Part shown: one piece after another, positions 1 through 64,000 of the stretch
Position numbering within the stretch: position 1 is the stretch's first letter
Layout of the letters: every line of letters begins with the position of its first letter
Assembly (NCBI GenBank): GCA_024742575.1
Contig: JANSYF010000012.1
Coordinates: 1 to 64,000 of the forward strand
Direction of reading: 5' to 3'
Source of the DNA: Paracoccaceae bacterium
GTDB taxonomy: Bacteria > Pseudomonadota > Alphaproteobacteria > Rhodobacterales > Rhodobacteraceae
Length of the DNA: 64,000 bases
Notes under the pieces: generated by a model
What the model was told of the DNA's origin: nothing
The model's database searches: none
What the model saw: the letters and a program-made list of their open reading frames with translations, nothing else
Translations under genes and position numbers: made by a program

Positions 1-62
1 GGCAAGACCGCCTTGATGAATTCCCATTCAAGATCGCTCATGTCTGATCGTGCCACTTGCAT
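1..62 (-). CDS. IS5-family transposase, N-terminal fragment (runs off the window)
   Basis: The complement reads an open frame from ATG at 62 (or ATG at 41) to the left edge. It contains SDLEWEFIKAVL, which resembles the N-terminus of IS5-family transposases with a DUF4096-type insertion domain. Only about 20 residues are visible, so the DDE catalytic core is outside the window. The neighbouring gene at 120-308 is cut short on the side facing this frame, as expected for an insertion. The family assignment rests on a short motif. Confidence 0.6.
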   Translation of the reverse strand, partial: MQVARSDMSDLEWEFIKAVL

Positions 63-139
63 CCTCCCGCCCGATGTTCGCCCGGGAGTGAATCACAAAC
101 CTATACAGTCAAACAAGAATTAATGGGTGTACTGCCTAG
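1..139 (-). mobile_element. Right part of an IS5-like insertion sequence
   Basis: This interval holds the transposase start and about 75 bases of untranslated end. The homology of the adjacent membrane gene stops near 136-139, where the sequence reads CTAG. CTAG fits the YTAR target typical of some IS5 groups, so the element boundary is inferred there. I could not identify the terminal inverted repeat because the other end is outside the window. The boundary is approximate. Confidence 0.4.
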
Positions 140-308
140 TTGCGACAAGCGATGCAGCAAGCACATTGAGCAATGAATAATGGGCACCGTTTCCGTCCAA
201 GCGCCCAATTTGCACAAGTCCGAATGCAGCAATATAGACGAAAAAACCCGCAACCCCGATCAATTGAAGCGGGCCAATGGTAATAAAATACTTGAAAATC
301 TCTGTCAC
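120..308 (-). pseudogene. Truncated CBU_0592-type small membrane protein
   Basis: The frame begins at GTG 308 (alternative GTG 320) and reads about 62 residues. It has one clear membrane segment (GPLQLIGVAGFFVYIAAFG) followed by LVQIGRLDGNGAHYSLLN, the signature of the CBU_0592-like family of small two-to-three-helix membrane proteins. Family members normally continue with further hydrophobic helices after ASLV. Here the frame changes to ATRQYTH and stops at 120 beside the insertion sequence. The last residues are therefore probably read from the element. The function of the family is not known to me. Confidence 0.55.
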
Positions 309-309
309 T

Positions 310-345
310 CTAACCCCCACAAACTGTCTTGTGGTGTTGGGTTAG
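310..345. promoter_or_regulatory. Hairpin covering the leader of the truncated membrane gene
   Basis: CTAACCC (310-316) pairs with GGGTTAG (339-345), and CCACAA (317-322) pairs with TTGTGG (329-334). The loop is six bases and there is a four-base bulge. If the membrane gene starts at GTG 308, its G-rich ribosome-binding sequence (about 311-318 on the complement) lies inside the stem. This would allow translational control. The sequence shows the structure directly; the role is inferred. Confidence 0.4.
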
Positions 346-646
346 AAAATCCCGTTTATTGCCACATCTCCCAAATGGGGGGTGGCTCATTCGAAAGTGA
401 CCCTAGGTCAGGAATTCCTTACCGTCATATAATTGTTCAATTTTTTGTGATTTCAACCTCTGGCGTACATGGTTTTTGGCCAGTACCCCCAGCAGGGTAA
501 CGCGCTGCATCTGGCACACATGTTTGTGAGATCCAAAATTTACATTTGAACCGAAGGCAAAATTGACGGTTTCACCAGATTCATTGCATTATGACGCGAA
601 GGTTGGACCGCTCTGCTGCGCAACCAAGACGATTGAAAGGCTGCCT
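346..646. other. Intergenic region before the L,D-transpeptidase
   Basis: About 300 bases without a convincing gene. A TATAAT hexamer at 428-433 could be a -10 element for the transpeptidase, but no good -35 lies at the right distance. No repeat, RNA gene or binding site could be supported. An upstream in-frame ATG exists at 563, but it lacks the signal-peptide context of the chosen start at 647. Confidence 0.3.
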
Positions 647-1291
647 ATGTTCACCAGACGAAAAATGATTGCCACTCTAACCGCGTTGGCTGCGCCCGCC
701 TTGGTTCGCCCGGCTTTCGCCGCGCCAAGCGAATGGGACTCGTGGGATTCGCAAGTTACGCCCGCGAACTTCGATCTGGGAACAAGCAATCCGTGGGGGC
801 TTCATACACGCTACCTGCCGCAGAGTGTTCGCGCGAACGATGGTTTGAATCCCGGCGATATCCATGTCGATGCTGTCGCCCGCTACCTTTACCACATTCA
901 GAACGACGGCACGGCGATGCGCTACGGCGTCGCTATCGGACGTGACGGGTTGTACGAGCCAGGTGTCTATACGATCCGCCGTAAGGCGAAATGGCCGGGC
1001 TGGACGCCGACACCAGCGATGATCAAGCGTGAACCCGAAAAGTACGCCCGCTGGGAAGAGGGTATGCCGCCCGGCCCCGCAAACGCTCTGGGGTCGCGCG
1101 CACTGTATCTCTATGTCGGAAACCGCGACACTTATTTACGGATTCATGGCACGCCTGCACCGCGTTCGATTGGCACTCGTGCCAGCTCCGGATGTGTGCG
1201 CATGGTGATGGCACATATCAACACGCTCTACGACAGTGTTGATACCGGTGTGACAGCGTATCTCTATCCAACAGATGGCGGGCGGCTTTAG
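647..1291 (+). CDS. L,D-transpeptidase (YkuD domain)
   Basis: A 214-residue exported protein. ATG 647 follows GAAAGG and opens a twin-arginine-like signal peptide (TRRKMIATLTALAAPALVRP, cleavage near residue 26). The rest is a YkuD catalytic domain with the signature HGT (His167) and SSGCVRM (nucleophile Cys183). Enzymes of this family make 3-3 cross-links in peptidoglycan or attach proteins to it in the periplasm. The size is typical of the short single-domain ErfK/YbiS-like form found in several copies in Rhodobacteraceae. The exact reaction (3-3 cross-link or lipoprotein anchoring) cannot be told from sequence. It converges on the lipoprotein gene at 1307. Confidence 0.88.
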   Translation: MFTRRKMIATLTALAAPALVRPAFAAPSEWDSWDSQVTPANFDLGTSNPWGLHTRYLPQSVRANDGLNPGDIHVDAVARYLYHIQNDGTAMRYGVAIGRDGLYEPGVYTIRRKAKWPGWTPTPAMIKREPEKYARWEEGMPPGPANALGSRALYLYVGNRDTYLRIHGTPAPRSIGTRASSGCVRMVMAHINTLYDSVDTGVTAYLYPTDGGRL

Positions 1292-1306
1292 GCCGCCCCG
1301 ACATCA

Positions 1307-1582
1307 TCAGCCAGCTGGGCGCACGCAGATTGGGTTTCCGCTGGTTGTACGGAGGGGCAACTCCGTTGTCTCTACAGGTCCTTGATGCGTGTACCAGTAG
1401 CAGCCGTCTTCGGATTTCACCCGCGCGGTCGACAGATCCTGAAACGGTGCCGCAATAGACGACACCGACTCGGGTACTGTGACGATCCCGCCGGACGGTC
1501 CGCCAGATGTTGGCACCGGTTCGCAGGCCGCAAGGCCAAGCAAGATCAAAGGGGCCGCAAAGAAAGCCTTGGCTCTGGTCAT
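1307..1582 (-). CDS. Small putative lipoprotein
   Basis: A 91-residue protein from ATG 1582 with signal sequence and lipobox (LLGLAAC, lipidated Cys near residue 20). The mature part is short, Pro/Gly/Ser-rich at first, then contains SEDGCYWYTHQGPVETTELPL and a second Cys near the C-terminus (NPICVRP). The two mature cysteines could form a disulfide. I do not recognise a characterised family. Similar small lipoproteins occur in roseobacters without known function. It ends 15 bases from the convergent L,D-transpeptidase. Confidence 0.65.
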   Translation of the reverse strand: MTRAKAFFAAPLILLGLAACEPVPTSGGPSGGIVTVPESVSSIAAPFQDLSTARVKSEDGCYWYTHQGPVETTELPLRTTSGNPICVRPAG

Positions 1583-1838
1583 GTCGCACTCATTTCGCTG
1601 TGATATGTCGCCTACGAAAGTTGCATTAGAGCGGTAGCGCCGCAAGCCTGTGCGCAATCATGGCGATCAAGTCATGGCATGTATGCCGCAACTCGTGGGA
1701 TCAAGTTTTACCAGACGCGCTGACAGGGCTGCTGCTTTGCTGTTGTGCGTCATTGAAGTTCCCGGTCTGCGATGTGTAGATGGCGTCACAACGCGACCCC
1801 GGACGCGGTTATCGCATTTTCCCGGATCGGAGGCCCAC

Positions 1839-2732
1839 TTGGACATACGCGCAATCCTTATGGGACTGGCCTTTGCCGCCATGTGGTCTTCGGCTTTCAC
1901 TTCCGCGCGGATCATCGTTGCCGACGCGCCGCCATTGATGGCCTTGGCCCTGCGGTTTATGATTTCAGGGGCGCTGGCCGTTCTTATTGCACGGCTCATG
2001 GGGCAAAGCTGGCACCTCACACGAAACCAGTGGAAGGCGACGATCATCTTTGGCATCTGCCAGAACGCGCTGTATCTGGGTCTCAATTTTGTTGCCATGC
2101 AGAGGATCGAAGCCTCACTTGCGGCCATCATCGCATCCTCGATGCCGCTCCTTGTCGGTGTCGCCGGATGGATATTCGCAGGCCAACGCATCTCTCCGCT
2201 TGGGATCATCGGGTTGATCGCAGGGTTCTGCGGGGTGGTGATCATCATGAGCGCGCGTCTTGGCGCGGGTGCGGATCTGGTCGGTGTCGGTCTGTGCCTG
2301 CTTGGCGTGATCTCGTTGACCGTAGCCACGCTCTCACTCAGAAACGCCAGTTCAGGCGGCAATTTCATGATGATTGTCGGTCTGCAAATGCTGATCGGCA
2401 GCGCCGTCCTCTGGCCTGTCGGAGTGCTGCTCGAAACCGCTGTTGTTACGCTTTCGCCCAAATTGGTGCTGGCCTTCATCTACACTACGCTGGTGCCGGG
2501 ACTAGCCGCTACGTTGGTCTGGTTCTGGCTGGTCAACCGCATTGGCGCAGTCAAAGCCGCGACGTTCCACTTCCTCAACCCGTTTCTTGGTGTCGCCATC
2601 GCGGCCCTGATCCTGTCGGAACAGTTGGGTGCAATGGACATCCTTGGCGTTGTGATCATCACCTTCGGCATTCTGGCGGTACAGATCTCGCGTCAGACAG
2701 GTGGGACTGAAACAAACTCAACGCCGAAGTGA
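1839..2732 (+). CDS. DMT-superfamily permease (EamA domains)
   Basis: A 297-residue inner-membrane protein with about ten hydrophobic helices arranged as two EamA repeats. The first starts with ILMGLAFAAMWSSAFTSAR and the second near SLTVATLSLRNASSG. This is the usual drug/metabolite transporter length and layout; family members mostly export amino acids or metabolites. I chose TTG 1839 because CGGAGG lies just upstream and the hydrophobic core begins within a few residues. ATG near 1860 is an alternative. The upstream in-frame extension to 1650 has no family resemblance. The substrate is unknown. Confidence 0.8.
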   Translation: MDIRAILMGLAFAAMWSSAFTSARIIVADAPPLMALALRFMISGALAVLIARLMGQSWHLTRNQWKATIIFGICQNALYLGLNFVAMQRIEASLAAIIASSMPLLVGVAGWIFAGQRISPLGIIGLIAGFCGVVIIMSARLGAGADLVGVGLCLLGVISLTVATLSLRNASSGGNFMMIVGLQMLIGSAVLWPVGVLLETAVVTLSPKLVLAFIYTTLVPGLAATLVWFWLVNRIGAVKAATFHFLNPFLGVAIAALILSEQLGAMDILGVVIITFGILAVQISRQTGGTETNSTPK

Positions 2733-2791
2733 AAACGCGTCAGCATGAGTTTCAATGACAGGCCGCTCGTTTGCAGATTACGTCTGCAAGC

Positions 2792-3505
2792 ATGGAAATC
2801 GTGTTTGCATATCTTGCGGGGCTTTTGACCCTCATAAACCCCTGCGTGATCCCGGTGCTACCGATCGTGCTGGCGACAGCCGTGCAGGCAGACAGGCGCG
2901 GCCCTCTCGCGCTTGCCGCCGGGATGAGCCTGTCCTTCGTTGTTCTTGGTGTCAGTCTCACCGCGTTCGGTCACCTCATCGGCCTGACCGTCGACACGCT
3001 CGCGCAGATCGGCGCTTGGCTTATGGTGGCCTTCGGCCTGCTGCTGCTGGTGCCAAAGGGCACAGCCGTCATGGTTGCCGCCACGTCCGGTCTATCTGCA
3101 CGAGCCGATGCTGGAATGAACGAATTGGATGGCCAATCCTTGTGTGGTCAATTCGCAGGTGGCGCTTTGTTGGGCGCGGTCTGGAGCCCCTGCATTGGCC
3201 CAACCTTGGGTGGGGCCATTGCGCTGGCCAGCCAAGGACAAAGCCTGGGCCAAGTCACCTTGATCATGACCGCCTTTGCGCTGGGCGTGTCGAGCTTCAT
3301 GCTTGCGCTGGCCTATGGCGCACGCGGCGCAATCGGCAGGCACAATGCGCGTCTGCGCAAGATCGCAATGGCCAGCCGCCCCGTGCTTGGGCTGGCTTTC
3401 CTTCTGGTCGGTGTTGGCCTGCTTTTGAAATGGCACCACGCGATTGAAATCTGGCTGCTCGACAATCTGCCGATTTGGCTGGTCGATCTGTCTGTTCGTT
3501 TTTGA
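2792..3505 (+). CDS. CcdA/DsbD-like thiol-disulfide transmembrane protein
   Basis: A 237-residue polytopic membrane protein of the CcdA/DsbD transmembrane family, which passes electrons from cytoplasmic thioredoxin to the periplasm. The two diagnostic cysteines are visible in LINPCVIPVLP (helix 1) and WSPCIGPTLGG (after the loop). About six helices are present. The start is ATG 2792; an in-frame TTG at 2771 would add seven residues. The periplasmic thioredoxin at 3525 follows after 19 bases and is the likely acceptor. The pair resembles cytochrome c maturation or peroxide/metal redox pathways, but neither target is shown. Confidence 0.82.
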   Translation: MEIVFAYLAGLLTLINPCVIPVLPIVLATAVQADRRGPLALAAGMSLSFVVLGVSLTAFGHLIGLTVDTLAQIGAWLMVAFGLLLLVPKGTAVMVAATSGLSARADAGMNELDGQSLCGQFAGGALLGAVWSPCIGPTLGGAIALASQGQSLGQVTLIMTAFALGVSSFMLALAYGARGAIGRHNARLRKIAMASRPVLGLAFLLVGVGLLLKWHHAIEIWLLDNLPIWLVDLSVRF

Positions 3506-3524
3506 CCCAACAGGAGACTGATAT

Positions 3525-3935
3525 ATGGACCGTCGTACGTTTTTGACCCTCACCGCCGCATCTTTGGCCGTGCCATTTGCAGCTCAGGCCGAGGCACTCT
3601 CCTACACACCCGGATTGGTGCAGGAACGGCTCGCCAAAGGCGAAACGCTGTTCCTCGATTTCACCGCGAGCTGGTGTTCGACGTGTAAGTCGCAGGGGCG
3701 CACTATTAATGCGCTGAAAGCGGAAAACCCGGCCTATGCGCAAGGCGTGACATTCATCGACATTGACTGGGACACCTACGGCACATCGGAACTGTCGCAA
3801 TCCCTCAAAATTCCGCGCCGGTCAACGCTGGTGGTGTTGAAAGGCGATCAGGAACTGGGCCGCATCGTAGCAGGGACTGGCACAGCACAGATCAAGGCAT
3901 TGATGGACACGGCGCTGACGGCAGCCACGTCATGA
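3525..3935 (+). CDS. Periplasmic thioredoxin-family protein
   Basis: A 136-residue exported thioredoxin-fold protein. Its N-terminus (MDRRTFLTLTAASLAVPFAA) looks like a twin-arginine signal and is followed by a single thioredoxin domain. The active site is WCSTC near residue 50, with a cis-Pro-containing stretch later (KIPRRSTLVV). The CXXC is intact, so redox activity is expected. It sits directly behind the CcdA-like gene in the same direction and probably receives its electrons. It resembles the C-terminal domain of DsbD as a separate polypeptide. Confidence 0.82.
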   Translation: MDRRTFLTLTAASLAVPFAAQAEALSYTPGLVQERLAKGETLFLDFTASWCSTCKSQGRTINALKAENPAYAQGVTFIDIDWDTYGTSELSQSLKIPRRSTLVVLKGDQELGRIVAGTGTAQIKALMDTALTAATS

Positions 3936-3940
3936 TCTGA

Positions 3941-5041
3941 TCAGCCGATCTTGCCCCGATTCTCGCCCACCTGTCCGCGATGCAGCAACAGGTGGTCGAG
4001 GATCACACAGGCCATCATCGCCTCACCCACAGGCACGGCGCGAATGCCGACGCAGGGGTCGTGGCGACCCTTGGTGATGATTTCTGTCTCTTCACCCGAT
4101 TTGGTAATTGTCCGCCGCGTGCTCAGGATTGACGAGGTCGGTTTGACCGCAAAGCGCACAACGATGTCCTGCCCAGTGGAAATCCCACCCAGGATTCCGC
4201 CCGCATGGTTCGAGCTGTATTCAGGACCGTTTGGCCCCATGAAGATCTCGTCTGCATTCAACGTCCCGGTCAGCATTGCCGACGACATGCCCTCGCCGAT
4301 TTCCACGCCTTTGACAGCGTTGATGCTCATCATAGCTGCGGCCAGATCAGTGTCCAACTTACCATAGATGGGCGCGCCCAGCCCGGCAGGCACACCACGC
4401 GCAACCACTTCGATAATTGCGCCAACGCTTTCGCCCGACTTACGCAGCCCGTCGAGATACTCAGCCCAATCCGCCGCGGCCTTGGCATCCGGCACCCAGA
4501 ACGGGTTGTTTTCGATCTCGTCCCAGTCGAAGTGATCCCTGTCAATCTGGTGCGGCCCCATCTGGGTCATGTAACCGGTGATCTGAACGCCGGGTAGCAT
4601 CGCCTTGATTGCTTCGCGCGCCAAACCGCCAGCCGCCACCCGCGCCGCCGTTTCCCGTGCCGAGGATCGACCACCGCCGCGATAGTCACGAATGCCGTAT
4701 TTCTGCCAATAGGTGATGTCCGCGTGGCCGGGGCGAAATTTTTCCATGATGTCGGAATAGTCTTTCGACCGCTGGTCGGTGTTTTCGATCATCAGCTGTA
4801 CCGGCGTGCCTGTGGTCTGACCTTCGAACACACCCGACAGGATCTTGACCTCATCCGCCTCGCGGCGCTGCGTGGTGTATTTGTTCTGGCCCGGTTTGCG
4901 CCGGTCCAGCCAGTGCTGGATCATGCCCGCATCAATCGGCACACCCGGAGGACAGCCATCCACCGTCGCCCCAAGCGCAGGCCCGTGGCTTTCGCCCCAT
5001 GTGGTGACACGGAAGAGATGTCCAAATGTGTTCAGGCTCAT
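3941..5041 (-). CDS. aroC: Chorismate synthase
   Basis: A 366-residue full-length chorismate synthase. It converts 5-enolpyruvylshikimate-3-phosphate to chorismate with reduced FMN, the last step of the shikimate pathway. The N-terminus has the family signature [11 protein letters not shown]; later come [24 protein letters not shown] and the C-terminal [18 protein letters not shown]. Every conserved block appears intact. It converges on the thioredoxin gene with five bases between the stop codons, so transcripts may overlap at their 3' ends. Confidence 0.97.
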
Positions 5042-5106
5042 GGCGCGGGTCTCCTTGCTTGAAGTGTGTCCTAGGGCAGGGCGGGTCTGGTCTCAAGGTG
5101 TTTCGA

Positions 5107-5151
5107 ATGGGCTACGCCCATCCGACAGATGCGAGGGGCTCTGCCCCTCGC
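5107..5151. repeat. Tandem hairpins of a Rhodobacteraceae-type intergenic repeat
   Basis: Two perfect hairpins lie next to each other: ATGGGC-TAC-GCCCAT (5107-5121) and GCGAGGGGC-TCT-GCCCCTCGC (5131-5151). They are followed by GCTCCCCGGAGT. From memory, this layout resembles a dispersed palindromic element seen between genes in roseobacters. It sits between the aroC start and the TPP riboswitch, so it could also end readthrough. Copy number could not be checked here. Confidence 0.45.
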
Positions 5152-5232
5152 GCTCCCCGGAGTTTAACTAGCAAGATGAAAGGTCTGCGTTTTCGCCTTG
5201 AAGACGTCCCCTCACAAGTCTACGTCTGTGCC

Positions 5233-5316
5233 TACCTCGGGGTGCCATGGCTTTGGCTGAGATGCGTGATGCGAACCCGTTGAACCTGAACCGGTTAACA
5301 CCGGCGGAGGGAAGGT
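5233..5316 (+). promoter_or_regulatory. TPP riboswitch (THI element)
   Basis: The conserved THI-box blocks occur in order: CTCGGGGTGCC, CTGAGA, ACCCGTTGAACCTGA, CCGGTTAACACCGGCGGAGGGAA. They match the thiamine pyrophosphate aptamer, with the pyrimidine-sensing TGAACCTGA segment and the closing AGGGAA strand. The aptamer ends 48 bases before the ATG of thiB, whose AGGAGG (5354-5359) could be masked on ligand binding. This predicts repression of the thiamine importer when TPP is plentiful. Translational control is an inference; a terminator is not obvious. Confidence 0.93.
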
Positions 5317-5364
5317 ATGGATCAGATCCTGTCTTGCCCTCTCGTCGCAAAACAGGAGGATGCC

Positions 5365-6354
5365 ATGAAAAAGGCCCTTATCTTTGCTGCGGGATTTCTT
5401 GCTACGACCACTACGGTGGCCGCACAAGACACACCCGTCCTGACCGTCTACGCAGGCGATTACATCGTGTCGGAATGGGGTCCCGGCCCCAAGATAGAAG
5501 AGATGTTCGAATCCCAATGTGCCTGCGATCTGCAGTTCAAACCGGGCGACCTCTTGCCCCGGATCCTGCTTGAAGGTGCGCAGACCGATGCGGATATCGT
5601 GTTTGGCCTGAACACCGACGTCACCAGACGCGCCCGAGAAAGCGGGTTGTTCGCGCCGCACGGGCAGGACACGTCAAGCCTGACCCTGCCTGTCGAATGG
5701 ACCGATGAAGTGTTCCTGCCCTACAATTACGGGCACACGGCATTCATCTACAATGAAGAACGGATCTTGGATGTTCCGGAAAGCTTCGAGGCCCTGCTGA
5801 ATGCGCCAGATGACTTGAAAATCGTCATTCAGGACCCTCGGTCATCAATTTCGGGGCTGGCCTTAGTTCTGTGGGTCAAGGCGATCTACGGCGATGCGGC
5901 GGAACAGGTCTGGGAACAGCTTGCGCCCAAGATCCTCACCGTCACCAAGGGCTGGTCGGAAAGCTATGGCCTGTTCACCGATGGCGAAGCGGACATGGTG
6001 CTGAGTTACACAACCTCGCCCGCCTATCACATCATCGCCGAAGAGGACCGCACAAAGAAGGCGGCGATATTCCCGGAAGGGCATTATTTTATGGTGGAGC
6101 TTTCGGCCGAGGTGGCGGGTACGGATGTGCCGGAATTGGCGGATCAGTTCCTTGCTTTTCAACTGTCCGAAGAGTTCCAGACCATGATCGCCACCGGCAA
6201 CTGGTCTTTCCCGGCCAAGTTGGACGCCTCGAAATGGCCAGAGGGGTTCAAGGAACTGAACCTGCCGAAAAAGGTGCTGTTCTATTCTGAGGATGAAGCC
6301 GCCGCATTGCGGGATGAAACGGTCGAGGAATGGCGCCGCGCGCTTTCGCAATAA
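5365..6354 (+). CDS. thiB: Thiamine ABC transporter, substrate-binding protein
   Basis: A 329-residue periplasmic binding protein. ATG 5365 follows AGGAGG, and the signal peptide (MKKALIFAAGFLATTTTVAA) is cleaved near residue 20. The mature protein begins TPVLTVYAGDYIVSEWGPGP, and PTTSPAYH-like and NYGHTAFIY segments match ThiB-type proteins, which bind thiamine, thiamine phosphate and TPP. Residues ESQCACD carry a Cys pair. It overlaps the start of thiP by 25 bases and lies behind the TPP riboswitch, which supports the substrate assignment. Confidence 0.92.
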   Translation: MKKALIFAAGFLATTTTVAAQDTPVLTVYAGDYIVSEWGPGPKIEEMFESQCACDLQFKPGDLLPRILLEGAQTDADIVFGLNTDVTRRARESGLFAPHGQDTSSLTLPVEWTDEVFLPYNYGHTAFIYNEERILDVPESFEALLNAPDDLKIVIQDPRSSISGLALVLWVKAIYGDAAEQVWEQLAPKILTVTKGWSESYGLFTDGEADMVLSYTTSPAYHIIAEEDRTKKAAIFPEGHYFMVELSAEVAGTDVPELADQFLAFQLSEEFQTMIATGNWSFPAKLDASKWPEGFKELNLPKKVLFYSEDEAAALRDETVEEWRRALSQ

Positions 6355-7847
6355 TCGCGGCATTGACCGTGGCCGGTCTGGTGATCGGCCCGGTCACAGC
6401 CGTGATCCTGCGGGCAGAGACGTTCAGCGGGTTCCGTCCGGCAGACTGGCAGGCGCTGCGGTTTACGCTTTTGCAGGCCACCTTATCGGCGGGACTGAGC
6501 GTCGTTTTCGCCATCCCGGTGGCGCGTGCATTGGCTCGGCGTCAGTTCCTCGGACGCGGGCTCCTGGTGGCGCTTCTGGGTGCGCCGTTCATACTTCCGG
6601 TGATCGTGGCCGTGCTGGGATTGCTGGCCGTGTTCGGGCAGTCTGGCTTGGTCAATCGCCTTTTGGCCCCTTTGGGGGTGCCGGAACTGCAGATTTACGG
6701 GCTGCACGGCGTTCTGCTGGCGCATGTGTTCTTCAACCTGCCGCTGGCGACCCGGTTGATCCTGCAGGGCTGGCTTGCCATCCCGGCGGAGCAATTCCGC
6801 TTAGCGGCCACGCTAGGCATGGGACGCCGCGCCATGTGGCGCGCCGTTGAGTGGCCGATGTTGCGCCGGATCGTGCCCGGGGCGTTCGCGGTCATTTTTG
6901 TGATCTGCCTGTCGTCCTTTGCTGTTGCATTGACCCTTGGGGGCGGGCCTCGAGCGACCACGCTGGAACTGGCAATCTACCAGTCGATGCGGTTTGATTT
7001 CGATTTGGCCCGCGCGGCCGTGCTTGGTCTTGTGCAACTGGTTTTGGCCCTGATCGCCGGATTTATTGCGCTACGCATCACCTCGTTGCCGGTTGCTGCC
7101 AAGGGGTTGGACCGGAATGTGCCGCGCTGGGATCGTACGGGTTGGAGCGCCATCGGTACGGATGCCATTTGGATAGGCATTGCCGCATTGTTCCTTCTGA
7201 CACCGTTGGCGATGGTCACGTTCAATGGCCTTGCCGGGATCACGACGTTGGGTGCATCGGTTTGGCAGGCAGCCGTGCATTCGATACTGGTGGCGCTTGG
7301 CTCAACCGCACTCTGCTTGCTCTGGGCTCTACCCTTGGCGACCCGGTGGGGGGAATGGCTGGGGCTCGCGGGGATCGCGCTATCGCCCTTGGTGTTGGGC
7401 ATTGGTCTTTTCCTGATCGTGCGTCCTTTCGCCAATCCGTTTGAGTTGGCGCTTTATGTGACGGCGACAGTCAACGCGTTTGTCAGCCTGCCCTTCGTAC
7501 TGCGCATCCTGCGCCCCGAGGCCGAGGCTATCAGGGCCGATTACACCCACTTGCGCAACGCGCTCGGCCTGTCGGGCTGGTCATGGCTGCGTTGGGTGCT
7601 GCTGCCGCGCTTGAAACGGCCCTTGGGCTTTGCGGCTGGCCTGACGGCAGCCCTGTCGATGGGGGACCTTGGCGTCATCGCGCTGTTTGCCGATCCGGAT
7701 CGGGCGACTTTGCCGCTTAAGGTTTACCAGTTGATGGGGGCTTATCGGATGGAACAGGCGGCGGGCGGTGCCCTTCTGTTGCTTTTGCTTAGCCTTGGGC
7801 TGTTCTGGCTGTTTGATCGGGGAGGGCGCGTTGGCTCTGCATCTTGA
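6330..7847 (+). CDS. thiP: Thiamine ABC transporter, permease
   Basis: A 505-residue fused permease with two BPD_transp_1 domains, the typical ThiP arrangement with about twelve helices. EAA-type loops are visible near AEQFRLAATLGMGRRAMW in the first half and near DYTHLRNALGLSGWSWLRW in the second. They contact the ATPase. The start overlaps the end of thiB and the end overlaps thiQ by 17 bases, so the three genes are translationally coupled. Confidence 0.92.
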   Translation: MAPRAFAIIAALTVAGLVIGPVTAVILRAETFSGFRPADWQALRFTLLQATLSAGLSVVFAIPVARALARRQFLGRGLLVALLGAPFILPVIVAVLGLLAVFGQSGLVNRLLAPLGVPELQIYGLHGVLLAHVFFNLPLATRLILQGWLAIPAEQFRLAATLGMGRRAMWRAVEWPMLRRIVPGAFAVIFVICLSSFAVALTLGGGPRATTLELAIYQSMRFDFDLARAAVLGLVQLVLALIAGFIALRITSLPVAAKGLDRNVPRWDRTGWSAIGTDAIWIGIAALFLLTPLAMVTFNGLAGITTLGASVWQAAVHSILVALGSTALCLLWALPLATRWGEWLGLAGIALSPLVLGIGLFLIVRPFANPFELALYVTATVNAFVSLPFVLRILRPEAEAIRADYTHLRNALGLSGWSWLRWVLLPRLKRPLGFAAGLTAALSMGDLGVIALFADPDRATLPLKVYQLMGAYRMEQAAGGALLLLLLSLGLFWLFDRGGRVGSAS

Positions 7848-8535
7848 CCATATCAAAGCCCGGTCTGGGGCCTTCGATCTGTCAGCGGATCTGATGGTAG
7901 AGACCGGTCAGCGCGTGGCGATCATCGGAGCATCGGGATCGGGGAAATCCACACTGCTGGATGTCATTGCCGGATTCCTGCCTCTGGTGTCAGGGACGGT
8001 GCGCTGGGCTGGGCAGGACATCAGCGCGATGACGCCGGGCCAGAGACCAATCAGCATCCTGTTTCAGGACTCGAATCTCTTTGCGCATCTGACCATTGCG
8101 CAGAACCTTGCCTTGGCGCTGAACCCAGCAACGGGGCGGTTGCGCACCGGGGATATGGGTCGGATTGACGCTGTTCTTGCGCGGGTTGGGTTGCAAGGTT
8201 TCGCGCCACGTCGCCTGTCCGAGATGTCGGGCGGTCAGCAAAGTCGCGCGGCGCTGGCGCGGGTGCTGCTGCAAGGGCGGCCTGTCCTGCTTCTTGATGA
8301 ACCCTTCGCGGCGCTAGGTCCTGCGCTCAAGGTTGAGATGTTGGGCCTTGTGGCCGAAGTTGCCGACGCGGAAGGGTTGACCGTGCTGCTGGTCTCGCAT
8401 GATCCGCAGGACGCGCGCCGTTTTGCGTCGCAGACGATCGTTGTAGAGAACGGTGTGGTCAGCGCACCGCAAGAGACCGCAGCGCTGCTCGACAACCCGC
8501 CACCCGGTCTGCGTGCCTACCTAGGCGCTGGGTGA
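7831..8535 (+). CDS. thiQ: Thiamine ABC transporter, ATP-binding protein
   Basis: A 234-residue ATPase subunit. TTG 7831 is preferred because GGGGAGGG lies just before it and LALHLDHI matches the usual N-terminus. Walker A is GASGSGKST, the signature is LSEMSGGQQSR (slightly unusual), Walker B is VLLLDEPF, and the switch His is in LLVSHDPQDA. The size is normal for ThiQ. It completes the riboswitch-controlled thiBPQ operon and is followed by a strong terminator at 8587. Confidence 0.92.
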   Translation: MALHLDHIKARSGAFDLSADLMVETGQRVAIIGASGSGKSTLLDVIAGFLPLVSGTVRWAGQDISAMTPGQRPISILFQDSNLFAHLTIAQNLALALNPATGRLRTGDMGRIDAVLARVGLQGFAPRRLSEMSGGQQSRAALARVLLQGRPVLLLDEPFAALGPALKVEMLGLVAEVADAEGLTVLLVSHDPQDARRFASQTIVVENGVVSAPQETAALLDNPPPGLRAYLGAG

Positions 8536-8586
8536 GCGCCTTCGTGGGCGCTTTACATCTGATGCAAGAGGCTTCCCAGCAAACGA

Positions 8587-8615
8587 AAAAGCCCCGCCAA
8601 ATTGGTGGGGCTTTT
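8587..8615. terminator. Rho-independent terminator between thiQ and petC
   Basis: A nine-base-pair GC stem, GCCCCGCCA / TGGTGGGGC with one G-U pair, is extended by A-T pairs around loop AAT. T-rich sequence follows on the plus strand and the A run before it gives T-rich sequence on the minus strand. It can serve both convergent units; the wobble favours the plus-strand transcript of thiQ. Confidence 0.82.
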
Positions 8616-8636
8616 CTATTTCTTCGACCGGAAGGC

Positions 8637-9425
8637 TTAGTCCTTGGCGCGAGCCTTGACCGGTGCCCAAAGGCGTTTGTTGGTCAGGTAAAGCAGAACT
8701 GACAACACCGTCAGGAATACCACTCCGACAAAACCAGCCTGCTTACGTGCCATCAGCTTGGGCTCTGCGGCCCACATCAGGAAGGCGGCGACGTCTTGAG
8801 ACTGCTGTTCGATCGACGCTTCGGTGCCGTCGGAATACTCGACATCATCGCCGTAGAGCGGTGGTGCCATCGAAATCCAACCGCCCGGGAAGGCTGTGTT
8901 TTCGTACAGGATCGTGCCCGCTTCTTCCTTTTCTTCACCGGTATAACCGTGGAGCAGGGACGCGATGTATTCCGGTCCGCCCATGCCTTTGAAGAACTGG
9001 TTGATGCCCAGGCCATAGGGGCCATGGAAGCCTGCACGCGCCTTGGCCATCATGCTCAGGTCAGGGGCGCCCGCCGCAGTGTTGGCCGGAAAGTGATCTG
9101 TGGGTCGCGCCGCACGGAAGTCTTCCAGTTCTTCATCGTAGACTTCGAAGAACTGTTCTGCATAGGCACGCACCTGATCTTCCGGCATGCCGGGGCCGTC
9201 TTCGGCCGACAGCGTGCGAAGCGGTACATACTGCATGCCGTGGCAGGCGGAACAGACCTGAGTGTAGACCTGAAGACCGCGCTGCAACTGCGCCTGATCG
9301 AAGGTGCCGAACGGGCCTTCGAATGAGAAATCAAAGTTCTCGATGTGGCCTTCCGCTCCGGCAGCAAACGCGCCGGAGACAGGGGCCAGGGCCAATGTGG
9401 CCGCGAGGGCAAGTTTCTTAAGCAT
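8637..9425 (-). CDS. petC: Cytochrome c1 of the bc1 complex
   Basis: A 262-residue haem protein of ubiquinol-cytochrome c reductase. ATG 9425 opens a signal peptide ([21 protein letters not shown]). The haem c site is CSACH near residue 58; the sixth-ligand Met lies in the MAPPLYGDD region. A C-terminal helix ([18 protein letters not shown]) anchors it in the membrane. It accepts electrons from the Rieske protein and passes them to cytochrome c2. It is the last gene of petABC, 17 bases after petB. Confidence 0.96.
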
Positions 9426-9442
9426 TGTTCGCTTGTCCTTTC

Positions 9443-10789
9443 TTACTCGGCCGGGGTCGCAGCAGGTGCGCCCTCTTTGGTCGAGGACTTGCCATAGTGC
9501 GCCTTGAAATCGTCCTCGATCGTGTCTGGCTGCGGCAGCGGCTTTTCGAGCACGCCAAGCAACGGCAGGATCACGAGGAAGTAGGCGAACCAGTAGGTGG
9601 ACCCGATCAGGGCGATGTAAGGATAAATACCCTCGGCAGGCATAGCGCCAACCCACATCAGCACGAAGAAGTTCACCACGAAGAGCCAGAACCACCACTT
9701 GAACATCGGACGGTAACGACCGGAGCGGACCGACGAAGTATCAAGCCACGGCACCAGAGCCATCACCACGATCGCGCCGAACATCGCCAGAACACCAAAG
9801 AATTTGGCATCGACAATTCCGCCGGTCAGGAAGTTGGCCGCGATCACAACCCAAACGTCACCGTCAAAGGCACGCAGGATCGCGTAGAATGGCAGGAAAT
9901 ACCATTCCGGAACGATGTGTGCCGGCGTCACCAGCGGGTTTGCTTCGATGTAGTTGTCCGGGTGACCCAGGTAGTTTGGCATGAAACCGACAACTGCAAA
10001 GAACACCGCGAGGATCACCACCAGCGCGAATAGGTCTTTGATCACGAAGTAGGGCCAGAAGGGCAGGGTGTCTTTCTCTGCATCTGCCTTCGACGTGCGG
10101 CGCACTTCAACACCGGTCGGGTTGTTGTTGCCCGTAGTGTGGAAGGCCCAGATGTGCACAATCACAAGACCGGCAATCACGAAGGGCAGCAGGTAGTGAA
10201 GTGAGAAAAAGCGGTTCAGCGTGGCGTTGTCCACCGCCGGTCCGCCCAGCAACCATGTTTGGATCGATTCTCCGATGAACGGGATCGCGCCGAACAGGCC
10301 TGTAATCACGGTCGCACCCCAAAAGGACATCTGTCCCCAAGGCAGAACGTAGCCCATGAAGGCGGTGCCCATCATCAACAGGTAAATCAGCATGCCGATG
10401 ATCCACGTGATCTCACGCGGCGCTTTGTACGACCCATAATAAAGACCGCGGAAAATGTGCGCATAGACTGCGACAAAGAACAGTGAAGCACCGTTCATGT
10501 GCAGGTAGCGAAGCATCGCGCCGCCGTTCACGTTGCGCATGATGTGCTCGACGCTGGCAAAGGCCAGATCGACATGCGGCGTATAGTGCATCACCAGAAC
10601 GATGCCGGTGATGATCTGCAACGCCAGACAGAAAGCTAGGACGATGCCCCAAATCCACATCCAGTTCAGGTTCTTGGGTGTGGGGATCATCAGCGTGTCG
10701 TACATCAAACCGACGATCGGCAACCGCGAGTGCAGCCACTTTTCGCCATTGCTTGACGGCTCGTAATGGTCGTGTGGAATTCCAGACAT
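9443..10789 (-). CDS. petB: Cytochrome b of the bc1 complex
   Basis: A 448-residue integral membrane subunit that carries both b haems and the quinone sites. Visible signatures are WNWIWG-type [11 protein letters not shown], the Qo-site sequence [13 protein letters not shown], and [18 protein letters not shown] with haem-ligand histidines. The length and eight helices match Rhodobacter-type cytochrome b, including a C-terminal extension rich in Ala/Glu. It lies 12 bases after petA, so both are certainly cotranscribed. Confidence 0.97.
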
Positions 10790-10801
10790 TCGCGCGTCTC
10801 C

Positions 10802-11380
10802 TTATCCCAGCAGGATGGTTGTTTCGTCGACGAACTCCGCCGGCGGCACAGGAAGGTTCTCCGGTGCTGGCCCTTTGCGAATCCGTCCAGAAGTATCGTA
10901 GTGCGACCCGTGGCAGGGGCAGAACCAGCCGCCAACACCGCCATCAAGCGCGAAATCGCCGGCATTGCCGAGAGGAACGCAGCCTAGGTGCGTACAGACG
11001 CCCATCTGCACCAGCCATTCGCCGCTTTCATCCATAGCACGGTTTTCGTCGGTTGCTTCGGCAGAGCCATCAAGATTGGCGTTGCGCGCTACCTGATCTA
11101 CAAGGTCAGACACGTCGACGCTGCGTGCGTCTTCGATCTCTGAGGGCGTACGGCGGCGGATAAAGACCGGCTTTCCGAGCCATTTGACCGTGATCTGAGA
11201 GCCTTCTGCTACGCCTGACACGTCTACTCGAATCGAGGACAGTGCCAGAACGTCTGCTGATGGGTTCATCTGGTTGACCAGAGGCCAAACCGCGGCACCG
11301 GTAGCAACCGCGCCTGCACCGGCTGTCGCGTAGTACAGGAAGTCCCTCCGGGTGCCTTCGTGGTGTTCTGCGTTGGACAC
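10802..11380 (-). CDS. petA: Rieske iron-sulfur protein of the bc1 complex
   Basis: A 192-residue Rieske subunit. GTG 11380 is chosen because GGAG precedes it and [20 protein letters not shown] is the expected uncleaved twin-arginine anchor. The [2Fe-2S] ligands are in [10 protein letters not shown] and CPCHGSHYD. The domain takes electrons from ubiquinol and hands them to cytochrome c1. It heads the petABC operon; the 218 bases to the divergent barrel gene at 11599 should hold its promoter, though I saw no clear -35/-10. Confidence 0.96.
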
Positions 11381-11598
11381 GAGGTTATCTCCATTTAACG
11401 GCCGATCAACTGGCCACAATACGGGTTAGGCCACCCACCGGGCGGCACACTGATGGGCTATTTAGCGGGCTACCCCCTAGCCGTCCACCTCCAGAAGACC
11501 TAGGTTAGTAATAAGCGCCGAAGTGTCGCGGTATATGGCACTGACCTTGCAAGAATGGCGTGGTAACGACGTGAACAAATCGGATCGGACGGCCCACC

Positions 11599-12267
11599 AT
11601 GCAGAAAACGATTCTGTCAGGTATACTTACACTTACCTCACTGACCATAGCTGCTCCGGCAATGGCCGAGATGGAGTTGTCGATCTATTCAGGTTGGCAA
11701 ACCTCGCCGCATAGCCGACTGTATGGCGACTATCCGGGCACGGGCGCTGACATTGATGCGCTGATTGGTTGGGAAGGCCGTTCCTTCGAAATGCCGCCCT
11801 ACTATGGTGTGCGCGGTACGTGGTGGAAAAACGAGAAGCTTGGCTTCGGTATCGAATTCACCCACGCCAAGGTCTACGCGCCTGATGATGAAAAAGCCGC
11901 CATTGGCTTTTCCGACCTCGAGTTCACGGATGGTCTGAATATCCTGACCGTCAACGCTTACCACCGCTGGCCCGGTCTTTGGGCGCAGGGTGCAGTAACA
12001 CCCTATGTGGGTGGCGGTGTTGGTATCGCTATTCCGCATGTCGATGTGGATACGACCACCGGGATTGACACGTATGAACTGCAAATCACGGGGCCTGCGG
12101 CTCGTTTGGCTGCGGGTGTAAGCTACGATATCAACGACCGTTTCGCAGTGTTCGGTGAATATCAGTTCACCTATTCCAGCAACACTGTTGATCTGCCCGA
12201 AGGCGGCTCGCTGGAAACTGATATCAAGACAAACGCTCTCAACGTCGGCCTTACGCTCAAGTTCTAG
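11599..12267 (+). CDS. Outer-membrane beta-barrel protein, LpxQ-like
   Basis: A 222-residue protein with a signal peptide (cleaved after APAMA) and a mature domain of alternating strands that ends in LKF, a C-terminal aromatic typical of outer-membrane barrels. Segments such as [20 protein letters not shown] and GEYQFTYSS fit an eight-stranded barrel. The pattern resembles proteins annotated as lipid A oxidase (LpxQ) in Rhizobiales, but I cannot confirm catalytic residues. It may simply be a porin-like structural protein. Its end overlaps the convergent P-loop gene by 11 bases. Confidence 0.65.
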
Positions 12268-12760
12268 ATGATCCCACCATCCGGATCTCGTCAAAGCCTT
12301 CCTCAGCCGCGGGTGGCTTGTAATACTTGTTAAATTGCCGGAACTGCGCCTCAGAGGCCGCAAAAGCGTGCGCGCCAGCGGCGTTTCGCGCCTTAAGTCG
12401 CGCAAGACATACATCGTCTGGCACATCGAGCACATGGATGATGCTGTGCGCCCCACCTGCTGTGGCGACTTCGCGCATCCAGCGTCGGAAGTCCACCGTG
12501 TTCGCTGGGTAATCCATAACCACAGTCACACCTTTGCACAGTAGGGACGCCACATGTGGCCCCATGACCGTTTTCAGTTTGGCGGCACACCTCATGTAAT
12601 CCTGTCCGGTGGACATCTGGTCCTTGAACAAAGCCGCCAGCCAATCATCCTCGGCAATGACCACACTGTTGGGGGCAGCCCCCAATTCCGCCGCAAGGGT
12701 CGATTTTCCTGCGGCGATCTTGCCGCAGATTACATGGAGGCAGGGCTGTTCGGTGGGCAT
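12257..12760 (-). CDS. P-loop ATPase/kinase of the AAA_33 type
   Basis: A 167-residue single-domain NTPase. Walker A is [11 protein letters not shown] near residue 13; [13 protein letters not shown] follows, then [12 protein letters not shown] and an Arg-rich lid (CLARLKARN). This is the layout of small kinases such as the zeta-toxin/chloramphenicol-phosphotransferase-like AAA_33 group, which phosphorylate small molecules. No substrate can be assigned. It follows pssA by 16 bases in the same direction and converges on the barrel gene with an 11-base overlap. Confidence 0.75.
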
Positions 12761-12776
12761 GTCGCCTCCCGATGGT

Positions 12777-13550
12777 TTAACTTTCCTCGCGTGCCTCGTT
12801 GTCGCTCTTGGCCTGCGCCAAAGCCCGGCGCGATGAGGGCAACATCCAGACCACTGCAGCGATATAGATCAGGCTCAGCACGACAAGCGCAACCCACGTA
12901 TAAATTGCCACGGCTGCGCCAATCCCGGCAAATCCAACGAGAAACATCTTGACCCGGCGTTGACTGATCCGCGTTGTCTTGAACGACCAAACCGGAAAGC
13001 GTCCGATCATCAACATGCCGATCGACGCAATATACAGTGCCAAAAGAAAGTCCGGGATGATCTGCGGACTTTTGAACGCAAACGACGCGTACATCGGCAA
13101 CATCACTAGAATCGCACCAGCGGGCGATGGGATTCCTATGAAGTAGGCATTTTCTGCCGATCCGTTCTCGGCTTTGCGGGCCACATTGAACCGCGCCAGC
13201 CGCGTTACGGCACAAACCGCGTAGACCAGAACCGCCAGCCAGCCCAGTTGCCGCGTGTCCTCCAGCGCCCAGACATACAATAGCATCCCCGGCGCGACCC
13301 CGAAATTCAGGAAGTCTGCAAGCGAATCAAGTTCCGCTCCCATCTTACTGTCGCTGCCAAGCGCTCGGGCCAGACGCCCGTCCAAACCGTCAAGAATTGC
13401 GGCGAGCAGGATCAGCTGTACCGCCAGTTCGTAATTGCCCTGCAACCCGAACCGGATCGCCGTCAGCCCGGCGCAAATGGCCGTGACCGTCAGCATGTTC
13501 GGCAACAGCTGAACCAGCGTCAGTTTCTGGCCATTCTGGTCGGTGTTCAT
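12777..13550 (-). CDS. pssA: CDP-diacylglycerol-serine O-phosphatidyltransferase
   Basis: A 257-residue membrane enzyme that makes phosphatidylserine from CDP-diacylglycerol and serine. The CDP-alcohol phosphotransferase motif is complete: DGLDGRLAR, then GAELDSLAD with the two catalytic Asp residues (about residues 48-75). Around seven helices follow. The start overlaps the psd stop by four bases (ATGA type), so the two steps of phosphatidylethanolamine synthesis are coupled. Confidence 0.94.
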
Positions 13551-14209
13551 TTCGACAGGTCCGCAATCACCGTTTCACCAGCTATCATTGTTTGACCGAT
13601 CTTGACCGACGGCTCTACTCCGTCTGGCAGGTAGATATCCAGACGCGATCCGAACCGTATCAGCCCGAACCGTTCACCCCGATCCAGAATAGCGCCTTCC
13701 TGTGTGAAGCTCACGATGCGCCGCGCCACCAGACCAGCGATCTGCGTGACAGTCAGGATCCGTTCATCCTCCATTCGGATCACAAGCGAATTGCGCTCAT
13801 TGTCCTCGCTCGCCTTGTCGAGCGATGCGTTCAGAAACTTGCCTGGCTTGTAGGCGATCTTTTCCACCTTCCCGGCCACGGGCGCGCGGTTCACATGGCA
13901 GTTGAAAACTGACATGAACACGCTGACCCGGGTTAGCGCCTCTTCCGGCAGGCCCAACTCGCGCGGCGGCACCGCCGGCTCGATCAAGGACACAACCCCG
14001 TCTGCCGGGCTGATCACCAAGTCCGGCGCATCCGGTGTCACCCGCTCGGGATCGCGGAAAAAATAGTAGCACCAGACCGTCAGCCCGACGCCGATCCAGC
14101 CCAGCACGTCCTCGATGGCGAACAGAACCAGAGTGACCGCCGCAAAGATCGCGACGAACTTGCGCCCCTCCGGGTGCATCGGCTTGATGAATGTATCTGT
14201 CATCCGCAT
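13547..14209 (-). CDS. psd: Phosphatidylserine decarboxylase proenzyme
   Basis: A 220-residue short-form (PSD-A type) decarboxylase. The conserved [10 protein letters not shown] block near residue 68, [13 protein letters not shown] in the middle and the self-cleavage site in [11 protein letters not shown] near residue 185 are intact. Cleavage before Ser gives the pyruvoyl group. The enzyme turns phosphatidylserine into phosphatidylethanolamine. ATG 14209 is followed by a second ATG two codons later. A long hairpin at 14226 lies directly upstream. Confidence 0.94.
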
Positions 14210-14225
14210 CGCGGTACTATCCTTT

Positions 14226-14273
14226 CAAAGCTTGCGCGTCGGTAAACCGGGGATCACCGACGCGCAAGCTTTG
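14226..14273. terminator. Perfect 18-bp inverted repeat between gst and psd
   Basis: CAAAGCTTGCGCGTCGGT (14226-14243) and its exact complement (14256-14273) flank a 12-base loop. On the minus strand the hairpin follows the gst stop and ends 17 bases before the psd ATG. There is no strong T run, so it may be a weak terminator, an mRNA-stabilising hairpin or a mobile repeat. The structure is certain; the role is not. Confidence 0.6.
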
Positions 14274-14296
14274 CTGTCATGACTTGGCGTCGCGGA

Positions 14297-14902
14297 TCAC
14301 GCCTCGGGCTTGGTGGCGACCATGCTGTCCCGCTTGGAAAACGTGTCGAACCACGCCGCCAACCCATCCCGTCCGGTACGCCATGATCGCGCCTCGTGCC
14401 GCAGGTCAAGGTATCCAAGCGCACAGGCCACGGCAATGTGCCCCATGTCCAAGCGCCCGTTCAAATGACTCATCCAACGGGTGTTGAGCGCATCCAGCGC
14501 GCGGGACACCTTGCCCCACTGGCCCTCAACCCATTCCATCATCACCTTTTCCTCTGGGCGGAACCGGGTCTCGTAAACCATCAACACTGCCGCATCGAGA
14601 ATGCCATCGGCCGTTGCCTCAAGCGTAAGCGTGTCCCAAATCCGATGCTCGGGATATAAACCGCCTTGCGCGCGCGCATCAAGGAAACGACAGATCACTC
14701 GGCTGTCATAGATTGCTGGACCGTCCGAACGGATCAACGCCGGGATCTTGCCTACCGGGTTTGCCGCGATCAGTTTTGAGTCCGGCGCAAGTGGTGTGCT
14801 CGCGACATCAACATGTTCGATGTCGTCGTACTGTCCGGTCTCGTGCAACGTCACAAGAACCTTGCGCACGAACGGTGATGGTCCTGAACGAAGAAGTTGC
14901 AT
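14297..14902 (-). CDS. Glutathione S-transferase
   Basis: A 201-residue GST with a thioredoxin-like N-terminal half and an all-helical C-terminal half. It starts LLRSGPSPFVRKVLVTLHETG, with Ser at the usual activating position. The cis-Pro and glutathione-contact motif follow at VGKIPALI and DSRVICRFLD. Family members conjugate or reduce electrophiles with glutathione in the cytoplasm. The substrate is not predictable. It reads in the same direction as psd but is separated by the 18-bp hairpin. Confidence 0.87.
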   Translation of the reverse strand: MQLLRSGPSPFVRKVLVTLHETGQYDDIEHVDVASTPLAPDSKLIAANPVGKIPALIRSDGPAIYDSRVICRFLDARAQGGLYPEHRIWDTLTLEATADGILDAAVLMVYETRFRPEEKVMMEWVEGQWGKVSRALDALNTRWMSHLNGRLDMGHIAVACALGYLDLRHEARSWRTGRDGLAAWFDTFSKRDSMVATKPEA

Positions 14903-14968
14903 CTGGCTGCTCCCAATATCTGTGATGTCTCAGGTAATCCTGTTACGCGACAATTGCCAAGCGGCGCG

Positions 14969-15589
14969 TCACAAAACCGGTGGGTCCGCCATCAAACCTG
15001 CCAGCGCCGCAAGTTCAGTTCCCATTCCGCCCGACACCTGTGCGGCAGCGCGCTGGCGCACCGCGTCATCCTTGTTCTGACCCAGCTTCCACGTCGCCAC
15101 AATGTCCTCGACACGCATCCGGCAGGGCACAATCATCCGCATCATCTTGTCCAGCACTTCTGGCGTCATCTTGTCTGCTGTCCAAGGCGCTTTGTCTCCC
15201 AGCCGGGTCTCGAAATGCGCCGTCTGAGTGTCCAGTACCTCGCGCATTTCGTCATGTGGCAAAAGCTCCAGAACACCCGTGATCTGCACCGCCACGTAAT
15301 TCCACGTCGGCACCTGATCCACGATGCCGTACCAGTCCGGTGAGATATAGGCATCCGGCCCTGCTACCGCGATCCGGGCGGGCAACGGTGTTTTCAAGGC
15401 CCGCGCAATCGGGTTCGACCGCACCAGATGGATCAACACCTCGCACCCATCTTCGGACAACAACACCGGCACATGCGCCACCATCGGCACCGGATCGCCG
15501 TTCATCATCAACGTACCAAAGGCACGGTCCCGCACGAAGGCGATGTCCTTGGCGTGGTCGTGGCTATGAAAGGTTGGGTTGGGATGCAT
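14969..15589 (-). CDS. PaiB-like FMN-binding protein
   Basis: A 206-residue protein of the PaiB family, from ATG 15589. It has the N-terminal HPNPTF-type start, a split-barrel FMN-binding region (GTLMMNGDPVPMVAHVPVLL), and VPTWNYVAVQITG followed by a C-terminal LGQNKDD segment typical of PaiB. In Bacillus, PaiB is described as a negative regulator of sporulation and protease genes, but in proteobacteria these are usually uncharacterised flavoproteins. A role in polyamine or redox metabolism is possible but unproven. It lies 66 bases upstream of gst and may be cotranscribed with it. Confidence 0.85.
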   Translation of the reverse strand: MHPNPTFHSHDHAKDIAFVRDRAFGTLMMNGDPVPMVAHVPVLLSEDGCEVLIHLVRSNPIARALKTPLPARIAVAGPDAYISPDWYGIVDQVPTWNYVAVQITGVLELLPHDEMREVLDTQTAHFETRLGDKAPWTADKMTPEVLDKMMRMIVPCRMRVEDIVATWKLGQNKDDAVRQRAAAQVSGGMGTELAALAGLMADPPVL

Positions 15590-15674
15590 GGAGTAGACTC
15601 GCAATGGCGTTGAAACACCGCAGAGCATGCACACGCAAACCCAAAAATCCCGCTCTAAATTGTACCCGAGACAA

Positions 15675-16601
15675 TCATCCCGCTTTGGGGTGCGTTGCGT
15701 CGTAGACTTTCATCAGGTGCACTGTGTCGACTGATGTATAGGCCTGCGTGGTCGATAGCGACGCGTGGCCCAGTAATTCCTGAATCGCTCGAAGATCGCC
15801 GCCCGCCGACAGGAGATGTGTCGCAAAACTGTGTCGCATCGCGTGCGGAGTCGCGGTGGCAGGCAGGCCCAATTGCAATCGCGCCTGTTCAGTCACCTTC
15901 TGCACCAGCCTTGGGTTCAACGCGCCACCGCGCGCACCGCGAAACACCGATGCATTTGGCTCCATCTCAAACGGGCACAACTTGACATAGGTCGCCACAG
16001 CCTGTCGCGCGACAGGTAGAACCGGAACCACCCGTTCCTTACCGCCCTTGCCGATAATCCGCATCGCCTCGCCCAAGGGCAGGTCACGACCAGTCAGGCT
16101 CAACGCTTCGGAAATCCGCAAGCCGCATCCATAAAGAAGCGTCACCACGGCCATGTCGCGCGCGCCAACCCAGTCCTTTTGCGACTGCTGACCCACGGTG
16201 TCGATCATTTCGCGCGCCGCATCCTCGCTCAATGGGCGGGGCAGTTTTTTCTGAAACTTCGGCGCTCGGGTCGACAGCACGGCGGTTGGTTCAAAACCTT
16301 CCCGCTCAGCCAGCCAGCGATAGAAAGATTTGACCGCCGACAATTTGCGGGCAAGTGACCGCGCGCTCGCGCCACCGCTGCGCGTGTGTGCCATCCATGC
16401 TCGCATATCCGGCACCGTGATCCTGGCCAAAGGCGCAAGCCCCTGCGCCTCGGCTTTGTATTCGGTCAGAAAGGCGATGAAATCGATAACGTCAGCACGA
16501 TAAGCGGTCAGCGTGTTTTCGGCTGTGCCGTTCAGTGCTCGGCTCGACGCGAGCCACCCCTCCAGAGCGTCACGCGCTGCTGGAGAAATCGCCAAAGTCA
16601 C
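15675..16601 (-). CDS. xerC: Tyrosine recombinase
   Basis: A 308-residue site-specific recombinase that resolves chromosome dimers at dif with XerD. An N-terminal SAM-like core-binding domain (about residues 1-100) is followed by the catalytic domain. The catalytic residues are visible: Arg in GCGLRISEAL, HAMRHSFATHLL (His and Arg), His in LLGHASLSTTQ, and Tyr in TQAYTSVD. It overlaps the DUF484 stop by four bases, the usual arrangement in Rhodobacterales. The xerC rather than xerD call rests mainly on this neighbourhood. Confidence 0.92.
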   Translation of the reverse strand: MTLAISPAARDALEGWLASSRALNGTAENTLTAYRADVIDFIAFLTEYKAEAQGLAPLARITVPDMRAWMAHTRSGGASARSLARKLSAVKSFYRWLAEREGFEPTAVLSTRAPKFQKKLPRPLSEDAAREMIDTVGQQSQKDWVGARDMAVVTLLYGCGLRISEALSLTGRDLPLGEAMRIIGKGGKERVVPVLPVARQAVATYVKLCPFEMEPNASVFRGARGGALNPRLVQKVTEQARLQLGLPATATPHAMRHSFATHLLSAGGDLRAIQELLGHASLSTTQAYTSVDTVHLMKVYDATHPKAG

Positions 16602-17302
16602 GACAGCCAGCGCCGCATCTGGCGCTCAAACACACCGGTGAAGAATGTCAGCAGGTCCGTCCCCTGCTGCGGCGTGAACTGGTGTGGGTCTTCCGCCCCC
16701 ATGACCAGCAATCCAGGCAAGCGACCAGGGCCAAAATCCAGTTTAAGACACGCCTCGGAACGGATCCAATCCGCTTTGTCGCCGTAAATGTCCTGCGTGC
16801 CGGTGTCGATCTGGCGCAACGTGACCTGCCGCGGCGGCGCATTCCGACCCGTGCTCAGATAGGCGTCGATAAAACCGGGCGCTGCCACGGAAAGTACGGA
16901 CCCAAGCCGTTTGATCGCCGGATCTTCATCATTTTGGACCGATTCCAAAACCAGCTTGATTACATCGACACGCAAAATTTCGGCGACGTCTGTGCCCAGA
17001 TCGCGCAGAAAAGGTTCAAATTCCACGGGATCAAGAAGCCGCAAGATGGCGCGATGCACCTGATTTGTGCCTGCAAGATTTTCGTAAGCGGCTGCAATTA
17101 CCGACCGATGTGTGTCTTCCAGACGGTCAAGGCGGGCTTCAAGCCGATCCATCGCGATACCGCGCAGGTCCACGATATTTCCGCCCATGGCGCGTTCATT
17201 CGCGGCGATCAGAGCCCTCATCAGGTCTTGATCCTCAAGAATCACGTCAGGGCGCGACATGATGGTTTCGCGCAAGTCGTCATCGATACGGGGGCTGCTC
17301 AT
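16598..17302 (-). CDS. DUF484 family protein
   Basis: A 234-residue cytoplasmic protein of the DUF484 family, which is built on a GAF-like fold and usually sits beside xerC. ATG 17302 follows GAGGAAGG. The N-terminus has SRPDVILEDQDLMRALIAAN, typical of the family, then a coiled region (LEARLDRLEDTH) and a GAF-like C-terminal half. Its role is unknown. It is translationally coupled to xerC (ATGA), which suggests a link to recombination or cell division. Confidence 0.88.
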   Translation of the reverse strand: MSSPRIDDDLRETIMSRPDVILEDQDLMRALIAANERAMGGNIVDLRGIAMDRLEARLDRLEDTHRSVIAAAYENLAGTNQVHRAILRLLDPVEFEPFLRDLGTDVAEILRVDVIKLVLESVQNDEDPAIKRLGSVLSVAAPGFIDAYLSTGRNAPPRQVTLRQIDTGTQDIYGDKADWIRSEACLKLDFGPGRLPGLLVMGAEDPHQFTPQQGTDLLTFFTGVFERQMRRWLS

Positions 17303-17348
17303 GCCTTCCTCGTGGTTTTGTATTTTGCGCGACCCTAGCAGCCACACC

Positions 17349-17385
17349 AAAAAGATGCCCGCATTTTTTCAATCAAATGCGGGCA
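17349..17385 (-). terminator. Rho-independent terminator after tal
   Basis: On the minus strand an 11-bp stem (TGCCCGCATTT / AAATGCGGGCA, 17356-17385) with an eight-base loop is followed by TCTTTTT. This is a good intrinsic terminator for the transaldolase transcript. It leaves about 45 bases for a DUF484 promoter. Confidence 0.8.
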
Positions 17386-17413
17386 ACTGGAAAAACTGTG
17401 GCAGAAGCGCAGG

Positions 17414-17456
17414 AACGCCCTTCCAAGGGCGTTGAAAGCCGCGTCGACGCGGCTTT
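17414..17456. repeat. Two adjacent palindromes downstream of tal
   Basis: AACGCCCTT-CC-AAGGGCGTT (17414-17433) and the fully self-complementary AAAGCCGCGTCGACGCGGCT (plus TT; 17435-17456) lie one base apart between the tal stop and the terminator. They may be extra hairpins protecting the tal mRNA or a second weak terminator. The function is inferred only from position. Confidence 0.5.
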
Positions 17457-17463
17457 GCCCGGC

Positions 17464-18117
17464 TCAGAGGATTTTGATATTGGCCGCTGCGGCGTCCTTG
17501 ACGAACTGGTCCAGACCCTTGTCGGTCAGAATGTGGTTCGCCATCGCCTTGATCACGGCGGGCGGTGCAGTCGCCACATCGGCACCGATTTTGGCGCATT
17601 CGCTCATGTGGTTTGCGGTGCGGATCGACGCGGCAAGGATGTTCGTCTCAAAGCCGTAATTGTCGTAGATCTCGCGGATATCCGCGATCAGGTCGAGCCC
17701 GTCCATGTTCAGATCGTCAAGACGCCCGATGAACGGAGAGATAAACGTCGCGCCCGCCTTGGCCGCCAGAAGCGCCTGATTGGCCGAAAAACAGAGCGTC
17801 ACGTTGACCATCTTGCCTTCATCCGTAAGCACCTTGCACGCCTTGAGACCGTCCCAAGTCAGCGGCACTTTGACCGCGATGTTTTCGGCGATCTCGGCCA
17901 GCTTACGACCTTCTGCGATCATATCTTCGGCTTTCAGGGCCACGACTTCGGCAGAGACCGGACCCTCGACCAGATCGCAAATCTCCTTGGTCACTTCAAG
18001 GATATCGCGGCCGGATTTCTTGATAAGAGATGGGTTCGTGGTCACGCCATCGACCATCCCCAGATCGTTCAGTTCCGCAATGGCGTCGATTTCGGCTGTG
18101 TCGACAAAGAATTTCAT
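17464..18117 (-). CDS. tal: Transaldolase (short, fructose-6-phosphate aldolase-like)
   Basis: A 217-residue single-barrel enzyme of the TalC/FSA group. ATG 18117 starts [10 protein letters not shown], the classic N-terminus. Signatures [10 protein letters not shown] and the Schiff-base Lys in [12 protein letters not shown] are present, as is [11 protein letters not shown]. It moves dihydroxyacetone units in the non-oxidative pentose phosphate pathway. Short TalC proteins of this type usually act as transaldolases rather than true F6P aldolases, but sequence alone does not decide. It diverges from priA across about 80 bases. Confidence 0.93.
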
Positions 18118-18196
18118 GGCTGTCGCTCCTGTGATGGGTTGGCCTTTCCTACCTTGGGCTTTACCCCATGACAATGCAGACGGAAACCCTGAACTG

Positions 18197-20395
18197 ATGG
18201 CGCTAACATTTAGCTATTTCGACGAAGGTGCGCTGATCGGCGTGTTGACCACCCAGCCGTTGGACCGGGTGCTGGATTACCGTGCGCCCGAGGGGGGCTG
18301 CCATCTGGGCGCATTTGTCGAAGTGCCGCTTGGCCCACGCAAGGTTCTGGGTGTGGTCTGGGGGCCGGGGCAGGGGGATTACGACATCTCCAAGGTGCGC
18401 TCGGTGATCCGCGTGCTTGACGCCGCACCGATGCGGGAGGAACTGATGTCTTTCCTGACCCGCGCAGGCGACTACACGCTCACCCCGATGCCCGCCATGC
18501 TGCGGCTGGCCACCCGAGCGCCGGGCCTCGGTGATCCCCCCTCAATGCGCAAGATTTATCGTCTGGGCGACAGCGTCCCAGACCGCATGACCGACGCCCG
18601 CATCCGTGTGCTCGACGTGCTGCGCGAAATGGGCGGTCTGTCGCTCACCCTCAAGGAACTGGCCGAGGCCGCGGGCGTGACCACCTCCGTCGTCAAAGGC
18701 CTAGTCAAACAAAACGCCGTGCGCGAGGAAGACAGCCCGCGCGACACGCCGTTCCCAACCCTCGACCCGTCCTACGCAGGTAAGACACTGACCGAAGATC
18801 AAACCACGGCGTCCGCCAGCTTGCGCGCGGCCGTCGCCACACAAGCATATGGCACAACCCTGCTTAAGGGCGTCACCGGATCAGGCAAGACGGAGGTCTA
18901 TCTCGAAGCGGTGGCCGAATGTCTGGCCCAAGGCCGTCAAGCGCTGGTCCTCTTGCCGGAAATCGCACTCACGTCGGAATTTATCACCCGTGTCGATGCA
19001 CGCTTCGGTGCCAAACCCGCCGAATGGCATTCGGGTGTCACCATCACCGAACGCCGCTGCGTCTGGAAGATGGTCGCACAGGGTGGTGCGCAACTGGTTG
19101 TCGGTGCGCGATCCTCGCTGTTCCTGCCCTTTCGCGATCTAGGCCTGATCGTCGTCGATGAAGAACACGACACATCCTACAAACAAGAGGATGGCGTCCT
19201 CTATAACGCCCGCGACATGGCGGTTCTGCGCGCCTCGATCTGCGGGGCGCAGGTGATCCTTGCCTCGGCGACCCCAAGTTTGGAAAGTTGGGCCAATGCC
19301 GACGCAGGCAAATATACCAAGCTCGAACTCACCTCGCGTTTCGGTGCCGCCGTCATGCCAGATATGCGCGCCATCGACATGCGCACCGAACAACTGCCCG
19401 GATCAAGCTGGATCTCCCCAACCCTGCAGCGCGCCGTGCAGCAAAGGCTCGACAACAAGGAACAGGCGCTCCTCTTCATCAACCGCAGAGGCTATGCCCC
19501 CGTTACCATCTGCCGCGCTTGCGGACACCAGATCGGCTGCGATCACTGCGATGCCCGGATGGTTGAACACCGGTTCCTCAAACGCCTTGTTTGTCACCAA
19601 TGCGGCGAAACCAAACCGCTGCCTAACACCTGCCCGTCTTGCGAGGCCGAAGACAAACTCGCTGCCGTCGGCCCGGGTGTGGAACGCCTTGCCGAAGAAG
19701 CGCAAACGCTCTTCCCCGATGCCCGTCTTGCCGTGCTGTCGTCGGACATGTTCGGCTCCGCCCGCGCGATCAAGGCCGAGATCGAAACCATCGCCAGTGG
19801 CGGTGCGGACCTGATCATCGGCACGCAGCTTGTCGCCAAGGGCCACAACTTCCCGTTGCTCACACTGGTCGGCGTGATCGACGCTGATCTGGGCCTGCAA
19901 GGGTCAGACCTGCGCGCCGCGGAACGCACGTTTCAGCTGATGCGACAGGTGGCAGGCCGGGCCGGACGCGCCGACAAGCCCGGTCAGGCGCTGATGCAGA
20001 CCTTTCAGCCCGAACACCCGGTGATCCGGGCGATCCTGTCCGGGGACGAGCAGGATTTCTGGACCGCCGAAGCCGGCGAACGGCGTGCCGCAGGGGTGCC
20101 ACCCTATGGCCGTCTCGCCGGGATCATCCTGTCTTCGACAGATGTGCAAGAGGTGTTCGACCTTGGCAACGCACTGGCCCGCAACGATGGGCCGCTGCGC
20201 CGAGTGGGGGCACAGGTGTTCGGCCCGGCCCCGGCACCCATCGCCCGTGTGCGCGGGCGTCATCGCGTGCGTCTGTTGGTCAAAGCGCCGAAAGGCACCG
20301 CTCTGCAGCCGGCGCTTGCGGAATGGATCAAACCCTTCCGCCTCAAGGGAGAGCTGCGCATGGCAATCGATATCGACCCGCAGAGCTTCTACTAA
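18197..20395 (+). CDS. priA: Primosomal protein N' (replication restart helicase)
   Basis: A 732-residue superfamily 2 helicase that restarts stalled forks. ATG 18197 opens the N-terminal DNA-binding domain ([20 protein letters not shown]). Walker A is [11 protein letters not shown] near residue 225, and Walker B is DEEHD. Eight zinc-ligand cysteines lie in [14 protein letters not shown] and [17 protein letters not shown]. The helicase C domain contains QVAGRAGR. The domain order is complete. The open frame extends upstream over tal, but the alignment supports the start used here. Confidence 0.95.
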
Positions 20396-20453
20396 GGTCA
20401 GCGCCGGTTTTCAGTCGGCTGACAACCCGGACGCGTCGACGCATCCACGCCCT

Positions 20454-21455
20454 TCAATCCAGAACGCACCCATGAATCAGGTTTTCCCGCATCAATCGTT
20501 GGTCCAATGACCCGCGCGGAACCGCGATCTGCTCAAGATACGCCGCCTTATGCGCCAAATACCCTCGCGCGGCATGCACAGCCTCAGCCGCGGAAACTGC
20601 CGCAAAGCGCACCATGTCCCCGGATCGGGATTGCACCAAACGGTCGAGATCCGGCGCAATCACTGTGGCGATCTTGGGATAGCCTCCGGTCGTCTGGTGA
20701 TCTGCCAACAGCACCGTAGGCACACCATCCCCCGACACCTGCACGGACCCACGGACAATAGGCTCCGACGGGATCGACAAGGCACCGGCAAGCGGCAATT
20801 CAGGGCCACGCATGCGCATACCCATGCGATCATAAGCATCGGTCACCGCAAAACGATCCGACAGAAACTGCTCTAGGGCGTCACCACTGAAATGCTGATC
20901 CTGTGGGCCGGGCACCACACGCATTGGACCATCTGTCACAAAGCCGGGGCGCGGCACTTCCCCGGCGCGATCCCCGCGCACCGAGGCATCCGCGACCCGG
21001 ATCGTGTGTCCGGCCTGCAAAGCACCACCGCCAAAATCCGACGCGGCATGGGTCGCAGCGCTTCCCAGCCACCCGGTGCAGTCAAGGGAACCGGCAAAGG
21101 CCAGATAAGCCCAACTGCCTGCCTTGCCGCCACGAATGGTGATCCGGTCGCCCTTTTCAGCAGTCAGAACTGTCCAGGAGCCTTGCTTTTGCCCGCGATG
21201 CTCGACCCCGAAATCCCCACCTGTGACGGCAAAGCTGGCCGCGCCTGAGGTGCATGTCAGGGCCAACCCTCCCAATGAAATCTCAATCGCGGTTTGACCG
21301 GGCAGGTTGCCCAGTGCGGCATGGGCGGCATCAAAGGCCAGCCGATCCATCGGCCCCGACGCAGACACGCCGTATCGCATATGCCCTATGCGCCCCGCGT
21401 CTTGATACGTCACCAAAGGTCCGGCGAAACTGACCGAGAATGCAGCATCAGTCAT
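20454..21455 (-). CDS. pxpC: 5-oxoprolinase subunit C (biotin-dependent carboxyltransferase-like)
   Basis: A 333-residue protein of the KipA/PxpC family. It begins FAGPLVTYQDAGRIGHMRYGV, followed by DRLAFDAAHAALGN and, later, VLLADHQTTGGYPKIATV, all typical. PxpC works with PxpB and PxpA to open 5-oxoproline to glutamate at the cost of ATP. ATG 21455 overlaps the pxpB stop by eight bases. It is the last gene of the TRAP-linked operon; no pxpA lies in the window. Confidence 0.88.
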   Translation of the reverse strand: MTDAAFSVSFAGPLVTYQDAGRIGHMRYGVSASGPMDRLAFDAAHAALGNLPGQTAIEISLGGLALTCTSGAASFAVTGGDFGVEHRGQKQGSWTVLTAEKGDRITIRGGKAGSWAYLAFAGSLDCTGWLGSAATHAASDFGGGALQAGHTIRVADASVRGDRAGEVPRPGFVTDGPMRVVPGPQDQHFSGDALEQFLSDRFAVTDAYDRMGMRMRGPELPLAGALSIPSEPIVRGSVQVSGDGVPTVLLADHQTTGGYPKIATVIAPDLDRLVQSRSGDMVRFAAVSAAEAVHAARGYLAHKAAYLEQIAVPRGSLDQRLMRENLIHGCVLD

Positions 21456-22137
21456 TGTTCGTCTCATTGTGCGCACGCTCAAAGGTCGCAAGGTCGATCC
21501 TCTCGAACGTGACCTGATCGCCGACATCGAACAGGAAAGGACGCTCGGGATTACCTGTCAGGATCCGTGTCGGGGATCTCCCGATGATCGTCCAGCCCGT
21601 GGGCATGGTCAGCGTGGTCACAAGGCATTGCGGCCCCGCGATGATCACACTTCCCGCAGGCACATCGCGCACTGGCGTCGGTTTGCGCGGTATGCGGATC
21701 TTGTCGGGAATGCCAGACAGATAGGCATAGCCCAAAGAAAACCCGTACATCAGAACATCGTACTGCCCAGCCAGATGGGCGGCGATGACGGCCTCAGGCG
21801 ACAGGCCCACGGCGTTTGCAACCTTGTCGAGGTCTGGCGAAAATGGCGCCTCGTAGCACACCTGCACGCACCGCATCTGGCCTGCCATCTTGTCCGCGGT
21901 AACATCCTTGAGCAATTCGCGCACATGCGCTTCGACCCTATCATGATCAGTTATGCTGACATCGAAACTTACCAGCAGATTGACCAGCGCAGGAACGGTT
22001 TCGATCATCCCCTTAGGCGGGTTTGCTGCAATGGCCTTGTCCAGCGCAATGACCTGGGCATGCGCTCTCTCGTCATGGGTTTCGGAAAAGCAGACGAGCA
22101 ACGCATGATCGGCAACAGGTTTGAACCAGGGTTCCAT
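21448..22137 (-). CDS. pxpB: 5-oxoprolinase subunit B (KipI family)
   Basis: A 229-residue KipI/PxpB protein. ATG 22137 has GAGG eight bases upstream; ATG 22149 is an alternative. Segments VCYEAPFSPDLDKVA, YGFSLGYAYLSGIPDKI and GWTIIGRSPTRI are characteristic of the cyclophilin-like C-terminal domain. Family members are either 5-oxoprolinase subunits or the Bacillus kinase inhibitor; the adjacent pxpC favours the first. The two are probably translated in a coupled manner. Confidence 0.88.
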   Translation of the reverse strand: MEPWFKPVADHALLVCFSETHDERAHAQVIALDKAIAANPPKGMIETVPALVNLLVSFDVSITDHDRVEAHVRELLKDVTADKMAGQMRCVQVCYEAPFSPDLDKVANAVGLSPEAVIAAHLAGQYDVLMYGFSLGYAYLSGIPDKIRIPRKPTPVRDVPAGSVIIAGPQCLVTTLTMPTGWTIIGRSPTRILTGNPERPFLFDVGDQVTFERIDLATFERAHNETNND

Positions 22138-22177
22138 GATGGACCTCATTCAGACGAACAAAAAGGATGGGTGATGG

Positions 22178-23461
22178 CTACTGCAGTGCGTTCGGCAGGA
22201 AGAGCGCGATGCTTGGAAACGCGATCAAAAGGAACGCCATGGCAAGCATGGTCAGGCAATAGGGCAGCGCCCCAAGCATCACCTCATTGAGCGACCCTGA
22301 TTTTCGCGCGCCTTGAACCACGTAGAGGTTCAAACCCACGGGCGGCGTGATCAGCGCCATTTCGATCAGCACGATCATCAGGATGCCGAACCAGATCACG
22401 TCATACCCCTGCGCCACAACCAGCGGCACAATGATCGGGATCGTCACCACCATCAGCGACAGGGTTTCTATGAAGAACCCAAGCACGATGTAAAGCACGA
22501 CCACCACAAGGATCGTCTTAAGCGGTGTCAGACCCAGCCCGGTCATGAACTCGGTCAATTCGCGGCCCAAGCCCGCTGAGGCCAGCGTGAAATTGAGAAA
22601 CGACGCGCCGATGACGATCAGCATGATCATCGACGTGATCTTGACCGTGCCCATCAGGCTTTCGGTCAACATTCCCCAGGACACGCCACCAAACACCAGT
22701 GCAATGACCAGCGCCCCGGCGACCCCTACAGCAGCCGCCTCGGTTGGAGTGGCCCAGCCGCGATAGATCGAGCCGACGATCAGGCCGAACAGAATCAGGA
22801 TCGGAACCAGATCAATCAGCGCCCGCAGCATTTGCGGGAACGGGAAGGTCCGCCGCACACCGCCAAGGTTCGGGCGGATCAGACAGATCAGCACTGTGAT
22901 CGCCATGAACGCAACCGCCAACGCCAGACCGGGGATCAACCCGGCAAGGAACAGTTGCGGGATCGAAGATTGGGTCAAGAACCCATAGACGATCAGGTTG
23001 ATCGACGGCGGGATCATGATGCCCAATGTCCCACCCGCTGCGATGGCTCCGGAAAAGAGCTTGGGATCATATCCCAGCTTTTCGGCCTGCGGCATCGCCA
23101 CCGTAGCGACTGTTGCTGCCGTGGCCACCGATGATCCCGACGTGGCCGAAAACATCGTCGCCGTTGCGATATTGGCGTGTACCAACCCGCCAGGCAGCCA
23201 CGACACCCAGCGATCCAGCGCCGCATAAGTACGTGTCGCAACGCCGCTGCGGACAAGGATCTCGCCTAACAGCACAAAAAACGGAATGGCGATCAACGTG
23301 GCCGAATTTGAGGCGGACCACACCATGTTTCCCAAGCCCCGCGTCAGCGGAAAGCTGGAAAAGAACGTGTCGATCCCGAAGCCCAGAAGGAACAGCACAA
23401 TCCCGACAGGGATCGACAAGGACAACAGGCCCAAAAGGCCAACAGAGACATAAAAGATCAT
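22178..23461 (-). CDS. dctM: TRAP transporter large permease
   Basis: A 427-residue DctM-type membrane subunit with about twelve helices, normal in length. Diagnostic stretches are SGSSVATAATVATVAMP, GGTLGIMIPPSINLIVYG and LITPPVGLNLYVVQG. It forms the sodium-driven carrier with DctQ and receives substrate from DctP. It overlaps the small subunit by four bases. The operon partners point to an acidic amino-acid derivative as substrate. Confidence 0.92.
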   Translation of the reverse strand: MIFYVSVGLLGLLSLSIPVGIVLFLLGFGIDTFFSSFPLTRGLGNMVWSASNSATLIAIPFFVLLGEILVRSGVATRTYAALDRWVSWLPGGLVHANIATATMFSATSGSSVATAATVATVAMPQAEKLGYDPKLFSGAIAAGGTLGIMIPPSINLIVYGFLTQSSIPQLFLAGLIPGLALAVAFMAITVLICLIRPNLGGVRRTFPFPQMLRALIDLVPILILFGLIVGSIYRGWATPTEAAAVGVAGALVIALVFGGVSWGMLTESLMGTVKITSMIMLIVIGASFLNFTLASAGLGRELTEFMTGLGLTPLKTILVVVVLYIVLGFFIETLSLMVVTIPIIVPLVVAQGYDVIWFGILMIVLIEMALITPPVGLNLYVVQGARKSGSLNEVMLGALPYCLTMLAMAFLLIAFPSIALFLPNALQ

Positions 23462-24006
23462 TGCAGGCTGTCCTGTTCCGCGAAGGCCCCGACAAAGCCC
23501 TCGGTCTCTTCATGGCGGCGTTTGATCAGCAGGCTGAGCGCCGCAAACGTCACCAGCGTCGACATCAGCGCAAACCACACCCACCCGGCGAACCAAGGCG
23601 CTTGCACCCAGGTCAAGGGTGTCTCAAGCGGCGTATTTGCCCGCGATCCGTTCACCAATGAGCGTTCCAGAACCGGCCATGACTTGACCGCGATGGTGAT
23701 GATCACGCCCGACATGACGACCATCGAAAACACATCGAACAGAGACCGCACAAACGACCCCGCGCGACTGCGCAGCAGGTCGATACGGACATGCCCCAAT
23801 TCAAGCAGAGTAAAGGACATCCCCCAAGAGGTCGCGAGCGCCATGGCATAGCCCGCAATCTCTTCTGTGCCGCCAAGCGACGTGCCGATCTGGCGCATGA
23901 TGATATCGGTCAGCACGAACGCCGCGCACAGCAACAGGCCAAGACCCACCACTAGGGCGACCCCCCTGTTGATCCGGCGCAGTCCGTCGATCATCTTCAG
24001 CTCCAT
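23458..24006 (-). CDS. dctQ: TRAP transporter small permease
   Basis: A 182-residue DctQ-type protein with four helices, first INRGVALVVGLGLLLCAAFV. The family motif around RQIGTSLGGTEEIAGYAMALA and ELGHVRIDLLRSRAG is present. ATG 24006 has AGGA upstream; ATG 23994 with GGAG is also possible. The C-terminal tail is hydrophilic and acidic. It couples with DctM in a single membrane complex. Confidence 0.88.
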   Translation of the reverse strand: MELKMIDGLRRINRGVALVVGLGLLLCAAFVLTDIIMRQIGTSLGGTEEIAGYAMALATSWGMSFTLLELGHVRIDLLRSRAGSFVRSLFDVFSMVVMSGVIITIAVKSWPVLERSLVNGSRANTPLETPLTWVQAPWFAGWVWFALMSTLVTFAALSLLIKRRHEETEGFVGAFAEQDSLQ

Positions 24007-24039
24007 TTCGGCACGTCCTTTGGTGGTTTCGGGTTCGGC

Positions 24040-25071
24040 TTAGTTGATCGTCACGCCTACGACTTTGCCAACGCTGTCGTTCCAACGCGCCGCCCAATCA
24101 CCGCCAGCACGCTCGGCCCATTCGGGCAGCACTTCGCTGGTCAGGATTTCACGCGCACGTTCAAAATCGGCATCGCTTACTGCGACCAATGTCATCGACC
24201 GCGCGTCACCCGACGGACAATCGCCATTACCGGTCAGGCAAGCGATGTCATTGACCAAGGCATCCTGTGCGCTGGCCCATGCAGGGTCTTCGAAACCGGA
24301 TTTGATTTCGCTTTCGATCAGAGTTTTCTGGTCGTCCGACAGGCTGTTCCACTTGTCGAGGTTGATCGCGGTCACAACCGAATCCCAACCACCCAACGGG
24401 ATCGGCAGCAGGTGCGTCGACACTTCCCACCAGCCCGCGCTGTAGCCCGACCCGGCGCCTGTGACGGCGCAATCGACAACACCGTTCTGCAACGCGCCCG
24501 GCACTTCGGCGAAGGACACGTTCACACCCTCGGCCCCAAGCGCCTCAAGCAACTTTGCGGTCATGCGACCCGACGCACGGACCTTCAGACCTTCCAGATC
24601 GGCAAGGTTGGAAATCTCGTGATTGCAGAACACGACCTGCGGCGGATAGGGCGCAATCGCCAGAACATGGCTGTTGAACCGATCATGATAAATGTCGGTG
24701 ACCATCGGTCGCGCCGCGTCAACCATGGCGCGGGCCTCATCAGCCGTCAGCGCGATCAACGGCACATCCAGCCCTTCAAGTTCGGGCGCATCGGCCACGG
24801 CATAGTCGGCCACGGTCATCGCCACGTCATAGACGCCCTGACCCAGCAGCGGGTAGATGTCGCCCAGTCCAAGGCTCATCTGGTTGTGCGTGGTCAACTC
24901 CACGGTCAGATCACCACCCGACGCGGCAGGCAGCGTTTCGCTCCAGAACGGGGCTTCGTACTGGTTGTGCAGCGGCAAGCTGGACCAGCTTCCGACAACC
25001 GACAGGTTTTCAGCAAAGACTGGTGTCGCACACACGGTGCTTGCCATCAGCAGGGCTAGCGATTTTTTCAT
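24040..25071 (-). CDS. dctP: TRAP transporter substrate-binding protein
   Basis: A 343-residue DctP-type periplasmic binding protein. The signal peptide is MKKSLALLMASTVCATPVFA. The mature protein has LEGLKVRASGRMTAKLLEALG with the conserved Arg that normally binds the carboxylate of the ligand, then VSFAEVPGALQNGVVDCAVTG. This supports a carboxylic acid substrate. With DUF1445 and PxpBC around it, 5-oxoproline, D-glutamate or a related acid is the best guess. Direct binding data would be needed to decide. Confidence 0.9.
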   Translation of the reverse strand: MKKSLALLMASTVCATPVFAENLSVVGSWSSLPLHNQYEAPFWSETLPAASGGDLTVELTTHNQMSLGLGDIYPLLGQGVYDVAMTVADYAVADAPELEGLDVPLIALTADEARAMVDAARPMVTDIYHDRFNSHVLAIAPYPPQVVFCNHEISNLADLEGLKVRASGRMTAKLLEALGAEGVNVSFAEVPGALQNGVVDCAVTGAGSGYSAGWWEVSTHLLPIPLGGWDSVVTAINLDKWNSLSDDQKTLIESEIKSGFEDPAWASAQDALVNDIACLTGNGDCPSGDARSMTLVAVSDADFERAREILTSEVLPEWAERAGGDWAARWNDSVGKVVGVTIN

Positions 25072-25098
25072 TGTAAGGGTCTCCTTGTTGGGTCGATT

Positions 25099-25923
25099 TT
25101 ATGTCTGTTTCAGAATCGGTGTTTCGGCATCTTCGGCCACATCCGCGATCAGCATGTGTCCGGGCGAATGCGTGATGCAGAGCGGCAGGCCCGCATCCAG
25201 CAGCACGTTTTGCGGGGTAACGCCGCAGGCCCAATAGACTGGCACTTCGCCGTCGTGGATCTCGACCGCATCCCCCCAGTCGGGACGGGATAAATCGGGA
25301 ATGCCGATGTTGATAGGCTCGCCATTGGCTATCGGCGCGCCATGCGCCTGCGGGTAACGTGCGCAAATCGCACGCGTCTGTTCCACCTGATGCTCAGGGA
25401 TCGGACGCATCGTCACCACCATCTGACCGCCGAACGGCCCGGCAGGGACAAGGTCGATGTTCGACTTGAACATCGGCACATTCCGACCGCTTTCGATATG
25501 GCGCACCGGGATGTCGTTGCGCATGAGCGCGTTCTCGAACGTGAAGGAACAGCCAAGCGCGACAGTCACAAGGTCATCGGCCCAAACGTCGCTAATATCC
25601 GTCACTTCTTCGCTTAAGGCGCCATTACGGAATACACGGTACTTGGACACGTCGGTGCGAATGTCGATGTCCTGCCCCAAGGTGCGCATCTGCGGATCGC
25701 CGGTGTCTCCGACGCCCACAACCGGACAGGGCTTGGGGTTGCGCTGGCAAAAACGCAGAAAATCGAGTGCATAGCGTTCGGGTAAAATGGCAAGGTTACA
25801 TTGTAGGTACCCAGCGGCCAACCCGGCGGTATGACCATCATACGAACCGCGACGGATTGCGGCCCGCACATCTGTGGGCGATGCGCCGATCAGGCTGGAA
25901 TGCGAAACGGAATCTAGTGCCAT
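25099..25923 (-). CDS. DUF1445 putative hydro-lyase / D-glutamate cyclase-like protein
   Basis: A 274-residue protein of the DUF1445 family (UPF0317). ATG 25923 follows GAGGGA. Family marks are AGLAAGYLQCNLAILP, CPVVGVGDTGDP, FLIGCSFTFE-type ALGCSFTFENAL and the C-terminal WACGVTPQN and ITHSPGHMLIAD. In mammals this domain is part of DGLUCY, reported as a D-glutamate cyclase that forms 5-oxo-D-proline; bacterial proteins are mostly called putative hydro-lyases. Being first in an operon with PxpB and PxpC strengthens a link to 5-oxoproline. Its own reaction remains inferred. Confidence 0.82.
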   Translation of the reverse strand: MALDSVSHSSLIGASPTDVRAAIRRGSYDGHTAGLAAGYLQCNLAILPERYALDFLRFCQRNPKPCPVVGVGDTGDPQMRTLGQDIDIRTDVSKYRVFRNGALSEEVTDISDVWADDLVTVALGCSFTFENALMRNDIPVRHIESGRNVPMFKSNIDLVPAGPFGGQMVVTMRPIPEHQVEQTRAICARYPQAHGAPIANGEPINIGIPDLSRPDWGDAVEIHDGEVPVYWACGVTPQNVLLDAGLPLCITHSPGHMLIADVAEDAETPILKQT

Positions 25924-25980
25924 CAGCCGGTCCCTCGTGTGGTTGCCGAACAATCACACAGCCGTTGGCTTTCGTGCAAA

Positions 25981-26006
25981 TTATCATTTTATATCAATAA
26001 CGATAA
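25981..26006. promoter_or_regulatory. Candidate LysR-type operator before the DUF1445-TRAP-pxp operon
   Basis: TTATC (25981-25985) and GATAA (26002-26006) form a dyad with a 16-base spacer, in an AT-rich leader 58 bases upstream of the DUF1445 start. The same half-sites with the same spacer occur before lysR at 26912-26937. This identical geometry suggests one regulator at both sites. No footprint exists; the reading is from sequence only. Confidence 0.55.
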
Positions 26007-26017
26007 ATAAAATCTAT

Positions 26018-26896
26018 CTAGCCTGGATGTGTCGCATCCCATCGCAAGGCCACGTCACGAGCAAATTCTGCACTTTTTTCAACAAGAAAGCTGCGCGGCT
26101 CCGACAGGTAGGATGCGGTAAAGGCCAAAGGCTGCGGGTGGAATCCCGGATCGAATTCGACGATTTGCCCAGACCTCAGGAAATCATCGGCCAGCGCGCG
26201 GGGGTAGGGGCCGACTGCGATTCCCGCCGCAATCATCTTAAGACTCGCCGACAAAGAGGCCGATGTATAAATGCGCAGCTTCGGCCCCACCCGGCGCGAC
26301 AGTTCCGACATCAGTTCACGGTAAGGCCGCGTCTTGCTGGCATAGGAAATGACAGGGATTTTGCTTAGGTCGGTCTGCGGGTTCGTCGTTGATCGATACC
26401 AGTGTAAATCAAAGGTCGGCAGCGGCACGTTTTCAACCGAAAACTCGGATATCGGACCCATCAGCAACGCAAGATCCAGACTCCGCTCCAGCAAGGCAGA
26501 CCGCAGGTTTAACGAGATGTCGACCGTCAGATCAACATTCACACGCGGGTAATGCTCGCTAAAGGTCTTAAGGAACTCCGGCAGCCACGCCTGCGCGATG
26601 GTTTCCGACGCTCCGACGCGGAACAGCCCCTCGGTTTCGGACGGGTTCGCAACGCGCTGTTTGATCTCTTCTTCGACGAACAGCATCTGTTCCGCATAGG
26701 ACAGTAGAAGAGTGCCATGCTTGGTCAGGATCAACTCACCAGAGCCACGCTCAAATAGTGGCACCTTGAGTTCCTGCTCGAGGTTAGAGATGCGCGTCGA
26801 CACGGCTGGCTGCGATAGGTGCAGTTTATCAGCAGCTTTGCGAAACCCGCCAAGACGGGCCACCCAAAGGAAAGTTCTGATCTGATCAAAAGTCAT
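26018..26896 (-). CDS. LysR-family transcriptional regulator
   Basis: A 292-residue LysR protein. The N-terminal helix-turn-helix (residues 1-60) reads FLWVARLGGFRKAADKLHLSQPAVSTRISNLE, which is standard in parts. The effector domain of about 200 residues follows, with conserved VGASETIAQAWLPEFL. Members respond to small molecules, often the substrate of the adjacent operon. It lies directly upstream of the DUF1445-TRAP-pxp genes in the same direction, with dyads before itself and the operon. It is therefore the likely regulator of uptake and use of 5-oxoproline or a relative. Confidence 0.9.
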   Translation of the reverse strand: MTFDQIRTFLWVARLGGFRKAADKLHLSQPAVSTRISNLEQELKVPLFERGSGELILTKHGTLLLSYAEQMLFVEEEIKQRVANPSETEGLFRVGASETIAQAWLPEFLKTFSEHYPRVNVDLTVDISLNLRSALLERSLDLALLMGPISEFSVENVPLPTFDLHWYRSTTNPQTDLSKIPVISYASKTRPYRELMSELSRRVGPKLRIYTSASLSASLKMIAAGIAVGPYPRALADDFLRSGQIVEFDPGFHPQPLAFTASYLSEPRSFLVEKSAEFARDVALRWDATHPG

Positions 26897-26911
26897 GGGC
26901 TTTCATAGGAT

Positions 26912-26937
26912 TTATCGGTTGTAGCGCAAAACGATAA
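26912..26937. promoter_or_regulatory. Candidate LysR autoregulatory operator
   Basis: TTATC-N16-GATAA sits 16-41 bases upstream of the lysR start. It is part of a longer nine-base inverted repeat, GATTTATCG (26909-26917) and CGATAAATC (26932-26940). The dyad repeats the geometry found before the downstream operon. Binding here would block or tune lysR itself. Confidence 0.55.
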
Positions 26938-27000
26938 ATCGCTTAGGGGCCTCGGTGGAGTGCCCGACTCTGTGTGCCCGCGACCCGAATTCCCGAATGG

Positions 27001-27015
27001 TTAACAAAGGGTTAA
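27001..27015. promoter_or_regulatory. CtrA-type site between lysR and the S49 peptidase
   Basis: TTAA-CAAAGGG-TTAA matches the alphaproteobacterial CtrA consensus TTAA-N7-TTAA. It lies 105 bases upstream of the lysR start and 145 bases upstream of the peptidase start at 27160. The regulated gene cannot be told from position alone. Confidence 0.45.
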
Positions 27016-27159
27016 TAGGGCCGATCCGGCCCCAATGTTTCGCGCGCGAAACATTAGGTCAAAAAGGGTGCCTTTTCCCCTGCGTCCCACGTCCCACAGG
27101 GCAGCCATATTTCGTGCGATGCCTTGTATGCCCCCCACCCACATTCTACATGGGCCGAT

Positions 27160-27957
27160 ATGAAGCGTTTTATCCCATTTGTGAAATCCGACCCAACCGT
27201 CGCTGTTATTCGGATGCAAGGCACGATTGCCGCAGGGTCTCGTGGGGCCCTCAGCGACGCAAATCTTCGGTCTCTTCTCGAAAAGGCGTTTCGCAAGGGC
27301 AAGCCCTCCGCTGTGGCCCTTGAGATCAATTCGCCGGGCGGGTCGCCTGTCCAAAGTTCTTTGATCGGCGCGCGCATCCGGCGATTGGCTGATGAAACCG
27401 AAACTCCGGTCTATGCCTTTGTCGAAGATGTAGCTGCATCTGGTGGCTACTGGATTGCAAGCGCCGCCGATGAAATCTATGCCGACCCTGCGTCCATCCT
27501 CGGTTCCATCGGGGTGATTTCTGCCGGGTTCGGCGCGCATGTGTTCCTGCAACGGCAGGGTATTGAACGGCGCGTGTATACCGCCGGCAAATCCAAATCC
27601 ATGCTGGACCCGTTCCGCCCCGAAAACGAAGATGATGTGGCACGGTTGAACAAGCTGCTTGGCCAGCTACACGAAACCTTCATCACGCAGGTGAAAACAG
27701 GCCGCGGCGAAAAACTGGCCGACAATCCGGACCTTTTCACGGGCGAGATTTGGGTGGGACAAGGCGCTGTCGATGTCGGCTTGGCAGATCACATCGGGCA
27801 TCTTGTTCCGGCGATGAAAGAGCGTTTCGGTGACAAGGTGAAATTCCGACGCTACGAACAACGCCGCCCGTTCCTTAGCCGTTTCGGTGCGAAACTCACC
27901 GACGACGCGCTCAGCGTTATTGAAGAGCGCGCCGAGTTCGCGCGGTACGGACTGTAA
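27160..27957 (+). CDS. S49-family (SppA-like) serine peptidase
   Basis: A 265-residue peptidase of the S49/SppA family. ATG 27160 begins MKRFIPFVKSDPTVAVIRM. ALEINSPGGSPVQS corresponds to the oxyanion region, VEDVAASGGYWIASAAD contains the nucleophile Ser, and SILGSIGVISAGFG follows. The catalytic Lys of SppA is expected in the RQGIERRVYTAGKSKSM region. No clear signal peptide is seen, so it may be a membrane-associated cytoplasmic form. These enzymes clear signal peptides or degrade membrane proteins. It is one base from the next small gene. Confidence 0.87.
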   Translation: MKRFIPFVKSDPTVAVIRMQGTIAAGSRGALSDANLRSLLEKAFRKGKPSAVALEINSPGGSPVQSSLIGARIRRLADETETPVYAFVEDVAASGGYWIASAADEIYADPASILGSIGVISAGFGAHVFLQRQGIERRVYTAGKSKSMLDPFRPENEDDVARLNKLLGQLHETFITQVKTGRGEKLADNPDLFTGEIWVGQGAVDVGLADHIGHLVPAMKERFGDKVKFRRYEQRRPFLSRFGAKLTDDALSVIEERAEFARYGL

Positions 27958-27958
27958 C

Positions 27959-28126
27959 GTGATCAGCAAGATCGTTCTTCTTTTCCTTGCCTTCATCGCC
28001 GTGCTCGCCATGTTCGGCAAGCTGCGCGTGCCCGGGGCGAAACGTTTGGCCAGCGCCAAGTGCCGCAAATGCGGGCGTTACCGCATTGGCAAAAGCCCGT
28101 GTCCCTGTACCGGAAAGGCAAGCTGA
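27959..28126 (+). CDS. Small membrane protein with zinc-ribbon tail
   Basis: A 55-residue protein starting at GTG 27959, one base after the peptidase stop. The first 20 residues form a hydrophobic helix (ISKIVLLFLAFIAVLAMFG). The C-terminus has CRKCGRYRIGKSPCPC, a short zinc-ribbon-like motif with four cysteines. This combination of single helix and Cys cluster is conserved in roseobacters as I remember it, but no function is known. It shares the direction and tight spacing of its neighbours and lies two bases before the antiporter ATG. Confidence 0.72.
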   Translation: MISKIVLLFLAFIAVLAMFGKLRVPGAKRLASAKCRKCGRYRIGKSPCPCTGKAS

Positions 28127-28127
28127 C

Positions 28128-29081
28128 ATGGCGATGATCTGGGGAGGCATTGTCATAGGTCTGGTGATCCTGCTGCTGGCTGGCGATGCGTTGGTCAAGG
28201 GCGCGGTGAACCTGTCATTGCGCATTGGCATCCCGGCCCTGATTGTCAGCCTCACCGTGGTCGCCTTCGGCACCTCTGCGCCTGAACTGCTCATCTCGAT
28301 CAAGGCGGCGATGGAAAACGTGCCGGGCATCGCGCTGGGCAATGTGGTTGGATCAAACACTGCGAACGTTCTATTGGTACTGGGTGTTCCAGCCCTTTTG
28401 GCGGTAATGCACACAAGCGAATGCAATACCCGCAAAAGCTACGTGATCATGCTGGGTGCGTCATTGCTGTTCATCGCGCTGGCGTTTCGGGGTGTGTTCG
28501 ACTGGATGGCCGGGATCGTTCTTTTGGTTGTTTTGGCATTCATCCTCGGTGATGCGATGCGCGAAGCACTGGCCCATCGCCGTGCCGGGCAAGAAGCGGA
28601 TGATGACGAAGAACCCGAAGGCGCAGATCCGGACATGCCGTGGTGGAAGATCATTCTTTATCTTGCGCTGGGTCTCATTGGCCTTCCTCTGGGTGCAGAC
28701 CTTCTGGTCGACAACGCGGTTGAGATCGCGACGATCTTTGGTGTCAGCGACACGGTCATCGGCCTGACGCTGGTGGCCTTGGGCACCTCGCTGCCGGAAC
28801 TGGCGACAACCGTGATGGCTGCGCTACGGCGTCAGGCAGATGTGGCGCTGGGTAACGTCATCGGATCGAACATGTTCAACCTGCTAGCCATCATTGGTGT
28901 CGCGTCCCTGATCGCGCCGATCCCGGTGGATCCGGAATTCCTGCGCTTCGATCTGTGGGTGATGCTGGGCGCGTCGCTTCTGATATTTCCGTTGGTGTTC
29001 CTTGCAAAAGACCTGACGCGCATCTGGGGCGTGGTCTTGTCGGCGCTCTATCTGGGCTACATTGCGCTTGTCATCATGTAA
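28128..29081 (+). CDS. Calcium/sodium antiporter
   Basis: A 317-residue YrbG-type CaCA exchanger. Two alpha repeats are visible: FGTSAPELLISIKAA with VGSNTANVLLVLG in the first half, and LGTSLPELATTVMAALRR with NVIGSNMFNLLAIIG in the second. The central hydrophilic loop is acidic (QEADDDEEPEGADPD). The protein likely exchanges calcium for sodium or protons at the inner membrane. ATG 28128 follows GGAAAGG. It is probably expressed with the peptidase and small protein. Confidence 0.9.
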   Translation: MAMIWGGIVIGLVILLLAGDALVKGAVNLSLRIGIPALIVSLTVVAFGTSAPELLISIKAAMENVPGIALGNVVGSNTANVLLVLGVPALLAVMHTSECNTRKSYVIMLGASLLFIALAFRGVFDWMAGIVLLVVLAFILGDAMREALAHRRAGQEADDDEEPEGADPDMPWWKIILYLALGLIGLPLGADLLVDNAVEIATIFGVSDTVIGLTLVALGTSLPELATTVMAALRRQADVALGNVIGSNMFNLLAIIGVASLIAPIPVDPEFLRFDLWVMLGASLLIFPLVFLAKDLTRIWGVVLSALYLGYIALVIM

Positions 29082-29099
29082 GCGCGAAAGGCAGACCCG

Positions 29100-29879
29100 A
29101 TGAGCAAGGCATTGATCACAGGCGCAGGCAAACGGCTGGGACGCGCGATGGCGCTGTACCTCGCGGATCGCGGTTTTGATATTGCGGTGCACTACGCCAC
29201 TTCTGCGGATGAAGCCGAAGAGGTGGCAGATCTGATCCGTGCGAAGGGGCGGCAGGCCTGTACGGTGCAAGCCGACCTGTTGAATGAGGGTCAGACGCAA
29301 GCCCTGACTGCTAAAGCAATTTCGGGCATCGGCGGTCCGCTCACCGTTCTTATAAACAACGCGTCGATCTTTGAATACGACAACATCGAAACGGCAACCC
29401 GCGAAAGCTGGGATCGGCATCTTGAAAGCAACCTGCGCGCACCGTTTGTGTTGACCCAGCATTTCGCAGCGCAACTACCGGCGCCGCAGATGGACGATAT
29501 GAACGAACCGCTTGCGCCAGGATTGGTGATCAACATGATTGACCAGCGTGTGCGTAAACTGACACCAGAGTTCATGACCTACACCATCGCCAAGATGGGG
29601 CTTTGGGCCTATACCCAAACGGCTGCGCAAGCCTTGGCACCGAAATGCCGGGTCAATGCCATCGGCCCCGGCCCAACACTTCGGGGCGGTCGCCAGAGCG
29701 AAGCGCATTTCGCCAAACAGCGCTCTTCGACGGTGTTGAAAAGGGGTGCGAATACTTCGGATATCACTGGGGCGCTGGGCTACTTTCTGGACGCGCCGGG
29801 GGTAACGGGACAGATTTTATGCGTCGACGGCGGACAGCATTTGGGGTGGCAGACTTTGGACGTGATTGGCGTCGAATGA
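29100..29879 (+). CDS. SDR-family reductase, FolM/pteridine-reductase-like
   Basis: A 259-residue short-chain dehydrogenase. The cofactor motif is TGAGKRLGRAMA, the NNAS motif is intact, and YTIAK carries the catalytic Tyr and Lys. The usual catalytic Ser position reads INMIDQRV, with Asp, as in pteridine-reductase-like (FolM) enzymes that I recall. These reduce dihydromonapterin or dihydropteridines with NADPH. It follows the antiporter by 18 bases and ends the run before the 310-base uvrC spacer. Confidence 0.85.
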   Translation: MSKALITGAGKRLGRAMALYLADRGFDIAVHYATSADEAEEVADLIRAKGRQACTVQADLLNEGQTQALTAKAISGIGGPLTVLINNASIFEYDNIETATRESWDRHLESNLRAPFVLTQHFAAQLPAPQMDDMNEPLAPGLVINMIDQRVRKLTPEFMTYTIAKMGLWAYTQTAAQALAPKCRVNAIGPGPTLRGGRQSEAHFAKQRSSTVLKRGANTSDITGALGYFLDAPGVTGQILCVDGGQHLGWQTLDVIGVE

Positions 29880-29971
29880 TGCAGTCAAAAGTAAGTTTTG
29901 CACCGGTTTGGTTTACGTTACGAAAACGTTACGAAAGTGTTAATGTTTTCAGTGACTTGCCCGAAAGAGAT

Positions 29972-29986
29972 TTAAATATTATTTAA
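29972..29986. promoter_or_regulatory. CtrA-type binding site before uvrC
   Basis: TTAA-ATATTAT-TTAA is an exact TTAA-N7-TTAA match in an AT-rich block, where chance occurrence is more likely. It lies about 200 bases upstream of uvrC. In roseobacters CtrA controls motility and gene-transfer-agent genes; a link to uvrC is speculative. Confidence 0.45.
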
Positions 29987-30083
29987 AATCAATATCTTAT
30001 AAATTTGCACAAAAAATAGGCAATTCTGTGAGGGCACCGAAATACAAAGGAAAATTCCTAACGTTCAGAACTTCTCCGCAGAC

Positions 30084-30092
30084 TTATCCACA
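30084..30092 (+). other. DnaA-box match
   Basis: TTATCCACA matches the consensus TTATNCACA exactly, 98 bases upstream of uvrC. It is part of an inverted repeat (ATCCAC at 30086-30091, GTGGAT at 30099-30104). A single box does not make an origin; it could bind DnaA for transcription control. Confidence 0.4.
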
Positions 30093-30189
30093 GAAACCGT
30101 GGATGCCTTAACGGTTGCATAGGTGGATTCAATCAGGCAGCGAAACCTTAAGAATCGCGTGAAGAGCATAACCGTAAATTCAGGCTGAC

Positions 30190-32058
30190 ATGACCAAGGA
30201 AACCGACGCTGACAGTTTAACCGGATACGCCCGTATTCAGAGCTATCTCAAGACGCTGGACTCTAGTCCGGGTGTCTACAGAATGCTCGATGCACAGGCG
30301 CGCGTGCTTTATGTCGGCAAGGCGCGGAACCTGCGCGCACGGGTATCGAACTATTCACGACCGTCGCCGCAGCATTCGGGTCGTATCGCACGGATGATTT
30401 CGGAAACCGCGTCGATGATGTTCCTGACGACGCGGACCGAGACCGAAGCGCTGTTGCTGGAACAGAATCTCATCAAGCAGCTTAAGCCGCGCTACAACGT
30501 GCTTTTGCGGGACGACAAGTCTTTCCCCAATATCCACGTCACCGATCATGCCTTTCCTATGATCCACAAGCATCGTGGTGCGAAGAAAGACAAAGGTGCC
30601 TATTACGGTCCGTTCGCCAGTGCGGGCGCGGTCAACCGGACGCTGAACCAGTTGCAGCGCGTCTTCCTGCTGCGCAATTGTTCCGATGCCATGTTTGACA
30701 GCCGGACACGGCCCTGCCTTCAATACCAGATCAAGCGCTGTTCTGGGCCGTGTGTCGGCAAGATCACGGAGTCGGATTATGCTGAAAGTGTCCGCGATGC
30801 CGAGCGGTTCCTGTCTGGAAAATCCACGAATGTGCAGGAAACCCTGGCCAAGCAAATGGCGCTGGCCTCGGAAGAGATGGAGTTCGAACGTGCCGCTGCC
30901 TTGCGCGACCGCATTCGCGCCTTGACGCAGGTGCAGACAGCGCAGGGGATCAACCCGCGCGGCGTGACCGAGGCGGACGTGATCGCGCTGCATCTGGAAA
31001 AGGGGCAGGCCTGCGTGCAGGTCTTCTTCATTCGGGCGAACCAAAACTGGGGAAACAGGGATTTCTACCCGCGTGTTGGCCCAGATGTCGAAGAGGCCGA
31101 GGTGTTGGAGGCTTTCATTGGCCAGTTTTACGACACCAAAGAACCTGCGCGATTGTTGTTGCTGTCACATCCCATTGAGAACGAAGATCTGATGACTGAA
31201 GCCCTGTCAGACAAGTTGGGTCGCAAGGTCGAGATCGCTGTGCCGCGTCGCGGTGAGAAATCAGAGCTGGTGGATGGCGCATTGCGAAATGCACGGGAAT
31301 CGTTGGCCCGACGCATGGCGGAAACCGCGACGCAGGCCAAGTTGCTGCGTGGATTGGCCGAGGCTTTTGGTCTGGAGGAAGCACCCCAGCGGATCGAGGT
31401 TTATGACAACAGCCACATTCAAGGCACCAATGCCGTCGGCGGGATGATCGTGGCAGGGCCGGACGGGTTCATAAAAAATCAGTATCGCAAATTCAACATC
31501 AAAGGCGATGAACTTACCCCCGGTGACGATTTCGGCATGATGAAAGAGGTGCTGACCCGTCGGTTCAAGCGGTTGCTCAAGGATGATCCTGACCGCGACA
31601 AGGGGCTGTGGCCCGATCTGCTTTTGATCGACGGTGGTGCAGGGCAAGTGTCAGCTGTGCGCGAGATCATGACCGAATACGGGGTTGAAGATGTGCCGAT
31701 GGTCGGTGTGGCCAAGGGCGTGGACCGGGATGCGGGCAAGGAAGAGTTCCACCGTTCAGGGACACGACCCTTTGCGCTGCGCCACAATGATCCGGTTTTA
31801 TACTTTGTCCAACGTCTGCGGGATGAGGCGCACCGCTTTGCCATTGGGACCCACCGGGCGAAGCGGGCAAAGTCGCAGATGGCGAACCCGTTGGACGAGA
31901 TTTCGGGGGTCGGAGGCGCACGCAAGCGCGCGCTCTTGGCGCATTTTGGGTCCGCCAAGGCGGTCAGTCGCGCGAACCTTGCTGACCTTAAGGCGGTTGA
32001 TGGTGTGTCCGAAGCGTTGGCGGAACGCATCTACGCGTTCTTTCACGAAAAAGGCTAA
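30190..32058 (+). CDS. uvrC: Excinuclease ABC subunit C
   Basis: A 622-residue full-length UvrC, the dual-incision nuclease of nucleotide excision repair. The GIY-YIG domain comes first ([27 protein letters not shown]). A UVR motif near residues 215-240 ([18 protein letters not shown]) binds UvrB. The RNase H-like nuclease has [15 protein letters not shown] and LLIDGGAGQ, and C-terminal helix-hairpin-helix motifs end at AERIYAFF. All parts appear intact. The 310-base AT-rich spacer upstream is likely its control region. Confidence 0.96.
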
Positions 32059-32077
32059 CGCCGGGTTGGCGTCAGCC
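32053..32077. terminator. Hairpin at the end of uvrC
   Basis: GGCTAACGCC and GGCGTCAGCC pair with one mismatch around loop GGGTT, overlapping the uvrC stop. A short T-rich stretch follows only later. It probably ends uvrC or protects its 3' end, and is placed between convergent genes. Confidence 0.5.
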
Positions 32078-32090
32078 TATCGCTCTTAGA

Positions 32091-32504
32091 TTATTGGATC
32101 GAAAGATCGATGTTGAAGCTGCTGGTCTTGCCCGTGTCTTCGTCATTTCCCATGTGGTACACGCGGATCGCGTATGTGCCGTTGGCGGGCAGATCAACTG
32201 TTGTCGAATTCCCGTCCATCGAACTGTTATAGATCGCAACGCCATCGCTACCGGGAGGCAGGATGTTGAAATAGACAGTCCCGGTTCCATTACTGCTTGT
32301 CACAGAGAGTTCCACAAACATTTCCTGACCGGCTTGGGCCCCCAGTTGGTAGTCGGTGTATTCTTGTCCGGTTATTGTGCCTGATACCATGGTTCCAAAA
32401 TTGCCGGGTGCGAATTTCACCTCGGACTTGGATTGGGCGACCGCCGTCGAGGTTAGGGCGATGCCAAGAGCGGTGGCTATTGTGACAAGGGGTTTAAGGC
32501 GCAT
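32091..32504 (-). CDS. Secreted protein with a pre-peptidase C-terminal-like domain
   Basis: A 137-residue protein with signal peptide (cleaved after STAVA) and one beta-sandwich-like domain. Residues VSGTITGQEYTDYQLGAQAGQEMFV and LPANGTYAIRVYHMGN have the pattern of bacterial PPC domains, seen at the ends of secreted proteases and in single-domain periplasmic proteins. Similar proteins are sometimes annotated as inhibitor-like or hypothetical. No enzyme motif is visible. It converges on uvrC and stands alone. Confidence 0.65.
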   Translation of the reverse strand: MRLKPLVTIATALGIALTSTAVAQSKSEVKFAPGNFGTMVSGTITGQEYTDYQLGAQAGQEMFVELSVTSSNGTGTVYFNILPPGSDGVAIYNSSMDGNSTTVDLPANGTYAIRVYHMGNDEDTGKTSSFNIDLSIQ

Positions 32505-32573
32505 GAATAGGTCTCCTGATCAATTCTGCCCTACGTTAGCGTCACACAGTCGCCCGTCAAAGTTGTATCTGGC

Positions 32574-33005
32574 TCACAGCTTCAGAGATTTCAGGACCCC
32601 GAGCACCGTTTCTGGCAGCGGGGTAGGGCGACCATCTGCGTCGACATGCACCTGAGTGAAGAACCCTTCGGCCCCAGCCGTGTCGCTGTCATTTCCAAAC
32701 AATGCGATTTCGTATCTGAACGACGATGTGCCGATATGGGCGATGCGGATGCCAGCAGTCAGGATATCGGGAAAGCCCAATTCCGCATGATAGCGGCAGC
32801 CGCTTTCGACGACGAGGAATTTGGTGGCGTTGGGGCCACGAATCTCGATCCCCTGTTCCATCTGCCAAAGGCTGACGGCGGTGTCGAACAAGGAATAATA
32901 GGTGGCGTTGTTCAGGTGCCCGTATTCGTCATTGTCCTGCCAGCGGGTGGGCAGGGTTCGGAAGGCGCGATAGTCGGCGCGGGTTCCGGGCGGAATTCTG
33001 GCCAT
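32574..33005 (-). CDS. Acyl-CoA thioesterase (4-hydroxybenzoyl-CoA type hotdog)
   Basis: A 143-residue single hotdog-fold thioesterase. LPTRWQDNDEYGHLNNATYYSLFDTAVS is the conserved active-site segment, with the Asp used by 4-hydroxybenzoyl-CoA-type enzymes near residue 25. FVQVHVD-like FFTQVHVDADGRPTPLP marks the end of the domain. It hydrolyses an unknown acyl-CoA in the cytoplasm. ATG 33005 overlaps the TIGR02186 stop by one base, so coupling is likely although the functions look unrelated. Confidence 0.85.
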   Translation of the reverse strand: MARIPPGTRADYRAFRTLPTRWQDNDEYGHLNNATYYSLFDTAVSLWQMEQGIEIRGPNATKFLVVESGCRYHAELGFPDILTAGIRIAHIGTSSFRYEIALFGNDSDTAGAEGFFTQVHVDADGRPTPLPETVLGVLKSLKL

Positions 33006-33763
33006 CAGCCTGACCGCAGCAGCCTGAACGCGGCGGACGCACCCCATCCAGCGGCAATGGCAATGGCCAGCGACAAAAGCCCGTAGGCCAATGGCTGCTG
33101 ACGAGACAGGTTGAACAGCCAGCGTTCCAAACCAACCTTGCGAACGTCGATGCTGGTTTCGTAGACTGATACGACTTTGCCGCCCCGTGTCAGAAACACG
33201 CGTGTCGCGTATTCGCCTTCGGTGAGATTTGTGGGCATTTGAATCGCGGCATTGAACAGCGTTGATTCGCGCAGGTCTACTGCGCCTTCGTCCAGAACGT
33301 AGAGCCCGTTGTCCATGCGGATGCGGACAAGTGCGTCGATGAACTCCTGCGGGTTGGCCACTTGCGACCACGCGCCGATTGATCGGATGCGGCGCGGGAT
33401 TGAGATTGTGTGTCGCAGGTCGTCGGCTTCGTTCACGACATCGGCCCAAGGCGCAGATGTGGCAATGGCGTAAAAACTTGGTGCGGCGGATACGTCCATT
33501 GCATCGGTGTTCACCCAAATGCCAACGACCCGGTCTTTGCGACGGACTGTGATTGGTTCTTGCGGCCCAGAGATTGTAACGATCACCTGCAATGGCTGAT
33601 CCTGCGGGATCGGCGCTTCGCGTTTAATAGCACCGTAAATGATGATCTCGGATCCGTCGAAATTGGTCGAGATCGACACCTGATCTTGGCTGAGGCCCAG
33701 CACCACCTCTTCGGCCTGCAAAGGCGCGGCAAGGAACAGAAGGATCAAGAGCAGCCCACGCAT
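33005..33763 (-). CDS. TIGR02186 family membrane-anchored protein
   Basis: A 252-residue protein with signal peptide (LLLILLFLAAPLQA), a large periplasmic region and a C-terminal helix (LAYGLLSLAIAIAAGWGASAAF). The N-terminal EEVVLGLSQDQVSISTNFDGSEIIIYGAI is the typical TIGR02186 start. The family is restricted to alphaproteobacteria, is often adjacent to TSUP permeases, and its role is unknown. Here its start overlaps the TSUP stop by one base, so they may form one complex. A link with sulfur-oxyanion export is inferred from context only. Confidence 0.85.
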   Translation of the reverse strand: MRGLLLILLFLAAPLQAEEVVLGLSQDQVSISTNFDGSEIIIYGAIKREAPIPQDQPLQVIVTISGPQEPITVRRKDRVVGIWVNTDAMDVSAAPSFYAIATSAPWADVVNEADDLRHTISIPRRIRSIGAWSQVANPQEFIDALVRIRMDNGLYVLDEGAVDLRESTLFNAAIQMPTNLTEGEYATRVFLTRGGKVVSVYETSIDVRKVGLERWLFNLSRQQPLAYGLLSLAIAIAAGWGASAAFRLLRSG

Positions 33764-34677
33764 CAGTGGCCTCCTCCCGTACCGATTGAGAACAGCTCGG
33801 ACGGTTGAAGCAGAAGATCGAGCGCCAGTTTGCCACAAACGGCCAGCACCATGATCGCAAGTAGGATACGTAGCTGTTCGGCCTTAAGTTTGGCCCCGAT
33901 CACGGTACCGATCTGAGCGCCTACAACACCGCCAATCAGCAGCAATACAGCCAGCACAATGTCGACAGTGTAGTTGGTGGTGGCGTGCAACAGGGTGGTA
34001 AAGCCCGTGACGAAAATGATTTGGAACAGCGAGGTGCCGACCACAACTTTTGTGGGCATACCCAGCAAATAGATCATTGCAGGCACCATGATAAAGCCGC
34101 CTCCGACACCCATGATCGCGGCAAGGATGCCTACGAGAATGCCAACGATCACTGGCGGGATGACCGAGATATATAGCCCGGAGGTGCGGAACCGCATCTT
34201 GAACGGCAGGCCGTGAATCCAGTTATGCTTTTTGCGCTTGGGGGCCACGCCAGAGCGTGTCTTGCGGATCGCGTTCAGACTTTCGACGAACATCAACGAT
34301 CCGATGATGCCAAGAAAGAGAACGTAGCAGAGTTTGACGAGCAGATCGACCTGACCGAGACTCTTCAGGTAATTGAACACCCAAACACCAAGGGCTGCCC
34401 CAAGTAAGCCCCCGACAAGCAGCACCGTTCCCATTTTGAGATCGACCGTTTTTCGCCTGAGATGGGCGAGCACACCGGAAAAAGACGACGCGACGATCTG
34501 GTTCGCTTCGGTGGCCACGGCGACAGCGGGGGGGATGCCTATGAAGAACAGAAGTGGCGTCATCAGGAAGCCACCGCCAACACCAAACATGCCGGACAGC
34601 ACACCCACCATCCCGCCAAGGCCAAGCAGCAGGAACGCGTTGACCGATACTTCGGCGATGGGGAGGTAGATTTGCAT
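33763..34677 (-). CDS. TauE/SafE (TSUP) sulfite-exporter-like permease
   Basis: A 304-residue membrane protein with two similar halves. Each contains a GGGF motif: SGMFGVGGGFLMTPLLFFIGI and IMGVGGGFIMVPAMIYLLGMP. About eight helices are present with a basic cytoplasmic loop between halves (KTRSGVAPKRKKH). Family members export sulfite, sulfoacetate or related anions. ATG 34677 is preferred; a longer start at 34695 is possible. Its direct partner TIGR02186 supports a sulfur role. Confidence 0.88.
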   Translation of the reverse strand: MQIYLPIAEVSVNAFLLLGLGGMVGVLSGMFGVGGGFLMTPLLFFIGIPPAVAVATEANQIVASSFSGVLAHLRRKTVDLKMGTVLLVGGLLGAALGVWVFNYLKSLGQVDLLVKLCYVLFLGIIGSLMFVESLNAIRKTRSGVAPKRKKHNWIHGLPFKMRFRTSGLYISVIPPVIVGILVGILAAIMGVGGGFIMVPAMIYLLGMPTKVVVGTSLFQIIFVTGFTTLLHATTNYTVDIVLAVLLLIGGVVGAQIGTVIGAKLKAEQLRILLAIMVLAVCGKLALDLLLQPSELFSIGTGGGH

Positions 34678-34778
34678 GTTCGTCCATAGACCCAACCTTT
34701 GCCCCGTTTCAAGCGGTCCGGTGCCGCAGCTGCAAAAAGGACTTAAGAAAATGGGTCAACTGGACTCAGTCGCTGTGG

Positions 34779-34802
34779 GGGTGATGCGTGGACGCATCAC
34801 CC
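34779..34802 (-). terminator. Hairpin after the nucleoside importer operon
   Basis: GGGTGATGCG (34779-34788) and CGCATCACCC (34793-34802) form a perfect ten-base-pair stem with loop TGGA. On the minus strand it follows the second permease stop by about 37 bases. No strong T run follows, so termination efficiency is uncertain. Confidence 0.6.
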
Positions 34803-34838
34803 GTTCCCGTTGACGGAAACGCCCGCTTAACCTGATTG

Positions 34839-35804
34839 TCAGCGTTCCTTGACGTAGGGCTCACCACCGGCGCGCGGTGGAATCGCTTTGCCGACAAAAC
34901 CGGCAAGGATGACAACGGTCAGGATATAAGGCAGCGCGTCCATGAACTGAACCGGCACGACGAATGCGCCAAGATCAATGTTTTGATAGCGCAAGGCCAC
35001 GGCTTGCAGCAGTCCAAACAGCAGGCAGGCATAAAGCGCGTGCCATGGACGCCACTTGGCGAAGATCAGTGCGGCCAGTGCGATGAAACCTCGTCCAGCG
35101 GTCATGTCTTTGACGAAACCCGCTTGTAATGCCGTGGCGAGATAAGCCCCAGCGATACCGCAAAGCACACCGCAGATACCTACCGCGACATAGCGCAATC
35201 CAATCACCGACACACCAGCTGTGTCCACTGCCTCGGGCGCTTCACCGACGGCGCGTAGGCGCAGGCCAAAACGTGTCCGGTACAGAAGCCACCAAGTCAG
35301 TGGAACCATAGCAAAGGCAATATAGACGAGGATCGAATGCCCCGAGATTAATTCTTGATAAATCGGTCCGATGATTGGAATGCCCGAGACGGCGTCTACG
35401 CCCGGCAGCGTGATCCCCTCGAACCGTCCTGCACCGATCAGTGACGGGGTGCGCCCGCCCTGACTGAACCAGTCCTGTGCGATCAGGACAGTGAGACCTG
35501 CCGCGAGGAAGTTGATCGCGACACCCGAGATAAGCTGGTTGCCGCGGAACGTGATCGACGCCAGCCCATGCAATACTGACAACGCGAGTGAGGCAAGAAT
35601 ACCTGCGCCGAGGCCCATCCAGACATCGCCCGTGATCGAGGCGATGGCTGCGGAAAAAAATGCGGCGGCAAGCATTTTTCCCTCGAGCCCAATATCGAAG
35701 ATGCCAGCGCGTTCGCTGAACAGTCCGGCAAGGCAAGCAAGCAGCAGCGGAGTGGCCAGACGCACGGTGCTATCGAGCACCTGAAGCAGTGTTGCGAAAT
35801 CCAT
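34839..35804 (-). CDS. BMP-type nucleoside ABC transporter, permease 2
   Basis: A 321-residue BPD_transp_2 permease similar to NupQ/YufQ. It has about nine helices; SERAGIFDIGLEGKMLAAAF and GLRLRAVGEAPEAVDTAGVSV are the recognisable blocks. The first corresponds to the conserved N-terminal segment of these permeases and the second to the coupling region. It pairs with permease 1 and the ATPase. Its start overlaps the permease 1 stop at one base. Confidence 0.9.
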   Translation of the reverse strand: MDFATLLQVLDSTVRLATPLLLACLAGLFSERAGIFDIGLEGKMLAAAFFSAAIASITGDVWMGLGAGILASLALSVLHGLASITFRGNQLISGVAINFLAAGLTVLIAQDWFSQGGRTPSLIGAGRFEGITLPGVDAVSGIPIIGPIYQELISGHSILVYIAFAMVPLTWWLLYRTRFGLRLRAVGEAPEAVDTAGVSVIGLRYVAVGICGVLCGIAGAYLATALQAGFVKDMTAGRGFIALAALIFAKWRPWHALYACLLFGLLQAVALRYQNIDLGAFVVPVQFMDALPYILTVVILAGFVGKAIPPRAGGEPYVKER

Positions 35805-36895
35805 CAGGCTTTCCTCCGGGAGGCGAGGAAGAGTTTTTCAAGCGGCATCCGCACCATGTTGTCGAGCGCGCCCGTGAAGAGGATCACCAGCGCTTGAATC
35901 ACGACGATCAATTCACGTGGAATGTTGGTCCAGAGTGCCAATTCTGCGCCACCTTGGTAAAGAAAGCCGAAAAGCAGTGCCGCTAGCAGAACGCCCAATG
36001 GGTGGGATCGGCCCATCAGGGCTACAGCGATGCCGATGAAGCCCGCCCCTTCGGTTGCATTCATGACAAGGCGTTCTGCCTCTCCCATCGTGGTGTTAAG
36101 GGCCATCATGCCAGCCAAACCACCCGAAATCAGCATTGCCACGACGGTGATCTTCACCGGGCTTATCCCGGCGTACTTGGCTGCAGATTCCGACTGGCCG
36201 AAGGCACGAATTTCATACCCCAACTTGGTTCGCCAGATCAGCAGCCAGACCACGAGGCACATGGCGACCGCCAGAAAGAACGTCACGTTCGCAGGTGCGC
36301 CCCGGAACATTGCGGTTTCTGCTGTCGAGAACATATCCTGAAAGGTCGGCAGTTTTGTTGCTTCGGGGAAGCGGGCCGTGGCCGGGTCCATTGCGCCTTG
36401 GGGGCGCAGAATATTGACGAGCACGTAGTTCAGAACGGCGGCGGCGATAAAGTTGAACATGATGGTGGTGATAACGATGTGACTGCCGCGCTTGGCTTGC
36501 AGATAAGCCGGGATCAATGCCCAAAGTGCGCCGAAGATGGCGGCAGACACGGTCGCGCCAAACAAAGCAACGTACCAGTTCGGCCACGGTATATAGAGAC
36601 AGGCCAACGCCACGCCCAATCCGCCGATCATCGCCTGACCTTCGCCACCTATGTTGAACAGGCGCGCGTGAAAGGCGATGGCTACTGCAAGACCCGTGAA
36701 GATGAAGTTGGTTGCGTAGTAAAGCGTATAGCCCCAACCAGACGACCGCATCAGTGCACCATCGACCATTAGCTTGAACGCGGCTACCGGGTCTTCGCCG
36801 ATGCCGATGATCACCAATGCCGAAAGGATCGCTGCAAGGATGAGCGAAATCAGGGGGACAAGGACCGCATCGGCCCAGCCGGGCATCTTATCCAT
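35804..36895 (-). CDS. BMP-type nucleoside ABC transporter, permease 1
   Basis: A 363-residue BPD_transp_2 permease similar to NupP/YufP. ATG 36895 is inside the last codons of the ATPase gene (overlap eight bases) and begins MDKMPGWADAVLVPLISL. ARLFNIGGEGQAMIGGLG and GYEIRAFGQSESAAKYAGIS match the family. It has about ten helices. A longer in-frame start upstream gives a basic, low-complexity extension without family resemblance and was rejected. Confidence 0.9.
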   Translation of the reverse strand: MDKMPGWADAVLVPLISLILAAILSALVIIGIGEDPVAAFKLMVDGALMRSSGWGYTLYYATNFIFTGLAVAIAFHARLFNIGGEGQAMIGGLGVALACLYIPWPNWYVALFGATVSAAIFGALWALIPAYLQAKRGSHIVITTIMFNFIAAAVLNYVLVNILRPQGAMDPATARFPEATKLPTFQDMFSTAETAMFRGAPANVTFFLAVAMCLVVWLLIWRTKLGYEIRAFGQSESAAKYAGISPVKITVVAMLISGGLAGMMALNTTMGEAERLVMNATEGAGFIGIAVALMGRSHPLGVLLAALLFGFLYQGGAELALWTNIPRELIVVIQALVILFTGALDNMVRMPLEKLFLASRRKA

Positions 36896-38894
36896 CTTTG
36901 TCGCTCTCCTCGGGATCTTTTTTCGTGTCTGGAGTTTTGGGCTTTTCAGGCGTCGACTGATGGATCGTTGCACTGAGGCCGCCAAGACTGATCGACTCGG
37001 TTTTGGCTGGCGCCGTTTCGGCATCGACTGGGTCGGTGCTGACAGTGCTCGGTTCTTCTACTAGATCAGCCGGGGGCACGTTTTCTGGTTCTGGCGCAGC
37101 AACGTTCTCGGTCGCAACCTCAGTGTTTCCCTCGGGGTTGGTGTCAGCGATAGGTTCCGCGCCTGTCTCTTCTGCGGGAGCCGCATGGGTTATTGTCTCG
37201 GCCTCGGCTGCTACTGGAACGTCATCTTGAACTTCTGTGGCCTCTTCTGGCGCATCTACCTCAGCTTCGGCAGACTCTTGCACCTCTTCCTCGGTCATTG
37301 CCATCGGTGATGCGGGCATAGTGGCATGCGCTGTATCGGTGATCCCAGCCATCAAAAGGCCAAGTTCCTGTTCGTTGGTCTCTGACGGGATGCGCTCGCC
37401 CATGATCTGGCCGTCGAACATCACTGCGATGCGATCGGAGAGAGAGAAGATCTCATCAAGTTCCACCGACACCAACAGGATTGCCTTGCCCTCGTCGCGC
37501 AGGCGGATGATCTGCTGGTGGATGAATTCGATCGCGCCAATATCCACACCGCGTGTCGGCTGGCCGACAAGCAGGATATCCGGGTTGCGTTCGATTTCAC
37601 GCGCGAGAACGATCTTTTGCTGGTTGCCGCCCGAGAAATTGCGCGCGGCCAGTTTTGGATTCGGCGGGCGGACGTCAAAGCGCTCCATCTTGGCGGCAGC
37701 CTCGGCCTTGATCGCGGCGTTGTTCATCAACGGACCAGATTGGATCTTCGGGTCCCGATGATAACCGAACACGGTGTTTTCCCATGCCGTAAAAGACATG
37801 ATCAACCCTTCTCGGTGGCGGTCTTCGGGCACATGGGCGATGCCCCGTGCGCGGCGCGACTGGCCGTCCGAGTTTTTTCCGGTGAGGTCAATCTGCTGAC
37901 CATTCACGCGAATCGTACCGGAGCCGTTGGCATAGCCGCCCAACACTTCAAGAAGTTCGGACTGACCGTTCCCCGCAACCCCGGCAATGCCAAGGATCTC
38001 ACCCGCGCGCACCTCAAGCGAGATGCCCTTGAGCCGGTCGACACCCTTTTCATCCGTCAGACGCAGGTTCTCGACCTCCAGCACCGGCTTGCCGGGTTCG
38101 GCGGGTTTTTTGTCGACCTCAAGCAGAACCTTGCGGCCCACCATCATTTCGGCCAGCCGTTCGGGGCTGGTTTCAGACGTTTTCACTGTCGCCGTCATCT
38201 CGCCACGGCGCATCACCGACACGGTGTCGGTCGCGTCCATGATTTCGCGCAGTTTGTGGGTGATCAGGATGATCGTCTTGCCCTCTTTGCGCAGGTTTTC
38301 GAGTATGCGGAAAAGGTGGTCGGCTTCGGCGGGCGTCAGAACACCTGTCGGTTCGTCCAGGATCAGGATGTCTGCCTGACGGTAGAGCGCCTTGAGGATC
38401 TCGACGCGCTGCTGGTGGCCGACGCTCAGGTTTTCGATGATCGCGTCGGGGTCGACGTTCAGTTCGTATTCTTCGGCCAATTGCTTCAACACGCCACGCG
38501 CCTTGTTCAGCGACGGGCGGAGCAGGGGGCCATCCTCGGCACCGAGGATCACGTTCTCCAGAACGGTGAAATTCTGCACCAGCTTGAAGTGCTGGAAGAC
38601 CATGCCGATGCCAGCCTTGATCGCGGCCTGACTGTCGGGGATTTGGGTTTCCTTGCCGTTGATGAAAATCTGGCCGCTGTCAGCTTTGTAAAAGCCATAG
38701 AGGATCGACATTAGGGTCGATTTACCCGCGCCGTTTTCACCGATAATGCCGTGGATCGTCCCGGGTTTGACGCTGATTGAGATATTCTTGTTGGCCTGAA
38801 CCGGGCCGAATGCCTTGGAAATTCCCTTGAGCTGGATGGCGGGTGGGACCGGTGTCAGGTCAACCTCGGGTTCGGGGGCAACAGCGGTATTCAT
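36888..38894 (-). CDS. BMP-type nucleoside ABC transporter, ATPase with acidic tail
   Basis: A 668-residue double ATPase similar to NupO/YufO. The first domain has Walker A GENGAGKST, signature LSVGHQQR and Walker B LILDEPT. The second has GVAGNGQSE in place of a full Walker A, and FSGGNQQK and LLVGQPTRG, as normal for this family where the second site is degenerate. The usual length is about 510 residues. Residues about 515-668 add a low-complexity tail rich in Ala, Glu, Pro and Thr with a short basic end, probably disordered. The transporter imports purine or other nucleosides. Confidence 0.9.
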   Translation of the reverse strand: MNTAVAPEPEVDLTPVPPAIQLKGISKAFGPVQANKNISISVKPGTIHGIIGENGAGKSTLMSILYGFYKADSGQIFINGKETQIPDSQAAIKAGIGMVFQHFKLVQNFTVLENVILGAEDGPLLRPSLNKARGVLKQLAEEYELNVDPDAIIENLSVGHQQRVEILKALYRQADILILDEPTGVLTPAEADHLFRILENLRKEGKTIILITHKLREIMDATDTVSVMRRGEMTATVKTSETSPERLAEMMVGRKVLLEVDKKPAEPGKPVLEVENLRLTDEKGVDRLKGISLEVRAGEILGIAGVAGNGQSELLEVLGGYANGSGTIRVNGQQIDLTGKNSDGQSRRARGIAHVPEDRHREGLIMSFTAWENTVFGYHRDPKIQSGPLMNNAAIKAEAAAKMERFDVRPPNPKLAARNFSGGNQQKIVLAREIERNPDILLVGQPTRGVDIGAIEFIHQQIIRLRDEGKAILLVSVELDEIFSLSDRIAVMFDGQIMGERIPSETNEQELGLLMAGITDTAHATMPASPMAMTEEEVQESAEAEVDAPEEATEVQDDVPVAAEAETITHAAPAEETGAEPIADTNPEGNTEVATENVAAPEPENVPPADLVEEPSTVSTDPVDAETAPAKTESISLGGLSATIHQSTPEKPKTPDTKKDPEESDKDG

Positions 38895-38940
38895 GAACTA
38901 TCCCTGCGTCAGTCTTCGGGTCTGGTGCCCGATACGTGGC

Positions 38941-38964
38941 GGAGCGGCCGTGACCGGCCGCTCC
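38941..38964. promoter_or_regulatory. Hairpin between binding protein and ATPase genes
   Basis: GGAGCGGCCG and CGGCCGCTCC pair perfectly around loop TGAC. It lies 27 bases after the BMP protein stop and 47 bases before the ATPase start, on the shared transcript. Such hairpins often lower downstream expression or protect the binding-protein mRNA. The imbalance is inferred. Confidence 0.6.
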
Positions 38965-38990
38965 GAGTGTTTAGGTGCTTTCTGAACGGA

Positions 38991-39986
38991 TCAGAAGCTT
39001 AGTGCCGGGCAGCTGTCGTCGGACATGTAGTCATGCACCATCAGATCGCCGCTGGCGATTTTGGCAGACGCGTCGTCTACTGCCGCTTTCATGTCTGCGC
39101 TGACCAGCTCTGCGTTATGTTCGTCCAAGGCGTAACCGATGCCGCCATTGGCGATGCCCATCACGTTGATCCCGGTTTCCAGATCGGTACCCGACGTCAT
39201 CGCGTCGTACACCGCGTTGTCCACGCGCTTCATCATGGAGGTCAGAACCTGACCTGGGTGAAGGTAGTTCTGGTTGCTGTCGACGCCGATCGACAGGATA
39301 TCCTCGTCTGCTGCCGTCTGAAGAACGCCGACGCCTGTGCCACCAGCCGCAGCGTAAACCACGTCAGCGCCTTGGCTGATCTGGGCCTTGGTCAGTTCCG
39401 ATCCCTTCACCGGGTCGTTCCATGCGGCCGGTGTCGTACCGGTCATGTTTGCAACTACCGTCGCATCCGGGTTCACCGCCTTTACACCTTGGGCATAGCC
39501 GCAGGCGAACTTTCGGATCAGCGGAATGTCCATACCGCCGATAAAGCCGACGGTGCCGGATTCCGAAGCCATCGCGGCCATCATGCCAACAAGGTAAGAG
39601 CCTTCATGCTCGTTGAACACGACCGAGCGTACGTTTGGTGCATCCACAACCATGTCGATGATCGCGAACTTGGTGTCCGGGTAATCCGGAGCGACTTCGC
39701 CAAGGACGTTGCCAAAGGCAAAGCCGGTCATCACGATCGGGTTGTTGCCGTTTTCAGCAAAGCGGCGAAGGGCCTGTTCGCGCTGGGCTTCGGACTGAAG
39801 CTCGATCTCGCGGAAGGATTCGCCGGTTTCTTCGGCCCAACGTACAGCGCCGTTGAAAGCGGCTTCGTTAAAGGATTTGTCAAACTTGCCGCCCAGATCG
39901 AAAATCAGGGCCGGTTCAGCAACAGCCGCGCCAGCGGAAAGTGCCAAAGCAGCGGCGGCTCCGTAAAGTTTTGTCATAAGGGTCAT
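38991..39986 (-). CDS. BMP-family nucleoside-binding protein
   Basis: A 331-residue basic-membrane-protein family binding protein. The signal peptide ends near GAAVAE. FDLGGKFDKSFNEAAFNGA is the typical start; GFIGGMDIPLIRKFACGYAQG and GADVVYAAAGGTGVGVLQ carry ligand-contact residues of purine-nucleoside binding proteins. No lipobox is seen, so it is soluble in the periplasm. It heads the operon with the ATPase and two permeases. ATG 39977 is a slightly shorter alternative. Confidence 0.92.
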   Translation of the reverse strand: MTLMTKLYGAAAALALSAGAAVAEPALIFDLGGKFDKSFNEAAFNGAVRWAEETGESFREIELQSEAQREQALRRFAENGNNPIVMTGFAFGNVLGEVAPDYPDTKFAIIDMVVDAPNVRSVVFNEHEGSYLVGMMAAMASESGTVGFIGGMDIPLIRKFACGYAQGVKAVNPDATVVANMTGTTPAAWNDPVKGSELTKAQISQGADVVYAAAGGTGVGVLQTAADEDILSIGVDSNQNYLHPGQVLTSMMKRVDNAVYDAMTSGTDLETGINVMGIANGGIGYALDEHNAELVSADMKAAVDDASAKIASGDLMVHDYMSDDSCPALSF

Positions 39987-40081
39987 TTGCAGCTCCCAGG
40001 TGTTGGACTTCGACGGCTTGATTGCGTCGATTGGTTAGATCGGGTGATCAAAGTCAATTAAGGCTGCACGCGGAAGATAGT

Positions 40082-40549
40082 TCAACCGCTTTTTGTGCCA
40101 GAGCCTTTTGACGTTGGCGCAGGATCGCCTTGACATTGCGCAATGGCCAGCGAAAGCAGCGCAGCGTCATCTTTTGTGCCGTCGCGCAGCGTGTAGTAGC
40201 TGCGCCGTGTCCCGACTGGTGCGAATCCCCTTGCGGTGTAAAACGCCCGGGCGGATTGGTTCTGATGTGCCACTTCTAGCAAGATGCGTGTGGCGCCCTG
40301 AATTTGGGCTATCGTGACCAGTTCAGACAGAAGCGCGGTCGCGACGCCTGTGCGCTGTGCGTCTGGGTCAGTTGCAATTGCAAGGATTTCGCACTCGTCC
40401 GCGACAATCTGTGCAATCAGAAAGCCGTGTTTCTGGTTCAGGATCAGGCTGTGCTTGGCAGACAAAGTTTCGGCGATGTCGCGCGCGGACCACGGGCGCA
40501 TATGAACATAGGCCCGGTCCATCAGTTCGGCCAAGTCACCGGGTGTCAC
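40082..40549 (-). CDS. rimI: Ribosomal-protein alanine N-acetyltransferase-like GNAT
   Basis: A 155-residue GNAT acetyltransferase. The acetyl-CoA motif is DAQRTGVATALLSEL near residue 63, followed by ILLEVAHQNQSARAFYTARGFAPVG, which is the RimI-type C-terminal block. RimI acetylates the N-terminus of ribosomal S18 in E. coli. It overlaps tsaB by four bases, an arrangement common in many bacteria where tsaB and rimI are adjacent. Substrate specificity was not tested. Confidence 0.85.
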   Translation of the reverse strand: MTPGDLAELMDRAYVHMRPWSARDIAETLSAKHSLILNQKHGFLIAQIVADECEILAIATDPDAQRTGVATALLSELVTIAQIQGATRILLEVAHQNQSARAFYTARGFAPVGTRRSYYTLRDGTKDDAALLSLAIAQCQGDPAPTSKGSGTKSG

Positions 40550-41121
40550 GACAGGATCACCGGGGCCGTATCGCGCGCGGGCGCTGCATCGGCTGGCTTG
40601 ATGTAGAGCGGTTTGGGCCGCGGTGCGGATTGTGCATCGGTCCGTGCAGCAACTTCGGCCATTGCGGCGATCAAGACGTGCGGATCGTCCGAAAAGATGG
40701 CGTCAGGTGCATCGCTGGCTGCGACAAGCGTGGGCGCTGCGCCGGGTGCCTGAGCATAGATCATGTCGCGCGGGGCTGTGACCGCGCTTGTTGCGTTAGG
40801 GTGCAGGTGCTGCAATGCGTCGAGCGTGGACACCCCGATCGCGGGTATGCCAAGCCCAAGGGCGAGGCCCCGTGCCGCAGAAACAGAAATGCGAATGCCT
40901 GTGAAATTGCCGGGGCCTATGCCAACACCGATACGGGTCAGGTCCGCCCATGTCTTTGCGTGCTGGCCCAAAAAGCCTTCAAGCATTGGCATCAGGTGTT
41001 CGGCCTGACCGCGTGCCATCGCATCGACTTGGGTCGCAACAACACGACCGTCGCAAAACAAAGCGGCTGCGCAATGCGCAGCCGATGTGTCGAAGGCCAA
41101 AAGTGTCGTGTCAGACGGCAA
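40546..41121 (-). CDS. tsaB: tRNA threonylcarbamoyladenosine biosynthesis protein TsaB
   Basis: A 191-residue TsaB, the ASKHA-fold partner of TsaD in making t6A37 of tRNA. LLAFDTSAAHCAAAL is the N-terminal motif and LTRIGVGIGPGNFTGIRISVSAARGLALGLGI is the long signature, mostly intact. It overlaps the NifU-like gene by 11 bases and rimI by four, so three unrelated-looking genes share one transcript. tsaD and tsaE are not in the window. Confidence 0.92.
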   Translation of the reverse strand: MPSDTTLLAFDTSAAHCAAALFCDGRVVATQVDAMARGQAEHLMPMLEGFLGQHAKTWADLTRIGVGIGPGNFTGIRISVSAARGLALGLGIPAIGVSTLDALQHLHPNATSAVTAPRDMIYAQAPGAAPTLVAASDAPDAIFSDDPHVLIAAMAEVAARTDAQSAPRPKPLYIKPADAAPARDTAPVILS

Positions 41122-41674
41122 CCGGGCGAACCTCGGTCACTTCTGGGATGTAGTGGCGCAGTAGGTTTTCGATCCCCATCTTGAGCGTCAGGGTCGAAGA
41201 CGGGCAGCCCGCGCAGGCGCCTTGCATGTGAAGGTAGACCACACCACGGTCAAAGCCGTGGAAGGTGATGTCGCCGCCGTCCTGTGCCACCGCAGGGCGC
41301 ACACGACTGTCCAGCAATTCTTTGATCTGGCCCACGATCTCGCCATCCTCGCCGGTGTGTTCGGCATGTCCGGAGGGCGCTTGCGCGTCGCCTGCCATGA
41401 CCGGATCGCCGGACTGGAAATGTTCCATGATCGCGCCCAGAAGCGCAGGCTTCAGGTGGTCCCAATCCGACCCATCGTCCTTGGTTACAGTGACGAAGTC
41501 ATGCCCAAAGAACACGCCTTTCACGCCCGAGACCGAGAACAGCCGCGTCGCTAAAGGCGAAACCGACGCGCCTTCGGCTGTCGGAAAATCAGCAGTGCCC
41601 ATGTCAAGCACGGTCTGGCCGGGCAGGAACTTGAGTGTTGCAGGGTTGGGCGTGGATTCAGTCTGGATAAACAT
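41111..41674 (-). CDS. NifU-family Fe-S scaffold/carrier protein
   Basis: A 187-residue protein with an N-terminal NFU_N domain (MFIQTESTPNPATLKFLPG) and a C-terminal NifU-like domain whose Fe-S ligands are in MQGACAGCPSS. It is the NfuA-like carrier type that delivers [4Fe-4S] clusters to target enzymes. ATG 41674 follows GGAG. It sits upstream of tsaB with overlap. No cysteine desulfurase is nearby. Confidence 0.93.
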   Translation of the reverse strand: MFIQTESTPNPATLKFLPGQTVLDMGTADFPTAEGASVSPLATRLFSVSGVKGVFFGHDFVTVTKDDGSDWDHLKPALLGAIMEHFQSGDPVMAGDAQAPSGHAEHTGEDGEIVGQIKELLDSRVRPAVAQDGGDITFHGFDRGVVYLHMQGACAGCPSSTLTLKMGIENLLRHYIPEVTEVRPVAV

Positions 41675-41773
41675 GGCGGCGTCTCCTGATGGGTGCATCT
41701 TATATGCGGTGCCAAAGGTTCAGCGTCAAGGATTAGAACGGTTCTAAGTTTTGGCCGTATCCGGCCGCACCAA

Positions 41774-42304
41774 CTAGCGAATAGGAAGCAGCGTCACGTC
41801 AAATTCACCTGACACCGGCATCGGCGTGGAAAGATCGATGGTCAGTCCAAAATCTTCGCTTTGCCCCAGTGTTCCAGTGAACGTGCCGCTGACGCGCAGA
41901 AAGTCGCCCTCCAAGGACCGGTCTGACACAGTAACGATAAGGCCGCCGCGATTGCCTTTGCCATACCAACGTTCGAATTCTGCGTCGTCTGCTCTGCGTA
42001 GTATCGACATTTCCGGCAGTTGCGCGCGATCGCGCAACAGGTCGAAAGCAAGCCGAAGGGATTGGAACCGCTGCCATGTTTCAAGATCAGAGGGCCGTGT
42101 CAGGATGCTCACCCGTACAAAACCGTGCGATCCGGTCCAATCGCTATGGCCGGTGCTCAACGGCAATTCCAGAATTTCATCCGTCAGAGTCAGCGTGATG
42201 TGCCCCTGTTCCTTGGCTGTTGTCATCGACGCTGAGATGAGGCTGGTGCTGATGCAGAACGCCCGCGCAACGCGCAAGAAGCGGAAACCTGAAAAAGCAG
42301 ACAT
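41774..42304 (-). CDS. Hypothetical exported protein
   Basis: A 176-residue protein from ATG 42304, preceded by GGAGGG. The first 30 residues (FRFLRVARAFCISTSLISASM) could be a weak signal sequence. The remainder is beta-rich, with ITLTLTDEILELPLSTG, LRRADDAEFERWYGKGNRGGLIVTVS and FGLTIDLSTPMPVSGEFDVTL. No known domain was recognised. It lies about 100 bases downstream of nothing in its own direction except usp and may be cotranscribed with usp (42368). Confidence 0.6.
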   Translation of the reverse strand: MSAFSGFRFLRVARAFCISTSLISASMTTAKEQGHITLTLTDEILELPLSTGHSDWTGSHGFVRVSILTRPSDLETWQRFQSLRLAFDLLRDRAQLPEMSILRRADDAEFERWYGKGNRGGLIVTVSDRSLEGDFLRVSGTFTGTLGQSEDFGLTIDLSTPMPVSGEFDVTLLPIR

Positions 42305-42367
42305 GTCACCCTCCTTCGTCTTGCAGCGGACACGATTTGGTCGTGCCACCCGACGCGAGGGTTCGTG

Positions 42368-42823
42368 TCAGGTGATCGCTTCGAGCCGCTCTTTTGACAG
42401 TTCGCCCGGAACAATTGTGATTGGTATCGGCAGGCTTCCCGCGTTCTTGGTCAATTGCGTGACAAGCGGACCGGGGCCCTTCTTGCCGGTGTTGGCACCT
42501 AGTACCAGAACACCGATGTCGGGATCGTCCTGAACCTGAGCGATGATCTCTGTCACCGCCTCGCCCTCGCGGATGACAAGCTCCGGATCGACACCCTGTT
42601 TGTCGCGCATCCATTTTGCGAAAACTTCAAAATGCGCATGAATGCGCTCGCGCGCCTCTTCCCGCATCACTTCGCCGACGCCAATCCAGTGATTGAACTC
42701 GTCCGCCGGGATGATCGATAGAATCTCGACCCCGCCCCCCGTATTGGCAGCCCGCATCGCCGCAAAGCGCATGGCATTCAGGCATTCGCGGCTGTCATCC
42801 AGCACAACAAGAAACTTACGCAT
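42368..42823 (-). CDS. Universal stress protein
   Basis: A 151-residue UspA-fold protein. The start MRKFLVVLDDSRECLNAMRFA is typical; the C-terminal nucleotide-binding motif region reads VLVLGANTGKKGPGPLVTQL and IPITIVPG. The usual G-2X-G-9X-G(S/T) motif is recognisable in altered form, so ATP binding is possible. Family members respond to starvation and oxidative stress. It stands between ilvE and the hypothetical exported gene. Confidence 0.85.
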   Translation of the reverse strand: MRKFLVVLDDSRECLNAMRFAAMRAANTGGGVEILSIIPADEFNHWIGVGEVMREEARERIHAHFEVFAKWMRDKQGVDPELVIREGEAVTEIIAQVQDDPDIGVLVLGANTGKKGPGPLVTQLTKNAGSLPIPITIVPGELSKERLEAIT

Positions 42824-42901
42824 AGATGTTCTCCCGTCGGGGATCATGACGCAGGATCCGGACCCGCGCAATAGAGCTTGGCATCTTGGGGCTGACAGAC
42901 G

Positions 42902-43765
42902 TCACGTTCCCGAATGCGCCCAGTCCCAATACATCTCGCGCACGCGGCGGGTGACGGGGCCAACCTGATACGACGTGTCCTCGAAGCCGATCACAGGCGT
43001 GACCTTGTTCATGTTGCCAGACAGGAACACCTCGTCCGCAGCTTCGAAATCGGCAAAGCTCAGTACGGTTTCATGCACCTTGGTGCCGTCAGCCCGCAGA
43101 TTGGTCATGTGCCGCGAACGGGTGATCCCCGCAAGGAAGGTGCCGTTGGCGATCGGGGTGAACACCTCGCCATCCTTGACCATAAACACGTTGGCCGTGG
43201 CGCTTTCGGCGACATTGCCCATGGCGTCGGTCACCAGCGCGTTCTGAAACCCGCGCGCCCGGACTTCGGCCAGCATGCGCGCGTTGTTGGGGTACAGACA
43301 GCCCGCCTTGGCATTTACAACCGCACTTTCCAGAACGGGACGGCGGAACTGTGTCTTGCCCAAGGATACGCTTGCAGTCTCGGGCGCCATCGGGATTTCC
43401 TCAAGGCAAATCGCAAAGCCGGTTTTGCCAGCTTGCGGAACAATCGCGGTCATGTCGCCGTCAATCGCCCAGTACATTGGACGGATGTAGACGGCAGTGT
43501 CCTTGGGGTAGGCGCGCAGGCCGTCCCACACGATCTGAACCATGTCCTCTGGGCTGACTGTGGGCGTGACCATCAATGCCTCGGCCGAACGATTGACGCG
43601 TTCGCAATGGGCGAGCAGATCTGGGGCCACACCGTTGACGTAACGCGCACCATCAAAGACGCCGCTGCCCAGCCATGCGCCATGGTCGGCGGCGTTCATC
43701 ACCGCAACATCGCCATTGTGCCAAGTGCCGTTGAAATAGGTGTGGATGTTTTTGCCGGTTGCCAT
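42902..43765 (-). CDS. ilvE: Branched-chain amino acid aminotransferase
   Basis: A 287-residue PLP enzyme of fold class IV. ATG 43765 follows GGAGGT and starts ATGKNIHTYFNGTW. The PLP Lys is in VVNAKAGCLYPNNARM near residue 160, and the phosphate/carboxylate region GNVAESATANVFMVKDG is present, as is FLSGNMNKVTPV. It makes or degrades leucine, isoleucine and valine with glutamate. D-amino-acid or aminodeoxychorismate lyase activity is a related alternative in this fold class; ilvE is favoured. Confidence 0.88.
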   Translation of the reverse strand: MATGKNIHTYFNGTWHNGDVAVMNAADHGAWLGSGVFDGARYVNGVAPDLLAHCERVNRSAEALMVTPTVSPEDMVQIVWDGLRAYPKDTAVYIRPMYWAIDGDMTAIVPQAGKTGFAICLEEIPMAPETASVSLGKTQFRRPVLESAVVNAKAGCLYPNNARMLAEVRARGFQNALVTDAMGNVAESATANVFMVKDGEVFTPIANGTFLAGITRSRHMTNLRADGTKVHETVLSFADFEAADEVFLSGNMNKVTPVIGFEDTSYQVGPVTRRVREMYWDWAHSGT

Positions 43766-43877
43766 AACGACCTCCTTTGTTGCCGCGCACGTTAGGTGCG
43801 TGGCTGGGGAAGGTCCAGACCGTGTGAAGTGGAAAGCTTTTTGGAACAGGCTTCCCACCGCACTTGAATACGCCGGG

Positions 43878-44360
43878 TCATGCGACTTCGAGCAACAGCG
43901 CCTCTAGGTCAAGATGCGCATTGACCATATCAAGCTGACCGCTCGTATCCCGTGGCCACTGGGCTTCGGGTCGGTCGCGGTAGATCTCGATCCCGTTGCC
44001 GTCCGGGTCGCTGAAATAGATCGCGTCGCTCACGCCGTGATCGGCTGCGCCTTCAATCTCGACACCAGCGTCCAGCACGGTTTTGAACGCCTGCGCCAAG
44101 GCCGCGCGGTCAGGATAGAGAAATGCAACATGGAAAAGACCAGCACTGCGTTTGGGGGCAGGAGGGCTGTTCTTGCTGAACCACGTGTTCAGCCCAATAT
44201 GGTGATGGTAGCCACCAGCCGACAGAAACGCGGCCTGATCGCCATAGCTTTGGGTTACGTCAAGGCCCATCACGTCTTGATAAAAGGCGATCGAGCGGTC
44301 CAAGTCGGAAACCTTGAGATGAACATGCCCGATGGACATGCCGGGATGCGCTTTGGTCAT
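43878..44360 (-). CDS. VOC-family glyoxalase/dioxygenase-like protein
   Basis: A 160-residue single-module VOC protein. IGHVHLKVSDLDRSIAFYQDVMGLDV gives the first metal His; GGYHHHIGLNTW and VSDAIYFSDPDGNGIEIYRDRP supply the other ligands including a C-terminal Glu. It resembles the N-terminal half of catechol 2,3-dioxygenases of the CatE/YfiE type. A divalent-metal enzyme is expected; the substrate is unknown. Confidence 0.83.
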   Translation of the reverse strand: MTKAHPGMSIGHVHLKVSDLDRSIAFYQDVMGLDVTQSYGDQAAFLSAGGYHHHIGLNTWFSKNSPPAPKRSAGLFHVAFLYPDRAALAQAFKTVLDAGVEIEGAADHGVSDAIYFSDPDGNGIEIYRDRPEAQWPRDTSGQLDMVNAHLDLEALLLEVA

Positions 44361-44454
44361 GGTCTATCCTTTCGACCGTTTTGACCAAGTTATCTCTGCG
44401 CGCCCCTGCGTAAAAGGGCGAAAGGCGCGCAAGATCTGTGCGTGAGTGCGCGGA

Positions 44455-45489
44455 TTAGGATACCATCCCGATGATGTCGTAAGTCTGCTTCAGGATCGGC
44501 GCAGCGATCGCGCGGGCGCGTTCAGATCCTTTGCCCAGGATCGCGTCAATCTCGTCAGGCTGTTGCATCAACCGCGCCATCTCTGTCGAAATCGGGGACA
44601 GCTTTGCGACGGCAAGATCCGACAGGATAGGCTTGAATTCCGAGAATGGTTTGCCGCCCACGTCGCGCAGCACTGCTTCAACCGACTGGTCCGCAAGTCC
44701 TGCGTAGATGTTGAGAAGGTTGCGCGCCTCCGGGCGACCTTCCAGCCCTTCGACTTCGGATGGCAGCGCATCGGGGTCGGTTTTAGCTTTGCGGATCTTC
44801 TGCGCGATGGCATCAGCATCGTCGGTCAGGTTGATCCGGCTGGCATCTGACGGGTCGGATTTCGACATCTTCTTGGACCCATCGCGCAGGCTCATCACCC
44901 GGGTTGCAGCACCTTCGATCACCGGTTCGGTGATTGGAAAGAACTCAACGCCGTAGTCGTGATTGAACTTGATCGCGATGTCGCGGGCCAGCTCAAGATG
45001 CTGCTTCTGATCTTCGCCCACGGGCACATGGGTCGCATGATAAACCATAATGTCTGCGGCCATAAGCGCCGGATAGGCAAGCAGCCCCAACGAGGCGTTC
45101 TGTGTATTCTTACCCGCCTTGTCCTTCCACTGGGTCATGCGCTGCATCCAGCCCATGCGGGCGATGCAGTTGAAAATCCACGCCAATTGCGTGTGTTCTG
45201 CGACCTGGCTCTGGTTGAACAGAATGGATTTCGCCGGATCGAGGCCGGATGCGATATAGCCCGCCGTCAACTCTCGGGTTTGGCGGCGCAGCGCGTCTGG
45301 TTCGAACAGGGTGGCCGTGATCGCGTGGAGGTCGACGATGCAATAAATCGTCTCGTAATCCTCGTCCTGCTTTTCGACAAAGCGCTTGATCGCGCCAAGG
45401 TAGTTGCCCAGCGTCAACCCTCCAGAGGGCTGGATCCCCGAAAAAATCCGAGGTGTGAACGCGGGAGAGGTTTGGACCCCCTCGGACAT
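44455..45489 (-). CDS. trpS: Tryptophan-tRNA ligase
   Basis: A 344-residue class I synthetase. The HIGH-equivalent is [13 protein letters not shown] near residue 22, and the KMSKS motif is intact in [15 protein letters not shown] near residue 208. The length matches bacterial TrpRS. It charges tRNA-Trp. It is divergent from the rhomboid gene with 77 bases between, and no attenuation-like element is seen. Confidence 0.97.
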
Positions 45490-45566
45490 GGCAAAACTCC
45501 ATCTGGCAAAACTGGTGCTGGTGCCTTACCCATGCGCCCAAGTGCCGTCAAGCAAGGGCCAGAGCC

Positions 45567-46256
45567 GTGAGCCATCCGCATAACGAACCACCGCTGAACC
45601 CGTTGCCGCCCGTGGTGATTGCGCTGTTCCTTGTTATCGTGGGTCTTGAGGTGGTGTTCACGCTTGGCGCAAGGGGGCTGATCGGAGGGCCGGGTGCCGT
45701 GGGGTGGCGTCTGGGTACGCTGGAACGTTTTGCTTTCTCAGCCGAGATTTTCGATTGGATGCGCGAGTCCGGGCGCTGGCCGGTTGAACATGTAATGCGG
45801 TTCGTGTCGTATCCGTTTGTGCATGCCAGCTTTACCCATGCGCTGTTTGCCGGAGTGATGCTGCTGGCGCTTGGCAAGATGGTGGGCGAGGCAATGGGTA
45901 GCCTTGCCGTGGTGCTGATCTTCTTTGTCTCTGCTGCAGGCGGCGCGTTGATTTATGCGCTAGCCGTGGGAAGCTCCATGCCGTTGATCGGCGCGTTTCC
46001 TGCGGTTTATGGGTTGATCGGCGGCTTCACCTATTTGCTTTGGTTGCGGCTGGGTCAGTTGGGCGAAAAGCAAATCCGCGCCTTCACATTGATCGGGTTC
46101 CTCTTGGCGATCCAGTTGATTTTCGGGCTGCTTTTTGGTGCGAATGCCGAGTGGGTCGCTGATCTGGCGGGTTTTGCCATCGGGTTTGCGCTGTCCACCA
46201 TTCTGGTGCCCGGTGGCTTGGCTAAGCTGGTCGACCGGTTGCGTCAGCGCAGCTAG
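45567..46256 (+). CDS. Rhomboid-family membrane protein, probably inactive
   Basis: A 229-residue protein with the six-helix rhomboid layout. Helix 2 has VSYPFVHASFTHALFAGVM. The catalytic Ser site, GASG in active members, reads GAFPAVYG (GCG TTT CCT). The catalytic His helix reads WVADLAGFAIG, with Asp where AHLGG is normal. Both active residues therefore appear to be lost, as in iRhom-like pseudoproteases. The fold may still bind membrane clients. It ends four bases into the convergent murJ gene. Confidence 0.8.
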   Translation: MSHPHNEPPLNPLPPVVIALFLVIVGLEVVFTLGARGLIGGPGAVGWRLGTLERFAFSAEIFDWMRESGRWPVEHVMRFVSYPFVHASFTHALFAGVMLLALGKMVGEAMGSLAVVLIFFVSAAGGALIYALAVGSSMPLIGAFPAVYGLIGGFTYLLWLRLGQLGEKQIRAFTLIGFLLAIQLIFGLLFGANAEWVADLAGFAIGFALSTILVPGGLAKLVDRLRQRS

Positions 46257-47794
46257 CGGCGCCGGAACGCGTCGCGGAACTCACGCAGAGAGAAGGCTCC
46301 GATGGCCTGTCCGATCAGCGCATAGCTGACCATTCCGAGGCCGATCAGGACCGTGAGTGCGATGAACCGAATGCCTGCCATGTCAAGCAACGGACCCAGC
46401 ACAACCGTACCGCCCCAGAGCACGGTGCCCATGGCGATCGAGGCCAGACACACGCGCCAGCTACGCCGCCGGAAGCGGTCGTCAAAGCGGGCGACATCCC
46501 CCATTTTGCGACCGCCCCGTGCCAGCATCCAGACCATCACCCAACCGGCGAGCGTGGTGGCAATGGCCGGTGCGATCCAACCGATAAATGGCGCCAATCC
46601 GACGGCGACGCCTGCATTGATGATCATGGCCCAAACAGCATAACGGAAAGGGGATTTCGTGTCTTCGCGCGCGAAGAACAGCGGTTGCAGAACCTTCTGC
46701 AAAACAAAGGCTGGAAGGCCCAAACCGTAGATAGCGACTGCGATCGCTATAGCCGCGGAATCATCAGCTCCGGTCGCGCCCCTTTGGAACAGGACGGAGA
46801 CCACCGGCAAGGGGATCACGACCAACGCCACAGCCGCGGGAACGGTCAGGGCCAGCGACAGTTCCCCGGCGCGGGAAAAGGCATGTTTTGCACCAGCGTC
46901 ATCCTGCGCCGTAAGGCGTCGTGAGAGATCGGGCAGAAGCACAATTCCGACGGCAATGCCAACCACGCCTAGGGGCAGTTGATAAAGCCTGTCAGCGGCA
47001 TAAAGCCAACCCACGGCTTTGTCGAAATGCGAGGCAACCTGTTGGCCAACAAGCAGATTGATCTGCATCACGCCACCGGCAAGGGCCGCAGGAATAGCGA
47101 CGATGACCAGCCGCTTCATCTCGGGTGTCCAGCGGGGCCGTGTTGGGCGAAGATGAATGCCCGCCCGGTCTGTCGCAATCCAGACAAGGGCGAGTTGGGC
47201 AATCCCTGCGATGGGCACGGTCCAGACCAACCACCGGATCACTTCTCCACCAGAATACGCCGCCCATGCCATTGATGCACATACGAAAATATTCAAAAAC
47301 ACAGGTGCGGCGGCCGCGGCGGCAAAGCGGCCCGTCGCGTTCAGGACGCCGGAAAACAGCGCGGTTAAGGACATCAACAGGATGTAGGGAAAGACGATGC
47401 GGCCATAGTCGACAGTCAGATCGAACCGGGCATCGCCCACGAAACCACCGGCGGTCAACCACACAAGACCAGGCATAAAGACCATGGCGATGGCACTGAG
47501 GATGAGGAGCACGAACGCCAGCCCGGACAAGGCTTGCGTGGCAAATCCGACCGGGTTGTCTTCTGCTTCCAAGCGCTTGGAAAACATGGGAACAAAGGAG
47601 GCGTTGAAAGCGCCTTCGGCGAAGAAACGGCGGAACATGTTGGGCAGGCGGAAGGCTGCAACGAAAGCGTCCATCACGGGGCCGGGGCCGATGAAGGCGA
47701 GGATCATAACCTCGCGCAGCACGCCCAGTATCCGGCTCATCAATGTCCAGAATCCGACGGTGAGAACACCGGAAATGAGGCGGATCGGTTTCAT
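46253..47794 (-). CDS. murJ: Lipid II flippase
   Basis: A 513-residue MurJ/MviN protein of the MOP superfamily with about fourteen helices. The N-terminus FWTLMSRILGVLREVMILAFIGPG carries the essential Arg, and LPNMFRRFFAEGAFNASFVPMFS is the characteristic first loop. Its function is to flip lipid II to the periplasm for wall synthesis. In Rhodobacterales murJ is usually near glnD and trpS; here the order is kept but an accessory patch separates it from glnD. Confidence 0.95.
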   Translation of the reverse strand: MKPIRLISGVLTVGFWTLMSRILGVLREVMILAFIGPGPVMDAFVAAFRLPNMFRRFFAEGAFNASFVPMFSKRLEAEDNPVGFATQALSGLAFVLLILSAIAMVFMPGLVWLTAGGFVGDARFDLTVDYGRIVFPYILLMSLTALFSGVLNATGRFAAAAAAPVFLNIFVCASMAWAAYSGGEVIRWLVWTVPIAGIAQLALVWIATDRAGIHLRPTRPRWTPEMKRLVIVAIPAALAGGVMQINLLVGQQVASHFDKAVGWLYAADRLYQLPLGVVGIAVGIVLLPDLSRRLTAQDDAGAKHAFSRAGELSLALTVPAAVALVVIPLPVVSVLFQRGATGADDSAAIAIAVAIYGLGLPAFVLQKVLQPLFFAREDTKSPFRYAVWAMIINAGVAVGLAPFIGWIAPAIATTLAGWVMVWMLARGGRKMGDVARFDDRFRRRSWRVCLASIAMGTVLWGGTVVLGPLLDMAGIRFIALTVLIGLGMVSYALIGQAIGAFSLREFRDAFRRR

Positions 47795-47856
47795 GCGGGC
47801 TCCTTGCGCGTGACGACCGGGGTAGAGCAGAAATCACCCGGCGAAAAGGGCCTGTT

Positions 47857-47991
47857 GTACGGTTCGGGGGCATGTACCGTACGCTTTGAGCCCCGTTTTG
47901 CGCCTGTTTCCGGGGTTTTGAGCGGGATTTGGCGGGCGGCCGATCAAGCGTACGGATCATGGGCTTGAACCTCGCGATTCATCCGTACGGT
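47857..47991. promoter_or_regulatory. Cluster of CGTACGG motifs upstream of the antitoxin-like gene
   Basis: Four related boxes occur in about 135 bases: GTACGG (47857-47862), ACCGTACGC (47876-47884), AGCGTACGGAT (47947-47957) and ATCCGTACGGT (47981-47991). The last two form a nine-base inverted repeat, CGTACGGAT / ATCCGTACG, with a 23-base spacer. This looks like a multi-site operator between murJ and the divergent Phd-type gene. The protein that binds it is unknown; autoregulation by the antitoxin is a guess. Confidence 0.45.
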
Positions 47992-48091
47992 TTGCCGATT
48001 TTGCGGACATGTTCCGCAACGCACCCTGCGCTTACGATTTGTCAACGCTTTGGCGTCAGCTTGGTCTGATCCGCAAAGATGGGATTCGGCC

Positions 48092-48391
48092 GTGTATATC
48101 TACAACCTCTCTCCGATCGAGAACATCAACACCGACTGGCTGCGCCGCCATTTGCGGCTGGTGCTGGAGGAGGTGAACCATGGGGCACGCTATGCCATCT
48201 TGCGGCGGGGTCGACCTGTGGCGGGGCTTGTGCCCATCACCGAGGCGCGTGCGCTATTTGAGGCGACACGCGCGGATCGAAAATATCGGGACATGCATGC
48301 AGAGTTGAAACGGCGCGACGAAGATCGCTTGCGACAGGCGGTTGCCGATATGGGGCAAGCCGAACGAACCTCTTATGGAGGTGCGACATGA
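48092..48391 (+). CDS. Phd/YefM-type antitoxin-like protein
   Basis: A 99-residue protein starting at GTG 48092 (TTG 48050 possible). INTDWLRRHLRLVLEEVNHGARYAILRRGRPVAGLVPITEA has the prevent-host-death fold: a short helix, two strands and VxGLVP. The C-terminal half is charged and helical (RDMHAELKRRDEDRLRQAVADM), as in the toxin-binding tail of antitoxins. No toxin gene was recognised next to it. It may be an orphan regulator or the remainder of a toxin-antitoxin pair. Confidence 0.65.
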   Translation: MYIYNLSPIENINTDWLRRHLRLVLEEVNHGARYAILRRGRPVAGLVPITEARALFEATRADRKYRDMHAELKRRDEDRLRQAVADMGQAERTSYGGAT

Positions 48392-48500
48392 CGGGCGCGC
48401 CAGCGCGTGTTCTGCAGCCATGGGATTGGTGCCTTTCAGGCGCACTGTTGTATTTGCAAATCGTGTTTGTGCACTTTGGCGACGTATGCCAGACCCTGTT

Positions 48501-50390
48501 TCAGGCGATGTCTGCAAAGGGATTGTCGATGACACCGACGACTGGCATCAGCAAATCCGTGCTGCCTGTTTCTGCAACGATCAGCGAGGCGTCGGACAAA
48601 TCCCGAGCCGCAGAAAGACTTTCGGCGCTGCCGTTGAAGGCATCCATCACACTATTGGCCGCAGCGAGATTATTCTGGCCCTGAACCACCGCGAAATAGA
48701 GTCCGATATCGGTTTTGTCTTCGATATATGCCACATCTGCGGGCGATCCGGTCGCGGCGCGCGCGCCAGCGAGGAGATCAAGAATGAAGCTGCTCGCCGT
48801 TACGGTGCCCGCGTTCAACTGACCTGTCCAGAAATTGAACCCGTCCGCATCGGGATCTCGGCCCAACACGTTATTGTAGACCGCTGTCACGAAATTGTCG
48901 TTGCTGGTTCCCGAATACAGCGCGACAGTTTCCGGCTGGTCAAAGAAAAGGTCTGCAATTGCCTCGAAGGAAAAGCCGTTTTTTTGGAAAGCAGTGGCCC
49001 AGAAAGAAAGCCCCAGCGCATCCGCGGCGCGATTGAAGTAGGCGATATAGAGCTCGGTCAGGGTGGTCAGATCGGCAGCAGAGATGAGGCCGATCCCGTC
49101 ATGCTTGTCGAGTTCGAACGCCACGTCGCCTGCAGTTTCGATGGTTTCGATGCGCAAGAGCGCGGCACTGCCTGCGGTATCGGTTCGATCGGAAACAGTG
49201 GTCACGGAGCCGTTGAACGTCAGAGTCATATCGCCCTGCGCCACAGCATCGAAGCTGACAATATCACGTCCGTCGCCACCATCGATGCTGTCTTGCCCAA
49301 CAAGGTCCGAAGCAAAGAAATCATCGCCTTGATAGAGCCGCACCAACTGCGCGCCGGGTCCATCAATGACCACATCGCCCAAATCGGTGGCAAACACTAC
49401 GGTAAGGTCTGGGGTTGTGACGAAGTTGATCGTTTCGGCGGACCCGAACCCGTCGTTCGCGATGACACCGGTGGCGAAATTCAGATCGAGTCCTTCAGTG
49501 ACATCGCTGAAGAGAAAATCAAAAATTGGAAGCCCGGTACCCGGATCGACATTGTAAACATCTGCCCCAGGACCACCGATTATGGAGACTGTCTGGTTAT
49601 CCCCAAGGCGGAGCGAATACGTGTCGGCACCGCTGGATCCCTCAAGACCAAGATACTGCCCAAGGGCGTCTTCGACGTTCAGCAGCGTGTCGGTAAACCC
49701 TGTCGTGCTGACCGTTCCGGTGTTCATGACCCCGTTGATATCAAAGGTGACAGGTGTACCGATCAAGTCGTAATCCAAAAAGAAACCGGGTCCATCAGTG
49801 CCTTCTGGCACGTCAAAGTCGATCGTGTCGTTCCCGAGGCTGCCGATAATGAAATCGCCATCGGTGTTGCTTGCTCCGGTGCTGATGAAATCATTGCCCG
49901 AACCGCCTTGCACGTCGTCGTCGAAACGCGTTCCCACGAAGGTGATGGGGCGGGTGATCAATGGCAGGAATCCAGCCCAGGTTGCTGCTTGGTTAAAGCC
50001 GCTGATCGCGTTGCTGGCATCTACAGAGATTTCAGCAGAGCTGTTGAAGAGGGTGGCCAATCCGGTGAAGTCAGAGCGGTCATCAATATCAATCAACGCA
50101 TCCTGAAAGGCGCTAGCGGACCAATTGATATCGCTGATCGTGGCTTGTTCGATATCAAGACCGTTGAATTCCATGGACGTGATCACGCCCGAGAGGAAAC
50201 TCCCTTCTTCATCTGCAATGAAGCCAAGCCCGCGCAGCACAACATTGACGTTTGCTTGGGTGAACAAGGTGTGGGTCATGACCGCTTGGGTTGGCGAGAT
50301 CGAGGTCAGCTCAACACTCAGCGTGCCGGAGGCGTCAAAAAAGGATTGTTCCAAAAAGTTTGGATTGTTGCCGGAATAAATGAATTGCAT
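48501..50390 (-). CDS. Secreted RTX-like protein with DUF4214 domain
   Basis: A 629-residue acidic protein without an N-terminal signal peptide, as expected of type I secreted proteins. Repeats of the calcium-binding GGxGxDxxx kind appear at QGGSGNDFISTG, IGSLGNDTIDFD, IGGPGADVYNVD and DGGDGRDIVSFD. Residues about 430-540 form a DUF4214 domain (LYIAYFNRAADALGLSFWA and VYNNVLGRDPDADGFNFWT). DUF4214 proteins occur at cell surfaces and S-layers. No type I exporter is in the window. It lies 29 bases after glnD in the same direction and has no homologous neighbour. Confidence 0.82.
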   Translation of the reverse strand: MQFIYSGNNPNFLEQSFFDASGTLSVELTSISPTQAVMTHTLFTQANVNVVLRGLGFIADEEGSFLSGVITSMEFNGLDIEQATISDINWSASAFQDALIDIDDRSDFTGLATLFNSSAEISVDASNAISGFNQAATWAGFLPLITRPITFVGTRFDDDVQGGSGNDFISTGASNTDGDFIIGSLGNDTIDFDVPEGTDGPGFFLDYDLIGTPVTFDINGVMNTGTVSTTGFTDTLLNVEDALGQYLGLEGSSGADTYSLRLGDNQTVSIIGGPGADVYNVDPGTGLPIFDFLFSDVTEGLDLNFATGVIANDGFGSAETINFVTTPDLTVVFATDLGDVVIDGPGAQLVRLYQGDDFFASDLVGQDSIDGGDGRDIVSFDAVAQGDMTLTFNGSVTTVSDRTDTAGSAALLRIETIETAGDVAFELDKHDGIGLISAADLTTLTELYIAYFNRAADALGLSFWATAFQKNGFSFEAIADLFFDQPETVALYSGTSNDNFVTAVYNNVLGRDPDADGFNFWTGQLNAGTVTASSFILDLLAGARAATGSPADVAYIEDKTDIGLYFAVVQGQNNLAAANSVMDAFNGSAESLSAARDLSDASLIVAETGSTDLLMPVVGVIDNPFADIA

Positions 50391-50419
50391 GTAACGGTCC
50401 TGAACGTTGGATTGTGTTG

Positions 50420-53179
50420 CTATTCCTTGGCCCGCGCGGCGCCTTCCGTGATGGCAGTGCGAAGTTTGGTCTCAAGGGTCTTCTGTTTGCCTGCAGAATG
50501 GAATTTCAGGCCAAACATGTCTTTGACATAGAAGGTATCAACGACCTGTTCACCGTAAGTCGCGATCACCGCAGAGGCGATGTAGACATTGGCGTTGGCC
50601 AATGTCCGGGTCAGATCGAACAAAAGGCCAGGGCGGTCGCGGGTATCGACTTCGATGATGGTGTAGATTTCTGACCCTTCATTGTCGAAGGTTATCGAGG
50701 TCGGGACATTGAATGCGCGTTCGCGTTTCTTGATCTTGTCGCGTGGTTTCATCGCTTCGCGTGGTACCACATCGCCGCGCAGGGTCTTGGCGATCATCTC
50801 GCGCAGGCGCGGGATGCGCACGTCTTCGTAAGGCGATCCGTCGCCGTCTTGAATCCAGAATGCAGCGGTGGCGAACCCATCTTTCGACGTAAAGGTCCGG
50901 GCGTCGACCACGTTTGCACCGGCCAAGGCAACGGCCCCCGCCAGACGTGAAAAAATACCGGGATGATCGGACAGGGCAAAACAGACGCGCGTTGCGTCCC
51001 GGTCTTCATCGGGGTGGATGTCGATCCGGATTTCGTTATCGCCGATGTTGCGCAAAAGCTCTGCGAAGACTTTGTGCGCGGTGACATGCAAACCCTGCCA
51101 GTAGGGCGGATAATGGCGGCTGGTCTCAATGCGAAGGTCCTTGGCATCCCAGCCCTTGAGCGCTTCGCGCAGGACTTTCTTTGCCTCGGTCCCGCGGTTT
51201 TCGCGGTTAAGTGCCTCCATACCGTCTTCGAGCGCCCGGCGTGTCTGGCGGTAAAGTGCGCGGATCAGCACCGCTTTCCAATTGTTCCAGGTGCCGGGGC
51301 CCACGCCGCGGATGTCACAGACGGTTAGGACACAAAGCAGATCGAGCCGCTCGCGGGTCTGCACCGCCTTGGCGAAATCGCGCACGGTGCGCGGGTCGGC
51401 GATGTCGCGCTTTTGGGCCATATCCGACATGAGAAGGTGATAGCGCACCAGCCATTCGACGGTGGCGCATTCCTGTTTGTTCAGGCCAAGGCGCGGCGCA
51501 ACCTTGCGGGCGATTTTGGCACCAAGGACTGAGTGATCTTCGTCGCGGCCCTTGCCAATGTCATGCAGGAGCAGCGCAACGTAGAGCACCTTGCGGTTGA
51601 TGCCGTGTTTGAGGATCGAGCTGGCGACGGGCAGATCTTCTTCCAGGTGGCCGTTTTCGATTTCGCTGAGGTGCCAGATGCATTGGATCGTGTGTTCGTC
51701 CACCGTGTAGTGGTGGTACATATTGAATTGCATCATCGCCACGATCGGTTCGAATTCGGGGATGAAAGCCGCCAAAACACCCAGTTCGTTCATGCGCCGC
51801 AAGGCGCGTTCGGGGTTACCGTGTTTGAGCAGCAGATCGAGGAAGATGCGCTGCGCTTCTTTATCTTCGCGCATGCCCTTGTCGATGAGGTGCAGATTTG
51901 CGCTGATCAGGCGCATCGCGTTGGCGTGGATCAAAAGGCCGGTGCGCAGGGCTTCTTCGAAAATGCGCAGGAGGTTCATCTTGTCGGCAAGAAAGGCCGT
52001 ATCGTCGGCGATAGCGAGGCGGTTGTTCACCACCTCGTATCCGTCCCGCATCTTGGGCACACGCTTGAACAAGCGCATCAGCAGAGGTGGATCTTTTTGC
52101 TGTGAGGCTTCGAGCGACGTCAGGAAAATGCGCGTCAGATCGCCGACGGAGGTCGCGTGGCGGAAGAAATCCTGCATGAACATCTCGACCCCGCGGCGTC
52201 CGCCTTTGTCGGCGTACCCCATGCGGTCGGCCACTTCGACCTGCATATCGAAGGTGAGCTGTTCGGTGGCACGACCGGAGGCAAGGTGGAGATGGCAGCG
52301 CACCGCCCAGAGGAAGTTTTCGGCTTTGACGAATGTTGCAAACTCTTCGGGACTAAATACGCCAGCACGAACAAGTTTGCTTAGATCGTCGGTGTGGTGA
52401 ATATACTTGGCGATCCAGAATAGAGATTGAAGATCGCGTAGGCCGCCCTTGCCCTCTTTGACATTGGGCTCAACCATGTAACGCTGGCCCTGCTTGACGT
52501 GCCGGGCGTCGCGTTCTGCCAGTTTGGCTTCAACAAATTCGACCTCTGTGCCTTTGAAAAGCGTGTTCCACAGCTTTGAGTCCAGCTCTTCGGCAAGCGG
52601 TGCGTATCCTACGAGAAAGCGGTGTTCGAGCATGGCGGTGCGGATGGTGAAATCTTCGGCGCCAAGCCGCAGGCAGTCTTTCACCGTGCGCGAGGAATGC
52701 CCAACCTTCAGCTTTAAATCCCAAAGGATATACAGCATGGATTCGATCACGCTCTCGGCCCAAGCGGTGATCTTGTAGGGCGTGAGGAAGAGGAGATCGA
52801 CATCGGAAAACGGTGCCATCTCGCCGCGTCCGTAACCGCCGACTGCCAGAACTGACAGACGTTCGCCCTCGGTCGGATTGGGATTGCGGTGAATGCGTTC
52901 GCTCACCGCTTCGAAGGTTAGGGTGATCAGCTGATCGGTGAGCCACGTATAGCCGCTGGTAACGGACAGAGCATTGCGCGGCTGTGCATCCAGACGGGCG
53001 GCCACAGCTGCACGCCCGTTTTTCTGTGCGTCTTTGAGCACGGAGACGACCGCAGCGCGCACATCGCGTTCGTCGCGCATGTCGCCAATGGCCGACCACA
53101 TTGCGTCACGCAGGGTCGGGACATCAACAATATCTGAAAAAACATCGGAGACGGTGGGCGCCTCCGATGGGTTGGTCAT
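50420..53179 (-). CDS. glnD: PII uridylyltransferase/uridylyl-removing enzyme
   Basis: A 919-residue GlnD, the nitrogen sensor that modifies PII proteins according to glutamine. The nucleotidyltransferase motif is VGGYGRGEMAPFSDVDLLFL near residue 105. A central HD domain has LLHDIGKGRDEDHS, and two ACT domains at the C-terminus (VCFALSDHPGIFSRLAGAV and IEVDTRDRPGLLFDLTRTL) bind glutamine. The start at ATG 53179 is 11 bases after the lipoprotein stop; a longer TTG start overlapping that gene is less likely. Confidence 0.95.
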   Translation of the reverse strand: MTNPSEAPTVSDVFSDIVDVPTLRDAMWSAIGDMRDERDVRAAVVSVLKDAQKNGRAAVAARLDAQPRNALSVTSGYTWLTDQLITLTFEAVSERIHRNPNPTEGERLSVLAVGGYGRGEMAPFSDVDLLFLTPYKITAWAESVIESMLYILWDLKLKVGHSSRTVKDCLRLGAEDFTIRTAMLEHRFLVGYAPLAEELDSKLWNTLFKGTEVEFVEAKLAERDARHVKQGQRYMVEPNVKEGKGGLRDLQSLFWIAKYIHHTDDLSKLVRAGVFSPEEFATFVKAENFLWAVRCHLHLASGRATEQLTFDMQVEVADRMGYADKGGRRGVEMFMQDFFRHATSVGDLTRIFLTSLEASQQKDPPLLMRLFKRVPKMRDGYEVVNNRLAIADDTAFLADKMNLLRIFEEALRTGLLIHANAMRLISANLHLIDKGMREDKEAQRIFLDLLLKHGNPERALRRMNELGVLAAFIPEFEPIVAMMQFNMYHHYTVDEHTIQCIWHLSEIENGHLEEDLPVASSILKHGINRKVLYVALLLHDIGKGRDEDHSVLGAKIARKVAPRLGLNKQECATVEWLVRYHLLMSDMAQKRDIADPRTVRDFAKAVQTRERLDLLCVLTVCDIRGVGPGTWNNWKAVLIRALYRQTRRALEDGMEALNRENRGTEAKKVLREALKGWDAKDLRIETSRHYPPYWQGLHVTAHKVFAELLRNIGDNEIRIDIHPDEDRDATRVCFALSDHPGIFSRLAGAVALAGANVVDARTFTSKDGFATAAFWIQDGDGSPYEDVRIPRLREMIAKTLRGDVVPREAMKPRDKIKKRERAFNVPTSITFDNEGSEIYTIIEVDTRDRPGLLFDLTRTLANANVYIASAVIATYGEQVVDTFYVKDMFGLKFHSAGKQKTLETKLRTAITEGAARAKE

Positions 53180-53189
53180 GCTCAGGGAT

Positions 53190-54380
53190 TTAGAAGCCTG
53201 CGCCGCCGAAGCCGGATGGGGCTGGGTCAAGAATAGTCACCTGGTTGTTGCGCACGGTTGCCACAGCAAGGCCGCGCTCATTGGTTCCGTCTGGGCGGAT
53301 GCGGAAGACGCCATTGGCGCCCTGGAAGCCCGAATTCTGTGTCAGCGCCCGTGCGCTAAGTGCATCTGAGCGGCCCTGACGGACCAGAGCGCCGATGGCG
53401 GCGATGCCGTCAAAGGCGAGGCCAGCCAATGGGTGGGGATCCGCGCCGAACTGCGCCCGGTAACGACTGTTGAACGCGTTTTGGGCGGCTGTATCAGGCA
53501 GAGTAAAATAACCGCCCTGCGCGCCGGGCATAGACAGGATTTGCGTCGGCACATCCCAGCGGGCGAGGCCCATATATTGCGTTGTCGCTGGGCTGAGCCC
53601 TGCTTCGGGGAGCATTTGAAGCAACATCGGCAGGGCGCCGGCGGCGTTTGACGTCAGGAAAAGAGTATCAGCGCCGGTGGATTCGACCGTTGACCGGATG
53701 CGGGGGACGGCCGATGTGACGCCTTCTTGCGAGAAGGGGAAGGATTCAATGGCAGCGACACGCACGCCGTTCTGCGTCGCTGCAGCCTGAATCGCGGCTT
53801 TTCCGAATTCGCCCTCAACGTTTTGCGGGTGGACGATGACCACGGAATTGCGGCCTTGGCCGGACGCATATCCGAGCAGCCGGTTCGCGGTGTTGCGAAA
53901 GGTCGAACCGAGCACGAAGACATTCCCGCCTGCAATGGAGGGGTTGTTTGAAAAGCTGAGTACGTTGATTCCATTATCGGCCACGGCGACACCGGCGGCG
54001 TTTGCCGCTTCGCCGAAAAGTGGGCCAAGAATGATCTGAGCGCCTTCGGCAGCAGCGGTTTCTGCTTGAAGAGCGGCCCGCTGGGCATTTCCGGCGGTGT
54101 CGTAGACGCGTAAGTCAATCTGCACGCCGTCAAGCGAGGCCACGGCAAGGCGCGCGGCGTTTTCAAGGCTGGCTGCAACTGCGCCTGCGCCGCTGTCGCT
54201 GCGCGGGATCAGCAATGCCACCGGAATCGGAGCATTTGTATTGATGCTGGGCCCCGAACCACCGCCAGGAGCCGCCATCATTGCGGGATCACAGGCCGCG
54301 AGGGCGACGAACGCAGTAACCGCTGCGGCTTTGCGCAACAGCTTGCGGGGGGTGGACAAAACAGCCAACATAAAACGCAC
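53190..54380 (-). CDS. LppC/LpoA-like penicillin-binding-protein-activator lipoprotein
   Basis: A 396-residue lipoprotein with lipobox VALAAC (lipidated Cys near residue 30) and a periplasmic-binding-protein-like domain related to branched-chain amino acid receptors (IPVALLIPRSDSGAGAVAAS, IILGPLFGEAANAAG). This is the alphaproteobacterial form of the LpoA/LppC family, which activates PBP1A in enteric bacteria. It lacks the N-terminal TPR domain of E. coli LpoA. It diverges from rsmI, the conserved context for this family. ATG 54371 is an alternative start. Confidence 0.87.
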   Translation of the reverse strand: MRFMLAVLSTPRKLLRKAAAVTAFVALAACDPAMMAAPGGGSGPSINTNAPIPVALLIPRSDSGAGAVAASLENAARLAVASLDGVQIDLRVYDTAGNAQRAALQAETAAAEGAQIILGPLFGEAANAAGVAVADNGINVLSFSNNPSIAGGNVFVLGSTFRNTANRLLGYASGQGRNSVVIVHPQNVEGEFGKAAIQAAATQNGVRVAAIESFPFSQEGVTSAVPRIRSTVESTGADTLFLTSNAAGALPMLLQMLPEAGLSPATTQYMGLARWDVPTQILSMPGAQGGYFTLPDTAAQNAFNSRYRAQFGADPHPLAGLAFDGIAAIGALVRQGRSDALSARALTQNSGFQGANGVFRIRPDGTNERGLAVATVRNNQVTILDPAPSGFGGAGF

Positions 54381-54461
54381 TCCCTTGGCGCGCCGTACAG
54401 GATTTGGGCGCGCATTCTCGATTAGGGCGGATAATAGACAACGACAAAGGCGGGTCCAGAC

Positions 54462-55319
54462 ATGAAATGGCAGACACGCGAGATCGCGCCGGGGTTGTAC
54501 CTTGTGGCAACCCCGTTGGGCAATGCGCGCGACATCACGTTGCGGGCGCTGGACCTATTGGCAGGGGCGGATGTGCTTGCGGCGGAAGACACGCGGTCGC
54601 TGCGGCGTTTGATGGACATTCACGGCGTTGCTTTGGGAGACCGGCCTTTGGTGGCGTATCATGATCATAATGGGGATCGGGCGCGGCCAAGGTTGATGGC
54701 GGCCTTGGACGCGGGTCAATCGGTTGTCTATGCCTCGGAGGCGGGGACGCCGCTGATCTCGGACCCGGGGTTCGATCTGATGCGCGCGGCGTTGCAGGCG
54801 GGTATTGCCTGCACAACCGCACCGGGCCCAACAGCGGTGGTGGCGGCATTGACGCTTTCGGGCCTGCCGTCCGACAGATTCATGTTCGCGGGGTTTTTGC
54901 CCAATACGTCTGGGAAGCGGAAAACGGCGTTGGCCGAAGTTGTGGGTGTGCCAGCGACATTGATATTTTACGAATCCCCCAAGCGACTGGGCGCCATGCT
55001 GCGAGATGCGGCAGAGGTGTTGGGACCGGACCGCGAAGCGGTAGTCTGCCGGGAGTTAACCAAGAAATTCGAAGAACGTTGTGCGGGAACGCTGGCAGAT
55101 TTATCCACCAAGTATACTGAAGAATTCCCAAAGGGCGAAATCGTCGTACTGATTGATCGCGGTGTCGGAGCGGTTACGGATCAAGCGACCTTGGACGAGG
55201 CGTTGCAAGATGCATTGCTGCGTATGTCGGTCAAGGATGCTGCCAGTGAAGTGTCTAAGGTTTTTGGGATTCCGCGCCGCGATGCGTACCAAAGAGCGAT
55301 GGCGTTAGGACAACGTTAG
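54462..55319 (+). CDS. rsmI: 16S rRNA (cytidine(1402)-2'-O)-methyltransferase
   Basis: A 285-residue TP-methylase-fold enzyme. LYLVATPLGNARDITLRALDLL is the N-terminal signature, LAAEDTRSLRRLMD and VVYASEAGTPLISDPGFDLMRAA follow, and LPSDRFMFAGFLP marks the substrate region. It 2'-O-methylates C1402 of 16S rRNA with S-adenosylmethionine. It diverges from the LppC gene and is followed by yraN without a gap, the usual pairing. Confidence 0.95.
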   Translation: MKWQTREIAPGLYLVATPLGNARDITLRALDLLAGADVLAAEDTRSLRRLMDIHGVALGDRPLVAYHDHNGDRARPRLMAALDAGQSVVYASEAGTPLISDPGFDLMRAALQAGIACTTAPGPTAVVAALTLSGLPSDRFMFAGFLPNTSGKRKTALAEVVGVPATLIFYESPKRLGAMLRDAAEVLGPDREAVVCRELTKKFEERCAGTLADLSTKYTEEFPKGEIVVLIDRGVGAVTDQATLDEALQDALLRMSVKDAASEVSKVFGIPRRDAYQRAMALGQR

Positions 55320-55358
55320 ATGATTGGGTGCTACGTTTCGGGTGCAAGGGGATGTGAC

Positions 55359-55781
55359 ATGCCATTCGATTTTACAAACAATGCGGTGTCAAAGACACAG
55401 AACGCCCAGTCGGTGCACTTGGCTGCTGTGCACAAGACCAATTATCATGCGGGGCTGAGTGCGGAACAGGCGGTTGCCCGGTACTACGGGGATCGCGGAG
55501 CGGTGCTGCGAGAAACGCGTTGGCGCGGGCGCTGTGGGGAGATCGACCTGATCCTATCCGAAGGAGATAGGGTGGTTTTTGTGGAGGTTAAGAAAAGCCG
55601 CACACATGCCATGGCGGTAGGGCGCGTGACCGCGCGCCAGCTTAGCCGCATCTTGCGCAGTGCAGAGGATTATCTTGGCCAGTGTCCGGCAGGTGCGCTG
55701 ACCGATGCGCGGCTAGATGTGGCGCTGGTGGATGAGTTTGGGGCGATTGAAATCATCCCGAATGCCAGCATGGGGCTTTGA
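55359..55781 (+). CDS. UPF0102 (YraN-like) endonuclease-fold protein
   Basis: A 140-residue protein. ATG 55359 follows GGGGATGTGAC. AEQAVARYYGDRGAVLRETRWRGRCGEIDLIL and VVFVEVKKSR form the restriction-endonuclease-like core with the Asp and ExK residues of the family. Its function in the cell is unknown; a role in DNA processing is assumed. It lies 39 bases after rsmI and 66 bases before gshB and is probably cotranscribed. Confidence 0.87.
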   Translation: MPFDFTNNAVSKTQNAQSVHLAAVHKTNYHAGLSAEQAVARYYGDRGAVLRETRWRGRCGEIDLILSEGDRVVFVEVKKSRTHAMAVGRVTARQLSRILRSAEDYLGQCPAGALTDARLDVALVDEFGAIEIIPNASMGL

Positions 55782-55847
55782 CGCGACGATCTTGCACGCC
55801 CGCAAGGCATGCGCCATTAGAAGGGCAGAGTTTGTAAAGGGCAGCAC

Positions 55848-56780
55848 ATGAAAATCGCGTTTCAGATGGACCCGATCCAGTCGGTCAACATCAATGCCGA
55901 TAGTTCCTTCCGGCTAGCGGAAGAAGCGCAGGCGCGGGGGCATGAGCTGTTTTTCTATAGCCCAGACAAGTTGGCTTATGATGAGGGGCGCATCCTTGCC
56001 GTCGGTCATTGGTTCACGGTGCAGAGGGTGCATGGCGACCATGTGGCGTTGGGGCCAGAAGTGCAGATCGATCTGGAAGACGTCGATGTCGTGTGGTTGA
56101 GGCAAGATCCGCCGTTTGACATGCATTACATCACCTCGACCCATCTGCTGGATCGGCTCAAGGGCAAAGCGCTGGTGGTGAATGATCCGTTCTGGGTACG
56201 CAATTATCCGGAAAAGCTTTTGGTGCTGGATTTCCCCGATCTTACGCCGCCGACGATGATCGCGCGGGATTTGGCAACGATCAAGGCGTTCAAGGCGCGG
56301 TATGGGGATGTCATTCTTAAGCCGCTCTATGGCAATGGCGGTGCCGGGGTGTTCCGGTTGGACGCCAATGACCGCAACCTGTCGTCGCTGCACGAGCTGT
56401 TCACCGGGTTTTCGCGGGAGCCGTTGATCGTGCAGAAATTCCTGCCTGACGTGTCGGCGGGTGACAAGCGGGTGATTCTGGTCGATGGCGAGGCAGTTGG
56501 GGCGATCAACCGGGTGCCGGCGGCAGGCGAGACACGGTCCAACATGCATGTGGGCGGGCGCCCTGAGAAGGTTGGGTTGACGGAGCGCGATCTGGAGATA
56601 TGCGCGCGGATCGGGCCGTTGTTGAAGGAAAAAGGTCAGGTGTTTGTCGGGATCGACGTGATCGGGAATTACCTGACCGAGATCAACGTGACTTCGCCAA
56701 CGGGTATTCAAGAACTGGAGCGATTCGACGGAATCAATGTGGCCGAAAAGATTTGGCAGGCGATTGAAGCCAAGCTTTAA
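55848..56780 (+). CDS. gshB: Glutathione synthase
   Basis: A 310-residue ATP-grasp enzyme, normal length. It joins gamma-glutamylcysteine and glycine. [19 protein letters not shown] is the family N-terminus; [18 protein letters not shown] is the ATP loop, and [21 protein letters not shown] and [21 protein letters not shown] the active-site end. It supplies glutathione for the two GSTs in the window. A small hairpin at 56793 follows its stop. Confidence 0.96.
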
Positions 56781-56792
56781 CGGTTGGTTCGT

Positions 56793-56808
56793 CGGGCCTT
56801 TCGGCCCG
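56793..56808. terminator. Short hairpin between gshB and comM
   Basis: CGGGCC-TTTC-GGCCCG is a six-base-pair GC stem between convergent stop codons. No T run is present on either side, so it may act with Rho or simply mark the 3' ends. Confidence 0.45.
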
Positions 56809-56810
56809 CC

Positions 56811-58322
56811 TCACGGCGCGGATTGCGGCAGACGGTAGCTGAGAGCTTCGGCAACGTGGTCGCGGGTGATGCTGTCGGTGTTGTCGAGATCGGCGATGCT
56901 GCGTGCAACGCGCAACACGCGATGATAACCGCGCGCCGAGAGGCCGAAGCGGTCGGCGGCGCTGGTCAGCAGGGCACGGGCCGGTGTGTCGAGTGCGGTG
57001 GTTTGGTCGAGGAGGTCGCCTTCGAGATCGGCGTTCTGGTGCATATCGGGGTGATCCTGAAATCGGTCAGTCTGCACCGCGCGGGCAGCGGCGACGCGGG
57101 CCGCCAATTCGCGGCTACTTGCACCAGAGCTGGGAAGGTCGAGATCGCGGAAGGCGACAGGGGGCACGTCGACACGCAGATCGAAGCGGTCCATTAGGGG
57201 GCCGGAGATGCGGCCCATGTAGTCCTCACCGCAATTGGGCGCACGGGAACAGGCGCGGGCTGGATCGCTGAGATAGCCGCATTTGCAGGGGTTGGCGGCG
57301 GCGACCAGCATGAACCTGCACGGGTACTTGATGTGGGCGTTGGCGCGGGCGACCATGACTTCGCCCGTCTCGATTGGTTGGCGCAGGGTTTCGAGCACAG
57401 CGCGGGGGAATTCCGGAAATTCGTCCATAAAAAGCACGCCATTGTGGGCGAGGCTGATTTCGCCCGGTTTGGCGGTGCGCCCGCCGCCGACGATTGCCGC
57501 CATGGACGCGGTGTGGTGCGGTTCGCGAAACGGGCGATGACGCGAGATGCCGCCGGCTTCGATCAGGCCGGAAAGCGAATGCACCATCGAAGTTTCCAGC
57601 GCCTCGGCTGGGGTGAGCGGCGGCAGGATGCCGGGCAGGCGGGCGGCCAGCATGGATTTGCCAGAGCCCGGCGTGCCGACCATTAGGACATGGTGTCGGC
57701 CGGCGGCAGCGATTTCAAGCGCACGTTTGGCCCGTTCCTGACCTTTGACATCGCGCATATCGCGGCTGTCGGGGGCGTGGCTGACTTCTCCGGGATCGCA
57801 GGGCGCAAGCGGCGTGCGCCCGGTCATGTGCTGGATCACGTCCATCAACCCTTTGGCCCCGATCACTTGACAGCCACCGACCCACGCCGCTTCGGCACCT
57901 GACGCTGCGGGACAGATCAGGGCGCGGTTTTCTTCGGCTGCAGCCATCGCTGCGGGCAGCGCACCAATCACCGGGATCAGCGCACCGTCAAGCGACAGTT
58001 CCCCAAGGGCGACGGTGTCGGACACCGCGTCTTTTGGAAGAATGTCGAGTTCGGCCAACAGTGCCAATGCGATAGGCAGATCGAAATGCGAGCCTTCCTT
58101 GGGTAGGTCGGCAGGAGACAGGTTCACCGTGATGCGTTTGGACGGCAGCGCGATGTGCAGGGTGGAGAGAGCGCCGCGCACCCGATCGCGGGATTCGGAC
58201 ACGGCTTTGTCGGGCAGACCCACAACGGCGAACGCGGGCATGCCGGGAGTGATGGCGCATTGCACCTCGACCATGCGGGCGTCTACGCCTTCGAAGGCGA
58301 CAGTATAGGCATGCGCAACCAT
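56811..58322 (-). CDS. comM: YifB/ComM-family Mg-chelatase-like AAA ATPase
   Basis: A 503-residue protein with an N-terminal Lon-like ChlI domain (VGLPDKAVSESRDRVRGAL) and a central AAA domain: Walker A VGTPGSGKSMLA, and NGVLFMDEFPEFPRAVLE as Walker B region. CKCGYLSDPARACS carries the zinc cysteines. A C-terminal helical domain ends SITRDHVAEALSYR. ComM is a branch-migration helicase that helps integrate DNA during natural transformation. Function in roseobacters is inferred from the family. Confidence 0.9.
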   Translation of the reverse strand: MVAHAYTVAFEGVDARMVEVQCAITPGMPAFAVVGLPDKAVSESRDRVRGALSTLHIALPSKRITVNLSPADLPKEGSHFDLPIALALLAELDILPKDAVSDTVALGELSLDGALIPVIGALPAAMAAAEENRALICPAASGAEAAWVGGCQVIGAKGLMDVIQHMTGRTPLAPCDPGEVSHAPDSRDMRDVKGQERAKRALEIAAAGRHHVLMVGTPGSGKSMLAARLPGILPPLTPAEALETSMVHSLSGLIEAGGISRHRPFREPHHTASMAAIVGGGRTAKPGEISLAHNGVLFMDEFPEFPRAVLETLRQPIETGEVMVARANAHIKYPCRFMLVAAANPCKCGYLSDPARACSRAPNCGEDYMGRISGPLMDRFDLRVDVPPVAFRDLDLPSSGASSRELAARVAAARAVQTDRFQDHPDMHQNADLEGDLLDQTTALDTPARALLTSAADRFGLSARGYHRVLRVARSIADLDNTDSITRDHVAEALSYRLPQSAP

Positions 58323-58411
58323 GAGATCCGGTCCTCGTCTGTTGCGAGGGTGAGGCCATCATGGTTGCGAAAGGGTTAATTTTGGTTGCGAAAGCTTTTG
58401 GGGACAGCCGA

Positions 58412-59284
58412 TTAGCCGGTGGTGAGCGTCATGAATGCGGGCCATGCTTTGGGATCAAGGGCCGTTTCATCGCGGCACGTTTTGTTTTCAAAGCCGTAGA
58501 TGCGCCCGTCCATTTCAAGGAAATGTGCCGGCGTTCCACCCGTGAAGGGGCATTCAGCGTTGACTGATGGGCCTGCATCAACCGGTGTTGCGGTCAATGG
58601 TTCTGGGCCGGGCCATATTTTGGTGTCGAATGGTTTTGCATACCACGGCAAGGTGTCCCCGGTGGTCAGGCCCATGGTGCGCCACTGGCGGAACCATGGA
58701 TCTGCCAGATGTGTGTCAACATAGTGCTGTGCTGTGTCGGAGAGGGCCACGTCATAGCCTGCCAACCGGGCGGCCACCGGGGCAAAAGCGATGTCCGCGA
58801 TGGAATACTTGCCCAGCAACCATGGCCCTTGATCCGCATAGCGGTCGCGGGCATGGGTCCAAATGGTTTCGATCCGTGCGATGTCGGACCGTGTGGCGTC
58901 GGAGAGGGCAACATCACGATAGGCCGTACGCAAGTTCATCGGACATTCGCCGCGCAGCGCTGTGAAGCCGGAATGCATTTCTGCAGCGAGCGCCCGTCCC
59001 AAGCCGCGGGCGACTGGGTCTTCTGGCCAAAGACCTGCTGTTGGATGTCGGCTGTGCAGTTCTTCCGCCATTGCAAGTGAATCCCAGACGATGGTGCCGT
59101 CGGGGGCGCGCATTGCGGGTACGGTCCGGGCAGGGGCGATGCTGCCAAGTTGCTCGGCCACGCCTGTCTTGTTGAAATCGACCAGATGCACCTTGGGCGC
59201 AATGTCAAGAACACGGAACAACAGCCAGCCGCGCAGCGACCAACTGGAATAGGCGTAATCGCCAATAAAAAGCTCGTAAACCAT
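58412..59284 (-). CDS. Glutathione S-transferase with YHS-like C-terminal extension
   Basis: A 290-residue protein from ATG 59284. Residues 1-220 are a GST: LFIGDYAYSSWSLRGWLLFRV, RTVPAMRAPDGTIVWDSLAMAEEL and YSIADIAFAPVAARL. The remaining 55 residues contain CPFTGGTPAHFLEMDGRIYG and KTCRDETALDPKAWPAFM, which resemble a YHS metal-binding module with one of the expected cysteines replaced (GFEN). Most GSTs stop at about 210-230 residues. The tail may bind metal or a thiol partner. The glutathione substrate is unknown. Confidence 0.8.
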   Translation of the reverse strand: MVYELFIGDYAYSSWSLRGWLLFRVLDIAPKVHLVDFNKTGVAEQLGSIAPARTVPAMRAPDGTIVWDSLAMAEELHSRHPTAGLWPEDPVARGLGRALAAEMHSGFTALRGECPMNLRTAYRDVALSDATRSDIARIETIWTHARDRYADQGPWLLGKYSIADIAFAPVAARLAGYDVALSDTAQHYVDTHLADPWFRQWRTMGLTTGDTLPWYAKPFDTKIWPGPEPLTATPVDAGPSVNAECPFTGGTPAHFLEMDGRIYGFENKTCRDETALDPKAWPAFMTLTTG

Positions 59285-59433
59285 GCGGGGGTGACTCCGA
59301 TTGCCCATCTTTCACGCAAGCCTATCGCGACCCGCGCGGCATTCCCAATTTCGAATTGTGCGCGAGGCCATCACCGGAACCAATGGACCGCATGGGTGTT
59401 GGCCCGATGTTGAAACTTTTTTTCATAAATCTT

Positions 59434-59462
59434 TGATCCACGGGCTGGGGACCCCCGTAAAC
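59434..59462 (+). promoter_or_regulatory. Candidate RpoE/ChrR-type promoter for rpoHII
   Basis: TGATCC (59434-59439), an 18-base spacer and TAAAC (59458-59462) lie 30 bases before the sigma-factor ATG. TGATCC followed by a TAA-rich -10 is the pattern I recall for the singlet-oxygen sigma factor RpoE of Rhodobacter sphaeroides, whose known targets include rpoHII. The -10 match is imperfect. Confidence 0.5.
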
Positions 59463-59491
59463 GATATAAGAGATAAAATCAGGGGACACCC

Positions 59492-60370
59492 ATGGCACTG
59501 GACTCGTTTAACGACCACACCCTGTCTCGTCGCGCAATGAAAGCAGAATTGCTGGACGCGGAGACGGAACTCAAGCTGGCCTACGCGTGGCGCGATCAGC
59601 GCGACGAGGTCGCGCTTCACCGTCTGATCACGGCCTATATGCGGTTAGCCATTTCGATGGCGTCAAAGTTCAAGCGCTACGGCGCGCCGATGAACGACCT
59701 GATCCAGGAGGCCGGGCTTGGCCTGATGAAGGCGGCCGATAAGTTTGACCCGGATCGCGGTGTGCGATTTTCGACCTATGCGGTCTGGTGGATCAAGGCG
59801 TCGATTCAGGATTACGTGATGCGCAACTGGTCGATCGTGCGAACGGGATCCACGTCTTCGCAGAAATCGCTGTTCTTCAACATGCGCCGGGTTCAGGCGC
59901 GGCTGGAGCGGGAAGCGGCGGCCGAGGGTAAGGTGCTTGAAGGGCACGAGATGCGTCGGATGATCTCGGAAGAGATTGGCGTGCCTCTGCATGACGTGGA
60001 GATGATGGAAGGCCGGTTGTCCGGGTCCGATTATTCGCTGAACGCGACGCAATCGACCGAGGATGAGGGTCGCGAGTGGATCGACGCGCTGGAAGATGAG
60101 AGCGCGCAGGCGGATGAGCGTGTTGAAGAGGATTTGGACCTCGCGCAATTGCGTCAGTGGTTGATGATGGCGATGAACCAGCTCAATGAGCGGGAACGGT
60201 TCATCGTGCGGGAACGCAAGCTTCGGGAGGATGCGCGCACGCTGGAGAGCCTTGGCAATGAGCTGGGTTTGTCCAAGGAGCGGGTTCGCCAGCTTGAGGC
60301 AGCAGCGTTTGCAAAGATTCGCAAGTCACTTGAAGCGCAGAGCCCTGAGGTGCATCACTTCCTTTCATGA
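59492..60370 (+). CDS. rpoH2: RNA polymerase sigma-32 family factor (RpoHII type)
   Basis: A 292-residue sigma factor of the RpoH family. Region 2 reads MNDLIQEAGLGLMKAADKFDPDRGVRFSTYAVWWIKASIQDYV, and the RpoH box QKSLFFNMRRVQARL follows it; region 4 has LGLSKERVRQLEAAAFAKIRK. The QKSLFFN form and the short N-terminus MALDSFNDHTLSRRAM are like RpoHII of Rhodobacter, which serves oxidative stress rather than classic heat shock. It overlaps chaN by four bases. The upstream TGATCC site supports the paralogue call. Confidence 0.88.
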   Translation: MALDSFNDHTLSRRAMKAELLDAETELKLAYAWRDQRDEVALHRLITAYMRLAISMASKFKRYGAPMNDLIQEAGLGLMKAADKFDPDRGVRFSTYAVWWIKASIQDYVMRNWSIVRTGSTSSQKSLFFNMRRVQARLEREAAAEGKVLEGHEMRRMISEEIGVPLHDVEMMEGRLSGSDYSLNATQSTEDEGREWIDALEDESAQADERVEEDLDLAQLRQWLMMAMNQLNERERFIVRERKLREDARTLESLGNELGLSKERVRQLEAAAFAKIRKSLEAQSPEVHHFLS

Positions 60371-61146
60371 GACATGCCCTGGCTTCACTGATGTTCGCCC
60401 CCACGGCTTTGGCCGCTGGGGGCATTTTTGATGGTGCGGATGTGGTGTTCCTTGGGGAGTTGCATGACAACCCCGCCCATCATCTGCGGCAGGCAGAGCT
60501 AGTGTCGGAGTTGGCACCAACGGCGCTGGTGTTCGAGATGCTGACACAGGCGCAGGCAGATTTGGTGGGTCCGGAGTTGGTGGCGGACGAGGCGGCGCTG
60601 GAGGCCGCGCTGGGCTGGAACGATAGCGGGTGGCCTGATTTTTCGATGTACTACCCGATCTTTGCGGCGGCGCCCGAGGCTGCGTATTTTGGGGCGGCAG
60701 TGCCGCGCGACGTGGCGCGCGCAGCGATGGCCGAGGGGTTGCACACCGGGTTTCGCGGTGAAGCGGAGGCCTTTGGGTTGACCACGCCTTTGCCGGAAGA
60801 GCAGCAGGCGCGGCGCGAGGCGTTGCAACTGGCCGCGCATTGCGATGCGATGCCGGAAGAGATGCTGCCGATCATGGTGGACATTCAGCGGTTGCGGGAT
60901 GCGGAGCTGGCATATTCGGCGGTTCAGGCGTTCGAGGCGCATGGCGGGCCGGTGGTGGTGATTACTGGCAATGGGCATGCACGGATGGATTGGGGTGCGC
61001 CGGTATACCTTATGGCAGCGGCGCCTGCGTTGCGGATTGCCGCTTTGGGGCAGGGTGAGGATGATGGCGCGCCGTCCGGTCTGTTCGATGTGGTCGAAAG
61101 CGCGCCACCAGCGGAGCGTGGAGACCCTTGCACTGCGTTCCGCTGA
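60367..61146 (+). CDS. ChaN-family haem-iron regulatory protein
   Basis: A 259-residue exported protein of the ChaN/Cofac_haem_bdg family. A short signal (cleaved near TALAA) leads into DVVFLGELHDNPAHHLRQAELV, the family mark with conserved Glu and His, and VVITGNGHARMDWGAPVYL near the end. ChaN binds two haems between monomers in Campylobacter. No lipobox is present. The start overlaps the rpoHII stop by four bases, so its expression should follow that sigma factor. The role in haem handling under oxidative stress is inferred. Confidence 0.83.
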   Translation: MRHALASLMFAPTALAAGGIFDGADVVFLGELHDNPAHHLRQAELVSELAPTALVFEMLTQAQADLVGPELVADEAALEAALGWNDSGWPDFSMYYPIFAAAPEAAYFGAAVPRDVARAAMAEGLHTGFRGEAEAFGLTTPLPEEQQARREALQLAAHCDAMPEEMLPIMVDIQRLRDAELAYSAVQAFEAHGGPVVVITGNGHARMDWGAPVYLMAAAPALRIAALGQGEDDGAPSGLFDVVESAPPAERGDPCTAFR

Positions 61147-61205
61147 TTGAGTTTTGTTCGACGGCCCCGTAACAAAGGTGGGGAACCCTGTCAGGACTGT
61201 GCCTT

Positions 61206-62399
61206 ATGTTGAGCGGCAAACGTATCCTTCTGATCATCGGCGGCGGGATCGCGGCGTATAAATGCCCCGACCTGATCCGCCGTCTGCGTGAACGCGGCGC
61301 GATGGTGACGCCGGTCATGACGCGGGCGGCGGCGGAGTTTGTCACGCCTTTGTCGGTCTCGGCGCTGGCGGGGGAGAAGGTGTATACCGATCTCTTCGAT
61401 CTGACGGACGAGGCCGAGATGGGGCATATCCAGCTGTCTCGCGTGGCGGATCTGGTGTTGGTCGCCCCTGCGACGGGGGATCTTATGGCGAAGATGGCAC
61501 AGGGATTGGCGGGGGATCTGGCGACGACGCTTTTGTTGGCGACAGATACGCCGGTGATGATTGTGCCTGCGATGAATGTGCGGATGTGGGACCATCCGGC
61601 GACCCAGCGCAATCTGGCGGTTCTGCGCGGCGATGGCGTTTCCGTTGTCGGGCCGAATGACGGTGACATGGCGTGTGGCGAGTACGGGCCGGGGCGGATG
61701 GCGGAACCCTTGGAGATTGTCGATGCGGTGGTGGGTGCGCTCGCGGGTGAACCCTTGCGGGGCAAGCGGATCGTGGTGACATCCGGGCCGACGCATGAGC
61801 CGATTGATCCGGTCCGCTATATCGCCAACAGATCTTCGGGGGCGCAGGGCACCGCGATTGCAGCGGCGCTGCGGGCTTTGGGGGCCGAGGTGGTGTTTGT
61901 TACCGGCCCGGCGGAGGTTTCGCCGCCTGACGGCGTCGATGTGGTGCCCGTCGAAACGGCGCGCGAGATGCGGGCGGCGGTGCTCGCGGCTTTGCCTGCG
62001 GATGCTGCGGTGTTCGCTGCGGCGGTTGCCGATTGGCGGGTGGTCGGTGCGTCGGACAGCAAGATCAAGAAAGTGGCAGGCGCGTTGCCGACGCTGGAGT
62101 TTGAAGAGAACCCGGACATTCTGGCCGAGGTGTCGCAGATGTCAGAGGATCGCCCGGGGTTGGTGGTTGGCTTTGCCGCAGAGACCAATGACGTGATCGA
62201 AAACGCAACCGCCAAGCGCGCGCGCAAGGGCTGTGATTGGATTATGGCAAATGATGTGTCGCCTGCGACGGGCATCATGGGCGGAACCGAGAACGCAGTT
62301 ACACTGATTTCGGACAGCGGGGCCGAGACGTGGCCGCGTATGGGCAAGGATGCTGTTGCGCGTCAATTGGCGGGACGAATTGCCGAAGCGCTGGTCTGA
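61206..62399 (+). CDS. coaBC: Bifunctional PPC decarboxylase / PPC synthetase
   Basis: A 397-residue CoaBC (Dfp), which joins cysteine to 4-phosphopantothenate and decarboxylates the product in CoA synthesis. The FMN-binding CoaC half has [21 protein letters not shown], the active His region [12 protein letters not shown] and [16 protein letters not shown]. The CoaB half starts near residue 185 with [23 protein letters not shown]. Both are complete. It precedes dut, the conserved order in Alphaproteobacteria. Confidence 0.96.
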
Positions 62400-62417
62400 C
62401 GGCGCGGTCGAGCCATT

Positions 62418-62442
62418 TTGCATATTTGGAAAAAGAAGAAGG
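62418..62442 (+). repeat. Roseobacter-type intergenic TATTTGGAAAAAGAAGAA motif
   Basis: TTGCATATTTGGAAAAAGAAGAAGG lies just before dut and includes its ribosome-binding sequence. From memory, sequences of the form TATTTG(G/C)AAAAAGAAGAA recur between genes in Rhodobacteraceae. It may be a remnant of the same dispersed repeat whose hairpin part is seen at 5107-5151. This cannot be checked here. Confidence 0.35.
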
Positions 62443-62449
62443 GCAAAGC

Positions 62450-62908
62450 GTGGTCACGATCGAGCTGACTTGGGACGAGGGGGCGGACACGTCTTTGGGG
62501 CTGCCGGTTTATGCAAGTGCAGGGGCGGCGGGCGCGGATCTGCGGGCGAATTTCCCAAATCGAGGCGCAGTTGTTTTGGAGCCGGGCGCGCGAGCGTTGG
62601 TGCCGACGGGACTGCGTTTAGCGATCCCTGCAGGCTATGAGGTGCAGATCCGGCCGCGATCTGGATTGGCATTGAAGCATGGGATCACCTTGCCGAATGC
62701 GCCGGGAACCATCGACAGCGACTATCGTGGGCCTTTGGGGGTGATCATTATGAACGCCGGGGATCAGCGGTTCGAAATTTCGCACGGAGACCGGATCGCG
62801 CAGATGGTGGTTGCGCCCGTGCTGCGGGCGGAGTTCGCATTGGTTGAGTCATTGGACGACACAGCGCGGGGCGCAGGTGGCTTTGGATCGACCGGAGTGT
62901 CAGAATGA
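62450..62908 (+). CDS. dut: Deoxyuridine 5'-triphosphate nucleotidohydrolase
   Basis: A 152-residue trimeric-type dUTPase. GTG 62450 is preceded by GAAGGG and starts [12 protein letters not shown]. All five motifs are visible: [45 protein letters not shown] and the C-terminal [10 protein letters not shown]. It keeps dUTP low and makes dUMP for thymidylate synthesis. It overlaps the moeB start by four bases. Confidence 0.96.
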
Positions 62909-63978
62909 TTGTCGTCTTCGCTATGGCAGGCGCGCTTTGGGGACTTGGCGCGCTGATGAAAATGCCGAGGAGAGCGCGATTTTACATGATCGCGCTGCTG
63001 TATGTGGGTGTTCTGTTCATTCAGATCGCATTGCCTTTGGGCCATCCATTGCGCATGGCGACTGGAGAGAGTGCGGCACTTTGGATTTTGCTTGGGGTCT
63101 TTGCTGCGATTGCCGTGCTTTATGGGAAGGTCGTCAAAGGGCTGAAAGCCCGTGCACTGGTTAAGGAAGAGGGCGCGGCGCTGCCGGTGCAGCGATCTGT
63201 CAGTTTCTCGGCCTCCGAGTTGGAGCGGTACGCGCGCCATATCGTGCTGCGCGAGATCGGTGGTCCGGGGCAGAAGGCCTTGCGCGATGCCAAGGTTCTT
63301 GTGATCGGGGCAGGCGGTCTGGGTGCGCCCGCGGTGCAGTATCTTGCTGCGGCTGGTGTCGGCACCATCGGGGTGATCGACGATGATGTGGTCGAGAACG
63401 CTAATCTGCAACGGCAAGTGATCCACCGCGATGCGGATATTGGCATGCCAAAGGTGTTTTCCGCGCAGGCCGCAATGGTGGCGCAGAATCCGTATGTGGA
63501 GGTGCGCCCGTATCACCGGCGACTGACCGAGGATTTGGCCGAGAAGCTGGTAGCGGAGTATGATCTGGTCTTGGACGGGACGGATAATTTCGAGACGCGC
63601 TATCTGGCGAACCGCGCTACTGCTGCCATGGGCAAGCCGTTGATTTCCGGGGCGTTGTCTCAATGGGAAGGGCAGATTTCGATCTTTGATCCGGCGTCGG
63701 GAACGCCCTGCTATCAGTGTATTTTTCCTGAGGCCCCCGCAGATGGTTTGGCACCGTCTTGCGCTGAGGCTGGGGTGATCGGGCCTTTGCCCGGTGTGAT
63801 CGGGTCGATGATGGCAGTGGAGGCGATCAAGTTGATCACCGGGGCGGGGCAGGCGCTGAAAGGTGAGATGCTTATTTACGACGCGCTTTGGGGCGAGACG
63901 CGGAAAATCGGGCTTAAGACGCGGGGCGATTGCCCGGTGTGTGGCGCAGGCGCGGCGGACACGGCTGTGATGCGCTGA
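62905..63978 (+). CDS. moeB: Membrane-anchored MoeB/ThiF-family adenylyltransferase
   Basis: A 357-residue protein. Residues 1-75 hold three hydrophobic segments ([34 protein letters not shown] and [17 protein letters not shown]). Residues about 100-350 are an E1-like ThiF/MoeB domain: [38 protein letters not shown] as the nucleotide loop, [12 protein letters not shown], and CYQCIF and CPVCG as zinc pairs. It adenylates MoaD or a ThiS-like protein. Standard MoeB lacks the membrane part, so this form is likely tethered to the inner membrane. It follows dut with overlap. Confidence 0.9.
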
Positions 63979-64000
63979 ACGTTGCTTTGCTTTTGCGTCG

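Follow-up and report, generated by a model that had tools for sequence, protein, structure and literature searches.

What do repeated palindromic boxes do upstream of an antitoxin-like gene that appears to stand alone? Antitoxins have mostly been studied as half of a pair, and the 64,000-nt stretch of DNA analyzed here (the window), from a marine bacterium, carries an antitoxin-family gene, phd, that looks solitary and is divergent from the lipid II flippase gene murJ, with a set of GTAC-centered boxes between the two. Our preferred answer, which we hold to be likely from the sequence, is that the neighboring protein, of the Phd/YefM family, is a DNA-binding regulator without a toxin and that the boxes are its operator array.

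An earlier note on this DNA had pointed to four CGTACGG-type boxes. All four are present (Table 1), with the correction that box 1 reads TGTACGG instead of CGTACGG; box 2 reads CGTACGG on the minus strand, and a fifth GTAC, extra to the four boxes, lies at 47874. The core of the boxes is GTAC with CC/GG flanks, and the TGTACA hexamer of YefM operators is not their core. The nine-base inverted repeat that the note had drawn from two of the boxes proved exact, pairing box 3 (47949-47957) with ATCCGTACG (47981-47989) at box 4, and can be extended to 12 nt at 92%. GTAC-to-GTAC distances in the window's murJ array are 17, 5, 71, and 35, without the 13-bp pair that is present in relatives. With five GTAC within 140 nt, the murJ-phd array is the window maximum for GTAC density. 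The window has 7 copies of the bare word CGTACGG versus 4.63 ± 2.40 expected, a count reached by 23 of 100 shuffles, and a genome-wide count of the longer word revealed no enrichment (52 CGTACGGWT in the window genome, G000, versus 53 for the reversed control). Single-word enrichment was ruled out as a signal, both words being at control level; a bare 7-mer search of the genome is therefore uninformative. It is the clustering and conservation of the boxes that are special, not over-representation of the CGTACGG word. A consensus scan of 47780-48420 detected neither a sigma-70-like promoter nor a terminator-like site.

Table 1. Features of the murJ-phd region (window coordinates; columns counted from the murJ start codon)
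Feature	Position	Strand	Description
murJ, lipid II flippase	46253..47794	-	PF03023, E 1.7e-92; divergent from the Phd-like gene
Box 1, TGTACGG	47856..47862	+	GTAC at 47857; column 63; 11/16 Marivita loci
Box 2, CCGTACGC	47877..47884	none	GTAC at 47879; column 85; 13/16 loci
Spacer separating the two box groups	47885..47948	none	Length kept in the genus, sequence turns over
Box 3, CGTACGGAT	47949..47957	+	GTAC at 47950; column 156 in the window
Box 4, CCGTACGG	47983..47990	none	GTAC at 47985; column 192 in most relatives; 9/16 loci
Phd-like gene	48092..48391	+	99 aa, GTG start; antitoxin-family, solitary

Conservation in relatives, whose absence the note had named, together with lack of binding by the adjacent protein, as grounds for refutation, was assessed in Marivita, the genus label used here for the window genome and its close relatives. 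The comparison covered 16 murJ loci from 17 genomes, G002 yielding no murJ match. Boxes are kept at 15 of these 16 loci, each with two or more GTAC (4 to 6) in the 230 nt immediately upstream of murJ; the sole locus below two is that of G007, with none in the stretch. Altogether, the 230-nt stretches contain 71 GTAC versus an expectation of 2.0 based on the remainder of these loci, a comparison in which the genomes are related and the counts are not independent. The array starts 62 nt from the murJ start codon and faces murJ as well as phd, with shared GTAC columns at positions 63, 76, 85, 157, 166, 179, and 192. Besides the occupancies listed in Table 1, column 76 is filled at 6 loci, column 166 at 3, and column 179 at 9, and the GTAC of box 3 lies at column 157 in 11/16 loci and at 156 in 2/16, its displacement in the window being due to a 1-nt deletion. 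Mean pairwise identity was 0.53-0.83 at the boxes versus 0.42-0.43 in two spacer stretches (0.43 for columns 96-150), and the distance of 72 bp between columns 85 and 157 is kept in the genus. Columns 28-54, next to murJ, are conserved too (identity 0.80) and are perhaps the murJ promoter. GTACGG is absent within 1,500 nt of murJ at all eight loci inspected in other genera (L030-L037).

The gene facing the array has a longer open reading frame form starting at TTG 48050, and its orthologues begin at GTG 48092. Its product scored 24.7 bits against the TIGR01552 phd_fam model (cut-off, 20.8), which 13 of 14 orthologues match at an E value of 0.1, and 27.4 bits against PF02604, under the cut-off of 29.8; it is nonetheless the only PF02604 match at an E value of 0.001 in the window genome. 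Close relatives among named records come from Marivita (12 of 14) and from unclassified alphaproteobacterial MAGs (2 of 14). A profile of the N-terminal 60 residues, built from 15 proteins, matched phage P1 Phd (3hs2, 4zlx, and 3hry; E values of 0.0012 to 0.0021) and a chain named "Antitoxin RelB" (1.9e-6), and YefM weakly (0.29). In the alignment, Arg18 falls on Arg10 of P1 Phd and Arg38/39 on Arg30/31, and these arginines are invariant in 14 orthologues; in YefM, Arg10 and Arg31 are required for DNA binding, according to excerpts of PMC4803016. The predicted structure has a strand-helix-strand-strand-helix order, and a fold search with this weak model (mean pLDDT, 61.7) returned no PDB match at an E value of 0.001. 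The profile matches place the protein in the Phd/YefM family. With dN/dS values of 0.05 to 0.18 (15 pairs from 6 orthologues), the gene is under purifying selection. A Pfam search of the adjoining frames found no toxin gene beside it: neither the frame overlapping the phd stop codon (48388-48684) nor five frames downstream of phd in other Marivita genomes matched any family. Several of these downstream frames are alike because they lie opposite a DUF4214 gene, which in the window encodes a 629-aa DUF4214-domain protein on the minus strand (48501-50390), convergent with the Phd-like gene.

Similar arrays recur in Marivita just 3′ of rpsD (at least two GTAC in 16 of 17 genomes) and just 3′ of rlmE (12 of 15, a count that leaves out L050 and L055, in which the end of the gene was not found; no GTAC is seen in L055). 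Adjacent GTAC in the three Marivita arrays (n = 122 distances) are most often 13 bp apart (49), followed by 22 bp (22), 19 bp (17), and 9 bp (9); the window's own distances being different, the 13- and 22-bp rule is therefore read from its relatives and from the other arrays. Pairs of the form GTACGG-N(1-14)-CCGTAC number 198 in the 17 Marivita genomes versus 3 in eight genomes of other genera (rank test, P = 3.8e-5), and the reversed control pattern counts 264 and 146 in the same two sets, respectively. Within Marivita, the pair total is thus not above the reversed control, and the contrast is with other genera. Pair spacing is a stronger sign than pair totals. Among the six genomes listed in full (G016, G007, G015, G010, G009, and G004), 39 of 67 pairs are spaced at 22 bp and 15 at 13 bp, with 14 spacings possible; the binomial P value is far below 1e-20 but inflated by shared ancestry, and G016 alone has 12 of 21 pairs at 22 bp (P = 3e-9). 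Open frames contain a large share of the pairs, 14 of 21 in G016 and 11 of 14 in G015. Intragenic pairs 22 or 13 bp apart in these two genomes (L111-L143) were observed in truB and in PAPS reductase-like and FMN oxidoreductase-like genes.

How the arrays relate to the protein was read from the status of phd across the genus, where an intact gene is found at 14 of 16 murJ loci. G007 has neither a Phd-like gene at its murJ locus nor a PF02604 match in its genome, and it retains 0 GTAC at murJ, 1 at rlmE, and 2 at rpsD, together with 6 pairs versus a mean of 11.6. This joint loss of murJ boxes and Phd supports the link between them, whereas the leftover rpsD GTAC and the six pairs of the same genome count against it, as does G008, in which phd and its array are present and no array occurs at rlmE or rpsD. 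G009, like the named record L110, encodes a Phd-like form without the N-terminal part and yet its three arrays hold 5, 7, and 2 GTAC and 12 pairs remain, which speaks against the link unless the gene was truncated recently or its shortened product can still bind.

Beyond Marivita, a profile of the Marivita protein matched 14 of 394 Rhodobacteraceae genomes at an E value of 0.001, of which two are Marivita (below 1e-44) and the other twelve reach 1.8e-9 at best, and a second Phd profile (A2) matched 67 of 394, with 30 loci listed and ∼40 weaker matches without a locus. We examined 250 nt upstream of 32 non-Marivita homologues, 13 from the first profile and 19 new from A2; their start codons were assigned by rule, so that the 250-nt frame is shifted. 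GTAC occurs 40 times in these regions, compared with 8.2 predicted from the loci themselves (P = 1.5e-15), and 17 times versus 4.9 in the 19 regions outside the search profile (P = 1.4e-5). At least two GTAC precede 13 of the 32 homologues, and none precedes 14 of the 32. Among the 13, five have a same-strand frame of at least 85 aa close behind phd, of which only that of L180 has a Pfam match (ParE_toxin). By eye, L150, L154, and L157, with no GTAC upstream, look like antitoxins of PIN toxins. Other repeated palindromic boxes, also seen by eye, stand upstream of GTAC-free Phd-like genes (L175, L185, and L187; L184, L186, and L188); they are of the CAATCCGTCC / GGACGGATTG type or the TTTAAA type, as if the operator were subfamily-specific. 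At L147 and L153, the Phd-like gene is followed on its own strand by a frame that looks like FtsW by eye, which would place two lineages of Phd-like proteins beside a peptidoglycan gene, the one in Marivita being murJ.

Two genomes of other genera repeat their phd-upstream unit elsewhere. In G352, this unit measures 39 bp, has GTAC distances of 9, 9, and 21, and recurs at eight further loci; the nine copies share 84% mean column identity, one of them with 22 instead of 21, and the frames beyond the unit match GidA/TrmFO, gyrase B, a DEAD-box helicase, a trypsin-like peptidase, and methylmalonyl-CoA mutase. G334 contains TTTCGTACGAAA 9 times (reversed control, 0), with a four-box unit (12, 61-63, and 12 bp) located 97-183 nt upstream of phd; of seven further loci read, five carry the four-box unit, one a partial unit, and one a single box. 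Among other genomes with phd-like genes, TTTCGTACGAAA occurs 5 times in G070, 6 in G057, 2 in G245, and 0 in G352, G118, and G076; seven genomes without a Phd match have 0 or 1.

Across the family, a triple GTACG cluster is found in 44 of 394 genomes, and A2 matches 15 of these 44 versus 52 of the remaining 350 (odds ratio, 2.96; P = 0.0026). The family-wide link of GTACG clusters with Phd is thus real but modest. G253 has dispersed GTAC arrays (L207-L213) with distances of 9, 13, 15/22, and 35 bp that resemble the Marivita grid, and no A2 match in the genome or in these seven stretches. Tandem GTAC boxes every 11 bp (e.g., GTACG-N6-GTACG repeated) occupy several loci per genome in G288, G163, G281, G218, and G316 (L222-L251), five genera likewise without an A2 match. 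Around GTACG clusters, 53 stretches (L207-L259) from ten genomes (G253, G352, G288, G163, G281, G218, G316, G386, G015, and G000) contained no Phd-like frame, A2 giving nothing at an E value of 1 and a broader Phd profile a best value of 0.73; for the eight stretches of G352 this is expected because its phd stretch (L153) is a separate one, and for G253 and the 11-bp arrays of the five genera it counts as a negative result.

We propose that the array is probably the operator through which a solitary Phd-type regulator controls its own gene, and that this regulator probably also acts on murJ and on distant targets. Dimers of the Phd-like protein would occupy the GTAC-centered palindromes, with neighboring dimers in contact at 13 bp and also at 9, 19, and 22 bp, and would fill the array cooperatively. 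The two box groups, ∼72 bp apart, would flank the divergent phd and murJ promoters, and the bound protein might loop the DNA between them. Occupancy most likely represses phd, i.e., autoregulation, and most likely modulates murJ; further probable binding sites of the Phd-like protein are the arrays at rpsD and rlmE, along with the pairs elsewhere that are spaced at 13 or 22 bp.

The boxes could instead be bound by a different, genus-specific DNA-binding protein for which the Phd-like gene is merely one target. We consider this rather unlikely. Arrays do persist in G009 with its truncated Phd and partly in G007 with none, similar arrays occur in G253, where no Phd-like homologue was found, and five more genera carry 11-bp GTAC arrays without an A2 match. 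However, GTAC boxes recur before Phd-like genes in other genera with differing neighbors, G352 and G334 repeat precisely their phd-upstream unit at other loci, and Phd/YefM proteins are known to bind GTAC-core palindromes, according to excerpts of PMC4803016 and PMC7730913. A REP-like dispersed palindromic repeat, forming hairpins or mobile and served by no dedicated regulator, is very improbable. Exact box spacing is kept while the intervening DNA turns over, a single hairpin would not give spacings of 13, 22, 19, and 9, and the arrays occupy orthologous positions throughout the genus instead of lying scattered. In favor of such a repeat are the sites at gene ends (rpsD and rlmE), the perfect palindromes close after gene ends in G057, the G334 unit within a long open frame (L190), and the box pairs inside open frames of G016 and G015. 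Dispersed copies exist, but, compared with REP and BIME elements, as spaced multi-box units with turning-over spacers. An RNA hairpin, which GTACGG-N5-CCGTAC could form, was rejected as well, since 9-, 13-, 19-, and 22-bp distances kept over changing spacers better fit a DNA-bound protein.

We give hardly any weight to a classical toxin-antitoxin operator whose toxin is elsewhere or was recently lost. Phd family membership and the operator-like boxes agree with it, but no Pfam family was found in the frame overlapping the phd stop or in the five downstream Marivita frames, and purifying selection across the genus does not fit recent toxin loss. The autoregulated toxin-antitoxin operator foreseen in the earlier note therefore survives in its operator half, with boxes that are conserved, resemble Phd/YefM operators, and have GTAC counterparts upstream of Phd-like genes elsewhere, and not in its toxin half, the adjoining frames having yielded no toxin gene.

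The regulator without a toxin may have a wider counterpart. It is possible, and we advance it tentatively and as one set of linked points, that Rhodobacteraceae hold a toxin-free class of Phd/YefM proteins turned genome-wide DNA-binding regulators. The GTAC-type box would be particular to each lineage, and a bipartite array would precede phd, with groups ∼60-75 bp apart in several genera. Arrays would also lie at several to about twenty other places, including inside genes; DNA may be wrapped or looped by the protein, which may in part organize the chromosome, and boxes and protein would co-evolve. An antitoxin-family protein seemingly retained for its DNA-binding side alone, beside essential cell-wall genes, would be a candidate for regulating the essential gene murJ. 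The predicted binding code, box plus spacing, is measurable and takes different boxes in several lineages, making testable both the route from antitoxin to ordinary regulator and what sets the distance code between neighboring Phd-type dimers.

In the phage P1 phd-doc operator, the palindromic subsites share a GTAC core and are spaced 13 bp apart. The Phd-like protein is homologous to the P1 antitoxin, as judged from the N-terminal profile match; no Doc-like gene was found here, whereas in P1 the Doc toxin bridges Phd dimers, according to excerpts of PMC4803016. The chromosomal Phd-Doc system of Enterococcus faecalis, as portrayed in parts of PMC13034048, also joins a Phd-family antitoxin to a palindrome, but there a single 10-bp one, with a partner toxin and a different DNA-binding arrangement. 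YefM and Axe operators, in excerpts of PMC4803016 and PMC7730913, consist of paired palindromes with a TGTACA core at a fixed distance of 12 bp, which the N-terminal domain of the antitoxin binds, and an altered distance disturbs cooperative binding. As far as these excerpts describe yefM-yoeB and axe-txe, the present locus shares with them GTAC-core palindromes paired at fixed distance and an adjoining Phd/YefM-family protein, and differs in its core (CCGTACGG, not TGTACA) and spacing (13, 22, 19, and 9 bp, not 12 bp). It differs further in having as many as seven box columns, split into two groups, and more than one locus per genome, and in that no toxin gene was found. A search of the literature at the level of titles and abstracts returned no report of a toxin-less Phd/YefM regulator. 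Paired GTAC-core palindromes ∼12-13 bp apart upstream of an antitoxin gene are a feature seen here at the level of the genus. The comparison therefore supports the idea of an autoregulated operator, given the GTAC-core paired palindromes of YefM and Axe and the membership in the Phd family. In place of the earlier suggestion that the motif may define a new regulator, the regulator would be a variant of a known family. By analogy, the array may be viewed as the operator logic of YefM and Axe enlarged, with GTAC-core palindromes at set distances arranged in two groups.
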